Shown: in pieces, positions 1 to 64,000 of the stretch
Position numbering within the stretch: position 1 is the first letter of the stretch
Layout: every line of letters begins with the position of its first letter
Source of the DNA: an uncultured Cohaesibacter sp.
GTDB lineage: Bacteria; Pseudomonadota; Alphaproteobacteria; Rhizobiales; Cohaesibacteraceae
Reading direction: 5' to 3'
Length of the DNA: 64,000 bases
NCBI RefSeq assembly: GCF_963682185.1
Contig: NZ_OY821667.1
Coordinates: 2,418,001 to 2,482,000, forward strand
Made by a program: the position numbers and the translations under genes
Notes under the pieces: generated by a model
Told to the model about the DNA's origin: nothing
Seen by the model: only the letters and a program-made list of their open reading frames with translations
Database searches by the model: none

Positions 1-828
1 GTAGCGCCCGTCTGAAAGGCGCTCCGTGATCGTCATCGCCGTTTCCACGCCAAGGTCGGCCTGAATGAGAATGTCTTCCAGATCCTGCAGGGTGTCGTCA
101 TCAAGCTTGCGCTTGGTAAAGATCGAGCTGATCCCTTCGCCCAACGCCCCTGAAGAGCGCGACAGCCCCTGTTTGAGCCGCTCGAACCATGAGAGCTTTT
201 TCGTTGGCTTTTCTGCTTCTTCAGTCGCTGTTGCTGGCTCAACGACTGGTTCAATCACGTCAGCGGCGGCGTCCGCAGGTGCGCTTTCGGCAGCGATCTC
301 TGAAAGCTCAGGCTCCTCAGCCACTGCCTCAATAGCTTCTTCCGGTCCGTCTTCCTCGGCAACTGGTGCGTCTAGTGGTGCAGGGGCCTCTTCCAAGGAA
401 GCATCATCAATAGCGGGGTACGGCTCAACCGCAACGCTCTCATCGACCACATCCTCTTCCAGAACAACGGCTTCTTCCGCTTCAAGCGCGGCCAGATCGG
501 CCTCGGAGACAGCCTCACCGACTTCCTCTCCCAGCTTGTCTTCGGCGAGCTCCTCGGCGTCGGCTGCAACGGCTCCGGCAGGGACATCCCCGCCCATGAT
601 GGCAACATCGACTTCTTCGACATCATCGCCAGCATTGCCTGTATCGTCATCAGCAAGCGCAACCGGCGCTTCAGCTTCGGTCTCGACAGGCGTCGCTTCC
701 GTCGCCTCCTGGGCAGGATCGGCAACATCCTCGCCTTCCGCCTCCAGAGCCTTGTCCTTGACTTGCTCTTCGGGCGTGTTCTCCTCGGACGAGCCGAACA
801 AACGCGAGAAAAATCCTTTTTTGGCCAC
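1..828 (-). CDS. ftsY: FtsY, signal recognition particle receptor (partial, C-terminus outside window)
   Basis: Docking GTPase that receives SRP-ribosome complexes at the inner membrane. The visible 276 residues begin at a GTG codon (826-828) behind a GGGAG box. They hold a short basic start (MAKKGFFSRLFG), about 190 residues of very acidic Ala/Glu/Asp-rich sequence (the A domain), then KLSWFERLKQGLSRSSGALG, which opens the conserved N domain. The GTPase G domain lies beyond base 1, so the nucleotide-binding motifs cannot be checked. It follows mtaB and dapF on the same strand, a usual alphaproteobacterial order. The Ser/Ala-rich frame on the opposite strand is a shadow of the acidic A domain. 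Confidence 0.93.
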   Translation of the reverse strand, partial: MAKKGFFSRLFGSSEENTPEEQVKDKALEAEGEDVADPAQEATEATPVETEAEAPVALADDDTGNAGDDVEEVDVAIMGGDVPAGAVAADAEELAEDKLGEEVGEAVSEADLAALEAEEAVVLEEDVVDESVAVEPYPAIDDASLEEAPAPLDAPVAEEDGPEEAIEAVAEEPELSEIAAESAPADAAADVIEPVVEPATATEEAEKPTKKLSWFERLKQGLSRSSGALGEGISSIFTKRKLDDDTLQDLEDILIQADLGVETAMTITERLSDGRY

Positions 829-894
829 GATCCTACTCCCTGATCGAAAAACGCGCTCGAAAGCGCAAGGCGGCGCGCATCTATATGCGGACGA

Positions 895-2151
895 TCAAAG
901 CCCGACCGCCATCAAATGGCGTTGGCTGGCATCCACGACGCGCGCAGCAACAATATCACCTGAATCGCCTTCTGCAATCTCCGTAAGCGTAAATTGCTCA
1001 GTGCGGGCAAGACCTTTCCCCTCCACAAGCAATCGCACCTCACGCCCGATCTGGCTTTGAAGATGGCGCTGCAGAGCCGCTTCCCCCGCTTCACGCAACC
1101 GGGCAGCTCGTTCGCGAATGATAGGACCACGCACCTGCGGCATCCGCGCTGCGGGTGTTCCGGGCCGAGCGGAATATGGGAAGACATGCAAATGGGTCAA
1201 ATCGCACTCTTCGACAATATCAAGGCTGCGCTGGAACATCTCTTCGGTCTCGGTTGGGAAACCGACAATGATATCCGCCCCGAACACCATATCCGGCCGC
1301 AACGCGCGCACATCCTTGCAGAAGGCAATGGTATGCTCGCGATTATGTCGCCGTTTCATGCGTTTGAGGATCATATTGTCACCCGACTGCAACGAGAGAT
1401 GCAGATGCGGCATCAGGCGCTCTTCATTGGCAATGCAGTCCATCAGGTCCGGATCGGCCTCGATGGAATCAATCGATGAAATGCGCAGGCGCGGCAGATC
1501 CGGCACATGCTTGAGAATGGACTTGACCAACGTGCCCAACTTGGGCTGACCGGGCAGATCTGCCCCGTAAGAGGTGATATCCACGCCCGTGAGCACCACT
1601 TCCGCATAGCCATTTTCGACCAACTTGGTGATCTGCTCGACAATTGGCCCCATCGCAACGGAGCGGGAATTGCCCCGCCCGAAGGGAATGATGCAGAAGG
1701 TGCAGCGATGGTCGCAGCCATTCTGGATCTGCACGAAGGCACGGGTGCGCCCTTCCAGCCCGTCAATCAGATGCAGCGCCGTTTCGCGCACGCTCATGAT
1801 GTCGTTGACACGGATCTTCTCTGGTAGCGGCACACCGAAATCAGGCACGGCCTTATAGCTCTCGGCCCGCAATTTCTCATCGTTGCCAAGCACCAGATCC
1901 ACCTCTTCCATGGAGGCAAAACGCTCGCTCTCGGTCTGCGCGGCGCAGCCGGTCACGATGATGCGGGCATCGGGATTGTCCCTCTTGGCCTTGCGAATCT
2001 GCTGGCGGGCCTGACGCACCGCTTCGCTGGTTACAGCGCAGGTATTCACAAGAATGGCATTCTCCAGCCCGGCTTCATCAGCCTGCTGTTTCATCACTTC
2101 GGATTCATAGGTGTTCAAGCGACATCCGAAGGTAAGAACCTTGATTGTCAT
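895..2151 (-). CDS. mtaB: tRNA (N6-threonylcarbamoyladenosine(37)-C2)-methylthiotransferase MtaB
   Basis: Radical-SAM enzyme that adds a methylthio group to t6A37 of ANN-decoding tRNAs, giving ms2t6A. The 418-residue protein has the family layout. An N-terminal UPF0004 domain has three cluster-binding cysteines (Cys10, Cys38, Cys69). The radical-SAM CxxxCxxC motif is CDHRCTFC (Cys146, Cys150, Cys153). A C-terminal TRAM-like region follows. The start TFGCRLNTYESE is typical of MtaB and separates it from MiaB. It lies six bases downstream of dapF and upstream of ftsY, probably one transcript. Confidence 0.93.
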   Translation of the reverse strand: MTIKVLTFGCRLNTYESEVMKQQADEAGLENAILVNTCAVTSEAVRQARQQIRKAKRDNPDARIIVTGCAAQTESERFASMEEVDLVLGNDEKLRAESYKAVPDFGVPLPEKIRVNDIMSVRETALHLIDGLEGRTRAFVQIQNGCDHRCTFCIIPFGRGNSRSVAMGPIVEQITKLVENGYAEVVLTGVDITSYGADLPGQPKLGTLVKSILKHVPDLPRLRISSIDSIEADPDLMDCIANEERLMPHLHLSLQSGDNMILKRMKRRHNREHTIAFCKDVRALRPDMVFGADIIVGFPTETEEMFQRSLDIVEECDLTHLHVFPYSARPGTPAARMPQVRGPIIRERAARLREAGEAALQRHLQSQIGREVRLLVEGKGLARTEQFTLTEIAEGDSGDIVAARVVDASQRHLMAVGL

Positions 2152-2157
2152 GTAAGG

Positions 2158-3048
2158 CTACTCCACGCTGCCTGCTGGCAGCTTGCGCCAGGAGAGATCT
2201 GCAAGATCAATCTCACCGGCATATTCCAGTTCTGTCCCACCGGACATCATGATGTGCTCATCCGCTTCGCGCCACTCGATCGTGAGGTCGCCGCCGGGCA
2301 AATGCACCAGCACGGTGCGGTCGGTCATCTTGTTGCGAATGGCCGCCACCGTGGCAGCACAAGCCGCCGTGCCGCAAGCCTGCGTAAGGCCCACGCCGCG
2401 TTCCCAGACCTTGAGGGTCATCTCGCTGTGATTATGCACCTGCGCCAGAGAGATATTGGCCCGCTCCGGAAAGATCATGTGATTTTCCAGCAGCGGCCCG
2501 TTCACTTCCAGCCCGTAGCTCTCGACATCATTCTTCACCCAGAAAATGGCATGGGGGTTGCCCACATTGACCACCGAAGGGGAATGAAGAATAGGCGCAT
2601 CAATCGGTCCGACTTGCAGTTCAATGGCACGGGTATCTTCGAAAGGCTCGGCAAGAGGGATATCCTGCCAGCCGAATTTCGGCACGCCCATATCCACCGT
2701 CACCATGCTTTCATCATCACAACGATAACCGATCAGCTTGCCGACTACTGTTTCGATCACCGCCCGATTGGCTCCGCTCTCGGCCATCATCAGACGCCCG
2801 ACACAGCGGGTCGCGTTGCCACAGGCTTCCACCTCGCCGCCATCGGCATTGTGAATGCGCATGAAGACGTCCCCGCCAGCGGGCGACTTTTCAAGTGTGA
2901 TGAACTGATCACAGCCCGGTCCGGTCTGATGGTTGGAAAGTGCGCGCACGGCATCGGCCCCAAGCTGGGGCTTGGTCTTTCGGGCATCGATCACGATGAA
3001 TTCGTTGCCAAGACCATTCATTTTCAAAAATTGCACGTGCGGGGCCAT
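2158..3048 (-). CDS. dapF: Diaminopimelate epimerase
   Basis: Cofactor-independent interconversion of LL- and meso-diaminopimelate for lysine and peptidoglycan synthesis, in the cytoplasm. The 296 residues carry both catalytic cysteines in their family contexts: Cys76 in EACGNATRC and Cys225 in QACGTAACA. The start KMNGLGNEFIVID is diagnostic, and length is normal. First gene of the dapF-mtaB-ftsY run; its promoter should lie in 3049-3220. Confidence 0.96.
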   Translation of the reverse strand: MAPHVQFLKMNGLGNEFIVIDARKTKPQLGADAVRALSNHQTGPGCDQFITLEKSPAGGDVFMRIHNADGGEVEACGNATRCVGRLMMAESGANRAVIETVVGKLIGYRCDDESMVTVDMGVPKFGWQDIPLAEPFEDTRAIELQVGPIDAPILHSPSVVNVGNPHAIFWVKNDVESYGLEVNGPLLENHMIFPERANISLAQVHNHSEMTLKVWERGVGLTQACGTAACAATVAAIRNKMTDRTVLVHLPGGDLTIEWREADEHIMMSGGTELEYAGEIDLADLSWRKLPAGSVE

Positions 3049-3220
3049 TTCTCAGCCATTCCTGCTTGATCATTTTGCTGATCATTATGATGGGAAGGAG
3101 AGCCCGATCCACATCTGGGCTCTCGGTTTTCTCGTTCTATATGGCGAAACTGGGCGCAAATTACCACCCCCGAAACCGGGAGGCACCTCTTCACCTTTAC
3201 AAGAGTGCTGCTATTACAAC

Positions 3221-3255
3221 AAAAAAGCCGCGAAAGATACCCTCCTTCGCGGCTT
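3221..3255 (-). terminator. Rho-independent terminator of htpG
   Basis: Stem GCCGCGAA (3227-3234) pairs with TTCGCGGC (3246-3253). On the minus strand it is followed by six Ts. It lies about 45 bases after the htpG stop and before dapF. Confidence 0.8.
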
Positions 3256-3297
3256 CATGTCATCCAATAGCGCCGATTGGTTTATGCGGCAGGTCTC

Positions 3298-5229
3298 TTA
3301 CTTGAGACCTGACATCATCACCTTGCTGAGGCGTGTGGCAAAGTCGGCCGGATTGGTCGGATGTTCGCCATCCAGAATGAGCGCCTGATCAAGCAACAGA
3401 TGCGCCCCGTCTTCCACGCTGGCCTTGTCGCTTGCTGCCTTATACTGGTCCGCCAGCATGCGAATGAGACCATGATCCGGATTAACCTCAAGAATTGGCT
3501 TCATTCCGACCTCAGCGCCCTTTTGACTGCGCATCAGTTTTTCCAACTGACGGTCCGGACCATAATCCGGAGCCACGATGCAAACCGGGCTCGTTGCCAG
3601 ACGGGCAGAAATGCGCACGTCAGACACGGCCTCCCCGAGGGTTTCCTTCACGAAAGTCACCAGCTCGGCCACATCGCCCTGTTCCTTGGCCTTGTCTTCC
3701 TCGCTCTTGCCTTTGTCTTCTTCCTTTTCCGGTTTCTCGATCAAATCGAGATCGGCACCGCCCTGGGAAATAGACTTGAAGCTCTTGCCGTCAAAGCCAA
3801 GCGCCGTCTGCACCCAGAAAGCATCCACCGCATCAGAGAGCAGCAGAACCTCTACATCGCGCGCCTGATAACCTTCAAGCTGCGGGCTGGCCAGAATGGC
3901 TTCCTTGCTGTCGCCGAGCGCATAATAGATCGCGGTCTGGTTTTCCTTCAGATCCTCGACATATTGCGCCAAGGTGCGGTTGTCGCCCTTGGTGGTGTTG
4001 AAGCGCACCAGCTTGAACAGCTGATCGCGACGCTCGGGATCTTCATAGAGGCCTTCCTTGATGACCGGGCCGAAGGCTTCCCAGACGGAAGCAAATTTCT
4101 CTTCTTCCTTGTTGGCCAGCTTTTCCAGCTCGCTGAGAATGCGGTTGGTCACACCTTTAGAGATAGCATTCAGGATCGGGTTGTCCTGCAGCATTTCGCG
4201 GGAAATGTTGAGCGGGATGTCCTCGCTGTCCACGACACCGCGCACAAAGCGCAGATAAGCCGGCAACACATCCGCATCATCGGTGATGAAGACACGGCGC
4301 ACATAAAGCTTGATGCGGCCCTTGCGGTTTGGATCAAACAGATCAAACGGCTTATGCTCAGGCACGAAAGCCAGCACGTTATATTCCGTCCGCCCTTCAG
4401 CGCGATAATGGATCGTCAGGGCCGGATGGTCGAACTGGCCAGCCGTATGCTGATAAAACTCGGTATATTGCTCTTCGGTGATGTCCGACTTCGGCTTGAT
4501 CCAGAGTGCGGAGCCATCGGTCAGCTCTTCCTCGTCAATCGCCTTGGCTTCTTCATTGTAGCTCATCAGGCGGATAGGTACGGGCACATGAGAGGAATAT
4601 TCGCGTACGACGCGGCGAATGGTCACCGGATCGGCAAAACTCTTTTCGTCTTCCTTCAGATACAGCGTGATCTTGGTGCCGCGCACCGGCGCGTCTTCAT
4701 CACTTGCCGGAGCAATCTCGTAAGACCCCATGCCATCGGACGACCAGCACCATGCTTCATCGGCCCCGGCGCGGCGGGAAACGACTTCCACGCTGTCGGC
4801 CACCATGAAGGCGGAATAGAAGCCGATACCAAACTGACCAATCAGCGCTGAACCATCTTCGCCATTGGAGCTGCTGGCAAGCTGATCAAGAAAGGCGCGG
4901 GTGCCGGAGCGAGCGATCGTGCCAAGATTGTCGATCAGCTCTTCCTTGCTCATGCCAACGCCGTTATCGACGACCTTCAGCGTTCCGGCCTTGCCATCAG
5001 AAGACAGCGTGATCTTGAAAGTGGGATCATTGCGCGTCAGATCGGAATTGGTCAAAGCCTCATGGCGCAATTTCTCGCAGGCATCCGCCGCGTTGGAAAT
5101 CAGCTCACGCAGGAAAATTTCCTTGTTGGAATAAACGGCATGCACCATCAGGTGAAGCAGTCGGGAAACCTCGGCTTCAAACGAATGGGTTTCAGCGCCA
5201 GCTGCAGCAGTTTGCGCTTCATCAGTCAT
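3298..5229 (-). CDS. htpG: Molecular chaperone HtpG (Hsp90)
   Basis: Bacterial Hsp90, an ATP-driven cytoplasmic chaperone dimer. The 643-residue length is normal. The N-terminal GHKL ATPase contains HAVYSNKEIFLRELISNAAD with the catalytic Glu42 and Mg-binding Asn46, the VVDNGVGM motif near residue 92, and IGQFGIGFYS near 130. A charged linker (around 515-530) and the C-terminal dimerisation domain with RMLADQ follow. It stands alone between its terminator and a long upstream gap. No convincing heat-shock sigma-32 promoter was recognised. A 496-codon open frame antisense to it is a shadow. Confidence 0.97.
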   Translation of the reverse strand: MTDEAQTAAAGAETHSFEAEVSRLLHLMVHAVYSNKEIFLRELISNAADACEKLRHEALTNSDLTRNDPTFKITLSSDGKAGTLKVVDNGVGMSKEELIDNLGTIARSGTRAFLDQLASSSNGEDGSALIGQFGIGFYSAFMVADSVEVVSRRAGADEAWCWSSDGMGSYEIAPASDEDAPVRGTKITLYLKEDEKSFADPVTIRRVVREYSSHVPVPIRLMSYNEEAKAIDEEELTDGSALWIKPKSDITEEQYTEFYQHTAGQFDHPALTIHYRAEGRTEYNVLAFVPEHKPFDLFDPNRKGRIKLYVRRVFITDDADVLPAYLRFVRGVVDSEDIPLNISREMLQDNPILNAISKGVTNRILSELEKLANKEEEKFASVWEAFGPVIKEGLYEDPERRDQLFKLVRFNTTKGDNRTLAQYVEDLKENQTAIYYALGDSKEAILASPQLEGYQARDVEVLLLSDAVDAFWVQTALGFDGKSFKSISQGGADLDLIEKPEKEEDKGKSEEDKAKEQGDVAELVTFVKETLGEAVSDVRISARLATSPVCIVAPDYGPDRQLEKLMRSQKGAEVGMKPILEVNPDHGLIRMLADQYKAASDKASVEDGAHLLLDQALILDGEHPTNPADFATRLSKVMMSGLK

Positions 5230-5450
5230 GACAAATGTCCTTCCTTATCAGCATCGCCGGAAGCAGCCGCCTTGGCCCAAATCCGGCAACCAGAGTGATC
5301 GCCTTTCTGCAAGGATCAACCGCCTCCCCGCCCCGCAAGCACGAGAAGAGCAAAAGGATATCCCGGAAAACTGCAAGAAAGACGGTTTTCAGCACAGGAT
5401 CTAGCAATGCTGCCGGTGAGTTTCAAGATGGGAAGGGCAAAGCAAAGGCC

Positions 5451-5481
5451 AAAAAAAACGGGATGCGCAAAGGCATCCCGT
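5451..5481 (-). terminator. Strong rho-independent terminator on the minus strand
   Basis: Perfect 9-base stem ACGGGATGC (5458-5466) / GCATCCCGT (5473-5481) with a 6-base loop, followed on the minus strand by eight Ts. No protein gene ends here, so it probably terminates a small RNA. Confidence 0.75.
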
Positions 5482-5700
5482 GAAGGAGCTGTTGGGATGT
5501 TGACCGCTATCGGGAATCCGAAGGACAAATAACCTCTATCGAATGCTTGCCGAGCAGGCCACCCGAGCCATTGAAATCAAAGCTCAAGCAGACCAAGCTT
5601 AACAATCAGGTTCATGGACATAAGTCAGAGGGGGCAGAGTCCCATGTCCAATCAATGAACCGTACCACGATGCAACATATCTGATATTGGTCCCCACCTG
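5451..5700 (-). ncRNA. Candidate structured small RNA upstream of htpG
   Basis: Read on the minus strand, GGTTCAT and GGACAT are followed after a short loop by ATGTCC and ATGAACC (arms within about 5610-5663). This gives a 13-pair hairpin with one 5-base bulge. Downstream lie a mostly unpaired segment containing CAGCTCCTTC and then the strong terminator at 5451-5481. I compared it by eye with 6S RNA, SRP RNA and tmRNA signatures and found no match. The 5' end is not defined. A very short peptide starting MSMNLIVKLGLLEL could alternatively be encoded inside. Confidence 0.35.
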
Positions 5701-6035
5701 CGACTTTCCAAGGGCCGAAATAAGGCAATTGTGTGATTTTCCTATGTCGATCAATCAGATAACACCACGATCAGTCATCCGGTCATGCCCCCATCGCCAG
5801 GGGACAGGAAACCAGATCCTCCACGAAAGAAAGCGAATGCTTCTCTATCCATATCTTGCTTTGAAACAGAATAATCCTTTCCCCCTTCATGAACTTTGCG
5901 ACAAGCCCCTTGCTGGTTCGGGTCTCCACTCTTGCCAAGCGGGCGTTTTACAGCAATCATATCTCTTGAGTTTTCGAAGATCGGCGCCACATTAGGTGTC
6001 ATGCCTTCCATGACCACGAACAAAAGGAGGATCGC

Positions 6036-6431
6036 TTGCTCGATAATTCTGATGAAAGTGTGACCTCACTGGCAAGTCTGCGTCCGGCAACCACGACAGG
6101 CCATTCGAACCAACAGCCAAAGCCACCTCAGCAAATCTGTTTCCATCGCATGGAGCTGACGAATATTCTCAACGTTTACGGACGCATGGTGGCAGCAGGT
6201 GAATGGCGCGACTACGCCATTGACACACTGAAAGACCGGGCGGTCTTTTCCATCTTCCGACGATCAAGCGAAATGCCCATCTACCGCATCGAGAAAAATC
6301 CCAAGCTCGCCCGCCGTCAGGGCGCCTACAGTCTGATTTCGCAGCAGGGTCAGATTCTCAAACGTGGTCACGAGCTGGATTCAATCTTGAAGCTTCTCAA
6401 TCAGAAACTGCTCAAGGTCGTGGAAAGCTAG
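6036..6431 (+). CDS. DUF2794 family protein
   Basis: 131-residue alphaproteobacterial protein of unknown function. The core, from about residue 35 (QICFHRMELTNILNVYGRMV), through WRDYAID and AVFSIFRRSSEMPIYRIEK, is the DUF2794 signature as I know it. The start is a TTG codon placed by an exceptionally good AAAAGGAGG box ending five bases upstream, with no ATG nearby. No signal peptide or membrane segment. The last 20 bases overlap the convergent membrane-protein gene. Confidence 0.8.
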   Translation: MLDNSDESVTSLASLRPATTTGHSNQQPKPPQQICFHRMELTNILNVYGRMVAAGEWRDYAIDTLKDRAVFSIFRRSSEMPIYRIEKNPKLARRQGAYSLISQQGQILKRGHELDSILKLLNQKLLKVVES

Positions 6432-6822
6432 GCATGAAAAACAGATGGCGCCGGCTCCAGAGCGCCCATGCGGCCCAGAAGGCAAACAGCGTAAAGGGCA
6501 TGAAGAGATAGGAGCCGGGCTTGAAATCCCCAGTCAGTCCGTCTCTAACCAGAATGAAGGTCATGGAATAGAAATAGAGCCCGTTCGCCATCTGCGCACA
6601 CAGCCAGCCGAACGCATGCTGGCGCATTAGCCCTATCGAGCCGATCAGCAACAAAGGCACCGACCAGACAAGATCGGCCACCCCGATCCCGAACGTCGTC
6701 GCCAGCGCTGCCGTTGGTGCAGCATCAAAGACCAAGTCCCAAAAATGGAAGGCCACCAGCCCCCAGAAAAGCAGATGCACCATGGCGGCAACAAAATTGA
6801 CGCCTGCGATGAATTTGATCAC
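6412..6822 (-). CDS. Small integral membrane protein, unknown function
   Basis: 136 residues with about four hydrophobic helices (near 5-25, 40-60, 70-90, 100-120). The start is the GTG at 6820-6822, because GGGGAGG lies seven bases upstream. A longer reading from 6885 would add 21 unsupported residues. It converges with and overlaps the DUF2794 gene by 20 bases, so transcription of one may hinder the other. No family recognised. Confidence 0.6.
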   Translation of the reverse strand: MIKFIAGVNFVAAMVHLLFWGLVAFHFWDLVFDAAPTAALATTFGIGVADLVWSVPLLLIGSIGLMRQHAFGWLCAQMANGLYFYSMTFILVRDGLTGDFKPGSYLFMPFTLFAFWAAWALWSRRHLFFMPSFPRP

Positions 6823-6990
6823 GGCAAATCCTCCCCTATCCAGCAAATATCCTTGCAAACAAAGCCGCACAGCATGACGCGACACCTTACCTATGCCGCG
6901 CGAGAGCCAAGCGTCAATGTGACCGATTTTGTCGGGAATGGCCCCAATTGAAAGGCGGGGCGAGACACACCATATCTATTGCATCAAACG

Positions 6991-7022
6991 AAAAAAGCCG
7001 CCCCGAATGGAGCGGCTTTTTC
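6991..7022. terminator. Bidirectional rho-independent terminator
   Basis: Stem AAAAGCCGC / GCGGCTTTT with a 10-base loop, with A residues on the left and T residues on the right. It can serve the Bax-inhibitor gene on the minus strand. Confidence 0.75.
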
Positions 7023-7048
7023 TAATTCAGCAGAGCGCTGTTCTATGC

Positions 7049-7828
7049 CTACTCGCGGTTGCCAAGCAGCTGCAGAAGCATGATGAACAGGTTGATGAAG
7101 TCCAGATACAGACGCAGGGCGCCCATGATGGCTTTCTTGCCAGCGACTTCGGAGCTGTCTCCTTCGAAATACATTTCCTTGATCTGCTGGGTGTCATAGG
7201 CGGTCAGGCCGGCAAAGACCAGAACACCAATCACAGACACGGCAAAAGCCAGTGCGCTGGACGCAAGGAAGATGTTGACGATCGAAGCGATCACGATACC
7301 GATCAGACCCATGAACAGGAAGCTGCCCCAGCCGGACAGGCTCTTCGGCGTGGTGTAGCCATAGAGGCTAAGACCAGCGAAGGCTGCTGCGGTGATGAAG
7401 AAGACCTGCGTAACGGAGGTCGCCGTGTAGACAGCAAAGATCGACGAAAGAGAGATGCCCATCAGCGCTGCGTAAGCCCAGAACATGGTCTGAGCAGCAC
7501 TCACGCTCATCTTCTGGATACGGAAGCTCAGGAACATCACCATCGCCAGAGGCGCAAACATCACGACCCATTTCAGCGGGCTGCCAAACAGAGTGTAACC
7601 AAGCTGGGTCACATACAGGCTACCACGTACCTGGGCTACGGCCTGGGATGGATCCTGAGTAAAGGCAACAGTAAAAAGGCCATAGGCAAATACGCCGGTC
7701 ACTGCCAGCGCAATGGCCATATAGTTATAGACCTTCAGCATATAGCTGCGCAGGCCTTGATCGATGCGCGCCATTTCGGCAGCACGGCCACTCATATGCT
7801 GCGCGCTTTGACGGAAGTCATTCACCAT
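7049..7828 (-). CDS. Bax inhibitor-1/YccA family membrane protein
   Basis: 259-residue inner-membrane protein of the BI-1 (TMBIM) family, some bacterial members of which are pH-sensitive calcium leak channels. After a soluble 25-residue start, seven hydrophobic segments follow. Family landmarks are GYTLFGSPLKW, GISLSSIFAVYT and, near the C-terminus, GLTAYDTQQIKEMY, where the conserved Asp sits before the last helix. Length is usual. Single-gene transcript ending at the hairpin 6991-7022. Confidence 0.92.
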   Translation of the reverse strand: MVNDFRQSAQHMSGRAAEMARIDQGLRSYMLKVYNYMAIALAVTGVFAYGLFTVAFTQDPSQAVAQVRGSLYVTQLGYTLFGSPLKWVVMFAPLAMVMFLSFRIQKMSVSAAQTMFWAYAALMGISLSSIFAVYTATSVTQVFFITAAAFAGLSLYGYTTPKSLSGWGSFLFMGLIGIVIASIVNIFLASSALAFAVSVIGVLVFAGLTAYDTQQIKEMYFEGDSSEVAGKKAIMGALRLYLDFINLFIMLLQLLGNRE

Positions 7829-8111
7829 GGTTTCTCCTCACAAAACTCAAAAGCTCGAACGGTTCGACTGACCAATCCGAAGTGTTCATGTCGTTGGTGG
7901 TCGCCGGACCTAATTTCAAAACCGACGTGTGTTCCATATATGGGTGGGTTCAGGCACCAGCTCAAGACCTTTTTGCTCAACAAACGGGATTCTATCGTCG
8001 AATTCACGCAAATGTCATCACTGAGGGCAAAGTTTGATGCACAATCCTCGCCCGCCCCTTGTAAAAGCTTGAAAAGACTCACCTAAGCCTGATCTCAAAC
8101 CTTAATTTCGG

Positions 8112-10721
8112 TTAACCATTGCGCAAAATCTGCGCCGGCTTCCGGTTCAGACTTGACCATGTGCCAATGAGACCAAGCAAAATTGTCATAAGCATGGCAA
8201 GCACCACCACGATGGCAGAGACCAATGGCTGCCAGGAGAAGGTCATTTCCATCATCTCGGTCAGCACCAGATAGGCCGCCACGTGACCGATGATCAGGGC
8301 AAAGACAGCCGTTATCACACCCAAAAGACAATATTCCAGCGAATAGGCCTGCAAAACCTTGCCGCGGGTCGCCCCCAGCGTCTTGAGGATCACCGCGTCA
8401 TAGATGCGTTCGCGCTGCCCGGCAGCCAAGGCCCCGGCGAGCACCAGAATGGAGGCAATAATGGCAAGCGAAGAAGCTGCGCGCATGCCCCATGCCAACT
8501 GACGCACAAGATCATTGACCGTATCGAGCGCCTCACCAACCCGAATGGTGGTGACAGCAGGAAACGCCTGAACAAGGGCCTTCATGATGGCCGATTCCCG
8601 TTGGGCGATCTGCTCGGCACTCTCCTTGCCATCTGGATCAAGGGTCAGGGTGGCAAGATGAGCGTGCGGCGCTCCGGCAAAAGTGTTGGGCGAGAAGACC
8701 ATGACGAAATTGATCGCCAGCGACTGCCATTCGACCTGCCGCAGATTGTAAATCTTGGCCGAGATGGTGCGCCCAAGCACATTCACTTCCAGAATATCAC
8801 CGATGGCCAGCCCCATTTCGTCAGCCAACTCGGCATCAAAGGAAACCAACGGCTCGCCGGAATAATCCTGAGGCCACCATTTGCCTTCCACCAGCGTGGA
8901 ATTTTCAGGCAATCGGTCCGAATAGGTGATGCCGCGATCCCCGCGCAACACCCATTGCGCCCCTTCCGGCGCTTCGAAATCACGTGCAGCAATCCCCTTC
9001 AGCGTCACCAGCCGACCGCGCAGCATTGGCACGCGCTGATGCATGCCTTCCGGAGCCATGGCTTCCAGTTCGGCTTCAAACTGATCGACCTCGGAATTCT
9101 GTATATTTAGGAAGAAGAAGTTCGGTGCCTTCTGCTGCAAATTGCCTGTCAACTGCTGTTGCAGATTGAGATCGATCAGCACCAGCGTCACCAACAGACT
9201 GAGCCCAAGCCCGAGTGACAGCGCCACCGAAGGCGTCAACGCGCCGGGCCTATGCAGATTGGCGATGGCAAGCCGCGGCACCACATGCCGAAAACGCGGC
9301 AACCGTGCGGCCACCTTCATAATAACGAAGGCCACGAACCGCAGCAGCATAAAGACAATCACCATGCCCACAAGGAAAGCCGCAGCCACATAGAGCACCT
9401 CTGCCGTTGCAAGAACCAGCCCCACCAGCAAGGCCCCGAGCGCCAGAACAATCAACCAATCGCGTTTGCTGGCCCGATATTTGACCGGTGCGATCTGGTC
9501 ACGAAACAGCGCCGTTGCCGGAATGGAACGAGTACGCAATAGAGGACGCATGGAGAAGAGCAACGCGGCCAGCAGACCGAACAGAGCCGCCTTTCCCAAT
9601 TGGAGCGGATGAAACAGCGACGAAGACAGCGGCAGATTATCAGGGACCACAGCCTGAAGAATGAAGGGCACGAGTGCGGCGAAAAAGACACCGATCGCGA
9701 TGCCGATGAAAGCAATAAAAACGATCTGCATCAGATAGATGCCGACAATTAGCCAACTGGGCGCCCCAAGGCACTTATAGCTGGCAATGGTCGTCTGCCG
9801 ACCAGAGATGAAGGCTTGCACAGCATTGGCGATACCAACTCCGCCAGTAATCAGCGAGGCAAGGCCGACCAGCACCAGAAAGGCCGCAAAGCGATCGATA
9901 TTGCGCTTTAGCCCCTGCGCGGCATCGGCACGAGAGCGAATGCGCCAACCCGCATCGGGAAATTCTGCCCGTATCTGTTCAATAACGGCCTCGACTTGGG
10001 AAAGAGACGGATCACCATCCATCTTCAGCCGCGTGATCCAGCGCACGATGACGCCGGGCTGTAGCAGATCGGTTGCTTGCAGGTCATCAAGCCCCATGAT
10101 CACCCTTGGCCCGAAGGCGATGCCAGAGGCAAGCGCGTCCGGTTCGTCAGCAATGCTGTCTGCGATGGTGAATTGCTTGACCCCGATAACCAGCGGATCC
10201 CCAACCGAAAGCCCGAGTCGATCCAGCAGCAGCGGATCAACAATCAGCGAGCCGGGCGCAAGTGTCTTGCCATTGGTGGTCACCAGATCGCCAACCATGG
10301 GGTAATTGCCATCCACGGCCTTGATATCAATCAGCAATTGATCGGACGCATCAGCCGTGCGCGCCATAGCCCTAAGGCTGGCCAACTGTGCTAATTGACC
10401 AAATTGTCTCAAATAAGTGCGCTGCTCTTCAGTCGACGGTGTGTGGATGGCCGATAGCGAGATATCCCCGCCCAGAATCTGCCGTCCTTGCTCATTGAGG
10501 CCACCGGTTAGCGCCTTGGAGGCCGAGCCGACAGCGCCAATGGCAGCCACGCCAAGAGCAATACAGGCCAGAAAAATATAAAAACCGCGCAATCCGCCAC
10601 GCATTTCTCTAAGCGCAAAGCGGAAGGCAAGGCGCAAGGATGCCCAAATGCCGCGTGGTGCGGGCAGACCGGGAAACGCATGCGCGCTGCCAGTGTCCTT
10701 ATTCGAAGTCAGTTGATCCAT
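8112..10721 (-). CDS. FtsX-like ABC transporter permease (YbbP type)
   Basis: 869-residue inner-membrane permease with a first helix near residues 45-65, a large periplasmic part, a four-helix FtsX core near 270-400, further central helices, a second periplasmic part and a second core near 750-865. This double-core layout and the adjacent YbbA ATPase and TesA-like esterase match the E. coli tesA-ybbA-ybbP locus. The transported substrate is unknown; LolC-like lipoprotein release or lipid-related export is a possibility only. It starts nine bases after the ATPase gene, so the two are co-transcribed. Confidence 0.85.
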   Translation of the reverse strand: MDQLTSNKDTGSAHAFPGLPAPRGIWASLRLAFRFALREMRGGLRGFYIFLACIALGVAAIGAVGSASKALTGGLNEQGRQILGGDISLSAIHTPSTEEQRTYLRQFGQLAQLASLRAMARTADASDQLLIDIKAVDGNYPMVGDLVTTNGKTLAPGSLIVDPLLLDRLGLSVGDPLVIGVKQFTIADSIADEPDALASGIAFGPRVIMGLDDLQATDLLQPGVIVRWITRLKMDGDPSLSQVEAVIEQIRAEFPDAGWRIRSRADAAQGLKRNIDRFAAFLVLVGLASLITGGVGIANAVQAFISGRQTTIASYKCLGAPSWLIVGIYLMQIVFIAFIGIAIGVFFAALVPFILQAVVPDNLPLSSSLFHPLQLGKAALFGLLAALLFSMRPLLRTRSIPATALFRDQIAPVKYRASKRDWLIVLALGALLVGLVLATAEVLYVAAAFLVGMVIVFMLLRFVAFVIMKVAARLPRFRHVVPRLAIANLHRPGALTPSVALSLGLGLSLLVTLVLIDLNLQQQLTGNLQQKAPNFFFLNIQNSEVDQFEAELEAMAPEGMHQRVPMLRGRLVTLKGIAARDFEAPEGAQWVLRGDRGITYSDRLPENSTLVEGKWWPQDYSGEPLVSFDAELADEMGLAIGDILEVNVLGRTISAKIYNLRQVEWQSLAINFVMVFSPNTFAGAPHAHLATLTLDPDGKESAEQIAQRESAIMKALVQAFPAVTTIRVGEALDTVNDLVRQLAWGMRAASSLAIIASILVLAGALAAGQRERIYDAVILKTLGATRGKVLQAYSLEYCLLGVITAVFALIIGHVAAYLVLTEMMEMTFSWQPLVSAIVVVLAMLMTILLGLIGTWSSLNRKPAQILRNG

Positions 10722-10730
10722 AGCGCCCTC

Positions 10731-11495
10731 CTATTGAACCGGATGGGCGTCATCATGAGGTGTTTCCACCAACTGGCCGGATTTGAGCCGCACCACACGC
10801 TCGCATCGATCTGCAAGGCGCGGATCATGGGTCACCAGCATCAAGGTCATGCCCCGCTCTTTATGCAGGCGGAACATCAAATCGGAAATCTCCTGCCCCG
10901 TGTCTGCGTCAAGGTTCCCCGTCGGCTCATCGGCAATAAGAATGGAGGGACGCGGCGCTAGCGCACGGGCAATGGCCACGCGCTGCTGCTCACCACCGGA
11001 AAGCTCTGCCGGATAATGATGCACGCGATGGCCCAACCCCACGGCCTCCAACTCGGCCCTTGCCACATCAAAGGCATCGCGGCGGCCGGCCAGTTCCAGA
11101 GGAATGGCGGTATTTTCAAGCGCCGTCATGGTTGGCACCAAGTGGAAGGACTGGAAGATGATGCCAATACGCGTGCCGCGAAACTGCGCCAGCGTATCCT
11201 CATTCATTTGTGCCAGATCACTGCCTTCAACCAGCACCTTGCCCTGATCGGCTTGCTCAAGACCTGCCATCACCATCAACAAGGTCGATTTGCCCGAGCC
11301 GGACGGGCCAACAAGCCCTACCGAGTGGCCGCTTTCAATATCGAGATCAATCCCGCGCAGAATATCGACCCGTGAATTCCCAGCCCCGAGGCTCAAATAG
11401 ACGCCATGCAGCGAAATAATCGCTTCTTTTGCAGACTCTCCGTCTGCCGGATTGGCCGTTGTTTTGGAAACTTCTTGAGCAAGGGATGAAGTCAC
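10731..11495 (-). CDS. ABC transporter ATP-binding protein (YbbA type)
   Basis: 254-residue ATPase of the MacB/LolD class. Walker A is GPSGSGKST (about residues 60-68), the signature is LSGGEQQRVAIARAL, Walker B is ILIADEPTGNLD, and the switch His is in LVTHDPRLA. It pairs with the following FtsX-type permease. The gene diverges from the TesA-like esterase, and the roughly 240-base gap between them probably holds both promoters. Confidence 0.9.
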   Translation of the reverse strand: MTSSLAQEVSKTTANPADGESAKEAIISLHGVYLSLGAGNSRVDILRGIDLDIESGHSVGLVGPSGSGKSTLLMVMAGLEQADQGKVLVEGSDLAQMNEDTLAQFRGTRIGIIFQSFHLVPTMTALENTAIPLELAGRRDAFDVARAELEAVGLGHRVHHYPAELSGGEQQRVAIARALAPRPSILIADEPTGNLDADTGQEISDLMFRLHKERGMTLMLVTHDPRLADRCERVVRLKSGQLVETPHDDAHPVQ

Positions 11496-11735
11496 GATGA
11501 TCCTAACCTATATTGCAAGTAACTCTGAAAGCAGTGTGAAGACAAGACAAAGGAAAATATGATCAATCCTATATGGGGTCGTTATTTCGGAATCAAAGAC
11601 AGCAAAGCGCATTCTTGGGCGTTTTGCTTATACGCACCAAAGATAAGTCTTATGAAAATGAAGTATGAATATAGCCAACATGGCCATGCAATGGATCACC
11701 TGCAATCGCCACACGGCGGTGCGGCAACGGTTCGG

Positions 11736-12380
11736 ATGACCAGTCATCCTGCCCATTTCTTCCTTTCCTTTTTCCTTTTACTGCTTCTTGGCCTCTTCAC
11801 CATGACCTCTGCAAAAGCCGCCGACACCACCAGACTTCTTGCCTTTGGCGATTCCCTCTCCGCTGGCTATCAGTTGCCCGCCGGAGAGGATTTCCCAACG
11901 CAGCTCCAGCAGCATTTAAAGAACCAGGGACTTGATGTGGAGATCGTCAACGCCTCCGTTTCTGGCGACACCACCGCATCGGGCCTCTCCCGTCTTGACT
12001 GGTCAACACCGGAGAATATCGATCTTGTATTGTTGGAGCTGGGCGCAAATGATGCCTTGCAAGGGCTCTCGGTAGACAATGCCAAAGCCAATCTGGCGTC
12101 AATGATTGAGAAATTCCAGCAAAAGGACATCAAGGTCGCCTTGATGGGCATGCGGGCACCACCCAACATGGGCGCAGACTATACCAGCGCCTTTGATGCC
12201 ATTTACCCCGCCCTTGCCAAAGAATACCAAATACCGCTATATCCCTTCTTTCTGGAAGATGTGGCGGCTGAGCCAGACCTGAATCTGCAGGATGGCATGC
12301 ACCCGAACCAGAAGGGCATTCAAGTGATTGTCAAAAACATTGCACCCTTCGTGATTGATTTATTGAACCAACCCAACTGA
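11736..12380 (+). CDS. Arylesterase / lysophospholipase L1-like SGNH hydrolase (TesA type)
   Basis: Periplasmic serine esterase. The chosen ATG gives 214 residues opening with a classic signal peptide: a hydrophobic FFLSFFLLLLLGLF stretch and a likely cut after AKA. Catalytic blocks are GDSLSAGY (Ser), the oxyanion Gly in VSGDTTASG, GANDAL, and the Asp/His pair in DGMHPNQKG. Open sequence continues upstream to 11559, with in-frame ATGs at 11652 and 11658. That would put 25-60 polar residues before the signal peptide, so the later start is preferred although its ribosome site is weak. Confidence 0.85.
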   Translation: MTSHPAHFFLSFFLLLLLGLFTMTSAKAADTTRLLAFGDSLSAGYQLPAGEDFPTQLQQHLKNQGLDVEIVNASVSGDTTASGLSRLDWSTPENIDLVLLELGANDALQGLSVDNAKANLASMIEKFQQKDIKVALMGMRAPPNMGADYTSAFDAIYPALAKEYQIPLYPFFLEDVAAEPDLNLQDGMHPNQKGIQVIVKNIAPFVIDLLNQPN

Positions 12381-12461
12381 CAGCATGCATCTGGCATGTA
12401 GCCATTTTAACACAGCCAGATCCCTTCCCCCTTTGCTGGCGATGAATAAACGGATCCCGAT

Positions 12462-13517
12462 ATGGAAATGAGAAAACTGGGTCGCACAGACCTCGAAGTG
12501 AGCAGCCTTTGCCTTGGCACCATGACCTGGGGCGAGCAGAACACAAAAGCAGACGGCTATGAACAGATGGACTATGCCATCGATCAGGGCATCAACTTCT
12601 TTGATGTTGCCGAGCTTTATCCTGTTCCCAGCAAGGCCGCCACACAAGGACGCACCGAAGAAATCATCGGCGACTGGATGCAAGATCGCGGCAATCGCTC
12701 CGACATCATTCTGGCCACAAAGGTCGTGGGCCGCTCCATGAGCACATGGTTCCGCGATGGCGAAATCGAACCACGCCTCACCCGTGCTCAGATCTTTGAA
12801 GCTGTCGACAAGAGCCTCAAGCGCCTCAAGACCGACTATATCGACCTGTACCAGATCCACTGGCCAGATCGTAAGGTCTCCCAGTTCGGCGCCAACCCGG
12901 TCATCTATTCCCATCCGGAACCGGCCGAAGACGAAACCCCGATCGCCGAAACACTCGCCGCGATGGACGAGTTGGTCAAGGCTGGTAAGGTGCGTCATGT
13001 GGGCCTGTCCAACGAAACCGGTTGGGGCACCATGAACTATCTGAATGAAGCGGAAAAAGGCACCGGCCCCCGCGTCGTTTCCATCCAGAATGCCTACAGC
13101 CTGCTGAACCGCACCTTCGAGATCAACCTCGCAGAGGTCGCGATGCGCGAACAGGTCGGCCTGCTGGCCTATTCCTCACTGGGTCAGGGCACTCTTACGG
13201 GTAAATATCTTGATGGCAAACAGCCTGAAGGTGCACGCATGACCCTGTTCAAGAATTTCGGCGCACGCTATCAGACCCTCGGAGCCGAACCGGCCATTCG
13301 TGGCTATCTCAAAGTGGCCGAGGAGTTTGGCGTGGATGTTGCCCAGATGGCTTTGGCCTTTGTCCACACCCGCTCGTTCACCACATCGGTGATCCTTGGC
13401 GCGTCTAAACTCGAGCAGCTGAAAACAGACATCGCTTGTCACGATTTCAAGCTGACCGACGAAATGGAAGAAGCCATCAACAAGGTGCATCTGCTGCATT
13501 CCAACCCTTGCCCATGA
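12462..13517 (+). CDS. Aldo/keto reductase (Tas-like)
   Basis: 351-residue NADPH-dependent TIM-barrel oxidoreductase. The start RKLGRTDLEVSSLCLGTMTWG, catalytic Asp48 and Tyr53 in FFDVAELYP, Lys87 in ATKVVG and His in YQIHWPDR are all present. The loop naming a Trp-rich substrate side and the overall length resemble E. coli Tas. The physiological substrate is unknown. It follows the esterase by about 80 bases, with no clear terminator between. Confidence 0.9.
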   Translation: MEMRKLGRTDLEVSSLCLGTMTWGEQNTKADGYEQMDYAIDQGINFFDVAELYPVPSKAATQGRTEEIIGDWMQDRGNRSDIILATKVVGRSMSTWFRDGEIEPRLTRAQIFEAVDKSLKRLKTDYIDLYQIHWPDRKVSQFGANPVIYSHPEPAEDETPIAETLAAMDELVKAGKVRHVGLSNETGWGTMNYLNEAEKGTGPRVVSIQNAYSLLNRTFEINLAEVAMREQVGLLAYSSLGQGTLTGKYLDGKQPEGARMTLFKNFGARYQTLGAEPAIRGYLKVAEEFGVDVAQMALAFVHTRSFTTSVILGASKLEQLKTDIACHDFKLTDEMEEAINKVHLLHSNPCP

Positions 13518-13567
13518 TCTGGCAGCGGTAGATTTCAACAGGCCCAAGGCCAAATCGACAAGAATAA

Positions 13568-13603
13568 AAAAGCCGCCCCGGCCTGCCAAAACTGGCCGGG
13601 GAA
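13568..13603 (-). terminator. Strong inverted repeat, terminator-like on the minus strand
   Basis: CCCCGGCC and GGCCGGGG pair around the loop TGCCAAAACT, with an A-run on the left side (T-run on the minus strand). No minus-strand gene ends here. It may stop antisense transcription into the aldo/keto reductase gene, or protect that gene's 3' end. Confidence 0.45.
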
Positions 13604-13805
13604 ACCTCCCTTCAAGAGCCCGTGCGTTCCAGACAAAGCGTCAGCGGATAAAGCTTTTAAAGCATCGTCACAATTTTTCAGCTATCCTGTCGTGGCAACA
13701 GCCCCGAAGTGATTCGACATTGTCCCATCAATTGCTTTGGCCGAATTCATTTCGACTGTAACACGGATCACGTGATCCTGCCCCCACGTCCAATACGGGA
13801 GCGAA

Positions 13806-14345
13806 ATGATGCCACGCTTATTTGCCGGTCTGGAAATCCCCCCCGACATCACGACCATGTTGTCCCTGCAGAAGGGCGGCCTTTATGGTGCGCGCTGGGT
13901 GGACGAGTCCAACTATCACATCACGCTGCGCTTCATGGGTGATGTCGATTACACTCTGGCCAATGAAATTGTATTTCAAATGTCCCAGATACAGTGCCCC
14001 GAATTTGACCTCTCCTTGCGAGGTTTTGGGTCTTTCGGAGCCAAGAAGCCCCATTCGGTCTTTGCAGCGGTGCAGAATAATGAAGACCTGCTGCTCCTGC
14101 ATCACGAACTGGAACGGCGCATGCGCAAGCTTGGTCTCAGGTCAGACAAGCATGACTATACGCCCCATGTCACATTGGCCCGCCTGAAAAAATCAGCCGA
14201 ACCAATTGATGTCGCCAACTATCTCACAATGCGCGGCGGCTTTCGGACAGATCATTTCAGGGTGCCGCGCTTTATACTCTATTCATCGCGCGACAGCACC
14301 GGCGGCGGCCCTTATGTGATCGAGGAAACCTTCGATCTTTTATAG
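13806..14345 (+). CDS. thpR: RNA 2',3'-cyclic phosphodiesterase (ThpR / 2'-5' RNA ligase family)
   Basis: Small 2H-phosphoesterase that opens RNA 2',3'-cyclic phosphates; often called 2'-5' RNA ligase. The two HxTx motifs are His38-Ile-Thr40-Leu and His121-Val-Thr123-Leu. MPRLFAGLEIPP at the N-terminus and the FILYSSRDSTGGGPY block near the end are family features. 179 residues is normal. It stands alone, closed by the hairpin at 14361-14386. Confidence 0.93.
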   Translation: MMPRLFAGLEIPPDITTMLSLQKGGLYGARWVDESNYHITLRFMGDVDYTLANEIVFQMSQIQCPEFDLSLRGFGSFGAKKPHSVFAAVQNNEDLLLLHHELERRMRKLGLRSDKHDYTPHVTLARLKKSAEPIDVANYLTMRGGFRTDHFRVPRFILYSSRDSTGGGPYVIEETFDLL

Positions 14346-14360
14346 ATTCTGTGATCAAAG

Positions 14361-14386
14361 AAAAGGGCCCCATATGGGCCCTTTTT
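14361..14386. terminator. Bidirectional terminator after thpR
   Basis: Perfect AAAGGGCCC / GGGCCCTTT stem with a CATAT loop and T-run. It lies between thpR (plus) and the convergent exported-protein gene (minus). Confidence 0.85.
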
Positions 14387-14414
14387 GATGCATGGAATAC
14401 AGCGCTCTATCGCG

Positions 14415-15128
14415 CTAGCCGAATTTGACGAAAAGCTTGGCATAGGCAGGCTTCAGCGCTTTTTGCGCAGCTGCAACCTTGACCGGGTCATTGCTCTCCA
14501 GCACTTCCATGAAGGCCCGTACAGATCCTGTCAGCCCTTTGAGAAGCTTTTTGAATTCACTATTGGCCAGCAGCTCTGCCGGGGCATGGGCGACCAGATC
14601 ATCGCTCAGATAACCAAGCACACCGGCTTGTTCCAAAAGCTGCGCCCGTGTCTCATCTGACCAGCTTTGCTCGCTGACTGTCACCACGAGTACGGGTTCC
14701 ATGGCGGCATGATAGGCATTGACGAAACTGCTGAACACGCGCACGCCGTTTCGATCACGCAAATCATCAAGCTCGTTGCGGATTGCTTCGAGAATTTCAT
14801 GTGCCTCAAGCGCCTCTCCCTTTGCCGTGGCGTCGACGGCCTTGGCCGCAATGGCGCTTATGGACTGAAGGCTTTCGGACCATTTGGCCTCATCGGCATA
14901 GCGAGCCGGAGCAGTGGGGTAGGTTTCAAGGATGGTGCCATTCCACACTGTCTGGAATTGCGCCAAAGCCTTTTTGGTGCCCTCAACATCCTTCTGATTG
15001 CTCTTGAAGAGCGCAACACGATAAGGCGCATAGGCCTTTGCAACATCGGAATCGAAATCAGCCAAGACGGCCGAAGACATGCCAACCAGCAGCGCGGTGG
15101 CAAGAATGAGTCTGGAAGGGCGAGCCAT
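14415..15128 (-). CDS. Exported alpha-helical protein of unknown function
   Basis: 237 residues with a signal peptide (RLILATALLVGMSSAVLA, cut after VLA), then sequence that reads as amphipathic helices, including a region like a helical bundle (ALEAHEILEAIRNELDDLRD). No Cys-rich or haem motif is seen, and no family is named. A His in VNAYHAAMEP lies in a helix as in some iron- or copper-associated helical bundles, which is suggestive at most. The ATG at 15126-15128 is chosen because GGAGAA precedes it by six bases and it places the signal peptide at the N-terminus. Confidence 0.7.
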   Translation of the reverse strand: MARPSRLILATALLVGMSSAVLADFDSDVAKAYAPYRVALFKSNQKDVEGTKKALAQFQTVWNGTILETYPTAPARYADEAKWSESLQSISAIAAKAVDATAKGEALEAHEILEAIRNELDDLRDRNGVRVFSSFVNAYHAAMEPVLVVTVSEQSWSDETRAQLLEQAGVLGYLSDDLVAHAPAELLANSEFKKLLKGLTGSVRAFMEVLESNDPVKVAAAQKALKPAYAKLFVKFG

Positions 15129-15216
15129 GATCTTCTCCATAATTAGCCATATTCGAAAATACAGAAGCATAAAGAGATGACATGTACAGCCAGATCCGTC
15201 AAACGAAGCAGGTTTT

Positions 15217-15702
15217 TCAACGAAGTTTTTGTAATAAAATGTCGCTGGCCTGATCGACCAAATGATAGACATCCTCAAAAACATCCGCACCGCCATAATA
15301 GGGATCCGGCACTTCGTAAGAGCGTTTCATTTGCTCAAGACCGCAATATTCCAGATAGAGTGCGACTTCTGCGGTGCCATCGCGTGGCTGCATCGCCCGG
15401 ATATCGCGCAGATTGTCCCGATCCATCGCCAGAATGAGATCAAAGGCATAAAAATCCTCAACAGCGATACGCCGGGCACGCAGATCAGAGATATCGGTTC
15501 CATGGACTCTGGCAACGCTGATGGTACGGCCATCCGGCTGATGGCCCACATGCCAGGCACCAAGGCCAGCACTGTCGAGCAAAAACTGATCGCCAAGGCC
15601 AGCCTCTTGAATCTTCTGCCTGAAAACCCCTTCTGCCAAAGGGGAGCGGCAAATGTTGCCAAGACAAACAAAAAGAACCGAGGTGGGATGCGCAGGAATC
15701 AT
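15217..15702 (-). CDS. Low-molecular-weight protein-tyrosine phosphatase
   Basis: 161-residue cytoplasmic phosphatase. The P-loop CLGNICRS has the nucleophile Cys13 and Arg19, and the general acid Asp133 is in PDPYYGG. Length is normal for the family. The ATG at 15700-15702 matches homologues; open sequence further upstream (to 15861) lacks conserved content. Monocistronic next to the exported-protein gene on the same strand, but the substrate cannot be told. Confidence 0.9.
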   Translation of the reverse strand: MIPAHPTSVLFVCLGNICRSPLAEGVFRQKIQEAGLGDQFLLDSAGLGAWHVGHQPDGRTISVARVHGTDISDLRARRIAVEDFYAFDLILAMDRDNLRDIRAMQPRDGTAEVALYLEYCGLEQMKRSYEVPDPYYGGADVFEDVYHLVDQASDILLQKLR

Positions 15703-15861
15703 GAAGTATCTCGCGGTAGATTGATCTGACCGATCTGTTTGCAGACAACCTATTCGCCTAAAGGCGCAGTCGCAACCCCCTTTGCAGGGTTGGCGGGCAT
15801 CAGGCGGGTTTCTTTGCCCAAGGCCACATGAGCGACATCCTCTTCCAGCGACCCCGGCCAC

Positions 15862-16060
15862 AGCTATGAGATGACACAGACAAGTTGTCGAACCAGATAG
15901 CGTCTATGTATTTAGAAAATTTCAGAAAATACTAGATATATTTATAGTAAACAAAAAATTTAGTAAACATAACTTCAACCATGAGAGGAAATGAATTTAA
16001 GAATTCTAACTTCATTAACAATTATATTATAAATTTTATAAAAAACCCGAGGGAGGACAC
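15862..16060. other. AT-rich leader of the histidine kinase gene
   Basis: The 160 bases before the kinase gene are markedly more AT-rich than the surroundings, with several T- and A-tracts. It ends in a good GGGAGGA box six bases before ATG 16061. It probably holds the promoter; no defined operator was recognised. Confidence 0.5.
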
Positions 16061-17677
16061 ATGCCTTACTTCATAAAAAACAAGAACATCGAAAATAATC
16101 TGATTACATTCTTGATGGAATCCGTCGAACAGGGAATTTCGGTTACAGACGAAGATCTCAACATAGTTTTTATGAACCGGGCAGCCAGCAAGATGCTGGA
16201 TATTCCTGTCAGCCTCTTGCAAAAAGACAATTCTCTTTACAATCTTATTCGCTATATGGCTCAACGAGGCGACTATGGCCCGGGCGATGTCGATGAAATC
16301 GTCGAGCAGCGCATTGAGCTGCTGCGCAAGGAAACCATTCACGACATCGATCATGAAACACTGGACGGACGCGTCATCTGCCTGCAGGGCAAATTCGCCA
16401 CCGAAGGCATCTTTGTTTCCATTTTCAGCGATGTCACCGAGCAGCGCGCCTATGAAGCCAAGCTGGAAGCCATCCAGTATGAATTGGAACTCAAGCTGGA
16501 AAACAGCCTGCGTGAAGTGCGCTACAACCGGGATCTGTTGCTCAACGCGATCAACGCAATCGATGACGGCATCATCCTCTTTGATGAGGATGATCGACTG
16601 GTGCTTGCCAACACCCGGATTCTGGATCTGTATCCAAGCCTGAAACGGCACCTGATCCAGCAGTCTCATATCAAAAAGATCGAAGGCTTCGATCTGCCCG
16701 AATCGGATGAAACCAACGAAGAAGAACTGCTCAAGGGGCGACATCGTAACGAAGTCAAACTGCATGACGATCACTGGTACCGGATCGAACAATCGGCGAC
16801 GGTCAATGGCGGCAAAATCGCCATTTTCTCCGATATCTCCACCTATAAGGACCAGACCAGCAAGCTGCAGCAGCATACCAACAAGCTGGTAAAGCTGCTA
16901 CAAAAGGAAATCTCGCTTTCCGAGACGCAGCGCGAGTTTGTCTCCATGGCCTCCCATGAATTCAAGACGCCCCTCGCCATCATCGACAGCAACGCCCAAC
17001 GCATCGAACGCAAGGCAGGCGACATGCCCACCGAGCGCCTGTTGACGCGCATCGATAACATTCGCGATTCCGTGCAAAGGATGCAGTATCTGATCAACCG
17101 CTTCATGGATTTCTCAAGCGAAGAAATCGCTGGGCTCAAGATGGCCGCCAAGAAGCAGAATTTTCGCAGTACCGTCGAGCGCCTGTGCGCGACCCATCTG
17201 GAAATGGGAGAGACCGCCAATATCCTGTGGGATTTGAAAGATCTGCCCGAATATGCGAGTTTTGATCAGAATCTGCTGGATCAATGCGTCAGCAATATCC
17301 TTTCCAATGCGATCAAATATTCCGATCCCGGCACTCCTATCAATGTAATCGGACGTCGTGGAGATCAGCATATCACGATTGATATTTGCGACGAGGGCAT
17401 TGGCATTCCAGAAGACGAAGTGCCCAAGATCTTCAACAAATATTATCGCGCCTCCAACTCAAGTGGCATTGCCGGAACAGGCATTGGCCTCAATTTCACC
17501 CAAATGGCGTTGAAGGAACAAGGCGGTAGAATTGAAGTAAAAAGCAAACTCGGAGAGGGTTCCTGCTTCACAATATTCCTTCCGGCTTCCATCGCGGATG
17601 ATGCCCATGAACAGGAAGACCCCGATGAGGCCCATTCCGACAAAGATCAGGGCACCCCTGACGAACTGGCATCCTGA
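16061..17677 (+). CDS. PAS-domain sensor histidine kinase
   Basis: 538-residue soluble kinase with no membrane helix, so it senses a cytoplasmic signal. Two PAS-like regions (about 12-125 and 155-262) are joined by a coiled-coil stretch. A dimerisation/phosphoacceptor domain follows, with His299 in SMASHEFKTPL, then the HATPase with Asn416 (N box), DEGIGIP (G1, Asp444), a YYR F-box region and GTGIGL (G2). A 40-residue Asp/Glu-rich tail ends the protein. It lies 25 bases before a response-regulator gene, its likely partner. Confidence 0.92.
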   Translation: MPYFIKNKNIENNLITFLMESVEQGISVTDEDLNIVFMNRAASKMLDIPVSLLQKDNSLYNLIRYMAQRGDYGPGDVDEIVEQRIELLRKETIHDIDHETLDGRVICLQGKFATEGIFVSIFSDVTEQRAYEAKLEAIQYELELKLENSLREVRYNRDLLLNAINAIDDGIILFDEDDRLVLANTRILDLYPSLKRHLIQQSHIKKIEGFDLPESDETNEEELLKGRHRNEVKLHDDHWYRIEQSATVNGGKIAIFSDISTYKDQTSKLQQHTNKLVKLLQKEISLSETQREFVSMASHEFKTPLAIIDSNAQRIERKAGDMPTERLLTRIDNIRDSVQRMQYLINRFMDFSSEEIAGLKMAAKKQNFRSTVERLCATHLEMGETANILWDLKDLPEYASFDQNLLDQCVSNILSNAIKYSDPGTPINVIGRRGDQHITIDICDEGIGIPEDEVPKIFNKYYRASNSSGIAGTGIGLNFTQMALKEQGGRIEVKSKLGEGSCFTIFLPASIADDAHEQEDPDEAHSDKDQGTPDELAS

Positions 17678-17702
17678 TTAAAGACATATCGGAGAAAGAC
17701 CC

Positions 17703-18518
17703 ATGCCGGAAAAAATTCTTTGCATTGAAGACGAAGCCCTGTTGCTGGAAGACATCGTCGAAGAATTGCAGGACGCTGGCTATAGAACGCTGAAGGCCTC
17801 CAACGGCAAGGAAGCCATCGAGATTCTGAAAGTGGAAACCGTAGATCTCATTCTGTGCGACATCATGATGCCACTGATCGACGGTCCCACCACGCTGAAG
17901 CTCGTTCGAGAGCGTTTACCGCAACACAATGAAGTGCCCTTCATCTTTCTGACGGCAAAGTCGACACGAGAAGACATTCTGGTGGGCAAAAAAATGGGGG
18001 TGGATGACTATCTCACCAAACCCATCGATTATGACCTGCTGCTGGCCACGATCAAAGCGCGCCTCGAACAGGTTTATCGCATCAAGGAGACCAACGAGAC
18101 CAAGCTCAAGCGCATCTACAATGCCTTGCGTGAAAACCGGTCATCCGAACCACTTTCGATCGCTCTGGTGGCAAGCTCGCACAAGTTCGTTTTGCCAATC
18201 GAACAGGCCCTTCAGGATTTGGGCTGCCTTGTGGAGTTCGTACATGAAGAGCATTTGTCCGTGCGCAAGGATGCAATCGAAAATAATGATCTGGTTTTTC
18301 TGCTCTACAGCAAAATCGTGCATTTCTATCTCAATGATCTCATCAACACCCGCGCCACCCATGGGCGCGGAAAAATGGTGCTGCTTTGCAAGGAAAATGT
18401 CGACAGGAACCTGAAAGAAGCGCTGTTGGATCTAGGCATCGGCAAAACCATCGATTACCCCTATCCACCTGTCGCAATCTTCAAAGTTATTCTGGAAGCC
18501 ACACAAAACAAGGTGTGA
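17703..18518 (+). CDS. Response regulator with an unusual C-terminal domain
   Basis: 271 residues. The receiver (1-125) is complete: acidic Asp10/Glu11, phosphoacceptor Asp53 in LILCDIMMP, Thr84, Lys106 in DYLTKP. After a short helical linker the last 140 residues (from SIALVASSHKFVLPIEQAL) match no DNA-binding output I know. The alternating hydrophobic strands resemble a second, degenerate receiver fold lacking the phosphorylation Asp. It may act by protein contacts. Co-transcribed with the preceding kinase. Confidence 0.88.
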   Translation: MPEKILCIEDEALLLEDIVEELQDAGYRTLKASNGKEAIEILKVETVDLILCDIMMPLIDGPTTLKLVRERLPQHNEVPFIFLTAKSTREDILVGKKMGVDDYLTKPIDYDLLLATIKARLEQVYRIKETNETKLKRIYNALRENRSSEPLSIALVASSHKFVLPIEQALQDLGCLVEFVHEEHLSVRKDAIENNDLVFLLYSKIVHFYLNDLINTRATHGRGKMVLLCKENVDRNLKEALLDLGIGKTIDYPYPPVAIFKVILEATQNKV

Positions 18519-18727
18519 AAAGCAACCTCATATTCCCTTAGCCACCAAGGCCGGTGCTCTGGCGTAGCAGATGTGTAGTATTAATTCTGTTGTCCCAAGC
18601 ATGGCCAAATACGCCCGGTCGACATCGCTCTGCCGGTCAATAACAACTTCCAGCTATTATCAAAATGGTGTAAAACACGCGCGCAAGAGAGTATTTGAAG
18701 CCAAAATCCTTTGCCCTGCGCGCCCCT

Positions 18728-18739
18728 CAAAGCGCTTTG
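18728..18739. promoter_or_regulatory. LacI-type operator candidate for sucrose phosphorylase
   Basis: Perfect 12-base palindrome CAAAGCGCTTTG with the central CG step typical of LacI/GalR operators. It lies 72 bases upstream of the gene start. The cognate regulator is not in this window. Confidence 0.5.
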
Positions 18740-18811
18740 CCTAACGACGTGGCATGACCTGACAAGGTCAAATCCTTGCATGCGAACCATAGACATAAAA
18801 GAGAGCCAGCT

Positions 18812-20278
18812 ATGAAAAACAAAGTCCAGCTTATCACCTATGTAGACCGGCTCACCGATGGCACATTTGCTGATCTCAAAACCTTGATCGATGGTCCGCT
18901 CAAAGATCTGTTCGGAACGGTTCACGCCTTGCCCTTTTTCAATCCCTATGATGGCGCGGATGCGGGCTTTGACCCCAAAGACCACACCAACGTCGACTCG
19001 CGCCTTGGCACGTGGGAAGATGTGCGCAGCCTCAGCAAATCAGTGGATCTGATGGCAGACCTTATCGTCAACCATGTCTCGGCCGATGGCGACGCTTTTC
19101 AGGATTTCCTCGCCCAAGGAGACGCCTCCGACTATGCGGACATGTTCCTGACCTATTCATCAGTCTTCCCTGATGGCGCCACCGAAAAGGATCTGACCTC
19201 CATCTATCGTCCGCGTCCGGGCCTGCCATTCAACCAGATGACGTTGAAGGACGGAACGAACCGCCTGATCTGGACCACCTTTACGCCCAAGCAGATCGAC
19301 ATCAATGTACGCAGTGAAAAGGGCGAGGCCTATCTCGATAGCATCCTGACGCGCTTTGCCGAAGCCGGTATCAGCTGCATTCGTCTGGACGCCGCTGGCT
19401 ATGCCATCAAGAAACCAGGCACCAGCTGCTTCATGATTCCGGAAACCTACGATTTCCTCGCAGAGCTGACACAGAAAGCCAAGGCACGCGGCATGGAGGT
19501 TCTGGTCGAAATCCATAGTTATTATCAGGATCAGATCGAGATCTCGAAAAAAGTCGACCGTGTGTATGATTTCGCCCTGCCGCCTCTCATCATGCATGCC
19601 CTGTTCACCGGCGATGCGGCCCCGCTCTACCGTTGGCTTGACGTCAGCCCGCGCAACGCACTCACCGTGCTCGACACCCATGACGGTATCGGCGTCATCG
19701 ATGTCGGTGCCCATTCAGACGGCCGTCCGGGCCTGTTGGAACCGGATGCTATCCACAATCTGGTGGAAACAATGCATGAGCGCTCCGACGGCACCTCCCG
19801 CAAGGCGACAGGCGCCAAGGCCTCCAACCTCGATCTCTATCAGGTCAACACCACCTATTTCGACGCGATAGGCCGCAGAGAAACCGACTATCTGATCGCC
19901 CGTGCCGTGCAGTTTTTTGCGCCGGGCATTCCGCAGATCTATTATGTCGGCCTGCTGGGCGGGGAAAATGATATGGAGCTGCTGGCCAAAACCGATGTCG
20001 GGCGCGATATCAACCGTCACTATTATAAGGGCGAAGAAGTTGCTGAGGCGCTCGAGACTCCCATGGTGACCGCCCTTACCAAACTAATTCGCTTCCGAAA
20101 CGAGCATCCTGCCTTCGATGGCACCTTCTCGATTGTGCAGCCCGCTCGTGCACAGCTTGAAATGACCTGGAAAGCAGAAGGCCAGTGGGCCAAGCTCTCC
20201 GTAGACTTCGCCCAAATGGAAGCAACCATTTCTCACACCACGCCGGATGGGACCGAGCGCTTCCCGATCAAACCGTAA
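18812..20278 (+). CDS. Sucrose phosphorylase (GH13)
   Basis: 488-residue cytoplasmic enzyme that splits sucrose with phosphate into glucose 1-phosphate and fructose. The GH13 triad is present: Asp193 nucleophile in CIRLDAAGY, Glu233 acid/base in LVEIHSYY, Asp291 in VLDTHDGIGV. The opening VQLITYVDRL and NTTYFDA are typical of the sucrose phosphorylase subfamily rather than amylases. The ATG at 18812 has a GAGAG site. No sucrose transporter or fructokinase is adjacent, so it is regulated apart from uptake genes. A glucosylglycerate-type specificity in the same subfamily cannot be excluded. Confidence 0.88.
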   Translation: MKNKVQLITYVDRLTDGTFADLKTLIDGPLKDLFGTVHALPFFNPYDGADAGFDPKDHTNVDSRLGTWEDVRSLSKSVDLMADLIVNHVSADGDAFQDFLAQGDASDYADMFLTYSSVFPDGATEKDLTSIYRPRPGLPFNQMTLKDGTNRLIWTTFTPKQIDINVRSEKGEAYLDSILTRFAEAGISCIRLDAAGYAIKKPGTSCFMIPETYDFLAELTQKAKARGMEVLVEIHSYYQDQIEISKKVDRVYDFALPPLIMHALFTGDAAPLYRWLDVSPRNALTVLDTHDGIGVIDVGAHSDGRPGLLEPDAIHNLVETMHERSDGTSRKATGAKASNLDLYQVNTTYFDAIGRRETDYLIARAVQFFAPGIPQIYYVGLLGGENDMELLAKTDVGRDINRHYYKGEEVAEALETPMVTALTKLIRFRNEHPAFDGTFSIVQPARAQLEMTWKAEGQWAKLSVDFAQMEATISHTTPDGTERFPIKP

Positions 20279-20684
20279 AGCCCTGCCAAAGTTGCATGAG
20301 CCTGATTGACCTTACAGCTTGCAATTGTTCAAAATTCACGCATTTTTATAACAATGCTTAAAAGTAAGGCAAGGTTGCTCCACAGGGCAACGCAACTTTG
20401 GGTAAAATTTAAGCTGGAAACGATTTAAAGAGGTTGGAACACCTCTTTGAAACGGCATAACATGCCAAAAAGACAGAACCTTGCCCAATTTATGACGCTT
20501 GGTCCAAAACTTGCTTTTAAATAACTCGTAACAGTTAATTTTTACGTTTCAGGCTCAAAGGACGGTTTTCCGCACGAAGAACAGACTGGGGAACAGCTTA
20601 TCAAGGCTATAAGCCATACAAACAGCACACTGCGGGAAAGCAAACGACGCGAGCAATTGAAGCGCCAACAAAAAGGTGCATCGC
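20279..20684. other. 406-base intergenic region
   Basis: AT-rich, without an acceptable open frame. It holds an 8-base perfect hairpin AAAGAGGT (20427-20434) / ACCTCTTT (20441-20448) and presumably the promoter of the ATP-grasp operon. The hairpin has no T-run, so it is not a clear terminator. Confidence 0.5.
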
Positions 20685-22154
20685 GTGAGTAATTACGATC
20701 CCTGCGCATTTTTTTGCGAAATGTCGAGCGCAATGTCAGAGCGCAGTCCGCAATTGCAGGATATCTGGCACAGATTCGACGAAGCAGATTTTGAAAATCT
20801 GAAGGCTCGCGCCAAGGACGCTGATCTTGAGCTTTTCAATCTGGGTGTCACTTTCACGGTTTACAGTGACAAGGACGTTATTGACCGCGTTCTGCCTTTC
20901 GATATCATTCCGCGGGTCCTGACCGCAACCGAGTGGGACACGATAGATCGCGGTGTCATTCAACGCGTCGCGGCTATCAATGCCTTTCTTCACGACATTT
21001 ATAATGACCGTCATATCATCAATGACGGAATCGTGCCTGCCGATCTGGTACTGGGCAATTCCAACTATCGCGACGTCATGGTCGGCTTCACACCCGCCTG
21101 CAATGTCTACACCCATATTTCGGGCACAGACATCATCCGCGATGACAGTGGCAATTTCCTCGTACTGGAAGACAATGTGCGCTCCCCTTCAGGGGTCTCC
21201 TATGTGGTCGAGAACCGACACCTTATGGAGCGTTCCTTCCCCGATCTTCTGGCCGATCTCAAGCTACGCAAGGTATCAGACTATGGCACCAACCTGTTTG
21301 CCAAGCTGAGCGAAACCGCGCCGGAAGGATGCCTCGACAAGGATGATCCGCAAGTGGTCGTCATGTCCCCGGGCATGTTCAACTCGGCCTATTTCGAGCA
21401 TATTTTCCTCGCCCGCGAGATGGGCGTTCCCGTTGTGGAAGGCAATGACCTCTTCTGCGATGACGACAAGGTCTATATGAAAACCATCGGCGGCCCGCGT
21501 CGCGTGGATGTCATCTATCGCCGTATTGATGATGAATTTCTAGACCCTGATGCCTTCCGCCCGGACTCCATGCTTGGCGTCAAAGGGCTTGTAAGCGCCA
21601 TGCTGAAAGGCAATGTGACCATTGCCAACGCATTGGGCACCGGCGTGGCCGATGACAAGGCTGTCTATGCCTATATGCCACGCATCATCAAATATTATCT
21701 TGATGAAGAGCCCATTCTGTCCAACGTGGAAACCCACATCTGCCGCGAACAAGACGCATTGCAATATACCCTTGATCATCTGGATGAACTGGTCGTCAAG
21801 CCGGTTGGCGAATCCGGTGGCTATGGCATCACCATCGGCCCCAAGGCCAGCAAGGAAGAGCTGGCCACGGCTCGTGAGGCCCTTCTGGCCAAACCGAGCA
21901 ATTTCATTGCCCAGCCCATGATTTCCCTATCGGTCTGCCCCACGCTGGGCGAAACCGATCTGGTGGCCCGTCATGTGGATTTACGCCCCTTTGCCATAAC
22001 GGGCAAAGGCACATGGGTTCTGCCCGGAGGTCTCACCCGCGTGGCCCTCAAGGAAGGCTCCCTCATCGTCAACTCATCTCAAGGCGGCGGTACAAAAGAC
22101 ACATGGGTTCTTGCCGAATCCCCATCCAATCCAACTGACGGAGGCAACTCATGA
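20685..22154 (+). CDS. Circularly permuted ATP-grasp protein (stand-alone)
   Basis: About 489 residues of the DUF404/DUF407 class, predicted to ligate amino or carboxyl groups with ATP to form peptide-like bonds. Recognisable blocks are GNSNYRDVMVGFTP, VLEDNVRSPSGVSYVVENR, VVVMSPGMFNSAYFEH, VYRRIDDEFLDP, VVKPVGESGGYGI (nucleotide-binding) and LRPFAITG near the end. The start is taken as GTG 20685, eight bases after AAAAGG; another GTG lies at 20676. Its stop overlaps the alpha-E gene by four bases, so the two are translationally coupled. First gene of the five-gene locus. Confidence 0.88.
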   Translation: MSNYDPCAFFCEMSSAMSERSPQLQDIWHRFDEADFENLKARAKDADLELFNLGVTFTVYSDKDVIDRVLPFDIIPRVLTATEWDTIDRGVIQRVAAINAFLHDIYNDRHIINDGIVPADLVLGNSNYRDVMVGFTPACNVYTHISGTDIIRDDSGNFLVLEDNVRSPSGVSYVVENRHLMERSFPDLLADLKLRKVSDYGTNLFAKLSETAPEGCLDKDDPQVVVMSPGMFNSAYFEHIFLAREMGVPVVEGNDLFCDDDKVYMKTIGGPRRVDVIYRRIDDEFLDPDAFRPDSMLGVKGLVSAMLKGNVTIANALGTGVADDKAVYAYMPRIIKYYLDEEPILSNVETHICREQDALQYTLDHLDELVVKPVGESGGYGITIGPKASKEELATAREALLAKPSNFIAQPMISLSVCPTLGETDLVARHVDLRPFAITGKGTWVLPGGLTRVALKEGSLIVNSSQGGGTKDTWVLAESPSNPTDGGNS

Positions 22155-23170
22155 GCCTGCTACTCAGTCGCTATGCCGAAGCCCTGTTCTGGTTTGCCCG
22201 CTATATCGAACGCTCGGCCAGTCTGGCGCGTATTCTCAATGTACAGGCCGGCTTCTGGCAAGATCACTCCAGTCAGGAAAACTGGGCATCCATTCTTTCC
22301 CTCTATGCTGATAAAGACCGCTTCACCGAAAAGAACGGCCAGATCACTGGTCAAAAGGTGGCCAAATTCTACATTACAGACCGTGACAACCCGGGATCGA
22401 TCCTCTCATGTCTTTGGGCTGCGCGAGAGAATGCACGCCTGTTGCGCCCGCTGATTTCCGTTTCCATGTGGTCCTATATCAACGTCTCCTACAATCAGAT
22501 GAAAAGCCTCAGCGACCGGGATTTGGATGCATCGCGCCTGTCGCGCACCTGCGAGTCCATCGCCCGTACCTGTGACGCCATCATGGGGGTGACCGAGGGA
22601 ACCTACTATCGCGATGCCGGATGGCGCTTCTATCAACTTGGCCTCTGGATCGAACGCGCAGACCAGACCAGCCGCCTGCTTGACGTCAAGGTCGCCCAGG
22701 TTGCCAGTTTCAATGGCCTCGATCAGACAGAGACCGTGGCAGACTTGGAATTCTGGAAATTGCTGCTCCATTCCTTTGAAGCCTACCATGCCTTCCAACG
22801 CGCAAAGCCAGGCAAGATGGACCCCAAGAAAGTCGCAAACTTCTTGATGTTCAACCAAAGCTTTCCCAAGTCGCTGACCCATTGTATCGGCGAAATACAG
22901 GATATGCTCAACGACCTCTATTTGGGATGCCATCTGCGCCGCGCGGCCCAATGTCACGAGGAAGTTGAAATGCTGCTCTACGAGCTGGAAGCGGCAGCCA
23001 AAGATCCCCATCTGCATCTGAGATTCCATGGCTTCAACGACAAGGTTCAGCATCGGTTGATGGAGATTACCAACCAGTTGGGCAACTCATTCTTCGGACA
23101 TGCCGATTGGTCAAAAGAGGCTGAGGAATGCGAAAGCCAATCTCAGATTCAGTCCCAAACGATGTCCTGA
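22151..23170 (+). CDS. Alpha-E domain protein (DUF403)
   Basis: 339-residue all-helical protein, the usual companion of circularly permuted ATP-grasp enzymes. The start LLSRYAEALFWFARYIERSASLARIL and the later RDAGWRFYQLGLWIERADQTSRLL are its repeated helical signature. Its exact role is unproven; it is thought to support the ligase. The last 15 residues are oddly rich in Gln and Ser (ESQSQIQSQTMS). It overlaps the ATP-grasp stop by ATGA. A 112-base gap separates it from the large transglutaminase gene. Confidence 0.88.
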   Translation: MSLLLSRYAEALFWFARYIERSASLARILNVQAGFWQDHSSQENWASILSLYADKDRFTEKNGQITGQKVAKFYITDRDNPGSILSCLWAARENARLLRPLISVSMWSYINVSYNQMKSLSDRDLDASRLSRTCESIARTCDAIMGVTEGTYYRDAGWRFYQLGLWIERADQTSRLLDVKVAQVASFNGLDQTETVADLEFWKLLLHSFEAYHAFQRAKPGKMDPKKVANFLMFNQSFPKSLTHCIGEIQDMLNDLYLGCHLRRAAQCHEEVEMLLYELEAAAKDPHLHLRFHGFNDKVQHRLMEITNQLGNSFFGHADWSKEAEECESQSQIQSQTMS

Positions 23171-23282
23171 TGCGAACCTGAACCGCAATATTTGAACCCT
23201 TTTCATTCGTGATCTTATCCTGATCCGTCCATGGGCATTTGTCCGCAGGGGATCAGAGGCTTGAAACAAAGGCACATTTTCA

Positions 23283-26200
23283 ATGTCCATTCATGCAGCT
23301 CTGACACACAAGACAAAATATATTTATGATCGCCCCACGGGCATGGGGCCACAAATCATTCGCCTGCGCCCGGCCCCGCACACGCGCAACCAGATTCTGT
23401 CCTATTCGCTGAATATCGAACCGGCCGATCACTGGATCAACTGGCAACAGGATCCATTCGGCAACTATATGGCGCGGATTGTCTTCCCCGAGAAGATCAA
23501 CGCCTTTTCCGTGACGGTTGATCTGGTGACCGACATGTCGGTGATCAACCCGTTCGATTTCTTCATCGAAGAAAGCGCCGAGCATTATCCTTTCCCCTAT
23601 GCCGAGGGAGAAAAAAAGGATCTCGCCCCCTATTTGGAACTTGGTGAAAAAACGCCCCTTCTCTCTGCCCTGCTCAAGGAAATCGAGCCGATCCACAAGG
23701 GCAAGGAAATCAAGACCATCGACATGCTCGTACAGATCAACCATCTGGTCGAAAGCAAGATCGATTATCTGATCCGCATGGAACCCGGCGTACAGTCGCC
23801 CGAAGAGACGCTGACCAAATGCTCCGGCTCCTGCCGCGACAGCTCATGGCTGCTGGTCCATGTCATGCGTCACCTTGGGCTCGCAGCCCGTTTCACCTCC
23901 GGCTATCTCATTCAGCTCAAACCCGACGTCAAGCCACTGGAAGGGCCGGAAGGCACCGATCACGATTTCACCGATCTGCACGCTTGGACCGAAGTCTATA
24001 TCCCCGGAGCGGGCTGGATCGGTCTGGACCCGACATCGGGCCTTCTGACCGGTGAAAGCCATATTCCGCTGGCAGCCACGCCGCATCCCATTTCGGCAGC
24101 CCCCATCACCGGGGCGCATGACAAGGCCGAAGTCGAGTTCGAATTTGAAATGGATGTGCAGCGCATCTTCGAGCGCCCCCGCGTTACCAAGCCCTACACC
24201 GATGACCAATGGAAGGCCATCAACAAGATGGGCGACATGGTAGACCGGCGCCTTGACGAGGGCGATGTCCGGCTGACCATGGGGGGCGAACCGACCTTTG
24301 TCTCCATTGATGATTATGAAGGCGATGAATGGAACACCGGCGCCGTGGGCCCAACCAAGCGCTATTACGCGGAAAATCTCATTCGCCGTCTGCGCGACCG
24401 CTTCGCACCGGGTGGCCTTCTGCACTTTGGACAGGGCAAATGGTATCCCGGTGAACAGCTCCCCCGCTGGGCCTTTGCCCTTTATTGGCGCGCCGATGAT
24501 GAACCACTGTGGGAAGACCCAGCTCTGATCGATCAGGAAACTCCGCAGGAACCGGCGGATGCAAAGATCGCCCAGCGCTTCATCTACAAGCTCGTCGAAA
24601 AGCTCAAGATAGACCCCAAATGCGTGCTGCCCGCCTATGAGGATCCGGCGCATTTCTCTTTGGTGGAACAGAAGCTTCCCGTCGATGTCGATCCATCCGA
24701 AAACAAGATCGACGATCCGGCGGAGCGCGCCCGCATCATCAAGGTGTTCGAGCAGGGTCTATCCACTCCGGCAGGCTTCGTCCTGCCCGTTCAGGCATGG
24801 AACAGCGAGGCCTATGGCCGGTCCTGGATGTCGGAAGTCTGGAAATTCCGCCGCGACAGGCTCTTCCTCATCCCCGGCGACAGCCCGGTCGGTTTCCGTC
24901 TGCCACTCGGCTCTCTTACCCATATTCCGGAAACCCAGTTTCCGCATGTGATTCCGATGGACCCCCATGCAGCCCATGCGGCGCTCCCTGCCCGCGAGGC
25001 TCTGTTGCGCGACCGGCGCCAGCCCTTCACCCCGCGTGAAAAGCTGAAAAAGACCGATCCGGCCAGATTGCTTGATGCCCCCGAACCACAATGGCACGAG
25101 ACGGAACACCCGACTTTCATTCCCATGAATGAGGTCTCAGGGCATGTGCGAACCGCGCTGTCGGTTGAACCGCGCGATGGTCATCTCTGCATTTTCATGC
25201 CACCGCTGCACAATGCCGAAGACTATGCCGCCATGGTCGCAGCCATTGAGGATGCGGCCAGAGATGTCGGCCAGCCGGTGCATATCGAAGGCTATGAACC
25301 ACCCTTTGACCCGCGTATCAACGCCATCAAGGTAACGCCGGATCCGGGCGTCATCGAAGTCAATATCCAGCCGGCAGCCAACTGGAAGGAAGCCAGCAAG
25401 ATCACCCAGATCCTCTATGAGGAGGCACGACTAGCCCGCCTTGGCACCGAGAAATTCATGCTCGACGGACGCCACACGGGCACAGGAGGTGGCAACCATA
25501 TCGTACTGGGCGGCATCACCCCATCGGACAGCCCCTTCCTGAGGCGCCCCGATCTGGTGGCAAGCCTCGTAACCTATTGGCAGAACCACCCCAGCCTGTC
25601 CTATCTCTTCTCGGGCACCTTCATTGGCCCGACGTCGCAGGCGCCCCGCGTGGATGAAGGCCGCCATGACAATCTCTATGAGCTGGAGATTGCCCTCAAG
25701 CAGGTTCCGCTGCCCGGTGACGGCTTCATTCCAAACTGGCAGGTGGATCGCCTGTTCCGCAACCTGCTCATCGATGTCACCGGCAACACCCACCGGGCGG
25801 AAATCTGCATTGACAAGCTCTTCTCCCCCGATGGTCCAACAGGGCGTCTGGGGCTGGTCGAATTCCGCTCCTTCGAAATGCCGCCCCATGATCGCATGTC
25901 TCTGGCCCAGCAACTGCTGCTGCGCGCCATCATCGTGCGCCTTTGGGAAAAGCCCTATCGCAACAAGCTGATCCGCTGGGGCACGCAGCTCCATGACCGC
26001 TTCATGCTGCCTCACTATGTGCGTGAAGACTTCAGGGACATCCTGAAGGATCTTTCCCTGCATGGGCTCGAGCTGGATGAAGGCTGGTTTGCCCCCCATT
26101 TCGAGTTCCGCTTCCCCCGCTACGGCGAAGTGAATTATGACGGTGTACAGATCGAATTGCGGCAGGCACTCGAGCCCTGGAATGTGCTCGGAGAAGAAGG

Positions 26201-26660
26201 CGCAGTTGGCGGCACCGCGCGTTACGTCGACAGCTCTCTTGAACGGGTGCAGGTCAAGGTAAGAGGCATCAACCCGGATCGCCATATTCTCTCGGTCAAC
26301 AAGGTCGCCATTCCGCTGCAGCCAACAGGACGACAAGATGAAGCCGTTGCCGGCATCCGCTATCGCGCCTGGCAGCCCCCCTCCTGTCTGCATCCGATGA
26401 TCGGCGTCCACACGCCACTGACCTTTGACCTCATGGACAGCTGGAACCGTCGCTCTCTGGGTGGCTGTCGCTATCATGTTGCCCATCCGGGTGGACGTGG
26501 CTATGACACCTTCCCGGTCAACGCCTATGAAGCAGAGAGCCGTCGTCTCTCTCGTTTCGAGATGATGGGACATTCGCCGGGCTATGCCGAGCCGATCAAG
26601 CTGGAAGAAAGCGCAGAATTCCCCTATACGCTGGATCTGCGCCTCGCATCCATCCGCTAG
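23283..26660 (+). CDS. Large transglutaminase-like protein with DUF2126
   Basis: 1125 residues. An N-terminal bacterial transglutaminase-like region (to about 290) has the beta-rich start (LTHKTKYIYDRP) and a full Cys184/His233/Asp249 triad in GSCRDSSWLL, DLHAWTEVYI and GLDPTSG. The rest is the DUF2126 domain, beginning near VDRRLDEGDVRLTMGGEPTFVSID and including GTGGGNHIVLGG and TGRLGLVEFRSFEMPPH, blocks reminiscent of glutamine-synthetase-like amidoligases. The protein may therefore both cleave and form amide bonds. No signal peptide. A hairpin follows at 26694-26722. Confidence 0.92.
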   Translation: MSIHAALTHKTKYIYDRPTGMGPQIIRLRPAPHTRNQILSYSLNIEPADHWINWQQDPFGNYMARIVFPEKINAFSVTVDLVTDMSVINPFDFFIEESAEHYPFPYAEGEKKDLAPYLELGEKTPLLSALLKEIEPIHKGKEIKTIDMLVQINHLVESKIDYLIRMEPGVQSPEETLTKCSGSCRDSSWLLVHVMRHLGLAARFTSGYLIQLKPDVKPLEGPEGTDHDFTDLHAWTEVYIPGAGWIGLDPTSGLLTGESHIPLAATPHPISAAPITGAHDKAEVEFEFEMDVQRIFERPRVTKPYTDDQWKAINKMGDMVDRRLDEGDVRLTMGGEPTFVSIDDYEGDEWNTGAVGPTKRYYAENLIRRLRDRFAPGGLLHFGQGKWYPGEQLPRWAFALYWRADDEPLWEDPALIDQETPQEPADAKIAQRFIYKLVEKLKIDPKCVLPAYEDPAHFSLVEQKLPVDVDPSENKIDDPAERARIIKVFEQGLSTPAGFVLPVQAWNSEAYGRSWMSEVWKFRRDRLFLIPGDSPVGFRLPLGSLTHIPETQFPHVIPMDPHAAHAALPAREALLRDRRQPFTPREKLKKTDPARLLDAPEPQWHETEHPTFIPMNEVSGHVRTALSVEPRDGHLCIFMPPLHNAEDYAAMVAAIEDAARDVGQPVHIEGYEPPFDPRINAIKVTPDPGVIEVNIQPAANWKEASKITQILYEEARLARLGTEKFMLDGRHTGTGGGNHIVLGGITPSDSPFLRRPDLVASLVTYWQNHPSLSYLFSGTFIGPTSQAPRVDEGRHDNLYELEIALKQVPLPGDGFIPNWQVDRLFRNLLIDVTGNTHRAEICIDKLFSPDGPTGRLGLVEFRSFEMPPHDRMSLAQQLLLRAIIVRLWEKPYRNKLIRWGTQLHDRFMLPHYVREDFRDILKDLSLHGLELDEGWFAPHFEFRFPRYGEVNYDGVQIELRQALEPWNVLGEEGAVGGTARYVDSSLERVQVKVRGINPDRHILSVNKVAIPLQPTGRQDEAVAGIRYRAWQPPSCLHPMIGVHTPLTFDLMDSWNRRSLGGCRYHVAHPGGRGYDTFPVNAYEAESRRLSRFEMMGHSPGYAEPIKLEESAEFPYTLDLRLASIR

Positions 26661-26693
26661 ACGGCGCGAGCATCAGGGAAAACAAAAACATGA

Positions 26694-26722
26694 GGGCAGG
26701 AGCAACCATCTCCCGCCCTTTT
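26694..26722 (+). terminator. Likely terminator after the large transglutaminase gene
   Basis: GGGCAGGAG pairs with CTCCCGCCC (one mismatch) around a 7-base loop and is followed by TTTT. The fused ATP-grasp gene downstream therefore probably has its own promoter in 26723-26928. Confidence 0.6.
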
Positions 26723-26928
26723 CATTATGGTATAAAGATGTGTTGTGCGCGTCATGAAGCTGTGGCCAAATGTCATTCGCATGACAATCGAATCTGTGAC
26801 TTTGTATTTTTACGGAACAGATGATAAAAGCGTAGCTCCATTTCCATAAAAACACCGTACGGATTTGGAAAGGCATTCCGGTCAATAAGAATAACAAATG
26901 GCCCTTTGAGGCACATGTCACGGAGAAA

Positions 26929-29547
26929 ATGAAGTTGGAAAAAACTTCAGACCCCAAAACCAGATTATCTGGCAACACCGCAGAAGATGGCATGCAGCCC
27001 CCCGCAGGCGCGCCAGTGCTCTATCAGACTCTGCCCGGCATCCATGATGAAATGATGGATACGGATGGCTCCATCATGCCGCATTGGCAGCAATGGTTTG
27101 ACGCCTTCTCGCGCTGGTCGCCCACTAATCGAAGCACCCATTGGGAGGAGTTGAATGAGGTCGTCCGGGAAACCGGCATTGCCTACGATCTCTTCGCAGA
27201 CCCAAATGACGCCAGACAGCCATGGTCGATTGACCTTGCGCCCCTTATTATCGCCCCCGAAGAATGGCAATGGCTCAAAGTCGCGCTCGCCCAACGGGCC
27301 CGCCTCTTCAATGCCATGCATAACGATCTTTACGGCCACCGACGCCTTTTGCATGAGGGGTACATTCCGGCTGCGCTGGTGATGAGCGACCCTTCCTATC
27401 TGCGCCCGATGCGCGGCAACCAGAGCGCCTATAATGGCGTTCAGTTTTTCGCAGCCGACCTTGCCAAGGCGCCCGATGGCAATTGGCGCGTGCTGGACAA
27501 CCATGCCGAAACACCGGCAGGTCTGGGCTTTGCTCTTGCCAACCGCATCGCTCTCACCCATTGCGAAGGCAATCTCTTCCGCTCCAGCAAAGCGGTGCGC
27601 CTTGCCTCCTATTTCCAGCAATTGCAGTCAACGCTGGTCAAGCGCACCGAGCTTGAAGATCCCTATATAGCCATTCTATCGCCCGGGCCGGAACATCCGG
27701 ACTATTTCTCCCATGCCTATCTGGCCCGCTATCTGGGCTATCTGCTGGTGGAAGGCGGCGACCTTGTTTATCAGAATAACCGGATCTGCCTTAAAACGCT
27801 GGCAGGCCTCAAGCCCATCGACCTGATCGTCCGCTCGATCGAAGGTCTCAATGCCGATCCGCTGGAATTGAACCCCAATGGCATGGATGGCACCACCTCC
27901 ATGGTGCAGGCCATCCGCGACAAAGGCATCATCATGGCCAACCAGCTAGGCTCCTCCATCGTTGAGAACCGTGCGCTGGCGCCTTACATGCCAGACATCT
28001 GCCGTTTCCTGCTTGGTGAAGACCTGATGCTGCGCGAAGCAGAACGCTGGTGGCTGGGTGACCACACAAGCCGCAGCCATGTGCTTGCAAATCTCGATGA
28101 CATGTTGATCTCAGATGCCCATGAGGGCTCGGGTCGTCCGGGCGAGGCCCGTCCGGCGACCGATCCCGCCAAGCTTTCTGAAGCAGAACGCAAAGATCTC
28201 ATCGACAAGATCCATTTGTTTGGTAACAGCCTCGTTGCAGAAAAGAAAACCGGCTATGCCACAACGCCCAGCTGGTCTGGCGAAACCCTGGAACCGCGCC
28301 CCTTTGCCATCCGTTTCTACGGATCGCGCAAGGAACAGGGCTACGAGATCCTGCCCGGCGGCCTGTCCATGTCGGTTGGTGAACAACATGCTATCGGGCT
28401 CCATTCGCCAGAAGGTCTTACCCGCGATGTATGGGTTGTATCCGACGCACAGCCAGAACCTTTTGAAAGCATCTGGGCCAGCATCGCCCGTCAGGGTTCC
28501 TATTCGCGCGCGGGCCGCTCTCTGCAGAGCCGCATTGCCGATAATCTCTTCTGGCTCGGGCGCAATGTGGAACGTATCGAATGGCAGTTTCGCCTTTGCC
28601 GTCAGGCCCTGTCGCGCCTTAATGAAGATAGCGGCCCGGAAGAAGATCAGCGGACCGTCGTCTCGGCCCTCAACACCCTTATCCTGCGCGCACCGAAAGC
28701 ACAGGTTTTTGACGCCGGCTTTGGCGGCATGAATGAAATCGAACGACTCGTTCGCACCGTTCTTTATGGCAAGAATCGCGCCTACGGATTTCAGGAAAGC
28801 CTGGCCCATATGCATCGGCTGACGGGCCTCACCCGCGACCGCATGTCGTCTGATGCCTGGCGCATTCTGAATGAATTTTTCACGGACCACCGCTGGTTCA
28901 AGGAACCCGGCTTCATGCACACTGGGCATGTCATTGATCTGCTCGACAAGGGCCTGATGGTGCTTGCCGCCTTTTCCGGCATGGCAATGGAGAATATGAC
29001 CCGCAATTATGGCTGGCGGTTCCTTGATATCGGCCGCCGCATTGAACGGGCTGAAAATCTGTCCGGCCTGCTCAACAGGCTCATCTTTGCCCCCGGCATG
29101 GTCAACGACGCCCCGCGCCGCCTGATGTTCATTCTGGAAGTGGCGGACAGCTTCATCACCTACCGCTCGCGCTACCGCATTACGCCGACGCTGCCTGCGG
29201 TGATTGATCTTTTGCTGCTGGACGAAACCAACCCGCGCTCCATCGCCTTCCAGATCGCGGCGCTGCATGAGCATGTCAATTATTTGCCCAAAGAGCCCGA
29301 AAGCGGGCTGCGCAGCGAGGAAAACAGGCTCATTCTTGAACTCCTGACGGATATTCAGCTGTCAGAAGGGCACAAGCTGGCCCAGATTCCGCAATTCGAG
29401 CAGGGCAAGGATATTGAGCAGATCATCTCGGAAGAATGCCGCCTTGAGCAGCTTTTGAACAATCAGATTTCAAAGCTGCCACAATTGACTGAGCTTTTGA
29501 CCCGCCGGTATTTCACTCATACCGAAGAGCAGGCTCAACGGATTTGA
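26929..29547 (+). CDS. Fused circularly permuted ATP-grasp / alpha-E protein
   Basis: 872 residues joining both activities that the upstream genes keep separate. Residues about 90-515 are the ATP-grasp part (WLKVALAQRARLFNAM, LDNHAETPAGLGFALANR, AILSPGPEHPDYFSHAYLA, LRPFAIRFYGS-like block, LPGGLSMS). From about 540 comes the alpha-E part, starting RIADNLFWLGRNVERIEWQ. The first 40 residues are variable. The ATG at 26929 has a close GGAG; another ATG at 26992 is possible. It is followed after 25 bases by the small transglutaminase gene, forming a second sub-operon of the locus. Confidence 0.9.
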   Translation: MKLEKTSDPKTRLSGNTAEDGMQPPAGAPVLYQTLPGIHDEMMDTDGSIMPHWQQWFDAFSRWSPTNRSTHWEELNEVVRETGIAYDLFADPNDARQPWSIDLAPLIIAPEEWQWLKVALAQRARLFNAMHNDLYGHRRLLHEGYIPAALVMSDPSYLRPMRGNQSAYNGVQFFAADLAKAPDGNWRVLDNHAETPAGLGFALANRIALTHCEGNLFRSSKAVRLASYFQQLQSTLVKRTELEDPYIAILSPGPEHPDYFSHAYLARYLGYLLVEGGDLVYQNNRICLKTLAGLKPIDLIVRSIEGLNADPLELNPNGMDGTTSMVQAIRDKGIIMANQLGSSIVENRALAPYMPDICRFLLGEDLMLREAERWWLGDHTSRSHVLANLDDMLISDAHEGSGRPGEARPATDPAKLSEAERKDLIDKIHLFGNSLVAEKKTGYATTPSWSGETLEPRPFAIRFYGSRKEQGYEILPGGLSMSVGEQHAIGLHSPEGLTRDVWVVSDAQPEPFESIWASIARQGSYSRAGRSLQSRIADNLFWLGRNVERIEWQFRLCRQALSRLNEDSGPEEDQRTVVSALNTLILRAPKAQVFDAGFGGMNEIERLVRTVLYGKNRAYGFQESLAHMHRLTGLTRDRMSSDAWRILNEFFTDHRWFKEPGFMHTGHVIDLLDKGLMVLAAFSGMAMENMTRNYGWRFLDIGRRIERAENLSGLLNRLIFAPGMVNDAPRRLMFILEVADSFITYRSRYRITPTLPAVIDLLLLDETNPRSIAFQIAALHEHVNYLPKEPESGLRSEENRLILELLTDIQLSEGHKLAQIPQFEQGKDIEQIISEECRLEQLLNNQISKLPQLTELLTRRYFTHTEEQAQRI

Positions 29548-29572
29548 CCGGACAGGAAGGCATGGAAAAACG

Positions 29573-30622
29573 ATGCGCTACAAGATAACGCACAAGACAG
29601 AATATCGCTATTCAGCACCGGTTGCCCAATCCAACCATCTGGTGCATTTGACCCCCTGTGCCGTCGACGGGCAGATCATCGAGCAGCATGACATCGCTAT
29701 CACGCCGCGGCCGGCCCATCGCCGTGACTTCAATGATTATTTCGGTAATTCCACCATTCATCTGACGCTGGAAGAAGACCACAGCGTCTTGACCATGAAT
29801 GCCCAGACTGTCGTCACCATAACCCGCGATCACACGCCCCTTCTGGCCAAATCTGTCGCCTCATGGGAGAATGTGCGCGATCTCATGTTCGAAGCGGCCC
29901 ATGTGGATCAGGCTGAATTCTCCTGCTATTCACCCTTTACCAACCCCAACTCGGAAATCGCCGCCTATGGGGCCGAATCCTTCCCGCCCGGACGTCCACT
30001 GCTGGAAGGGGTGATGGAACTGACCAGCCGCATCTTCACCGATTTTGATTATAACAGCACCGTCACCGACATTTTCACGCCGGTCTCGCAAGTCTTCGAG
30101 ATGAAAAGCGGCGTCTGTCAGGACTTTGCCCATTTGCAACTTGCCTGTCTGAGGGCTCTTGGCCTGCCAGCGCGCTATGTTTCAGGCTATCTGCGCACCT
30201 ATCCGCCCAAGGGCCAGCCGCGCCTTGTAGGGGCGGATGCGTCCCATGCATGGATTTCTGTCTGGTGTCCGGAAGCTGGATGGGTCGATTTCGACCCCAC
30301 CAACAACAAGACCATCGCAGATGAGCATGTCACGCTCACCGTGGGCCGCGATTTTGGCGATGTCAGCCCCATTTCCGGCGTCATCCTCGGGGGAGGCAAT
30401 CATTTTGTGAATGTGTCGGTGGATGTCATGCCGATTGACGAACAGGGCGAGGAAATCGGAGAATCCGTCTCCAACCAGCTTGAGCCGGAAATCGTCACAA
30501 TCGATAAGGACACACTGCAAGAGCAATCTCAACGCCCCATCCAGATGCATATTCAGGAACAAAGCCAGGAGCAAAGTCAGGCTCAGGCAGCAGATCCCCT
30601 GCCAGCGGACAGAACCTACTAG
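29573..30622 (+). CDS. Transglutaminase-like cysteine protease with Gln-rich tail
   Basis: 349 residues. An N-terminal beta-rich domain (RYKITHKTEYRYSAPV) precedes a transglutaminase core with Cys182 in KSGVCQDFAH, His225 in ASHAWISVW and Asp241 in DFDPTNN. Such proteins are predicted to hydrolyse or transfer peptide amides. After residue 310 comes a tail unusually rich in Gln and Ser (EQSQ repeats) which I would not expect in the family. Last gene of the locus; no Anbu proteasome-like gene follows. Confidence 0.9.
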   Translation: MRYKITHKTEYRYSAPVAQSNHLVHLTPCAVDGQIIEQHDIAITPRPAHRRDFNDYFGNSTIHLTLEEDHSVLTMNAQTVVTITRDHTPLLAKSVASWENVRDLMFEAAHVDQAEFSCYSPFTNPNSEIAAYGAESFPPGRPLLEGVMELTSRIFTDFDYNSTVTDIFTPVSQVFEMKSGVCQDFAHLQLACLRALGLPARYVSGYLRTYPPKGQPRLVGADASHAWISVWCPEAGWVDFDPTNNKTIADEHVTLTVGRDFGDVSPISGVILGGGNHFVNVSVDVMPIDEQGEEIGESVSNQLEPEIVTIDKDTLQEQSQRPIQMHIQEQSQEQSQAQAADPLPADRTY

Positions 30623-30808
30623 GGGGCAGAACGACGTGTCATAGGCCCGAATTTTTTGCGACTCACGCCGATTCGGCTTTGATATGGCAATGACCTCAGA
30701 ACAAGCAAGCCCGCCCATCCCTATCAGGGAGCGGGAAAAAGCAACGGATTGCCTGCCTGCTCGCAGGAGCGAAGGCTGGCTTTCAAATTGTTGAAAAGGC
30801 GCATAAAC

Positions 30809-30842
30809 AAAAAGGGCTCAGGAAATTTCCTGAACCCTTTTG
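30809..30842 (-). terminator. Terminator of tRNA-Gly
   Basis: Near-perfect inverted repeat AAAAGGG-TCAGGAAA / TTTCCTGA-CCCTTTT just after the tRNA on the minus strand, ending in Ts. Confidence 0.8.
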
Positions 30843-30847
30843 TATAA

Positions 30848-30922
30848 TGGAGCGGGCGATGGGATTCGAACCCACGACCCCAACCTTGGCAAGGTTGTGC
30901 TCTACCCCTGAGCTACGCCCGC
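30848..30922 (-). tRNA. tRNA-Gly (anticodon GCC)
   Basis: Read on the minus strand, GCGGGCG and CGCCCGC form the acceptor stem, with GCTC/GAGC D-arm, anticodon loop CTTGCCAAG on a CAACCTT/AAGGTTG-type stem, GGTTCGAATCC T-arm, discriminator T and encoded CCA. Anticodon GCC reads GGC/GGU codons. No integrase or duplicated 3' end is nearby, so it does not appear to be an occupied attachment site. Confidence 0.97.
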
Positions 30923-31283
30923 GAAACTCTTAAGCTTTTTCAAGCTCTTAGCAACATTCCGTTGCTTGGCTGCGGCGCTCCGTGCCGTCTGTGGGTGCTT
31001 ATATGTACGACCTGAGGAGCAATTGCAACAGGGAAATTACAAAAAATGATTTTTTCCCACTGGCTGTGCAAGTTTTTCACAAACGGTGAAAAACTTGCTT
31101 GTCGCTTCTCCCCTTCTCCCACAGGAGATCCCTTGCAGACCAGTCCCCTTCGCTCTATTAGCTAGATGGGAGAAAGCTGGGCATTACAGAGGGTTATCTC
31201 GCCCAGAGGTTCCACGCCATTTTGCCGCCTTCATCTTCCAGCGCCATTTCCAAACCTGATCAATCTTTCCAGAGTATAGTCCA
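30923..31283. other. 361-base gap: tRNA-Gly promoter and strong inverted repeats
   Basis: No credible open frame. It holds the palindrome AAAAAAT-G-ATTTTTT (about 31041-31055) and the 13-base perfect inverted repeat at 31068-31098. It must contain the tRNA-Gly promoter (minus) and the promoter of the editing-protein gene (plus). Confidence 0.6.
31068..31098. repeat. Perfect 13-base inverted repeat with 5-base loop
   Basis: GCAAGTTTTTCAC / GTGAAAAACTTGC around AAACG. It lacks an adjoining T-run on either strand, so it is more likely a protein-binding site or RNA hairpin than an intrinsic terminator. Confidence 0.7.
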
Positions 31284-31802
31284 ATGACCTCATCAGAAAA
31301 ATGCAGCCGTCAGGATCTTTTCGATTTTTTCGCCGCACTCGATATAGAAACCACCACTCATGAGCATGAGGCGGTTTTCACCGTGAGCGAAAGCCACAAG
31401 ATCAAGGAAAATCTGCCCGGCGGTCACAGCAAAAACCTGTTCCTCAAGGACAAGAAGGGCAAGATGATGCTGGTCGTCTGCCTCAACGACACAGAGGTAG
31501 ACCTCAAGAGCTTTCACAAGAAATATGATTGCGGCCGCGTCAGTTTTGGCAATGCGGACCTGTTGTGGCAACATCTGGGTGTGCGCCCTGGGTCGGTCAC
31601 ACCCTTTGCTCTGATCAACGACAAGGATGCACACGCCGTCAATCTGGTACTTGATGCCAATCTGATGGAACAGGACCTGGTCAATTTCCACCCTTTGGAA
31701 AACACAGCCACCACCGCTATCTCGAAACAAGACCTGCTGCGCTTTCTGCAAGGAACAGGCCATACCCCAACCATATTGGCGCTCGAGAAAGAAGACGCCT
31801 AG
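31284..31802 (+). CDS. Prolyl-tRNA(Ala) deacylase-like editing protein (ProXp-ala / PrdX, YbaK fold)
   Basis: 172-residue stand-alone editing domain that removes mischarged Ala from tRNA-Pro in trans. The blocks THEHEAVFTVSES, GGHSKNLFLKDKKG (with the conserved Lys), LGVRPGSVTPFALIND and NFHPLENTATTAIS are characteristic of ProXp-ala. Cytoplasmic, no signal. Monocistronic. Confidence 0.9.
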   Translation: MTSSEKCSRQDLFDFFAALDIETTTHEHEAVFTVSESHKIKENLPGGHSKNLFLKDKKGKMMLVVCLNDTEVDLKSFHKKYDCGRVSFGNADLLWQHLGVRPGSVTPFALINDKDAHAVNLVLDANLMEQDLVNFHPLENTATTAISKQDLLRFLQGTGHTPTILALEKEDA

Positions 31803-32020
31803 GCAGGACGAGCCGGATCTTTGTGCTTCTGCCCGAAAAGCGGACATGTTAATCGCCTTTCAGGCCAATTGGGCATTGAACAAAATGTGCCACTATCCCA
31901 TATTGGGGACGACAAATCACAAGGCGTGTAACCCGATTACATAGCGGCTTTGACAAACAGACTTAGACACTGTCCAAGATCCAAAGGCAGGCACAGTCCC
32001 TCACGAAAAGGACCGTCCAG

Positions 32021-33019
<999 letters not shown>

Positions 33020-33149
33020 CTCACAAAAGGCCGCCCCATCGCTTATGCATGCGGCGGCCAGTTTTATTCCATTCTATGCGCATGCGACGCATGCAAATGA
33101 AGAAAGCACAGATCGCAGGCTTCAAAGCGAGCGAAAACAAGGAGATCAA

Positions 33150-33851
33150 ATGGCTCAGGCAGGCAATGCATATTATGACAGCCCGAGAGACATTCCCGCT
33201 ATCATTCCGGTGTTTCCTCTGGAGGAAGCCCTGTTGCTGCCACGCACCCAGATGCCGCTGAATATCTTCGAAGAACGCTATCTGATGATGATAGACTATG
33301 CCATGCATAAGGATCGGATCATCGGCATCATCCAGCCGCTCGAGCCAGAAGGCGATCCGGCAGAAAGCGATGCGCCCGAAAAGCTCTACGCCCCCAAGCT
33401 TCAGCAAGTCGGCTGTCTGGGGCGCATATCGGCCTATGGCGAAACCGGAGACGGGCGCGTATTGGTCACCTTGTCCGGCATTTGCCGTTTCAAGCTGGTC
33501 AAGGAAATGCTCACAGACCTGCCCTTCCGCCTCGCCGAGATCGACTGCGAAGACTATGTGCATGATCTGACCGAAGGCCTTGGCGAAGATCAGGTGAACA
33601 GGGAAGGCCTGCTGGAAGCCTTCCGCGCCTTTCTTGAGGCCAATGATATGGAAGCAGACTGGGACAGCATCGGAAAATCTTCCAACGAAGTGCTGGTCAA
33701 CTCCCTTTCCATGATGAGCCCCTATGGATTGGCAGAAAAGCAGGCGCTCCTGGAAGCGGAAAGTCTGGCTCTGCGTGCCGACACGCTGATTGCCATGACG
33801 GAAATGCATCTGGCCAGCGAAAGTGGCGAAGCCCCTCAAACCTTGCAGTGA
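33150..33851 (+). CDS. LON peptidase substrate-binding domain protein
   Basis: 233 residues consisting of the Lon N-terminal (LAN) domain alone, with no ATPase or protease part. Landmarks are IPVFPLEEALLLPRTQMPLNIFEERYLMM, IGIIQPL, LGRISAYGETGDGRVLVTLSGICRF and the helical C-terminal part. The ATG at 33150 is set by AAGGAG five bases upstream; the open frame extends further upstream without conserved content. Function is unknown, possibly substrate selection. Same strand as the thioredoxin-TPR and Trm112 genes, likely one operon. Confidence 0.9.
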   Translation: MAQAGNAYYDSPRDIPAIIPVFPLEEALLLPRTQMPLNIFEERYLMMIDYAMHKDRIIGIIQPLEPEGDPAESDAPEKLYAPKLQQVGCLGRISAYGETGDGRVLVTLSGICRFKLVKEMLTDLPFRLAEIDCEDYVHDLTEGLGEDQVNREGLLEAFRAFLEANDMEADWDSIGKSSNEVLVNSLSMMSPYGLAEKQALLEAESLALRADTLIAMTEMHLASESGEAPQTLQ

Positions 33852-33895
33852 TCTGACCTGCTGCAACAGGCCGGTCAGGACGGATTGGACCCATC

Positions 33896-34114
33896 ATGAG
33901 CAAAAGAGAAACTCAAGATCATGGCGTCGGCGAGAAGACCGGCACGGTTGATCGCAAATTGCTCGAAATTCTTGTCTGCCCCCTGACCAAGACAACGCTC
34001 ACCTATGATGCAGACGCGCAAGAGCTGATCAGTCACGCCGCCAAGCTCGCTTACCCGATAAGGGACGGCGTGCCCATCATGCTGCCCAGCGAAGCACGCC
34101 AGTTGGAAGACTGA
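33896..34114 (+). CDS. Trm112 family zinc-ribbon-like protein (YcaR type)
   Basis: 72 residues. The core [21 protein letters not shown] and [20 protein letters not shown] is the Trm112/UPF0434 signature. Only one Cys of the zinc-binding set is retained, as in many bacterial members. Eukaryotic Trm112 activates methyltransferases; the bacterial role is unclear. Confidence 0.9.
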
Positions 34115-34156
34115 GTCCTATCGCGGAAGGGCCGAAGGCCTGCGCTCCCGCACAGA

Positions 34157-35434
34157 CTATAGGCCTTCCCCGCGCAGCAACTTGGGCACCTCACCGCGAT
34201 TGCCCGCCGCTTCCTCGATGAACATGCGTTTGAGGCCCGGCAGACGATCCACCATGCCAAGGCCGAAATCGCGGACATGGCGCAGCACCTCGCTCTTGTT
34301 GGAAAAGAGCCGATTGAGCAGATCGCAGGTGACACCCATCTGCGTGACGTCAAACCGGCGCCAGCGTTCATAGCGCTCCAACACATCAAACGCCCCGATA
34401 TCCTGCCCAAGGCGCGCAGCCTCAACGATCACCTCAGCGAGAGAAGCGACATCCTTGAAACCAAGATTGAGCCCTTGCCCGGCGATCGGATGAATTCCGT
34501 GCGCGGCATCGCCCACCAGTGCAACGCGCGAAGCGACATAGGAGCGAGCCAGAACCATCCCGAGAGGGAAGCCCTTGCGCGGCCCTTTTTCCTCAAGCGC
34601 TCCCAGCTGTTTGCCAAACCGGCGTTCCAGCTCAAGCCCGAAGGTAAAGTCATCCATGGACAGCAAGCGCTTGGCATCATCGGTGCGCTCATTCCACACC
34701 AGAGATGAGCGATTGCCCTTAAGCGGCAAAATAGCAAAAGGACCGGCAGGCAGGAAATGCTCCACCGCACAGCCTTCATGCGGGCGCTCATGCTCAACCG
34801 TGGTTACAATCCCGACCTGATCATAATCGAACCGGTTGACATGAATCCCGGCCAAATCGCGCAAACGAGAGCGCACACCATCAGCCGCCACAAGCAGCTT
34901 TGCGCCAACAGTTTCGCCAGATTGTAAGAAGAGAGAAACCGCAGAGCCATCAACGATGAAATCCTTGACGCTGTGTCCTTCCAGAACATCAACCCCGGCG
35001 GCCTTTGCCGCATCGCCAAGGGCGCCAACCATGGCTCCGTTCGGCACCATATAGGCAAAGGGCTCGCCATCCTTGGCTCCGCCCTCAAAGGTCAGCAACA
35101 CCGGACGCACGATATCCTTGAGTTTGCTGTCGGTAACCTCCATTTTCCGAATGGGTTCGGCATCTGGCGCGATTGTGTCCCACACGCCGAGGCCTTGCAG
35201 CATCCGCGTCGCGGCAGAAGCAACCGCAGAGGCGCGCTCATCCTTGCGCATGCGCTCCATGGCCTGAGGCTCGACAACAAGGACAGACAAGCCGCTTGCC
35301 TGTCGCACAGCCAGCGCCAGGGACAGGCCCACATATCCACCTCCGGCAATCACCAGATCATACTGCTCCTTCAGGCAAGACGCATTGTCATTGGCTCCGA
35401 CCGGTTCTGCTTTTTCGTGCCGTGGTGAATTCAT
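34157..35434 (-). CDS. UbiH/UbiF/COQ6-family FAD monooxygenase
   Basis: 425-residue flavoprotein hydroxylase of ubiquinone biosynthesis. Rossmann start DLVIAGGGYVGLSLALAV (about 26-43), DERASAVASAATRML, the DG motif VAADGVRSRLRDLAG and the FAD-binding GDAAHGIHPIAGQGLNLG (about 320) are in order. Which ring position it hydroxylates cannot be decided, as alphaproteobacteria often use UbiL/UbiM variants. Convergent with the Trm112 gene. Confidence 0.9.
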   Translation of the reverse strand: MNSPRHEKAEPVGANDNASCLKEQYDLVIAGGGYVGLSLALAVRQASGLSVLVVEPQAMERMRKDERASAVASAATRMLQGLGVWDTIAPDAEPIRKMEVTDSKLKDIVRPVLLTFEGGAKDGEPFAYMVPNGAMVGALGDAAKAAGVDVLEGHSVKDFIVDGSAVSLFLQSGETVGAKLLVAADGVRSRLRDLAGIHVNRFDYDQVGIVTTVEHERPHEGCAVEHFLPAGPFAILPLKGNRSSLVWNERTDDAKRLLSMDDFTFGLELERRFGKQLGALEEKGPRKGFPLGMVLARSYVASRVALVGDAAHGIHPIAGQGLNLGFKDVASLAEVIVEAARLGQDIGAFDVLERYERWRRFDVTQMGVTCDLLNRLFSNKSEVLRHVRDFGLGMVDRLPGLKRMFIEEAAGNRGEVPKLLRGEGL

Positions 35435-35656
35435 GCTTTAAGTCCCTTCTGCCAGCCTTGAATGTGGCCGCACCATAACGCCGCCCGCATTCCGCTTCCA
35501 TTATATAGTGAGAAGAAATCAGAAGATCTCGACAAACTAACTAGAGAAAGCGATTTTTTCGTCGCGCCATCTCCTGCTATAAGCGTTAAGATGGCTTATT
35601 GATTTATTCTGTGTGGAATCACCAGACACCTTTCCTTGAAGTCCGGATACTTTTCT

Positions 35657-36520
35657 ATGACGTCAGCAATTGATACCCTTCTTTCCATTCTGAACCTTGA
35701 AACTCTGGAAACCGACCTATTCAGAGGCATGAGCCCGCAGGATGGATGGCAGAGGGTTTTTGGCGGTCAGGTCATCGGTCAGGCTCTGGTAGCAGCCTCG
35801 CAGACTGTGGAGCCCGAACGCAGCGCCCATTCCCTGCATTGCTATTTCATGCGCCCGGGCGACCCCAAGACACCAATCATTTATGAAGTGGACCGACTGC
35901 GTGACGGTCGCTCTTTCACCACACGCCGCGTTTTGGCCATCCAACACGGCAAGGCCATTTTCAATATGGCCGCTTCCTTTCACAAAAAGGAAGAGGGCCT
36001 GTCTCACCAGATCGAGCTGCCCGACATTCCCGGACCGGAAGATCTGCCCAGCGAAGAAGAAGTCTATGAGAGCTACGTCGCCAAGGCGCCGGACAATATC
36101 AAGGCCTATTTCCGTCGCGAGCGCCCTATCGAGCTGCGCCCCATCAACATGGAACATTATGTAACGCGCAAGAAGCTGGAGCCGCAACAATATATCTGGG
36201 TGCGCACAACATCGAAGCTCCCCGATGATCCGGCCATCCACAAATGCGCACTGGCCTATGCCTCGGACATGACCCTGCTGGACACGTCCCTTTTTGCGCA
36301 TGGCCTTTCCGTTTTCAGTAAAACAATCAGCGCCGCCAGTCTGGACCACGCCATGTGGTTCCACGGTGATTTTCGCGCTGACGAATGGCTGCTCTATTGT
36401 CAGGACAGTCCATGGGCAGGTGGTGGCCGCGGTTTCAACCGCGGCAGTCTTTACCGGCGAGATGGCACATTGGTTGCATCGGCTGCTCAGGAAGGCCTTA
36501 TCCGCGAAATTGACCGGTAA
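35657..36520 (+). CDS. tesB: Acyl-CoA thioesterase II
   Basis: 287-residue double-hotdog thioesterase. Typical blocks are LFRGMSPQDGWQRVFGGQVIGQALVAA, HSLHCYFMRPGDP, FTTRRVLAIQHGKAIF and, in the second hotdog, SLDHAMWFHGDFRADEWLLY with the catalytic Asp, then GFNRGSLYRRDGTLVAS. The ATG at 35657 is preferred to a TTG 21 bases earlier. Stand-alone. Confidence 0.94.
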   Translation: MTSAIDTLLSILNLETLETDLFRGMSPQDGWQRVFGGQVIGQALVAASQTVEPERSAHSLHCYFMRPGDPKTPIIYEVDRLRDGRSFTTRRVLAIQHGKAIFNMAASFHKKEEGLSHQIELPDIPGPEDLPSEEEVYESYVAKAPDNIKAYFRRERPIELRPINMEHYVTRKKLEPQQYIWVRTTSKLPDDPAIHKCALAYASDMTLLDTSLFAHGLSVFSKTISAASLDHAMWFHGDFRADEWLLYCQDSPWAGGGRGFNRGSLYRRDGTLVASAAQEGLIREIDR

Positions 36521-36563
36521 ATGAAAGATTAACCCTGATAAATGCGGATTATTTAGAACCTAC

Positions 36564-36578
36564 GCACAATCAATGTGC
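36564..36578. promoter_or_regulatory. NtrC binding-site candidate
   Basis: GCACAATCAATGTGC keeps the GCAC-N7-GTGC arms of the NtrC enhancer consensus. It lies about 200 bases upstream of the sigma-54 promoter, a usual enhancer distance. Confidence 0.6.
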
Positions 36579-36780
36579 AGTTTAAAACCTTGAAATGACT
36601 CATTGCTTTTCACTCATCACAAAACGGCCACAATATATGCTCTAAAAATAGGCATTTTTTATAATTTGCCTAAATATGCTTCACAAACATCCTCTGCACA
36701 AATATGAAGCAAAGATCGATTTTATTATCAAAATCGAATTTTGGACAGCATTTCAATAACTTAATAAAAAGTTACAAAAC

Positions 36781-36796
36781 TGGCACGGCTTTTGTA
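36781..36796 (+). promoter_or_regulatory. Sigma-54 promoter of glnK-amtB
   Basis: TGGCACG-GCTT-TTGTA matches the -24/-12 consensus TGGCACG-N4-TTGCW except one base. Predicted start near 36807. Confidence 0.85.
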
Positions 36797-36897
36797 AGAG
36801 AGAAGGCACAAAACAAGAAGTTTTGCCCCGGCTGATTGCAATTTGGGGCATGACATTCAAACCCGACAGAGGGACAAAACCCATAAGAGGGACATGA

Positions 36898-37245
<348 letters not shown>

Positions 37246-37288
37246 GCCCAACCCCAATCAAGTAGAAGTGAAAAACAAGGACAATCAA

Positions 37289-38638
37289 ATGTCAAAAGTA
37301 ACCCTTGCCCTTCTTGTTGGCGCAGCAAGCCTTATGGCTGGCCCAGCCCTCGCACAGGAAGCTGCAGAAGCAGCGGCAGCCGCTCCAGCAGCAACCGGCG
37401 AAGCTGCAGCCCATACGCAATATATTCTCAACACCCTGCTCTTCTTGATCGGTGGTTTCCTTGTGATGTGGATGGCAGCAGGCTTCGCAATGCTCGAAGC
37501 TGGCCTTGTTCGCTCCAAGAACGTTTCTATGCAGAGTATGAAGAACGTGTCCCTTTATGCCGTAGCCGGCATCATGTACTATCTGATCGGTTACAACCTG
37601 ATGTATACCGGCGTTGACGGTGGCTACATTGGTTCCTTCTCGCTCTTCTATGCTCTTGACCCGGTTGGCGGCGACGCCCTCGACACCGGCTATTCCACGG
37701 CTTCTGACTGGTTCTTCCAGATGGTGTTCGTTGCAACCGCTGCTTCGGTTGTTTCCGGTACCCTGGCTGAGCGCATCAAACTGTGGCCGTTCATGATCTT
37801 CACCGTAGTGCTGACCGCATTCATCTACCCAATCGCCGGTTCCTGGCAGTGGGGCGGCGGCTGGCTCTCTGAAATGGGCTTCTCCGATTTCGCCGGTTCC
37901 ACCCTCGTTCACTCTGTGGGCGGCTGGGCTGCTTTGGCAGGTGTGCTTCTGCTTGGCGCTCGTAAAGGCAAATATGGTGCAGACGGCTCCGTTAACCCGA
38001 TGCCTGCTTCCAACATTCCGCTGGCTACCCTGGGTACTTTCATCCTGTGGCTCGGCTGGTTCGGCTTTAACGGTGCTTCCCAGCTCGCTATGGGCACCAT
38101 CGGCGACGTTTCTGACGTTTCCCGCATCTTCGCCAACACCAACATGGCAGCAGCCGGTGGCGTTGTTGCCGCGATGATCCTTCTGCAGATTCTCTACAAG
38201 AAGGTCGACGTGACCATGGTTCTCAACGGCGCACTGGCTGGTCTGGTATCCATTACCGCTGAGCCTCTGACCCCAACCATCGGCGAATCCATCATCATCG
38301 GCGCAATCGGCGCAGTCCTCGTCATCATCGTTGTTCCACTTCTCGACAAGCTGAAAATCGATGATGTTGTCGGCGCTATCCCTGTTCACCTTGTCTGCGG
38401 CATTTGGGGCACCATGGTTGTTCCATTCACCAACGACGGTACCTCCTATGCAACCCAGTTCATCGGCGTTATTTCCTACGGCGTCTTCACCCTGGTTTGC
38501 TCCTTCATCGTATGGGGTATCCTGAAGGCAACCATGGGCATCCGTGTTACCGAAGAAGAAGAATATATCGGTCTCGACAAAGCTGAAATCGGCGTCGAAG
38601 CTTATCCGGAATTCGGCGTCGGTAGCCAGCGCGTATAA
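37289..38638 (+). CDS. amtB: Ammonium transporter AmtB
   Basis: 449-residue inner-membrane trimeric channel. A cleavable signal (LALLVGAASLMAGPALA) is followed by an Ala-rich linker and 11 membrane helices. The conserved pore histidines are in STLVHSVGGWAALAG and VHLVCGIWGT. The ATG at 37289 gives the signal peptide; open sequence upstream overlaps glnK and is not used. Terminated at 38719-38751. Confidence 0.95.
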   Translation: MSKVTLALLVGAASLMAGPALAQEAAEAAAAAPAATGEAAAHTQYILNTLLFLIGGFLVMWMAAGFAMLEAGLVRSKNVSMQSMKNVSLYAVAGIMYYLIGYNLMYTGVDGGYIGSFSLFYALDPVGGDALDTGYSTASDWFFQMVFVATAASVVSGTLAERIKLWPFMIFTVVLTAFIYPIAGSWQWGGGWLSEMGFSDFAGSTLVHSVGGWAALAGVLLLGARKGKYGADGSVNPMPASNIPLATLGTFILWLGWFGFNGASQLAMGTIGDVSDVSRIFANTNMAAAGGVVAAMILLQILYKKVDVTMVLNGALAGLVSITAEPLTPTIGESIIIGAIGAVLVIIVVPLLDKLKIDDVVGAIPVHLVCGIWGTMVVPFTNDGTSYATQFIGVISYGVFTLVCSFIVWGILKATMGIRVTEEEEYIGLDKAEIGVEAYPEFGVGSQRV

Positions 38639-38945
38639 TAAAATGGGCTAGGCGGAGTCCTCCTGATCACCTTCTTCGCCTAAAGCGCCCACGGCCTACT
38701 TGCACAGGCCCAGAGGGGGAAACCCGTCGGAACACCGGCGGGTTTCTTTTTGTCTATAGCGATGAGACACAAGACCAGTAGAAGGCGCGCGCCCCGGCAC
38801 AGCAGCCTCCAGCGCAAGGAAGCGCCAGACACACGCGTCACTTTCGCAAGACAGACAATAGAAAATCAGGAAGAGCAAGAGACGCTTTTGCGCCAAGAGA
38901 GCACTGTCTAAAAATTAGGCAGTGATTTTTAGCAGCGATCACACG
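38639..38945. other. 307-base gap after amtB
   Basis: It contains the amtB terminator and, near 38902-38930, a second weaker inverted repeat (CACTG / CAGTG flanking CTAAAAATTAG) which may end the microprotein transcript from the other side. No gene seen. Confidence 0.5.
38719..38751 (+). terminator. Terminator of glnK-amtB
   Basis: GAAACCCG / CGGGTTTC stem with an additional inner CGG/CCG pair, followed by TTTTT. Confidence 0.85.
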
Positions 38946-39035
38946 CTAAAGAATCCAGCCAAACAGCACGACACCGCTCACGAGCGAGAAGCCTGCGACA
39001 AAGGCCATGAATTTCATCGGATCGAACAGTGTCAT
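38946..39035 (-). CDS. 29-residue single-pass membrane microprotein
   Basis: The short frame MTLFDPMKFMAFVAGFSL... ends ...GVVLFGWIL. It is preceded by an excellent GGGAGG box six bases before the ATG. The first nine residues are polar and the rest form one hydrophobic helix of about 18 residues. Size and layout recall small accessory subunits such as those of terminal oxidases, but no oxidase gene is adjacent and I recognise no family. Coding status rests on the ribosome site and the membrane-helix pattern. Confidence 0.5.
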   Translation of the reverse strand: MTLFDPMKFMAFVAGFSLVSGVVLFGWIL

Positions 39036-39340
39036 AGTCTGCCTCCCTCACTCAATCGGCAACGCTCCTCTTTGGTCCCCATCATTCTGGCTGCAAAATC
39101 TGAACATCCCTTCCTATGGAAACGGGTAAGGCCAACGGCAGGAAAAATTCCACAAATTATGGTTTCCAAAGAATGAACAGACCGCCCTTTGCCCCCTTCA
39201 GCAGGCACGCAAGGTGCCAGCATCCCCAAGCTTGGGCAAATTGGCCAATTCTGTCAGCTAAACCGAATGTTTGTCTTGCCATCATCGCTGAGACCCCCTA
39301 AACCGGCTGTAACACCGTGATCTCAATTGGAGTTGCACCT
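39036..39340. other. 305-base gap upstream of ppa
   Basis: Divergent promoter region for the microprotein gene (minus) and ppa (plus). No defined site was recognised. Confidence 0.4.
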
Positions 39341-39865
39341 ATGAATATTAGCGAAATCCCTGTTGGCAAAGACGCCCCGGAAGATATCTTCGTTGTCATC
39401 GAAGTGCCAAAAGGCTCTTCGGTCAAATATGAAGTAGACAAAGCATCCGGCGCGGTCTTCGTTGATCGTTTCCTCTTCACCCCGATGGCCTATCCTTGCG
39501 ATTACGGCTTCATTCCGAACACGCTGGCTGACGATGGCGACCCGATCGACGTATTGGTCGTTGGCGACGCACAACTGACCCCGGGCGTTGTCATGCGCGC
39601 GCGTCCAATCGGCGTTCTGATCATGGAAGACGATGGCGGCAAGGACGAGAAAGTCGTCGCTGTGCCACATAGCAAGCTGACCAGCCACTATGATCACATC
39701 AAGACCTATGAAGACCTGCCGAAGAACCTCGTTGAGCAGATCAAGCATTTCTTCGAGCACTACAAAGATCTTGAGCCAGGCAAATGGGTCAAGATTGAAG
39801 ACTGGGCTGGTCCGGAAAAAGCCAAGGAAATGATCCAGATTTCCATCGACAACATGAAGAAATAA
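39341..39865 (+). CDS. ppa: Inorganic pyrophosphatase (family I)
   Basis: 174-residue cytoplasmic enzyme that hydrolyses pyrophosphate. [24 protein letters not shown] and the metal-binding [11 protein letters not shown] are the family signatures, along with KWVKIEDW near the end. The ATG at 39341 has GGAG eight bases upstream and gives the normal length. Hairpin terminator at 39891-39921. Confidence 0.96.
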
Positions 39866-39890
39866 GTCTTCCCGTCGTTCCAAATCAAGA

Positions 39891-39921
39891 AAGCGCGGCA
39901 ACCCTTCGGTTCCGCGCTTTT
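39891..39921 (+). terminator. Terminator of ppa
   Basis: AAGCGCGG / CCGCGCTT stem followed by TTCTT. Confidence 0.8.
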
Positions 39922-39975
39922 CTTATGGCCGGATTTTAAAAGAGGCGGACAGTCGTCCTCTCCTCTTCGAACAGA

Positions 39976-40260
39976 TCAATAGAGCCCGGTTCTGAGCAGG
40001 TTCCGAACGAAGAAGATCCCGAGCAGCAAAATGACTGGAGAAAGATCCAGCCCACCCATTGCAGGGATAATCGAGCGGATACGTCCAAGAACCGGTTCGG
40101 TCAACCGCCAACAAACCTCGTAAATCGAGGAGACAATCTGATTGCGCGGATTGACGATATTGAAGGCGAACAGCCATGAGAAAACCGCCGATGCGATCAC
40201 AACATAGGTGTAGATCGCCAGAACCTGATCAATCAAAAGAATTAAAGCTGTCATAGTCAT
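39976..40260 (-). CDS. YggT family membrane protein
   Basis: 94 residues with two hydrophobic helices at each end. ALILLIDQVLAIYTYVVIASAVFSWLFAF, WRLTEPVLGRIRSIIPAMGGLDLSPVILLLGI and a final short segment match the single-repeat YggT form, which is linked to osmotic shock and cell-envelope function. It lies downstream of the sigma-54/small-RNA element, so read-through past its terminator could reach it. Confidence 0.9.
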   Translation of the reverse strand: MTMTALILLIDQVLAIYTYVVIASAVFSWLFAFNIVNPRNQIVSSIYEVCWRLTEPVLGRIRSIIPAMGGLDLSPVILLLGIFFVRNLLRTGLY

Positions 40261-40473
40261 CCTCGTGTTCGGAAAAAGAGACCTCGGTCCTTACGACTTC
40301 CCGAAATATTTGTGCTCCCGCCACGGGGACAGATCACCCCCGGATATCTGTTGAGACATGTAGCGATCTATAGCCCCCCCTGCAAGGGCCAAATAGAGAC
40401 GAAACGTCGGTTTTGCCTCATGCTTCCTTATGCCTGAACTGTGTTAAGTTTTGGAAAAAGCGGACCTTTAAAA

Positions 40474-40519
40474 TACAAAAAGCCCCGATACATACGCAAA
40501 CACAGGTGCATCGGGGCTT
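40474..40519 (-). terminator. Rho-independent terminator of the candidate small RNA
   Basis: Ten-base perfect stem AAGCCCCGAT (40480-40489) / ATCGGGGCTT (40510-40519), followed on the minus strand by TTTTTGTATTT. Confidence 0.85.
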
Positions 40520-40563
40520 GATGAGATGAGGTGCTGGCTACGCGAACACCAAATGCCAGCTTG
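40474..40563 (-). ncRNA. Candidate sigma-54-dependent small RNA (about 90 nt)
   Basis: Predicted from a full-consensus sigma-54 promoter whose +1 should fall near 40563. The transcript would open three bases before a 6-pair hairpin GCTGGC (40555-40560) / GCCAGC (40533-40538). An unpaired pyrimidine-rich linker (ACCTCATCTCATC) follows, then the strong terminator. This is the architecture of a base-pairing regulatory RNA. The linker could pair with GAUGAG- or GAGGU-type ribosome-site regions. I recognise no known family. Confidence 0.6.
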
Positions 40564-40574
40564 CACTTAGAAGA

Positions 40575-40589
40575 GCAAGCGGCGTGCCA
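40575..40589 (-). promoter_or_regulatory. Sigma-54 promoter, full consensus match
   Basis: On the minus strand the sequence reads TTGGCACG-CCGC-TTGCTC, matching YTGGCACG-N4-TTGCW at every conserved position with correct -24/-12 spacing. The only thing downstream before the terminator is the candidate small RNA. Confidence 0.8.
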
Positions 40590-40696
40590 AGTTTGAGAAA
40601 AATTCCAAAACACACATTTAGTATTCAAGAACAAAAAGACACTACAAGATCTAGATCGCCCTATAATCCGGTCAAGGCTTTGGTAACAACCCGGTC

Positions 40697-40728
40697 TGCA
40701 ATTTGCAAAGCCCCCTTTGCAAATTGCA
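40697..40728. promoter_or_regulatory. Perfect 14-base-arm palindrome, candidate enhancer site
   Basis: TGCAATTTGCAAAG / CTTTGCAAATTGCA around CCCC, each arm itself holding TTTGCAAA. It lies 108-139 bases upstream of the sigma-54 promoter, the usual place for an enhancer-binding activator. It also follows the GATase stop by 13 bases, but no T-run follows on the minus strand, which argues against an intrinsic terminator. Confidence 0.6.
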
Positions 40729-40741
40729 TGACTTGCCAGCC

Positions 40742-41452
40742 TTATCCGCGAGCAGGGCCGGGTCCGATCCACAAATCCAGAAAGTGGTTCAGCCAGCGCT
40801 CGACATAGGGATCATAAGCACTGCGTTCTCTGAAATGATCTCCGCGCTTTCGCGCCCCTTCCACAGACAGATGATCAGCGGCAGCCGTCGTCCATTGATG
40901 CATCATCTGCAAAGTGACTTCCGGATGAAACTGGATAGCATAAGCATTTTTGCCATAACGCATGGCCTGATTGCTGAAATAGGAGCTACTGGCCAGTCGC
41001 TCCGCACCGGAGGGAAGTGAGAAGCCCTCCTTATGCCACTGATAAACTTTCTGCGGCCAGTCAAACAACGCCTGGCCTTCATCGGTTGGTGCAATTTCGT
41101 AATAGCCGCGTTCAACGAGCCCGCAAGGGTGCAGCTCAACTTGCCCACCCAGCTGCCGACACATCATTTGTGCGCCAAGACAAATGCCCAGAAACGGCGT
41201 CTCGTCACGCAAGGGCACGGAAATCCAGTCAATCTCCTTGGCAACATAATCCTCTTCATCATTTGCGCTCATCGGGCCACCGAAGATCACGGCACCGGCA
41301 TGCTCGCTCATGCTCTGAGGCAGAGGATCCCCAAAGCGTGGGCGCCGTATATCCAGCGTATATCCTCTTTGCTCCAGAAGATATCCGACCCGACCGGGGG
41401 TTGAGGCTTCCTGATGAAGAATGATCAGTATCTTTTGCAAATCAGCGCTCAT
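40742..41452 (-). CDS. Class I glutamine amidotransferase (GMP-synthase-like domain)
   Basis: 236 residues made of a stand-alone GATase domain. The triad is Cys91 in GICLGAQM, His176 and Glu178 in QFHPEV. No synthetase domain follows, so its acceptor is unknown; relatives include gamma-glutamyl hydrolases and GuaA-like proteins. Its start overlaps the TerB gene stop by four bases (one operon). The palindrome and sigma-54 element lie just downstream. Confidence 0.9.
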   Translation of the reverse strand: MSADLQKILIILHQEASTPGRVGYLLEQRGYTLDIRRPRFGDPLPQSMSEHAGAVIFGGPMSANDEEDYVAKEIDWISVPLRDETPFLGICLGAQMMCRQLGGQVELHPCGLVERGYYEIAPTDEGQALFDWPQKVYQWHKEGFSLPSGAERLASSSYFSNQAMRYGKNAYAIQFHPEVTLQMMHQWTTAAADHLSVEGARKRGDHFRERSAYDPYVERWLNHFLDLWIGPGPARG

Positions 41453-41919
41453 TCGGCTTCTTTTTCAATCTGGGCCTGTACATGCTGCCGCATCCGGATG
41501 CGATCCCGGCGAGAAACGCCCAACAACTCGGAAACACGCCAGACCAGATTGTCCTCGAATTCATGAATTTGCCCATCGGCGAAAACGAGTTGCCACATCA
41601 TTTCGATGATCTTGATACGCCCGTCCTCATCCAGCTCCCGCTTGAGCACAGAGGTAAATTTATACAGATCAACCGATTCCTCATCGCATTTGCTCGCGAA
41701 ATCAATCAGTTCAGCCGTTTCCGAATCAGAGAGCGAATAGTGCTCTTTCAGTACCTTGCGGATTTCTTCGGTTTCGTTGTCATCGATCACGCCGTCAATC
41801 GACATCAGATGCACGAGCAGTGCGGCAGTTGCCACGCGCAGATCACTATCGGAGAAAACCTGACTGTCTTCCGATGCGCCGGCGAGATCGCGAAACACCT
41901 GCATTAAGCTATCAAACAT
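41449..41919 (-). CDS. TerB-family protein
   Basis: 156-residue acidic helical protein of the tellurite-resistance TerB/COG4103 group. AALLVHLMSIDGVIDDNETEEIRKVL and MMWQLVFADGQIHEFEDNLVWRVSELLGV are the two DG-containing repeats that bind metal in TerB. No other ter gene is present, so tellurite resistance should not be assumed. ATG 41919 is preferred over an upstream TTG. Confidence 0.88.
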   Translation of the reverse strand: MFDSLMQVFRDLAGASEDSQVFSDSDLRVATAALLVHLMSIDGVIDDNETEEIRKVLKEHYSLSDSETAELIDFASKCDEESVDLYKFTSVLKRELDEDGRIKIIEMMWQLVFADGQIHEFEDNLVWRVSELLGVSRRDRIRMRQHVQAQIEKEAE

Positions 41920-42174
41920 ATTCAATTCCAATTTTTGAGTTCACACTACATATAATCACGCAAATATTTCAGTCAATTATATGGACGACTTAAGATAGTT
42001 CAAAGAATGATCCATATTTTCGACAGTGCCGAGCGCTTTCCCTTTTTAAACAAAGAGCATATCCTGCGCGAAGATCGCAAGAATCGCACATGATTTATTT
42101 TGTATGTGCCATCAATTGCTGGCCAGTTTCTGGAAAACCGGCTTATTAGACGATCACAGATTGGGGAGGATACT

Positions 42175-43158
42175 ATGCATAGTCGTAAATTGGGCAAAGA
42201 TGGCTTTACCGTCAGCGAAGTGGGCCTTGGCTGTTGGCAGCTTGGCGCAGACTGGGGTGCCGCACTGGCAGAAGAAACAGGCCTTTCCATTCTGGAGACC
42301 GCTCTGGAAAAGGGCGTAACCTTTTTTGACACCGCCAATGTCTATGGCGATGGCAAGAGCGAGAGCCTGATCGGCAAATTCCTTGCAAGCAAAGACCGCT
42401 CAGACATCCGTGTGGCCACGAAATTTGGTCGCGGCGATGTCTATCCGGATGGCTATAGCGAGCAATCCCTACGGGCGGGCATTGATGCATCACGCAAGCG
42501 CCTTGGCATGGATTGCCTCGACCTGGTGCAGCTTCACTGCATTCCCACCGAAGTAATGCGGGAAGGAGCCATTTTCGATTGGCTACGCGCTCTGCAGTCC
42601 GAAGGCGTGATCAAGCATTTCGGGGCCAGTGTGGAAACGGTTGAAGAAGGGCTGATGTGCATCGAGCAGGAAGGTCTTCTGAGCCTGCAGGTGATTTACA
42701 ACATCTTCCGTCAAAAACTCACCGAAGAGCTTCTGCCTCAGGCAAAGGCCAAGGGCGTGGGCATCATCGTCCGTCTGCCACTGGCCAGTGGCATGCTATC
42801 TGGCAAATTCTCTGCTGACACGAAATTTGCCGAAAATGATCACCGCAATTTCAACCGCGATGGCCAGTGCTTCAACGTGGGCGAAACCTTCGCTGGCCTG
42901 CCATATGAAAAAGGGCTTGAGCTGGTGGAAGAGCTTAAAGGCATGCTGCCCGAAGGCATGAGCATGGCTGACATGGCCCAGCGCTGGATTCTGGACCATG
43001 ATGCTGTCTCCACCATCATTCCCGGAGCCAGCCGCCCGGACCAGATCGGACGCAACGCCGTCATTTCAGATCTGACACCCTTGCCACAGCAACTGCATGA
43101 CGACCTCATCGCCTTCTACAAGGAAAAAGTCGCCCAGCATGTACGCGGGGCCTACTGA
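42175..43158 (+). CDS. Aldo/keto reductase
   Basis: 327 residues of the AKR superfamily. SRKLGKDGFTVSEVGLGCWQLG at the start, Asp and Tyr in FFDTANVYGDGKSE, Lys in VATKFGRGD and His in VQLHCIP are the catalytic positions. Close to YajO/oxidoreductases of unknown substrate. The ATG at 42175 has GGGGAGGA four bases upstream. Ends at a shared terminator. Confidence 0.9.
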   Translation: MHSRKLGKDGFTVSEVGLGCWQLGADWGAALAEETGLSILETALEKGVTFFDTANVYGDGKSESLIGKFLASKDRSDIRVATKFGRGDVYPDGYSEQSLRAGIDASRKRLGMDCLDLVQLHCIPTEVMREGAIFDWLRALQSEGVIKHFGASVETVEEGLMCIEQEGLLSLQVIYNIFRQKLTEELLPQAKAKGVGIIVRLPLASGMLSGKFSADTKFAENDHRNFNRDGQCFNVGETFAGLPYEKGLELVEELKGMLPEGMSMADMAQRWILDHDAVSTIIPGASRPDQIGRNAVISDLTPLPQQLHDDLIAFYKEKVAQHVRGAY

Positions 43159-43209
43159 TCTTTCAATCATTTGAAGCCAACTCCTTGGCCTCAAAGACCG
43201 CGACAAACA

Positions 43210-43240
43210 AAAACCCCGCCATTTGGCGGGGTTTTCCTTT
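43210..43240. terminator. Bidirectional terminator between aldo/keto reductase and hydrolase genes
   Basis: AAAACCCCGCC / GGCGGGGTTTT with a 4-base loop; A-run left and T-run right serve both converging genes. Confidence 0.88.
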
Positions 43241-43286
43241 TGATATCAGGGCTCACAACAGTGACGCTACAAGCACGCAATCATCT

Positions 43287-45284
43287 TTACATGAAGTCAC
43301 GCTTGACTGTTTTGCTGAAATTCTTGGAAAAGATCTCCTCTCCCCCTTCATAGCCCTTAACCGAAGCAGACATAATCCATTCGGTCTTTGTGCAGGTCAG
43401 CTCCGTGCGCGTATGCGTACGCACATTCCAGCCATCTTCCCGCTCATAGCGCGTGGTGCCTTCACAGACACCTTTCATGGATTGCGGATCATCAGCATTG
43501 ATAGACCAACATTCTGTGCGAGTTTCCTGATTACGCAACTTGGTGTCAGGATGCTCCTCAAAGCCGGTGTCTTCCTGAATGTGATAATGGGTCATACCCG
43601 TCATCAAATCCCGCTCGACGAAGCGCCGCGTGCTGCCAGCTTCCAGAATGGTATAGTTTGGCAGCGGATCGGGATTTTCCGGCTGAGGCATATCAATGCG
43701 TTCATGTGCCCCCAGAAGCGGCATGGCAAGGCGAACCGAAGCGGTATCAATCGTGACCCCCGGCGCATCCAGCGACGGCAGGATGAGCGGCCAGCTGGCC
43801 GTTGCCAGAGACAGCCGCATGCGATGACCCGGCTTCAAGCGATAACCGCAGGCATCCAGACGCATGGTCACGCAGACCTTCTCATCCTTGGGCATGGCTT
43901 TCGGCTCGGCATAGCCGTCGCGATGAGCAAGGTTGAGAACACCGTAAGCCACTCGCGTGGCTGTTCCATCAGGATGCACATCCACAATGCGCGCAACCAT
44001 ATTCTCCCACGCGCCCGAGCAGGAAAGATCCAGCGACAATTCCGGCATGCCCAGATAAACAGCCTCGTCCTGAAGCGGCGCGGTTTCAAAAACCAGAGCA
44101 CCGGCATCATCAACCCGCTGATCGCCCGCCATTTCCGCGTCCGGCTTCAAGGTGAACCATTCACCGGAATTGACGCCACTGTCGAGCGGTGAGCGCAGGT
44201 AAATGTCACCAATACCGGCTCCGCCCTCTCCTTCTGTCAGGCTCTTGTCACCTGCGATCGAGAAGACAGCAACCTCTGGTTTAGACCATGTATCCTTGGC
44301 CACCCAGAAGCCCGGATCTTCATCCCGCCATGTCTTCGGACGAGGACCATCCAGAATATAGGCACGAACCTGAGGAATCGATTCGGCTCCGTTCTGTTCA
44401 TCACGCAGCCAGCGGTTCCACCATGCAATCGCCTCACCGTGGAAGTCAGCCCGTGGCTTGGGCCATGCGAAATGCGGATATTTATGAATCCACGGACCAA
44501 TCAGCGCCTTGGCCTTTTCCCCTACGCCCTCAACCGCCTTGAGCGGTGTATTGCGATAGCCATCGGCCCAACCGGCAATCACCAGCGCAGGCGTGTCAAA
44601 GCCTTCGAAATCTTCGCAAATGGAACCATGTTCCCAATAGGAATCGCGCCGTTGATGCTCGATCCATTCTTCAAGGAAGAAGGGTTCCCCTTCCAGACGC
44701 TCCAGCCACATCTCTTTCCACTTGTCGCCGACCAGCGCCTTGTCCGGTGTGCGCGACTGGTAAGTGAGCATGGTCGAAGCCCAGGACAAGTTGGCATAGA
44801 GGTGACAGCCATTCTTGTAGTGAATGTCATCATTAAAGCGGTCCACCGTCGAGGCGATGGAAATCACGGCCTTCAGCGCCTCAGGCTTGAGAGCAGCCGT
44901 CTGCAGACAGTTGAAGCCGCCCCAGGAAATACCCATCATGCCCACCTTGCCATTGGACCAGGGCTGGCTGGCAATCCATTCGATCACCTCACAGGCGTCG
45001 GACAATTCACGCGGGGTATATTCCCCATCGATCACACCCTCGGATTCGCCCGAGCCGCGAATATCAACGCGCACTCCGGCGATGCCAGCTTCGGCAAAGA
45101 CCGGATACGTGCTCTCGTCACGCGGCGAGGTTCCATCCCGCTTGCGATAAGGCAGGAACTCGAGAACGGCTGGCACAGGGTCCTTCTCAGCCCCTTCCGG
45201 CATCCAGATACGCGTGGCAAGACGAGTGCCATCCTTCAGCGTGATCCAAACGTCCTCAGAGACGGAAAAGCTTCGTTTTTCCAT
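43287..45284 (-). CDS. CocE/NonD family alpha/beta hydrolase (X-Pro dipeptidyl-peptidase-like)
   Basis: 665-residue cytoplasmic serine hydrolase. Ser120 lies in MGISWGGFN, Asp241 in GWADGYRN and the catalytic His in GPWIHKYPH. A C-terminal jelly-roll domain of the PepX type follows (RMRLSLATASWP, near 540). Family members cleave cocaine, cephalosporin esters or X-Pro peptides. Its place behind a peptide-type ABC importer suggests it processes the imported compound. No signal peptide. Confidence 0.9.
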   Translation of the reverse strand: MEKRSFSVSEDVWITLKDGTRLATRIWMPEGAEKDPVPAVLEFLPYRKRDGTSPRDESTYPVFAEAGIAGVRVDIRGSGESEGVIDGEYTPRELSDACEVIEWIASQPWSNGKVGMMGISWGGFNCLQTAALKPEALKAVISIASTVDRFNDDIHYKNGCHLYANLSWASTMLTYQSRTPDKALVGDKWKEMWLERLEGEPFFLEEWIEHQRRDSYWEHGSICEDFEGFDTPALVIAGWADGYRNTPLKAVEGVGEKAKALIGPWIHKYPHFAWPKPRADFHGEAIAWWNRWLRDEQNGAESIPQVRAYILDGPRPKTWRDEDPGFWVAKDTWSKPEVAVFSIAGDKSLTEGEGGAGIGDIYLRSPLDSGVNSGEWFTLKPDAEMAGDQRVDDAGALVFETAPLQDEAVYLGMPELSLDLSCSGAWENMVARIVDVHPDGTATRVAYGVLNLAHRDGYAEPKAMPKDEKVCVTMRLDACGYRLKPGHRMRLSLATASWPLILPSLDAPGVTIDTASVRLAMPLLGAHERIDMPQPENPDPLPNYTILEAGSTRRFVERDLMTGMTHYHIQEDTGFEEHPDTKLRNQETRTECWSINADDPQSMKGVCEGTTRYEREDGWNVRTHTRTELTCTKTEWIMSASVKGYEGGEEIFSKNFSKTVKRDFM

Positions 45285-45341
45285 AATATTGCTTTCTATT
45301 CTATGTATATTGTGTACGAAGCCAAGGTGGGCTTCATACCA

Positions 45342-46973
45342 TCAGTTGCCAGCAGATTCGATTTTGCGCGTGGCAAGAACCTCTTCCAGCCAGCCCAGAT
45401 GCATTTCCGGAACAGACTTGAGCAACAGATCGGTATAGTCATCAAATGGCGGGCTCAGAACTTCCGATTTGGGTCCGAAACGAACCAATTCGCCTTGATA
45501 CATCACCGCGACACTATCGGCGATGGCGCGCACGATCGCGATATCGTGGGTGATGAAAATATAGGAAAGCCCTTTTTTCTTCTGCAGATCGAGCAGCAGA
45601 TGCAGAATCCCGTCCGCTACCAACGGATCGAGAGCTGAGGTCGGTTCATCGCAAATGATGATTTCCGGTTTGGCCGCAAGAGCCCGGGCAATTGCCACCC
45701 GCTGCTTTTGGCCACCGGATAGCTCGGCCGGATAGCGGTCAATATAACCCTCACCCATCTCGATCTGATCGAGCAATTCCTGAACACGCCTGTCACGTTC
45801 AGCGCCCCTGACCCCCTCATAGAAAGTGAGAGGACGCCCGATGATTTGCCCCACAGTCTGACGGGGATTCATGGCCGTATCGGCCATCTGGTAGATCAAT
45901 TGCAGGCGACGCAGTTGCTCGCGCGAGCGCTGCTTAAGTGCGGCAGGCAGTGGCTCGCCTTCAATGCGCACCTCTCCCGCCATGGGTGGAAGCAGACCTG
46001 TAGCCACGCGGGCCAGCGTGGATTTACCGGAGCCAGATTCCCCAACGATCGCCAGTGTCTGGCCTTTCGGCACATGCAACGACACATCATTGAGCACCTT
46101 AACGCCGCCGATATAGGCTGCGTGAATACCGCTCATCTCGAAATATTTTCGCTTCTGATCAGCCGCTTCCTGATGCTTGATGCTGCGCACATTCACCAAC
46201 GCCCGGGTATAGTCTTCCTCGGGCTGTTCGATGATCTGCTCGGTCGGACCATATTCCACCATGGCACCATCACGCAGCACCATGATGTCATCGGACACCT
46301 GCGCTACAACAGCCAGATCGTGGGTGATGTAGAGCGCTGCAGTTTCTGTCTTCTCGATGGCCAGCTTGATCGCCGCCAGCACGTCAATCTGCGTGGTCAC
46401 ATCAAGAGCCGTAGTCGGCTCATCAAACACGATGAGATCAGGCCGGGAACAGAGCGCCATGGCCGTCATGGCCCTTTGCAACTGGCCACCGGACACCTGA
46501 TGCGGATAGCGTTTGCCGAAGCTTTCCGGCTCAGGCAGCCCCAGAATATCAAACAGATAGGCGGCTCTTTCACGCGCCTCTGCTTTTGTCATCAGCTTGT
46601 GGCGAAGGCTGGCTTCAATCACCTGATCCCCGATCCGGTGAGCCGGATTGAAGGAGGCTGCCGCCGACTGCGAGACATAGCAGACCTTGGCTCCACGAAT
46701 CGCGCGAATTTCCTTGCGATTCATGGCCAGCAGATCTTCTCCATCCAGCAAGGCCTGACCGCCGGTGATCTCAACCCCGCCACGTCCATAGGCAAGCGCG
46801 GAAAGGCCGATGGTGGATTTGCCTGCACCGGATTCCCCGATCAGCCCCAGCACCTTGCCCCTTTCGAGGGTGAAATTGATCCCCTCAACAATGGTGATGC
46901 GGACAGGATCTTCCCCCGGCGGATAACTGGTCGCCTCGATTTTGAGGTCTTTGACTTCAAGAAGCTCAGGCAT
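45342..46973 (-). CDS. Peptide/nickel-type ABC transporter, fused dual ATP-binding protein
   Basis: 543 residues carrying both ATPases (DppD- and DppF-like) in one chain. First half: Walker A GESGAGKST, signature SGGQLQRAM, Walker B LIVFDEPTTALD. Second half: GESGSGKST, LSGGQKQRVAIARAL, IIICDEPTSALD. Each half has its switch His (ITHDLAV, ITHDIAI). It overlaps the second permease gene by eight bases. Confidence 0.93.
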   Translation of the reverse strand: MPELLEVKDLKIEATSYPPGEDPVRITIVEGINFTLERGKVLGLIGESGAGKSTIGLSALAYGRGGVEITGGQALLDGEDLLAMNRKEIRAIRGAKVCYVSQSAAASFNPAHRIGDQVIEASLRHKLMTKAEARERAAYLFDILGLPEPESFGKRYPHQVSGGQLQRAMTAMALCSRPDLIVFDEPTTALDVTTQIDVLAAIKLAIEKTETAALYITHDLAVVAQVSDDIMVLRDGAMVEYGPTEQIIEQPEEDYTRALVNVRSIKHQEAADQKRKYFEMSGIHAAYIGGVKVLNDVSLHVPKGQTLAIVGESGSGKSTLARVATGLLPPMAGEVRIEGEPLPAALKQRSREQLRRLQLIYQMADTAMNPRQTVGQIIGRPLTFYEGVRGAERDRRVQELLDQIEMGEGYIDRYPAELSGGQKQRVAIARALAAKPEIIICDEPTSALDPLVADGILHLLLDLQKKKGLSYIFITHDIAIVRAIADSVAVMYQGELVRFGPKSEVLSPPFDDYTDLLLKSVPEMHLGWLEEVLATRKIESAGN

Positions 46974-47793
46974 CGCCGCGCCCTCCTTTCAGGCTGGAAG
47001 TTCGTCTGAGCAGCCAGTCAACGACCAGATTGACGCAAATGGTCAGAATGGCGATGGCCGCACCGGGCACCAAGGCAGCGGAAATACCGAAAATGATACC
47101 ATCCTTGTTATCCTTGACCATGCCGCCCCAGTCTGCAGTGGGTGGCTGGATGCCAAGCCCAAGGAAGGACAGGGTGGAAACAAACAGGATGGCAAAGGCA
47201 AAGCGCAAACCGAATTCGGCCAGCAGTGGCGACAGCGTGTTTGGCAGAATTTCCCGCAGGATCACCCAAGCCGTTCCCTCGCCGCGCAGGCGCGCCGCTT
47301 CAACAAAGTCCATGACCGCAACATCCAGTGCCACGGCCCGTCCCAAACGGAACACGCGGGTACTATCCAGAACCGCCATGACGATGATGAGCGTCGGCAT
47401 ATTCTGGGGCAGAGTTGCCAGAACCACGAGCGCAAAAATCAGCGTGGGAATGGACATCATCAGGTCATTGAAGCGCGACAGGCCAAGATCGATCCAGCCT
47501 CTGTTGGTCGCCGCGATAAAGCTCATCACGATGCCCAGCGTAAAGGACAACAGCGTCGCACAGAAAGCCACAAACAAAGTCGTCCGCGCGCCAAAAATCA
47601 TGCGCGAGAGAATATCCCGGCCCAGATTGTCCAGCCCAAAGAAAAATTGATCCGATGCCGGCGCCCATACGTCACCGACAACTTCCGTTTCGCCATAAGG
47701 AGCGATCCAAGGTGCAAAAAAGGCGCAGATGAGGGCAACGATAATGCCTGTCATGCCAATCCACACCGAAATGGGTATATCTTTCAGTCTCAT
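46966..47793 (-). CDS. ABC transporter permease (DppC type)
   Basis: 275 residues with about six membrane helices. The LGTDxxGRD-like block appears as FFGLDNLGRDILSRMIFG, and the EAA loop is FVEAARLRGEGTAWVILREILPN. Overlaps both neighbours by a few bases, so translation is coupled. Confidence 0.92.
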   Translation of the reverse strand: MRLKDIPISVWIGMTGIIVALICAFFAPWIAPYGETEVVGDVWAPASDQFFFGLDNLGRDILSRMIFGARTTLFVAFCATLLSFTLGIVMSFIAATNRGWIDLGLSRFNDLMMSIPTLIFALVVLATLPQNMPTLIIVMAVLDSTRVFRLGRAVALDVAVMDFVEAARLRGEGTAWVILREILPNTLSPLLAEFGLRFAFAILFVSTLSFLGLGIQPPTADWGGMVKDNKDGIIFGISAALVPGAAIAILTICVNLVVDWLLRRTSSLKGGRGDA

Positions 47794-48791
47794 CGTGGGT
47801 GCCTCAAACGTGGATTGGCGATAATGGCGAGAATATCGGCGGTCATGTTGAGCGCGATATAGATGGTCGCAAAGATCAGGCCGCAGGCCTGCACCACCGG
47901 CAGGTCACGCACGGTCACTGCATCCACCATATATTGGCCCATGCCGGGATAAACGAAGACCACTTCAACCACGACCACACCAACGATCAGATAAGCCAGA
48001 TTGAGCGCCACCACATTGATGATCGGCGCCAGCGCATTGGGCGCTGCATGCTTGATGATGATCCGGAGACCATCGAGCCCCTTGAGCTCGGCCGTTTCCA
48101 TATAGGCGGACGACATGACCTGAATGATCGCGGCCCGCGTCATGCGCATCATATGGGCCAGCACAACAAGCACCAGCGTGGCAACAGGCAGCGCAATGGC
48201 CTCAAGCCGAGTAAGAAAATCCATGCCGTCATAGACGGTCGACGGGAAAATCGCCGTGGGGAAGGTCACCACGAATACCATGATCAGCAGATAGCCGACG
48301 AAAAATTCGGGCAGCGACACGGCGGCGAGAGACAAGATATTGATGATCTTGTCGGGTATCCGATTGCGGTAGCGCACCGCCAGCAGTCCCAGCCCAACCG
48401 AAAGGGGAACAGCGACCAGTGCAGCAAAGAAAGCAAGAAACAGAGAGTTTCCAAGGCGCTTGCTAATCTGCTCGCTCACAGATTTGCCGCTGGCCCAGGA
48501 ATTCCCGAAATCGCCGCTCACCGCGTCTCCCAACCAGGAAACATAACGGTTAAGAAGAGGCTGATCGAGACCAAGATCGGATCGAATGTTGGCAACTGCC
48601 TCAGGAGTTGCCGATTGTCCCAGATAGGTGGTGGCAAAATCACCTGGCAGAGCTTCAACGCCAATAAAAATCATAACTGTCACAGCCCATAGCAGCACAA
48701 AGGACAGCAGCAGACGGCGTAGGATATTCGCGGCCAAAGGAAACTGCCGCGAAAACGCGACAAATGGCCGGAAAAGTGATTGAGGGGTCAT
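47790..48791 (-). CDS. ABC transporter permease (DppB type)
   Basis: 333 residues. The N-terminal helix ends in GDFATTYLGQSATPE, the DppB-type loop follows, and the EAA loop is METAELKGLDGLRIIIKHAAPNALAP. ATG 48791 is chosen because GAAGG precedes it by seven bases; a reading from 48854 is less likely. It sits 78 bases after the binding-protein gene. Confidence 0.92.
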   Translation of the reverse strand: MTPQSLFRPFVAFSRQFPLAANILRRLLLSFVLLWAVTVMIFIGVEALPGDFATTYLGQSATPEAVANIRSDLGLDQPLLNRYVSWLGDAVSGDFGNSWASGKSVSEQISKRLGNSLFLAFFAALVAVPLSVGLGLLAVRYRNRIPDKIINILSLAAVSLPEFFVGYLLIMVFVVTFPTAIFPSTVYDGMDFLTRLEAIALPVATLVLVVLAHMMRMTRAAIIQVMSSAYMETAELKGLDGLRIIIKHAAPNALAPIINVVALNLAYLIVGVVVVEVVFVYPGMGQYMVDAVTVRDLPVVQACGLIFATIYIALNMTADILAIIANPRLRHPR

Positions 48792-48869
48792 AGGAGACCT
48801 TCTTTTGTTGATAGCAACAGAAGGACCGTGGTGGTCCACGGCCCCAATTTTCATTCCGACAATCCGGAA

Positions 48870-50462
48870 TCAGGCATCAAGCCAGACACGGCTTGCAATC
48901 TGGCCGTTGGAAAGATCGTTGCCGATGTCATGCACGAAGCCCTTCATGGACTTGGCAGATGCATTAAGGAAGTCATTGAAAACAGGAATGATGCTGCCAC
49001 CTTCATCGCGCACCATGACAGCCATCTGACGATAAAGCGCCTTGCGCTTGTCATTATCCAGTTCGGCACGGGCTTCCAAAAGCAGTTTGTCGAAATCATC
49101 CCGTTTGAAGCGGGAATCATTCCAGTCTGCGCTGGAGAGGTAAGAAGTGGCATAACGCAGATCCTGCGTCGGACGACCGCCCCAATAGGTGGCGCTGAAC
49201 GGCTTCACATTCCAAACGTTGGACCAGTAGCCATCGGCCGGCTCACGCTTGACCTCGATATTGATGCCAGCTTTCTTGGCATGTTCCTGATAGAGCACGG
49301 CAGCATCCACAGCGCCCGGGAAGGCGGCATCAGACGTGCGCAGAAGCACAGGACCATCATGGCCAGACTTCTTATAGTGGAAGGCAGCCTTTTCAGGATC
49401 ATACATGCGCTGTTCGATATCGTCCGGTGCCAACTGATAGGTGCTATTGACCGGATAGTCATTGCCCAGAGAGCCATAGCCACCGACGATGCGGTCTAGA
49501 ATTTCCTGCCGGTCAATGGCATATTTCATGGCAAGACGCAGGTCGTTATTATCAAATGGAGCCGTGTCACAGAACATCTGGAAGCTGTAATAGCCCTTGG
49601 CATGCGTCTGCAGAATATCCACATGCGGCGCGCGCTCGAGAAGCTTGATGGTCTTTGGCTCAACAAAGTTGATGAAATGCACCTGACGGGACGACAGCGC
49701 TGCAATACGCGCGGTGTTGTCATTCATCACGATCACTTCGACGCTGTCCACATGGCCGCGGTCGTCGCGCCAGTCATTCTTGTTTTTCTCAAAGGTTGCA
49801 CGAATGCCCGGCTCATAGCTCTTAAGCGTAAAAGCGCCTGTACCAATCGCCGCATTCGGATCATCATAGCCGCCGTTGGGCTGCACCATCAGGTGATAAT
49901 CCGTCAGCAGCAATGGCAGGTCGGCATTGCCTTCAGACAAAGTGATCACCAGATCGCCGGCCTTGTCTTCAACCGTCTTGATCGAGCGCAGCAGGCCCAA
50001 TGCACCGGATTTAGATTTCTCGTCGGTATGGCGCTTGAGCGTTGCAACCAAGTCGGCAACGCTCATTTTAGAGCCATCATGGAAGGCAACATCCTTGCGG
50101 ATCTTGAAGGTCCAGACAGACGCATCAGCCGATGATTCCCAAGATTCGGCCAACCCGGGCAACGGCGCACCGGTCTCGGGATCGGATTCCACGATCTTGT
50201 CGCCCCAAAGATGGTTGCACAGGAAGGAAACCGTTCCCGCAGCGGCAGCAGGATCGAGCACGTCAGTCGCCGCGCCCCCCTTGATGCCCAGCTTGAGGTT
50301 GCCCCCTTTTTTCGGCGTTTCTGCAGCCATTGCTGAATTGGGAACAATCAGACCCGAAGCCGTCATGGCGAACCCTGCAGCAGCTGTCGCCCCTAGAAAC
50401 TGGCGGCGAGAGAGGCCATTTGGCAGAATTGGGTCAATGGAAGGTCTTTTTGTCATAATCAT
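48870..50462 (-). CDS. ABC transporter substrate-binding protein (peptide/opine family 5), Tat-exported
   Basis: 530-residue periplasmic binding protein. It begins with a Tat signal (SRRQFLGATAAAGFAM, cut near AMA), then the family-5 fold: LAESWESSADASVWTFKIRKDVAFHDG and later DLRLAMKYAIDRQEIL. Tat export implies folding or cofactor needs before export. First gene of the importer operon, divergent from the regulator gene. ATG 50462 or ATG 50456 may be used. Confidence 0.93.
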   Translation of the reverse strand: MIMTKRPSIDPILPNGLSRRQFLGATAAAGFAMTASGLIVPNSAMAAETPKKGGNLKLGIKGGAATDVLDPAAAAGTVSFLCNHLWGDKIVESDPETGAPLPGLAESWESSADASVWTFKIRKDVAFHDGSKMSVADLVATLKRHTDEKSKSGALGLLRSIKTVEDKAGDLVITLSEGNADLPLLLTDYHLMVQPNGGYDDPNAAIGTGAFTLKSYEPGIRATFEKNKNDWRDDRGHVDSVEVIVMNDNTARIAALSSRQVHFINFVEPKTIKLLERAPHVDILQTHAKGYYSFQMFCDTAPFDNNDLRLAMKYAIDRQEILDRIVGGYGSLGNDYPVNSTYQLAPDDIEQRMYDPEKAAFHYKKSGHDGPVLLRTSDAAFPGAVDAAVLYQEHAKKAGINIEVKREPADGYWSNVWNVKPFSATYWGGRPTQDLRYATSYLSSADWNDSRFKRDDFDKLLLEARAELDNDKRKALYRQMAVMVRDEGGSIIPVFNDFLNASAKSMKGFVHDIGNDLSNGQIASRVWLDA

Positions 50463-50728
50463 TCACTCTTTTTGCTAACGACGAAACATAATCTTGATCA
50501 CACCGAAATTCACGCAAAGGCTGCGCGAGAGGTGATAGTAGAAAGCGAAGACGCCTTGGAGGCGTATGGCAAGAGGGGCTCCAAATATTGGGCCAGCCGG
50601 ATACGCACAATCAATTTGCCAGTAACCTAAAAGTCCCAAAGGCAAGAAACAACTTCGCACTTTTAAGCGTATTTATGCTACTTTAAGCACAATTGAATGA
50701 CAAACGACAGACTTGGACAGTTTCATAC

Positions 50729-51517
50729 GTGGAAACCACTAACTTCATCGACAATCTTCGCTATGCCTGTAGCCAGAAAAAATCGGTTTCGCAAATTTGT
50801 CGAGACATCGGGCTCAATCGACAGCAATTCAATCGATATATCAACGGCACGTCCCGCCCATCTGCCTACAACCTGACCAGAATAGCACGGTATTTCTGCC
50901 TGCACCCTTCCGACTTTCATACTGTACCCTCGGTTTTTGCCAGCCGGTTTGACAAGGCACAAAAGGGCTCCATCGGCAAAGACCGCATCAATGAAGGCTT
51001 TCCCGGAGACATTCGCGCCCTCAGACATCATCTCGGGTTTTACCAAACCTACCATGTCTCTCTCTCTTGGCCCGGCTCTGTGGTCTGTGCCTGTAGTCAT
51101 CTGGAAGAACGCGATGGTCTGGTGATCTCAAAATCAATCGAACGCATTCGCAATGTCGAACTGGAGATCAAGCAGTTTACCAAATATAACGGCAAAGCCT
51201 CCTATTTGCGTGACCGCATCTTCGTGGTCGAAACCGCCTCTATGGGGGAACCAATCATCACCCAGACAATTCTCCTTCCCTTTCAGGAGCATCAGCAACT
51301 CTATCTCAAGGGCCTGTGCACCGGCATTTCATGGCGCAACCAGAATATGCCTTACGCGACACGCATGATCTGGCGCTATCTGGGCACGAACCCGGACAAG
51401 CGCGCCATGCTGGAACGATGCGGTATCATCTCGCCACGCTCACGTCATTTGTCGCCAACCGTCAAGAAATTTCTCCTCTCTGGCGATATGGAGCGGGCCA
51501 TGCTGCAGCTGGCATGA
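50729..51517 (+). CDS. HTH regulator with uncharacterised C-terminal domain
   Basis: About 262 residues. The N-terminal 60 residues form an XRE/Cro-type helix-turn-helix (VSQICRDIGLNRQQFNRYINGTSRPSAYNLTRIARYF). The rest (from about 95) is an unassigned domain with HHLGFYQTYHVSLSWPGSVV and a basic tail, possibly a ligand-binding domain. Start uncertain: GTG 50729 is favoured (weak GGA upstream), with TTG 50693 as alternative. Divergence from the importer operon suggests it controls it. Confidence 0.78.
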   Translation: METTNFIDNLRYACSQKKSVSQICRDIGLNRQQFNRYINGTSRPSAYNLTRIARYFCLHPSDFHTVPSVFASRFDKAQKGSIGKDRINEGFPGDIRALRHHLGFYQTYHVSLSWPGSVVCACSHLEERDGLVISKSIERIRNVELEIKQFTKYNGKASYLRDRIFVVETASMGEPIITQTILLPFQEHQQLYLKGLCTGISWRNQNMPYATRMIWRYLGTNPDKRAMLERCGIISPRSRHLSPTVKKFLLSGDMERAMLQLA

Positions 51518-51600
51518 AAAAGGCCCTGAACAATCCTGTCCAGAGCCCTATTTAGCGTGCAATGAAAGAGCGAGGCGACCGGCGCCTCGCGACATGCTTT

Positions 51601-52647
51601 CTAAGCTTGTAGACTTTTCATATCGATGACGAAACGATAGTGAACATCAGAGCGTTCAAGACGTTCGTAAGCAGTGTTGATGTCCTGAATATTGATCATC
51701 TCGACTTCCGGATGGATACCGAAACGGGCACAGAAATCAAGACATTCCTGCGTTTCCTTGATGCCACCGATAATCGAACCGGCCACCCGACGGCGGCCAC
51801 GGATCATGAAGGGCGTTGTCAGCTCTTCCAGAGGTCCAATCTGGCCAACCAGGCAGAGCGTGCCGTCAATATCGAGCAGAGGCAGATAGGGGTTGATGTC
51901 ATGCTTGACCGGAACCGTGTCGATGATCAGATCAAAGCCATTGGCATAGGCAGCCATCTGGTCTGCATCCTTGGAAACAAGGAAATTATGCGCCCCGAGA
52001 GCTTCGGCATCTTTCTGCTTGTCAGGAGAGCGGGAGATTACGGTGACAATGGCGCCCATCGCATGAGCCAGCTTGATGGCCATGTGACCAAGACCACCCA
52101 TACCGACAACACCAACGCGCGAGCCCGGCCCGACATTCCATTCACGCAAGGGAGAATAAGTGGTGATACCGGCGCAGAGCAGCGGCGCAGCCTTGCTGAT
52201 GTCGAGCCCATCGGGTACGGTCAGCACAAATTCTTCGCGCGCGATGAGATTGTTGGAATAGCCGCCTTGTGTAAGGTCACCTGTCTGACGGTCCGGCGCG
52301 TTATAGGTGCCGGTCCACCCCTCGCGACAATATTGCTCGTGATCCTTCTTGCACTGATCGCATTCCTGACAGCTATCCACCATGCAGCCGACCGCAACAA
52401 TATCGCCAACCTTATGCTTGGAAACGCCTGAACCGACTTCCGTGACACGCCCGATAATTTCATGGCCGGGAACGCATGGATAAACGGTCTTGGCCCAATC
52501 GTCTTTCACATAATGCAAATCCGAGTGACACACACCACAGTAAAGAATATCCATGGCGACGTCATTGTCTCTGAGGTCCCGTCGCTCGAACGAAAATGGC
52601 TCCAATGGGCTTCCGACAGAGTGAGCCGCATAACCGAATGATTTCAT
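51601..52647 (-). CDS. NAD(P)-dependent zinc alcohol dehydrogenase (YahK/CAD type)
   Basis: 348 residues. Catalytic-zinc ligands Cys40 (GVCHSD) and His62 (GHEIIG), a four-Cys structural zinc lobe (SCQECDQCKKDHEQYC), and the nucleotide-binding GVVGMGGLGHMAIKLAHAMG are all present. Resembles broad-range aldehyde reductases such as YahK. Monocistronic. A GCGAGGCG / CGCCTCGC hairpin lies just beyond its stop (about 51570-51593). Confidence 0.93.
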   Translation of the reverse strand: MKSFGYAAHSVGSPLEPFSFERRDLRDNDVAMDILYCGVCHSDLHYVKDDWAKTVYPCVPGHEIIGRVTEVGSGVSKHKVGDIVAVGCMVDSCQECDQCKKDHEQYCREGWTGTYNAPDRQTGDLTQGGYSNNLIAREEFVLTVPDGLDISKAAPLLCAGITTYSPLREWNVGPGSRVGVVGMGGLGHMAIKLAHAMGAIVTVISRSPDKQKDAEALGAHNFLVSKDADQMAAYANGFDLIIDTVPVKHDINPYLPLLDIDGTLCLVGQIGPLEELTTPFMIRGRRRVAGSIIGGIKETQECLDFCARFGIHPEVEMINIQDINTAYERLERSDVHYRFVIDMKSLQA

Positions 52648-53057
52648 TTAACTATCCTTGAAATTTTTAATCCAGAAGAGTCGATTTGAAGTCCCATCCA
52701 TGGGGGAAGGTCGCGGTTCGCCTCCAGCAACGAAAAACGCAGGCAACAAACAGGCAGAAGTCATGGGACCGGAACCGATAAAGACGATGATGTTTCCTTG
52801 GCACTATAGGCAATCATTGCAATCACCCAAGCCGCGGCAACCATTATGAACGTAGCATGCAATCGCGACAGGATCTTGACCCCCAGTTCGCAATAGGAAC
52901 ACTCCGCCGTGAGTTAACCGCTTTTCACGCTCTATTGCAATAAACGAAAAATACTCATGCCATGACCTATTGTTTGTCGACACCGCAGACGCAAAACAAA
53001 TCTGCCGCCGGAAATTCCGGCGGCAGACACGTTTCCATGGCAATCAACAAGCCCTCT
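52648..53057. other. 410-base intergenic region
   Basis: It holds the alcohol dehydrogenase promoter side and the terminator of the ABC-2 operon (53001-53027). No gene or further motif recognised. Confidence 0.5.
52994..53027 (-). terminator. Terminator of the ABC-2/NEW3 operon
   Basis: Perfect 13-base-arm inverted repeat TCTGCCGCCGGAA / TTCCGGCGGCAGA around one A (53001-53027), with an AT-rich T-containing run beyond it on the minus strand. Confidence 0.7.
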
Positions 53058-54011
53058 TTACGAACGCACTTCCTGTCGCTGGAAGCTGACATACGCCAGC
53101 GTAAACATGAAGAGCATACCGGCAATCAGGCCTGCGATCTGTGGCCAGATAATCTTGATGCTCTGCATGGTCGGCAGGGGCGAGCCAATAAGAGCACCCT
53201 GCAATTGCGACATGAAGATCGGCCCCACCGAGCGTGAGGTCGGATCAAGCAGCATGGTGGCCGTCTCCCCATAGAGGATGGCTGGCGAAATGCGGGCCAG
53301 AGCCTGCTGGGTGTGGAACTGGGCCAGCATTGTCATCGGATCATAGGGATTGATCGGCGAAATGACGCTTGCGAGCAATGGCGTGATCATCTGCCAGAAG
53401 ATCGTAAAGATCAGCCACACAGACAGGGCCGCCAATGCGGATGTCGCCGGAGAGCGCGTAAGCGTCGAGAAGGCCAAGGCTAAAGCCAGCCACACCCCGG
53501 TATAGAACAGGGTTGCGGCCAGATAGACCAACCCCCGTGCCACATCAGCGCCGGATGGAGGCAAACCGAGAAACAGAATGCCCAGCCCGACCATCAACAG
53601 CCACAAGGTGACAAGCGCGATGGCCAGAACCATCAGCCCACCCAGAAACTTGCCGAACAGCACCGCATCGCGATAGATCGGCTGCGCCAGAATGCGGCTC
53701 ATGGTGCGGCGGCTGAACTCGCCATTGACCGCATCAAACCCCAAGGCGATCGCCAGTAGCGGCAACAGAAAGCCCATGAAGGATGAGAAAGACGGCAACG
53801 GCGCCTTGGCCACAGTAAACAGTTTGAGGAACAGGAACGCGTCCTGCGCCGTGGTTGTCTTGATCTGACCGATAGCCGCATAGACGGCACCAATAGCGGT
53901 CAGCAGTACCAGCATCATGATCAAATGCATGCGGGCACTGGTCATGTGATCGGCGGCCTCTTTGAGCGCAATCGAGGCAACGCCTGTAAGAGGAGATCCT
54001 TTCCTTTTCAT
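53058..54011 (-). CDS. ABC-2 type transporter permease
   Basis: 317 residues with six membrane helices and the long loop after helix one typical of ABC-2 permeases (GFDAVNGEFSRRTMSRILAQPIYRDAVLFGKFLGG). NosY-like. It overlaps the ATPase gene by four bases. Confidence 0.88.
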   Translation of the reverse strand: MKRKGSPLTGVASIALKEAADHMTSARMHLIMMLVLLTAIGAVYAAIGQIKTTTAQDAFLFLKLFTVAKAPLPSFSSFMGFLLPLLAIALGFDAVNGEFSRRTMSRILAQPIYRDAVLFGKFLGGLMVLAIALVTLWLLMVGLGILFLGLPPSGADVARGLVYLAATLFYTGVWLALALAFSTLTRSPATSALAALSVWLIFTIFWQMITPLLASVISPINPYDPMTMLAQFHTQQALARISPAILYGETATMLLDPTSRSVGPIFMSQLQGALIGSPLPTMQSIKIIWPQIAGLIAGMLFMFTLAYVSFQRQEVRS

Positions 54012-54955
54012 TGCTGCATCTCCTTTTGCTCGATATCGAGGAAGAAGCGATTATAGGCTTCACTCAAGCTTGCCCGATGCGCCTGCAAAGACAAAAGGTC
54101 GCCCCCATGTTCGGTGATCATCCGGGCCAGCTCCGGCCTGACATCATGCGTCGCAGACACCATCCAGTGTTCCTTGTCACGATGATCGACAGCCCCGACA
54201 GCAGGGATGATATCGACACAGGCACTCAGGTCGATCTTCCGGGCGGCCACATCGATCTGGAAGGACCCGCCAGCAACATCATTGGTGAATTTCTCCACCG
54301 ACCCCATGAAGCCGATCTTCCCCTTGTTGAACAAGGCGACGCGCGTGCAGATGGATTGCACCACATCGAGCATGTGTGAAGAGATGAGCAGGGTCATCCC
54401 ATCCGCAGCAAAGGCACGGATCAGATCGAGCAATTCATCGGTCGAGCGCGGATCAAGTCCGGACGTAGGCTCATCCAAAACCGCCAGACGGATTTGCCGC
54501 ATCGCCAGCTCGGCAAGGCCCAGACGCTGACGCATCCCGCGTGAATAGGTGCCGACCCGCTTGTTGGCGACATGATCCAGATGCACCTGCTGTAACGCAG
54601 TCATGATGCGATCATCTATCTCACTGGCATCAATGCCACCGAGCCGGGCAGTATAACGCAGATTTTCCAACCCGGTCATGCCATCATAAAAGCCCACAGA
54701 ATCGGGCAGATAGCCAACCTGCGTCTTCACCGCCAGTGGATCGCGCAAGGGGTCCAGATCCAGCACCCGAACAGAGCCGGCGCTGGGTTCGGTCAGCCCG
54801 ATCAGCATCAGAATGGTCGTCGTCTTGCCCGCCCCGTTGGGGCCGAGCAAACCGACAATTTCGCCCTCATCCACCGCAAGGTTGACTCCGTCAACGACAG
54901 TGGATGCGCCGTAGCGCTTGGTAAGGCCTACGGCTTCAACAACCGGTCTACTCAT
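54008..54955 (-). CDS. ABC transporter ATP-binding protein (NosF/CcmA class)
   Basis: 315 residues. Walker A GPNGAGKTT, signature YSRGMRQRLGLAELAM, Walker B LAVLDEPTSGLD, switch His in ISSHMLDVV; a C-terminal regulatory region follows. ATG 54955 overlaps the NEW3 gene stop by four bases; a longer reading from 55033 lacks conserved content. Confidence 0.92.
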   Translation of the reverse strand: MSRPVVEAVGLTKRYGASTVVDGVNLAVDEGEIVGLLGPNGAGKTTTILMLIGLTEPSAGSVRVLDLDPLRDPLAVKTQVGYLPDSVGFYDGMTGLENLRYTARLGGIDASEIDDRIMTALQQVHLDHVANKRVGTYSRGMRQRLGLAELAMRQIRLAVLDEPTSGLDPRSTDELLDLIRAFAADGMTLLISSHMLDVVQSICTRVALFNKGKIGFMGSVEKFTNDVAGGSFQIDVAARKIDLSACVDIIPAVGAVDHRDKEHWMVSATHDVRPELARMITEHGGDLLSLQAHRASLSEAYNRFFLDIEQKEMQQ

Positions 54956-56160
54956 CTGCGGCCATACCGGAAGATAGCGCCAAGCAGAACGATCACGGCA
55001 ATGGCGATGATACCGACCCCGATGATGCCCCACATGGTGGAGGTTTCAACGGTCACGCGATAATCGACCTCTTTGGACACCCCGTCAGCCTTGGCGCGGA
55101 TGTGAACCATATAGTCACCGGCGATTGCCTTATTGGATGGCTCGATCTTGACATTCACATTCTGGGTTTTGCCTTCATCCAGCTTGGCCATTTCCTTGGG
55201 ATCAAAAGACACTTTCCAGCCGCTTGGCGAGGTAGCGCTCAAAGTAACCTTGTTGGCAGCTGCCGTTCCGTTATTGACCAGCACAAACGGGAAGGTCGTT
55301 TCCGAGCCAGCGGTGGCCTGTCCGCTCAACCGGTCGTTTGGACCGCTTAGCAGCAGTTTGGGAGAACCGCTGACCTTGAGGCTGACCTTGGCCTTGGCTG
55401 CAGGATCATCCGGCCCGGCAACGGCGGCTACCTCGATCGGATAATCGCCTTCGGCCACGTCATGATTGAGCTTGATGGTCATGGTGACCGATTCAGTCGC
55501 ACCTGCTTTCACCGGAATGCCGGTAATTTCTTCGTTGCCATAGCCTTTCTTGAAGGTCGTCATGAAACCGGCAGGCGCATCGGCGGACAGGTTGAACAGG
55601 GTGTCGTGATTGGAGCCGTTGGTCAGCTTCATCTTATATTGGAAACTGGTATTGACCGTGCCATGCAGCGCGGGCAATTCGGGCACAAGTGTTGTATCCC
55701 CAAGCGGAATGTCCGCAATGGCAACGCTCAAAGGCAGCTTGAACTGATCGCCATTGGCGATGGCATCCACCTCGAACTTGTAGGTCTTCTTCTCGGCATC
55801 CTTGGCCGGATCAACCTTGAGCGTCAGATTATCAATTTCATTGGGAAGAGGCATCGCAGAGGTAACATCCGTCCCCCCCGCCTTAATGGAATAGGTCCAC
55901 CCCTCCGGCAGGCCCTTAACAGCCAGTTTGGTGCGCACAGGGTTGTCTAGTGCATTGAGAAGGGATAGCGGAATGGATACCTTTTTGCCCGCAGATACCG
56001 CCACGTCAGGGTGATCGGCGGTAAGCCAGAAACCATGGATGGCCGGACCATTGGCCGGTTGGGTGAAGGCTTCGGCCAGGGCATGGGAAGAGAGAAGCGG
56101 AGTCATGGCCATAGCGGCCCCGAGCAGCGCGAAACTTGCGCTTTTTGCCAGAGATTTCAT
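54952..56160 (-). CDS. NEW3-domain exported membrane-anchored protein (COG1470)
   Basis: 402 residues. Signal peptide (SFALLGAAMAMTPLLSSHALA), then about three Ig-like NEW3/alpha-galactosidase-associated domains (KVSIPLSLLNALDNPVRTKLAVKGLPEGW; similar repeats near 170 and 280) and a C-terminal membrane helix (GIIGVGIIAIAVIVLLGAIF) with RYGRR at the cytoplasmic end. It is co-transcribed with the ABC-2 exporter, which may assemble or export with it at the cell surface. Confidence 0.88.
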   Translation of the reverse strand: MKSLAKSASFALLGAAMAMTPLLSSHALAEAFTQPANGPAIHGFWLTADHPDVAVSAGKKVSIPLSLLNALDNPVRTKLAVKGLPEGWTYSIKAGGTDVTSAMPLPNEIDNLTLKVDPAKDAEKKTYKFEVDAIANGDQFKLPLSVAIADIPLGDTTLVPELPALHGTVNTSFQYKMKLTNGSNHDTLFNLSADAPAGFMTTFKKGYGNEEITGIPVKAGATESVTMTIKLNHDVAEGDYPIEVAAVAGPDDPAAKAKVSLKVSGSPKLLLSGPNDRLSGQATAGSETTFPFVLVNNGTAAANKVTLSATSPSGWKVSFDPKEMAKLDEGKTQNVNVKIEPSNKAIAGDYMVHIRAKADGVSKEVDYRVTVETSTMWGIIGVGIIAIAVIVLLGAIFRYGRR

Positions 56161-56304
56161 CGGAAATCTTCCTTGTAAAAGTCTGTAAAGGTATGGATGA
56201 AAATCCGCTCAGCCGGGCATCAATGCCCTGTCTTGCGCATGTGCGATGTCAAGCCCCTCACAAGGGGACAATGCGCCAAGACAACAAACCAAGCGAATGA
56301 TTGT

Positions 56305-56706
56305 TCAGGCTTTTACAAGAGTGGGAGGGCCTCGACCGAAAGGTTTGACATTGGACGGACTGCCATCAATGGACAGCTCCAGCCAGATACGCACCAATTT
56401 GAGGAAGACGGGATCGGGATGTTTGAGGGTGGCCTTGTCAACGGGGACGAACTGCCCCATCCCGTCCTGAAGGTCTTCACGGACCTCGACATCGGCGACA
56501 GGACGCGCATAAAGCTGATCCTGAAAGCTGCTGACCTGTTTCGCGCCCAGCCATTGCAGCTTGCCAAGGCTGGCGGCATCAGACTGGAAGGACGAGGAGA
56601 ACAGAAGCAGGAAGGCCAGAAAGAGACCAAACAGTCCGCGCAGCCAAACAGCTTTCTGGCTGTCCAGACGATCGGTCCTCATCCCTTTTCCAAACGTCTC
56701 GCTCAT
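56305..56706 (-). CDS. Small exported protein, unknown function
   Basis: About 133 residues with an N-terminal hydrophobic signal (LRGLFGLFLAFLLLFSSSF, cut near SDA). The mature part has LGKLQWLGAKQVSSFQDQL and a Pro/Gly-rich end. Start uncertain between ATGs at 56706 (GGGGA upstream) and 56682. It precedes the NEW3-domain gene on the same strand and may share its operon. An overlapping plus-strand frame lacks a signal and is rejected. Confidence 0.55.
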   Translation of the reverse strand: MSETFGKGMRTDRLDSQKAVWLRGLFGLFLAFLLLFSSSFQSDAASLGKLQWLGAKQVSSFQDQLYARPVADVEVREDLQDGMGQFVPVDKATLKHPDPVFLKLVRIWLELSIDGSPSNVKPFGRGPPTLVKA

Positions 56707-56844
56707 CCCTATGTCCCCGGCTTTGTGTCCCCGGATCATGGCAGATCAATGCCATCCTCGCGAGAGTCTACCAAGGCCTCGGATATGGCGAAAATTTGTC
56801 TATGAACAAGCGCAGAAAATTAAATTTCCGTAGGGTTTGCGGCC

Positions 56845-57354
56845 TCAAACCTCATATTTGCTTTTATCGCCAATATCGAAATGCAGCGGCATACGCCATT
56901 TGGCAATGCTGACGATAAGAAACAGGAGAGCTGAAATCCCCGCCAGAATCTGCGCAATAGGTTCGGCATCTAGCGCCAGAGCAAACCATAGCCCGGCCAG
57001 CAGCAGGGGCTGTGCTGGCAACCCAGGAACCTTGAAACAGAAATATTCCTTGAAACAAAGCCCTCCCAGCGTGATGAAGCATCCCCCAAGACCAATCAAC
57101 GGATAACCCAGCATCGCGCAGAGCAACCCAACCCATGTCGCTCCCTGCAAAGTCAATCGATAGGGCTTCATATAAATATGCAGACTGCTGGCACACATCG
57201 CGGCCGCCACAAAGGTCAACTGCTGGGCCGGATAAGCTGTCTGCCAGGGCAAAAGCGCGATGGATGGCGCGGCCAAAACAAAGCCCAGCCGATAAAGAAT
57301 GACGGAAACATAGTCGAGCCAGTCCATTTCAGATTTGATATGCGGATCTGCCAA
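56845..57354 (-). CDS. DUF2301-like membrane protein
   Basis: 169 residues with about five hydrophobic helices. It starts at TTG 57352-57354, with AAGGA seven bases upstream, giving the N-terminus LADPHIKSEMDWLDYVSVILYRLG that I associate with DUF2301-type proteins of other proteobacteria (from memory, not searched). The block LGGCFITLGGLCFKEYFCFKVPG is distinctive. Function unknown. Confidence 0.65.
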   Translation of the reverse strand: MADPHIKSEMDWLDYVSVILYRLGFVLAAPSIALLPWQTAYPAQQLTFVAAAMCASSLHIYMKPYRLTLQGATWVGLLCAMLGYPLIGLGGCFITLGGLCFKEYFCFKVPGLPAQPLLLAGLWFALALDAEPIAQILAGISALLFLIVSIAKWRMPLHFDIGDKSKYEV

Positions 57355-57611
57355 AGGGATGTCCTTCTGTGTCGGGTGGGGCGTGCAGGGTCGATCAACG
57401 TCATGATAACGCAAGTCGCCAGCTTAACCCAAACGCTTTCCCCCTTGCTCCAACGTCATTTTCTTCGGAACCTTCGTTTTTTGGACAGCAAACAATTTTG
57501 TAAAATTAATAAAAAACAACAACATATACCCAATCACCAGCGATTTCACAAAAGTGACATGAAACCGAAAAGAAAGTTTCGCAAAGCCCAACCATAGTGC
57601 CGCCAACTCTA

Positions 57612-57627
57612 TTGCACAGCTGTGCAA
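57612..57627. promoter_or_regulatory. LacI-type operator, perfect 16-base palindrome
   Basis: TTGCACAGCTGTGCAA lies 19 bases upstream of the ATPase start. Its likely ligand is the LacI-family regulator encoded at the operon end. Confidence 0.7.
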
Positions 57628-57646
57628 ACCAAATAGGACCTTCCCA

Positions 57647-58726
57647 ATGGGCGCTATTGAAATCACCGGCATTCACAAATCATTCGGCAAAACCGAAGTC
57701 TTGCGCGACATATCACTCTCCATCAAATCAGGCGAATTCGTCGCAGTGCTCGGCCCATCCGGCTGCGGCAAGACAACCCTACTGCGTACGCTGGCCGGAT
57801 TTGAAAAGCTGGACAAGGGAGAAATCCATGTGGACGGCCGTTGCCTTTCCGGACGCGACATCCATCTCTCGCCTGAGGAACGGGGCATCGGCGTGGTTTT
57901 CCAGAATTACGCCCTCTGGCCTCATATGAGCGTTGAGCAGAATGTGTCCTACAGCCTCAAGGTCAAGGGCATGTCCCGGACCGAGCGCACCAAACGAACG
58001 AAAGATGTGCTCGAACTGGTGGGGCTCGACCGCTTGGCCAATCGTCGACCGGCTGACCTGTCCGGCGGGCAGCGTCAGCGTGTGGCTCTGGCCCGCTGTC
58101 TGGCCATGCAGGCCGGAGTGGTGCTGCTTGATGAACCGCTCGCCAACCTTGATGTCCATTTGCGCGCCACGCTGGAGGAGGAATTCTCCCGTTTCCATCA
58201 GCGCTCGGGCGCGACCATGTTCTACATCACCCATGACCAGTCCGAAGCGTTGGCGCTGGCCGACCGCGTCGCCGTCATGGACAAGGGCCGCATCGCCCAG
58301 TTTGCCACCCCCAGCAAGCTCTATCTTGAGCCAAGCAACGAAATGGTTGCCGGTTTCATTGGCGAAGGCAAATTGATGGATGTTTCCAATCTCACCCCGA
58401 GCGATGACGGCATAGCCCATGCCAATCTGTTTGGCAAACCCATCCGGCTGCGCTGTGCCAGTTCGGCCAGCGCCCGCTCTCAGGCCCGCATTTCATTCCA
58501 TCCGTCCGATCTCTCTCTTTCGACGGCCAAGGAAGAAGGCATTCCGGCCACCGTCAAGCGATTGACCTATCGCGGCGATCATCTGCGTGCCGAGGTCGCC
58601 CCCGTCCCGGCGCCCGATGTCTCGCTCACCCTGAATGTTGCACCTCCCTTCTCCATTGAGCAGGGACAACATGTGTCCATCGCCCTTAACGATGGATGGG
58701 TCTTACCCGACCCACAATTTGCTTAA
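57647..58726 (+). CDS. ABC transporter ATP-binding protein (AfuC/PotA class)
   Basis: 359 residues. Walker A GPSGCGKTT, signature LSGGQRQRVALARCLA, Walker B VVLLDEPLANLD, switch His in ITHDQSEALALADRV, then a C-terminal TOBE-like domain. This class serves polyamine, phosphonate, iron or sugar-phosphate importers. First gene of the operon; the operator palindrome overlaps its leader. Confidence 0.93.
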   Translation: MGAIEITGIHKSFGKTEVLRDISLSIKSGEFVAVLGPSGCGKTTLLRTLAGFEKLDKGEIHVDGRCLSGRDIHLSPEERGIGVVFQNYALWPHMSVEQNVSYSLKVKGMSRTERTKRTKDVLELVGLDRLANRRPADLSGGQRQRVALARCLAMQAGVVLLDEPLANLDVHLRATLEEEFSRFHQRSGATMFYITHDQSEALALADRVAVMDKGRIAQFATPSKLYLEPSNEMVAGFIGEGKLMDVSNLTPSDDGIAHANLFGKPIRLRCASSASARSQARISFHPSDLSLSTAKEEGIPATVKRLTYRGDHLRAEVAPVPAPDVSLTLNVAPPFSIEQGQHVSIALNDGWVLPDPQFA

Positions 58727-58768
58727 TCCCCTCTCTCAAACTCACCTAATCATTCAAGGACTTCCCTT

Positions 58769-59737
58769 ATGCGTACCCTTACTCTGGCTGCTCTGGCCCT
58801 TATGGCAGCAACCGCAGCGCACGCTGAAACCACCATCACGCTTTACACCAGCCAGGCTCCCGAGCAGGCTCAGGAAACCGTTGATGCCTTTGAAAAAGCC
58901 AACCCGGACATCAAGGTCAACTGGACCCGCAACGGCACCTCGGCCCTGATGAATGTGATGCGCGCCGAAATCGAAGCCGGTCAGGTTCAGGCTGACATTC
59001 TGCTGGTTGCAGACCCGATCAACCTTGGCCTGCTGAAGGCTCAGGATCAGCTGCTGGCCTATCCCGAAGCCCCTGTCGCTGCCTATGACAAGGCGGCTTA
59101 CGACAAGGACATGACCTATTTTGGCACCAAGGCCATCACCACCGGTATCGCCTACAACACCAACAGCGCCAAGCCGGTCAAGAAATGGGCTGACCTGCTG
59201 ACCGAAGAAAACCGTGGTCAGATCGCCGTGCCAAGCCCGCTTTACTCCGGCGCAGCTCTCAACCACCTGCATACCCTGATCAATCAGCCGAATATCGGTT
59301 GGAGCTTCTATGAAGGTCTTGCCGGTCTCGACATTGCTCCGGAAGGCGGCAACGGCCCGGCAACCAAAGCTGTTGCGTCCGGCATGGCCAAATATGCCAT
59401 CATCGTTGATGCCAACGCCCTGCGCGCCAAGGCAAAAGGCTCTCCGGTAGACTATATCGCTCCGGAAGACGGCGTCTCCTTCATCGGCGAACCGGTTGCT
59501 ATCCTCAAAAACACCAAGCATGTTGCCGAAGCCAAGAAATTCGTCGACTTCCTGCTTTCCAAGGAAGGTCAGGAACTGGTTTCCAAACAGGGCAACCTGC
59601 CTTTGCTGTCCGACGTTGCGAGCCCGGAAGGTTTCCCGGCTCTCTCTTCCATGAAACTGCTCGGCTATGATGTCGATGCAGCTGTGAAAGCGAACGAAGA
59701 AGTTCGTGCCAAATTCGCAGACATCTTCGGAATGTAA
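58769..59737 (+). CDS. ABC transporter substrate-binding protein (AfuA/PhnS class)
   Basis: 322-residue periplasmic protein with signal LTLAALALMAATAAHA. The mature start ETTITLYTSQAPEQAQETVDAFEKA and the following class-II fold fit the AfuA/2-aminoethylphosphonate group. The paired tyrosines that hold iron in FbpA are not evident, so iron is unlikely. AfuA-type proteins bind sugar phosphates in some bacteria. Confidence 0.9.
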   Translation: MRTLTLAALALMAATAAHAETTITLYTSQAPEQAQETVDAFEKANPDIKVNWTRNGTSALMNVMRAEIEAGQVQADILLVADPINLGLLKAQDQLLAYPEAPVAAYDKAAYDKDMTYFGTKAITTGIAYNTNSAKPVKKWADLLTEENRGQIAVPSPLYSGAALNHLHTLINQPNIGWSFYEGLAGLDIAPEGGNGPATKAVASGMAKYAIIVDANALRAKAKGSPVDYIAPEDGVSFIGEPVAILKNTKHVAEAKKFVDFLLSKEGQELVSKQGNLPLLSDVASPEGFPALSSMKLLGYDVDAAVKANEEVRAKFADIFGM

Positions 59738-59741
59738 GCGC

Positions 59742-61481
59742 GTGTCAGACCTCGCAGTAGAACAGGAGCGCCCCGAGCGGGCGTTCCGCCTTTCGCGTCT
59801 CAAGCTCAGTGGCGAGATGCGTCTGATCATCTGTCTTGCCCTGTTTGTCGGTCTGCTCTCCATAGCGCCGCTGGGACGACTTGTTTATGCCGCCTTCTTT
59901 ACCGACGGATCTCTGGATCTGGAGAGAATCACCCACATTCTGGGTGGCCGTCGTGTGTTGCAGGCAACCGGCAACACCATCTGGATTTCCATCACCTCCA
60001 CGCTTCTGGCCTCTGTTATCGGCACGCTGGCAGCCCTGCTGGTCGGCATGACGGACATGAAGGCCCGCACCGCATGGGTGTTCGGCTTTGTCCTGCCGCT
60101 GATGATCCCGCCGCAGGTAACAGCCCTTGCATGGGTGCAATCTTTCTCTCCGGCCAGCCCGTTGCTCGCTCCCCTTGGCCTGACCCTCGAGCCGGGTATG
60201 CGCCATCCGCTCTATTCGTCCGGCGGCATCATCTTTCTGCTTGGGCTCTATAACGCGCCGCTGGTCTTTCTTTCTGTGCGCGCAAGCCTCAGACGCGTGC
60301 CAGCCAATCTGCTCGAGGCGGCCCAAAGCGCTGGCGCAAAGCCCCTGCCCGTGGTTCTGGACATTATCCTGCCACTCGTGCGCAGCGGCATCTTCGCCGG
60401 AGCCGCACTGGCCTTTGTCTCCTCCATTGGCAATTTCGGCATTCAGGCCATGCTGGGCATTCCGGCCCGCGTGCCGACCCTTATCACCATGATCTACCGC
60501 CGCCTGAACAGCTATGGCCCCTCTGCCCTCAATGACATGGCGCTGCTGGCCCTGTTGCTCGCCGTGCTCACCATCATCGGGATGACCATCACCGGGTGGC
60601 TGGGTCGACAGGGCGACCAGCGGGTTGATGGCGCCAGCATCACATTGCGCCTTTCCCTTGGCCGCTGGCATTGGCCCGTCGCCACTCTGGCATGGGGCTA
60701 TCTGGCAGCCGTGTTGGTGCTGCCTCTCTCCTCTCTTGCCGGTTCGGCACTGGTGCGCGGCTATGGCCAGCCCCTCACGCTGGACACCCTGACCTTCGAG
60801 AATTTCAACAATGCACTGTTTCGCCATGAAGGCATTCGCGAGGCCTTTGCCACGAGCTTCATGCTCACCGGACTGACAGTGTTCATCCTCATCCCCGGTT
60901 CCATCGCCCTTGGTTATTTTCTCGTCTGGCGCACGGGGTTCTTGTCCAAACTTCTGCATCTGGCTTCCGAATTGGCCTATGCCCTGCCCGGCATCATCAT
61001 CGGCGTGGCCATGATCCTGTTTTTCCTGCGCCCTTTGCCCCTCGTCAATGTCAGCATCTATGGCACCATTTGGGTCATCTTCGCCGCCTATCTGTCCAAC
61101 TATCTCGCCCTGGCTCTGCGACCCATTTTGGGCGGCTTTGCGCAGGTGGATCGCTCGCTCAACGAAGCAGCCCAGATTGCGGGTGCGGGTATCCTTTCAC
61201 GCCTTCGGGATATCGTCCTGCCGGTGCTTGCGCCTTCTGCAGCCGCCGCAGCAATCCTTGTCTTCATGACGGCGATCAATGAAATCCAGACCTCTGTGCT
61301 GCTGGTCTCTTCCCGCGCACAAACCATTGGGCCGATGATCATTTTCCTCGAAGAAGCTGGCTCCTCCACCCTGGCCGCCGCAGTGGGCTGCCTGATGGTG
61401 CTGCTCATCCTGTCCCTCATGCTGGTTTCACTGTGCTTTAGCAAATTCCTGCCCAAGGGGGTGCTGCCATGGCGCGACTGA
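59742..61481 (+). CDS. ABC transporter permease, double-length (AfuB/FbpB class)
   Basis: 579 residues with two permease domains in one chain, about 12 helices. Two EAA loops are visible: EAAQSAGAKPLPVVLDIILPL and NEAAQIAGAGILSRLRDIVLP. GTG 59742 is taken as start; open sequence to 59706 overlaps the binding-protein gene. It overlaps the next gene by 13 bases. Confidence 0.92.
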   Translation: MSDLAVEQERPERAFRLSRLKLSGEMRLIICLALFVGLLSIAPLGRLVYAAFFTDGSLDLERITHILGGRRVLQATGNTIWISITSTLLASVIGTLAALLVGMTDMKARTAWVFGFVLPLMIPPQVTALAWVQSFSPASPLLAPLGLTLEPGMRHPLYSSGGIIFLLGLYNAPLVFLSVRASLRRVPANLLEAAQSAGAKPLPVVLDIILPLVRSGIFAGAALAFVSSIGNFGIQAMLGIPARVPTLITMIYRRLNSYGPSALNDMALLALLLAVLTIIGMTITGWLGRQGDQRVDGASITLRLSLGRWHWPVATLAWGYLAAVLVLPLSSLAGSALVRGYGQPLTLDTLTFENFNNALFRHEGIREAFATSFMLTGLTVFILIPGSIALGYFLVWRTGFLSKLLHLASELAYALPGIIIGVAMILFFLRPLPLVNVSIYGTIWVIFAAYLSNYLALALRPILGGFAQVDRSLNEAAQIAGAGILSRLRDIVLPVLAPSAAAAAILVFMTAINEIQTSVLLVSSRAQTIGPMIIFLEEAGSSTLAAAVGCLMVLLILSLMLVSLCFSKFLPKGVLPWRD

Positions 61482-62494
61482 TCGCTATCAGCGGCCTCAA
61501 CCGCAAAAGTGCCGCCCTGTTTCTTGTCGAAATCGGCGGGCGTCGTATCCTGTTCGATTTTGGCGATGGCCTCGAACCGGGGGAGCATCCCGACATTGCC
61601 AGCATCGGCAAGGTGGATGCCCTTTGTCTCAGCCACGCCCATGAAGACCATATCGGTTCCCTTTTGCGCCTTGATGAAGTGGGAATGCCCCCGGTTTATG
61701 CCACCAAACGCTGCTTTGATGATATTCCCTCAGGCATGGCGCCCGCTGACCGCCGCGAAATTCCTCAAAAGGGTCAGTTCGATCTGCTGGGCATATCCAT
61801 GACGGTTGGCCAAAGTGGCCACGCGCCAGGCGGCGTCTGGTTTCACCTGCCAACAGATCTGGGCGGCTTCATCTATTCAGGTGACGTCTCGGCCGAATCC
61901 GACAGCATGCCCATGGACCCGATGCCACCGGCAGCAACCCTGCTGATTGATGCCTCCTATGGGGATCGGGACAGTCTGCTCACAGAGCAAAAACAGCAAA
62001 TAATCGTCGAGGCAAAAGGCGGAGCCGTGGTCTGTTGCCCTCCTGCCGGACGGGGCGCAGACATGGTCCATGCCCTCAGGCAAGCGGGCTATGAAGTCAA
62101 GGCCGAGGCCATCATCGCCAAAGAATACCAGATCGCCATGGGACATGCGGTACCGGTGGTGAATGCAGAGACAGCCAGCCCCGAGGATGTTATTGTCACA
62201 ACCGGCTCGAATGGCGAGGAAGGCCTGTCGGCTGACCTGCTCAAGCGAGAGGGATTTCGCTTTCTCTTCTCCAGCCATGTCCCCAAAGGCAGCCCCGCCT
62301 TCCCGCTGATCGCGGAGAAGCGGGCGCAATGGTTGCCATGGAATGTTCATCCGCGCCTCAGGGATATACTCATCTGGGCCGACCAATGCCGGGCAGACCG
62401 GGTCATACCGGCCTTTCTTGATATTACGACCGCTCCGAAGCTGGTATCCGGCCTCGGTCCCCGCCTTGCCCTCAAGCGGGAAATGGAGATTTGA
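61469..62494 (+). CDS. Metallo-beta-lactamase-fold hydrolase
   Basis: 341 residues with the metal motif His56-x-His58-x-Asp60-His61 (SHAHEDHIG), then later His and Asp ligands (GHAPGGVWFH, GDVSAESDS). Relatives include RNase-J-like and phosphodiesterase enzymes. Overlaps the permease gene stop, so it is coupled to import. No signal peptide, hence cytoplasmic. Confidence 0.85.
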   Translation: MARLIAISGLNRKSAALFLVEIGGRRILFDFGDGLEPGEHPDIASIGKVDALCLSHAHEDHIGSLLRLDEVGMPPVYATKRCFDDIPSGMAPADRREIPQKGQFDLLGISMTVGQSGHAPGGVWFHLPTDLGGFIYSGDVSAESDSMPMDPMPPAATLLIDASYGDRDSLLTEQKQQIIVEAKGGAVVCCPPAGRGADMVHALRQAGYEVKAEAIIAKEYQIAMGHAVPVVNAETASPEDVIVTTGSNGEEGLSADLLKREGFRFLFSSHVPKGSPAFPLIAEKRAQWLPWNVHPRLRDILIWADQCRADRVIPAFLDITTAPKLVSGLGPRLALKREMEI

Positions 62495-62498
62495 GACT

Positions 62499-63101
62499 TT
62501 GAAGCACAAGACATCCCGCCATGGCTTGCCAACCGACGTCGACGCCGCCGAAGCCATGGAAGACGCGCAACCCCTGCTGATCCCGATCATCGAGAATTTC
62601 GGCCCCCATCGTAAAGTGCTTTACCTTGGCAATTTGCCCGCAGCAGAGGATGCCCACGCCTTGCAGCGCGCCAATATCACAGAATGCCTCAACGTTTCGA
62701 TCAATATTTTCCCGCAGGATTTGACCCTTGACGACGGAACCGAAATCCGCCGCTATCAGATCGGTATGATCGATGGGCCAGGCAACAGCCCCCATCTGCT
62801 GGCAGCATCGGTGATGACACTTCAAGGCCTGATGCATGGCTATATCGAAGGCAAGCCCCATTACCCTCAGCATCACTGCGGCAATATTCTCATTCATTGC
62901 CGGGGCGGCCGCTCTCGCTCCGTCACGGTTCTGGCGCTTTGGATGGCCGCTTTCTGCCCTGATCAATTCGCCTCCTTCAAAGACGCTCTGGATCATATCC
63001 GGACCATTCGCGCCCTTCCGCAAAGCTACCCCTTGCCCGGCATGATGGCGCTGGCCGATGACGTCCTGTCCAACGGACTGTTACCAAACATGAGCAGGTA
63101 G
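62499..63101 (+). CDS. Dual-specificity/tyrosine phosphatase-fold protein
   Basis: 200 residues. The P-loop is HCRGGRSRS with Cys134 and Arg140 (C-x5-R), and Asp92 in GMIDGPGN may be the general acid. The TTG at 62499, ten bases after GGAG, is chosen; upstream frame sequence belongs to the hydrolase gene. Such folds also dephosphorylate small molecules, fitting an importer of phosphorylated compounds. Confidence 0.8.
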   Translation: MKHKTSRHGLPTDVDAAEAMEDAQPLLIPIIENFGPHRKVLYLGNLPAAEDAHALQRANITECLNVSINIFPQDLTLDDGTEIRRYQIGMIDGPGNSPHLLAASVMTLQGLMHGYIEGKPHYPQHHCGNILIHCRGGRSRSVTVLALWMAAFCPDQFASFKDALDHIRTIRALPQSYPLPGMMALADDVLSNGLLPNMSR

Positions 63102-63105
63102 GCCC

Positions 63106-64000
63106 ATGAACGATAAATTCGTGTCGGCTTCCGATGTCGCCAAACGGGCGGGCGTATCCCGCTCGGCAGTTTCGCGCACCTTCACCACAGGGGCCAGCGT
63201 CTCGGAAAAGACACGGCGCAAGGTGATGACTGCCGCAGAAGAGCTGGGCTACAAGGTCAATCTGTTGGCCCGCACGCTACATATGAGCCGTTCCGATCTG
63301 GTGGGCGTTGTGGGCAAAAACCTCTCCAGCCCCTATATTTCCGCTCAGATCGATGCCTTGAGCGCCGCTTTGAGTAAGCATGACCTGCAGTGCATTCTGG
63401 TCAATTTGGCGCAGGTGGATGGCGACATCACCAAATCCGTCGAACGCCTGCTGGAATATCGAGTGCGCACCGTCGTGCTTCTTTCTGGCGCAGCGCCCGA
63501 TGAAGTGGTTCGCATCTGTGCGGCCAATGGAACCCGGTTGGTCCTGATCAACCGCACCATGCCGGCCGCAGTAGCCCATGCAGATATGATCGAAGCGGAT
63601 TCGGCAACGGGCGGACGATTGGCAGCCCGCAGGCTCATACAGGCAGGATGCCAAAATGTGGCCGTGCTGGTGTCCGCCTCACGCACCCATGCCAAACGGG
63701 CGCGCGCCGAAGCCTTCATTGCCGAAATGGATCTCAACGGCGTCGCAGTCACACAATGGCGCGAAGGCCCCCATTGTTATGAAACCGGAGCAGACGCAGC
63801 CCGGACCCTTCTTGCCCACCCCGGCATAGACGGCATCTTTGCCGTGAGCGACGAGCTGGCGCTGGGCGCCCTTAACACCGCCAGACATGAGCTGGGATTT
63901 TCGGTGCCTGAAGATCTATCCATCATCGGCTTTGATGATGCGCCCATTTCCGGCTGGTCCTCTCACGATTTGACCACGGTGCGGCAATCCCTGTCAGCTC
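63106..64000 (+). CDS. LacI-family transcriptional regulator (partial)
   Basis: 298 residues visible; the C-terminus lies beyond the window. The N-terminal helix-turn-helix is VSASDVAKRAGVSRSAVSRTFT with the hinge LHMSRSDL. The periplasmic-binding-like effector domain follows, with LVGVVGKNLSSPY and GFDDAPISGW. It starts four bases after the phosphatase gene and probably controls this operon through the palindrome at 57612-57627. Confidence 0.93.
   Translation, partial: MNDKFVSASDVAKRAGVSRSAVSRTFTTGASVSEKTRRKVMTAAEELGYKVNLLARTLHMSRSDLVGVVGKNLSSPYISAQIDALSAALSKHDLQCILVNLAQVDGDITKSVERLLEYRVRTVVLLSGAAPDEVVRICAANGTRLVLINRTMPAAVAHADMIEADSATGGRLAARRLIQAGCQNVAVLVSASRTHAKRARAEAFIAEMDLNGVAVTQWREGPHCYETGADAARTLLAHPGIDGIFAVSDELALGALNTARHELGFSVPEDLSIIGFDDAPISGWSSHDLTTVRQSLSA

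Follow-up and report, generated by a model that had tools for sequence, protein, structure and literature searches.

The Qrr RNAs of vibrios are short, structured and non-coding, with four stem-loops and a terminator. Small RNAs driven by LuxO are, to our knowledge, known only in vibrios, where they belong to quorum sensing. Other small RNAs that depend on sigma-54 include NrsZ, NalA and NfiS, which are nitrogen-controlled and have NtrC sites, CrcZ/CrcY, activated by CbrB, and GlmY, activated by GlrR. At Vibrio qrr promoters, the enhancer site for LuxO is reported to be the LuxO box TTGCAWWWTGCAA, present in two copies (PMC10162802). In a reported survey of 138 genomes, LuxU and LuxP orthologues were found only in vibrios, whereas non-Vibrio genomes gave four reciprocal best hits to LuxO, including one in Bradyrhizobium japonicum, and looser LuxO homologues were present in most Proteobacteria (PMC524169).

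Here we describe a locus in Cohaesibacter, a marine alphaproteobacterium close to the rhizobia, that is probably a free-standing small-RNA gene under the control of a LuxO-family bEBP and sigma-54, wired like the Vibrio qrr genes; no kinship of the RNA itself to Qrr was detected. The same arrangement is present in many related bacteria, apparently making it a widespread, undescribed regulatory circuit. A literature search, with most subscription journals and preprints outside its scope, found no paper describing the RNA.

Promoter and predicted RNA

The window, the whole stretch of 64,000 nucleotides that was analysed, corresponds to C1:2418001-2482000 of a 5.39-Mb, one-contig genome; positions given without a contig name are those of the window. 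The sequence-only reading had placed a full-consensus sigma-54 promoter on the minus strand, with a start near 40563, and both points hold. The promoter TTGGCACGCCGCTTGCT (40574-40590, minus strand) is the single zero-mismatch match in the window to the full consensus TTGGCACGNNNNTTGCW, where about 0.004 would be expected per 64 kb over both strands by arithmetic with equal base frequencies; its GG(-24) and GC(-12) are kept in 18/18 genus rows, and promoter spacing gives the same predicted +1 at 40563. With up to two mismatches allowed, TTGGCACGNNNNTTGCW matches seven places in the window versus 4.5 expected, i.e. chance level, and the core TGGCACNNNNNTTGCW alone, found genome-wide at 16 places versus 6 for the reversed pattern, is weak evidence for a promoter.

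Upstream lies a glutamine-amidotransferase-like gene (40742-41452, minus strand; assigned by eye from motifs), a homologue of which is upstream of the RNA in 18/40 out-of-genus loci within the 1200 bases fetched. The downstream neighbour, a yggT-like gene (39976-40260, minus strand) for which we assume the name yggT, encodes a protein whose closest named matches are from Cohaesibacter marisflavi (100%) and C. haloalkalitolerans (92%).

Promoter spacing and the terminator predict a small RNA of ~93 nt (40471-40563, minus strand). Hairpin 1 (40533-40560), GCUGGC...GCCAGC with a GCGUA-motif loop, is separated by an unpaired 13-nt linker (40520-40532) from hairpin 2, which fold, alignment and covariation identify as a putative intrinsic terminator (40519-40480) with UUUGCGUAUG in its loop region. 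The terminator hairpin is followed by TTTTTGTATTTT, the U-rich tract lying at 40471-40481. The folding energy is -35.5 kcal/mol (z -4.4, 0/200 shuffles as stable), a stability that we take to be mostly the contribution of the terminator. The layout of hairpin, linker and terminator proposed earlier stands, but the linker, described as pyrimidine-rich, is not conserved in the genus alignment; conservation lies in hairpin 1, with its GCGUA loop, and in hairpin 2. The same reading had found no protein frame. A 114-aa ORF (40428-40772) does overlap the locus, but coding by it is unlikely because aligned genus copies across the region differ by one- and two-base indels.

A scan of the window against Rfam 15 returned no family at the gathering score, and ten loci with members of the RNA family likewise had no match at that score; permissive settings gave one match only, with an E value of 1.1, at chance level. 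Together with the conservation and covariation described below, these results agree with the earlier proposal of a putative untranslated regulatory RNA of no known family.

Conservation and covariation within Cohaesibacter

A plain DNA search recovered the region at E ≤ 1e-4 in 13/17 same-genus genomes besides the source genome, and the best match outside the genus had an E value of 8.5e-4; at E ≤ 1, matches were spread over 40/61 genomes and were, in our reading, mostly noise, a distribution that suggested an RNA limited to the genus. The covariance search of related genomes to which the sequence-only reading had pointed proved more informative. Covariance model R1, combined with sequence inspection, found the RNA in 18/18 Cohaesibacter genomes (E ≤ 2.8e-16), and the RNA recurs beyond the genus. 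The training rows of R1 came from 17 of these 18 genomes; the one outside the training set, G008, was matched with an E value of 1.5e-17.

Promoter and hairpin 1 are kept in all 18 aligned genus genomes, and a terminator with a T run was read by us in 14/17 rows of the longer alignment; the copies in G004, G008, G010 and G017 are divergent and have no clear T run after hairpin 2. Covariation analysis of 17 sequences revealed two-sided changes in 7/20 pairs (shuffles, mean 2.1; 0/500 as high), and an alignment of promoter and hairpin 1 from 25 sequences revealed them in 6/7 pairs (shuffles, 1.5; 0/500 as high). Invariant positions across the 17 rows fall in the hairpin 1 stem and GCGTAGCCA, and the hairpin 1 loop reads TGCGTA in 14/17 rows and CGCGTA in the other three, the window included. 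From its genus-wide presence and the compensatory base changes, the RNA looks like a genuine gene.

Tandem LuxO-box-like sites upstream of the promoter

The region upstream of the RNA contains an element missing from the sequence-only reading, two tandem LuxO-box palindromes (TGCAATTTGCAAAGGGGGCTTTGCAAATTGCA) that are kept in the genus with their centres 21 bp apart. The distal site ATGCAATTTGCAA (40717-40729, minus strand) is centred at ~-160 and the proximal site TTGCAAATTGCAG (40696-40708, minus strand) at ~-139, each with 12/13 letters of TTGCAWWWTGCAA. In some non-genus members the spacing is 19 or 12 bp, and a Hyphomicrobiales MAG copy (L047) has 13/13 letters at both sites. A search of the source genome for the pattern TGCANNNTGC-N9..13-TGCANNNTGC gave a single location, upstream of the RNA. 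It is found at the RNA in 15/18 genus genomes, with 14 other matches in all 18 combined; at the RNA loci of G004, G008 and G015 it is not matched, and the sites there are degenerate in our reading. A tandem pattern is also present in 26/43 non-genus relatives, where it is too loose to discriminate. An interpretation as a near-perfect inverted repeat 3' of the upstream gene, i.e. a terminator or repeat element, was rejected, as the alignment shows two tandem palindromes at a fixed 21 bp.

Between the boxes and the promoter, a possible IHF site TACCAAAGCCTTG (40673-40685, minus strand) has one mismatch to the IHF consensus WATCAANNNNTTR. Sites of this kind with at most one mismatch are present in 16/18 genus loci versus ~11% of shuffles, at places that vary between loci, and the predicted site is a weak candidate. 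A conserved block in the spacer, TCTAGATCTTGTAGTG in the window (40640-40655, minus strand) and TCAATATCTTGT in some relatives of the alignment, is possibly bound by IHF or by another factor. An NtrX site (motif CAA-N-TTG) considered for CAATATCTTG was dropped for the possible IHF site, itself weak.

A LuxO-like activator

The source genome encodes eight clear bEBPs among 10 Sigma54_activat matches. NCBIfam models for NifA, FlbD, NtrC and NtrX scored above their cut-offs, and the protein encoded at C1:4223497-4224996 is the only one of the eight with LuxO (NF041946) as its best NCBIfam model, scoring 466.7 bits versus 362.7 for the next model, with the best stretch spanning profile positions 129-462. 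Since this score is below the NF041946 equivalog cut-off of 800 bits, we refer to the protein as LuxO-like and not as LuxO. Its best PDB match is LuxO 5ep0 (E 1e-97). In a tree built on 21/27 chosen loci, the other six being without a usable ORF, the LuxO-like protein, its relatives in the order, Vibrio comitans LuxO and the paralogue of the latter group together with a support of 0.90, and NtrC, NifA and FlbD lie outside this group. Within it, the Cohaesibacter protein is more distant from Vibrio LuxO than are its counterparts in G055, G057, G097 and G130.

All 11 aligned genus members have the recognition helix SPSTIYRK. Of three further proteins from outside the genus, two share it and one has APSTIYRK; the V. 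comitans LuxO helix is SASTLYRK. By our own reading of the receiver domain, the phospho-acceptor Asp is replaced with Thr and the conserved Lys with Arg in the 11 aligned genus members; three LuxO-like relatives from outside the genus all keep the Asp, and two keep the Lys. Because the receiver lacks both residues, the input of the Cohaesibacter LuxO-like protein is probably not the Vibrio phosphorelay. The luxO-like gene is far from the RNA gene, and inspection by eye of the ORFs listed beside it revealed neither a phosphotransfer nor a kinase gene; an OmpR-type response regulator is encoded ~4 kb away (L159 4765-5532).

Several further observations were made on these proteins and their surroundings. 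An acetyltransferase-like gene was seen by eye near the luxO-like gene both in Cohaesibacter (L160 436-966) and in family f41 (L240 3887-4417). In G032 (C6:216405-217394), an open frame of 1007 aa contains the LuxO-like protein; it is roughly double the normal size and is possibly a fusion. V. comitans encodes a second LuxO-clade protein (L273) with the helix SPSTVYRK, presumably SypG-like; the query AAA+ domain shares 59% identity with it versus 54%, over a longer stretch, with LuxO. Outside the window, in the 19-kb region G000:C1:4924171-4943105 (L149), a NifA gene (NCBIfam above cut-off) is accompanied by four matches to the core sigma-54 promoter, which suggests a nitrogen-fixation cluster.

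RNA, box and activator across the order

A second model, R2, comprises promoter and hairpin 1, with the enhancer region outside the model. Fifteen out-of-genus R1 matches, which were weak, were fetched, and the six with promoter and hairpin 1 were added to R2 (L222, L226, L228, L229, L231 and L232; L228 is without a clear box). The other nine (L223, L224, L225, L227, L230, L233, L234, L235 and L236) have no box and were dropped from the set, the L230 match sitting in apparent coding sequence.

In 297 genomes of the order, R2 matched 78 at E ≤ 1e-6, and 159 at E ≤ 0.01, mostly weakly, and the LuxO-like protein was found in 96/297 at E ≤ 1e-95. RNA and protein occur together in 70 genomes, RNA only in 8, protein only in 26 and neither in 193; outside the genus the corresponding counts are 59, 8, 26 and 193. 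Fisher p values are 1e-36 for all genomes and 1e-31 outside the genus, with genomes counted as independent and relatedness uncorrected. Seventeen of the 78 RNA genomes had supplied R2 training rows, and 53 of the 61 new ones hold the LuxO-like protein. By family labels and our own count, 13/14 RNA-positive families have the protein, and six further families have the protein with no RNA match at E ≤ 1e-6. Rechecking the eight RNA-only genomes for the LuxO-type HTH gave matches in four (E 3.5e-13, 9.9e-9, 2.7e-6 and 8.5e-4, the last short). A fifth, a 61% complete assembly, had no such match, and none was found in G183, G262 and G278, all of family f32 and 97-99% complete. G029, scored as lacking the protein, nevertheless gave an HTH match with an E value of 4.8e-11.

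The box was assayed as the best match to 10 fixed LuxO-box letters in the 180 bp before the promoter, in 53 of the 61 new out-of-genus copies, none of them in R2 training. Scores of at least 9/10 were obtained for 37/53 copies (28/40 and 9/13 in the two parts of the sample) and of at least 8/10 for 49/53 (38/40 and 11/13). As controls, 280 other stretches of 40 loci gave 0 at 9/10 or above and 7 at 8/10 or above, and 800 shuffles gave 0 and 47, respectively. The best box starts 94-128 bp before the promoter match in 36/38 boxed loci. G198 encodes a LuxO-like protein with a best box of only 7/10, and the same is true of the training genome G038, which carries the same genus label. In G183, G262 and G278 the RNA is present and the box is absent (best scores 7, 6 and 6 of 10). 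Among the individual lines of evidence for the LuxO-like protein as the usual activator, we give most weight to the absence of the box from these three RNA genomes, in which the protein is missing. In this family, f32 (L298, L304 and L268), promoter and hairpin 1 are kept and both the LuxO box and the LuxO-type HTH are absent; a different activator seems to have taken over its RNA. Control by LuxO is thus not universal, as f32 retains the RNA in its absence.

In out-of-genus loci, hairpin 1 showed 58 two-sided cells versus 18.9 in shuffles in an alignment fitted to the model, and, of 500 shuffles, 22 equalled its count of pairs and 26 its count of types. Most of 40 out-of-genus loci (L278-L317) have, by eye, a hairpin 2 without a T run, its stem being long and G/C-rich and carrying GACCC(C) close to the tip. 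Three f41 loci have, in our reading, a terminator in which the GTGTTTGCGT stretch of Cohaesibacter recurs. Searched across the class in 385 genomes, of which at least four others belong to the order, R2 gave one match at E ≤ 1e-6; this was the source genome, so that at the sensitivity of R2 the RNA seems confined to the order. A plasmid collection contained no match to the RNA region.

Proposed circuit and alternatives

These data are most consistent with a Qrr-like circuit rather than nitrogen control by NtrC. In this pathway, the LuxO-like protein (C1:4223497-4224996) would bind both boxes, at ~-160 and ~-139, and the DNA between boxes and promoter would bend, perhaps with IHF, followed by opening of the sigma-54 promoter by the AAA+ domain of the activator; binding and opening are suggested by motif, orthology and co-occurrence. 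From the anatomy of the sequence, a 93-nt terminator-ended RNA would then be made, and it may act in trans, most likely with GCGUA-type loops base-pairing with mRNAs. Sequence, conservation and co-occurrence are observed; we infer transcription of the RNA, its activation by the LuxO-like protein and pairing through the conserved loops, which are likely its target-pairing parts. Calculated duplexes of the RNA with luxO-like leaders differ by +6 to -11 kcal/mol from shuffled ones, and duplexes with luxO-like and yggT leaders (the latter without a shuffle control) have no constant place; we regard these duplexes as uninformative, and no target emerged from them.

The repeated loops could instead sequester a protein, as in CsrB/RsmZ, or act as an RNA sponge. 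In support of such a role, GCGU(A/G) recurs in both hairpins in 17/17 genus rows and in family f41; within the genus, the hairpin 2 copy reads by our own alignment on the 3' side of the loop in 12/17 rows, as in the window, and on the other side in five. However, the loops of the RNA in the source genome are without GGA, the motif of CsrA sites, and the second loop is GACCC(C) in most other families sampled. We consider sequestration or a sponge unlikely, although a sponge for another RNA is conceivable, and mRNA pairing the better account of the loops.

A second question is which bEBP binds the boxes. Response regulator C1:1761332, FlbD, NtrX or another could do so in place of the LuxO-like protein: the recognition helix of C1:1761332, GRSTLYRK, is also close to that of LuxO, G198 and G038 pair a LuxO-like protein with boxes of only 7/10, and SypG of Vibrio fischeri is reported to use sites that overlap LuxO boxes (PMC10162802). 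The helices of the remaining six bEBPs are further from LuxO, however, and LuxO is the best family for the LuxO-like protein only, whose distribution matches that of both RNA and box. Binding by another bEBP is therefore improbable, and the LuxO-like protein remains the preferred activator.

The sequence-only reading had suggested a nitrogen-responsive RNA by analogy with glnK-amtB. A small RNA of this kind, activated by NtrC and modelled on the nitrogen-control RNAs NrsZ and NalA, would account for the sigma-54 promoter; the source genome encodes NtrC, and glnK-amtB lies 4 kb away, with a one-mismatch -24/-12 element TGGCACGGCTTTTGTA (36781-36796) and an upstream GCAC-N7-GTGC palindrome (36564-36578), which we take to be an NtrC-type site. 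The enhancer sites argue otherwise. The boxes TGCANNNTGCA at the RNA promoter are unlike the glnK site, no NtrC-type enhancer palindrome was seen there by eye, and no tandem LuxO box was seen before glnK. Because its enhancer sites differ from those of glnK, NtrC control was rejected as the first choice. The presence of the RNA also tracks the LuxO-like protein, and the three RNA genomes without a LuxO-type HTH are also without a box. The analogy is thus not supported and direct NtrC control is very unlikely, but nitrogen could still feed into the circuit above the LuxO-like protein.

It is also very unlikely that the element, instead of being a trans-acting RNA, serves yggT as a leader or attenuator. 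This gene lies downstream in the same orientation, ~210 bp beyond the terminator, but the RNA is conserved without it: a yggT homologue is downstream in only 4/40 out-of-genus loci within the ~740 bases fetched, so the RNA is hardly likely to be a yggT leader. Finally, core -24/-12 matches are not rare (16 versus 6 reversed), but a chance promoter motif before an ordinary terminator of the upstream gene is scarcely credible, as promoter, spacing and hairpin 1 are conserved jointly in 18/18 genus genomes and beyond the genus, and enhancer boxes are present in most genus genomes and beyond it.

More speculatively, a LuxO-type activator and the sigma-54 small RNA dedicated to it may form a module that is independent of quorum sensing. 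The module would have its own RNA family across the order and, in Cohaesibacter, a version without receiver phosphorylation, and the Vibrio Qrr circuit would be one version, with quorum sensing plugged in; we regard this as an attractive idea that may well be wrong. Thirteen family groups of another class combine LuxO promoter logic with an RNA to which no kinship was detected, so that tests of how LuxO control arose and what it is used for become possible, with a concrete regulator-RNA pair for deletion studies. The RNA family is also an addition to those known, as the members scanned have no match in Rfam 15 at the gathering score.

Comparison with known systems

Among widespread alphaproteobacterial small RNAs, alpha-r8 (MmgR, SisA-D) resembles the RNA described here in its distribution; it is reported to lie beside an N-formylglutamate amidohydrolase gene in most species (PMC12559287). 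It differs in that the present RNA matches no Rfam family at the gathering score. With NrsZ, NalA and NfiS of Pseudomonas, the RNA shares its predicted dependence on sigma-54, but has LuxO boxes instead of NtrC sites. CrcZ/CrcY and GlmY are likewise driven by sigma-54 and a dedicated bEBP, although the activators and their sites are different. For all of these sigma-54 RNAs, sequences were compared through Rfam.

The closest system is Qrr1-5/LuxO of the Vibrionaceae. The host here belongs to an alphaproteobacterial order, the RNA has two hairpins, and no sequence relation to Qrr was detected, in a scan for which the detectability of Qrr was not demonstrated by a control: the Vibrio comitans luxO locus, used as control, gave no Qrr match and no LuxO box either. 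We therefore do not assign the RNA to Qrr. The receiver of the activator is degenerate in Cohaesibacter, and the luxO-like gene is distant from the RNA, with no phosphotransfer gene seen beside it by eye. What the two systems have in common is a LuxO-family activator with a like recognition helix, a short structured RNA with a terminator, a sigma-54 promoter and two upstream LuxO boxes, the boxes being as described for qrr promoters (PMC10162802).
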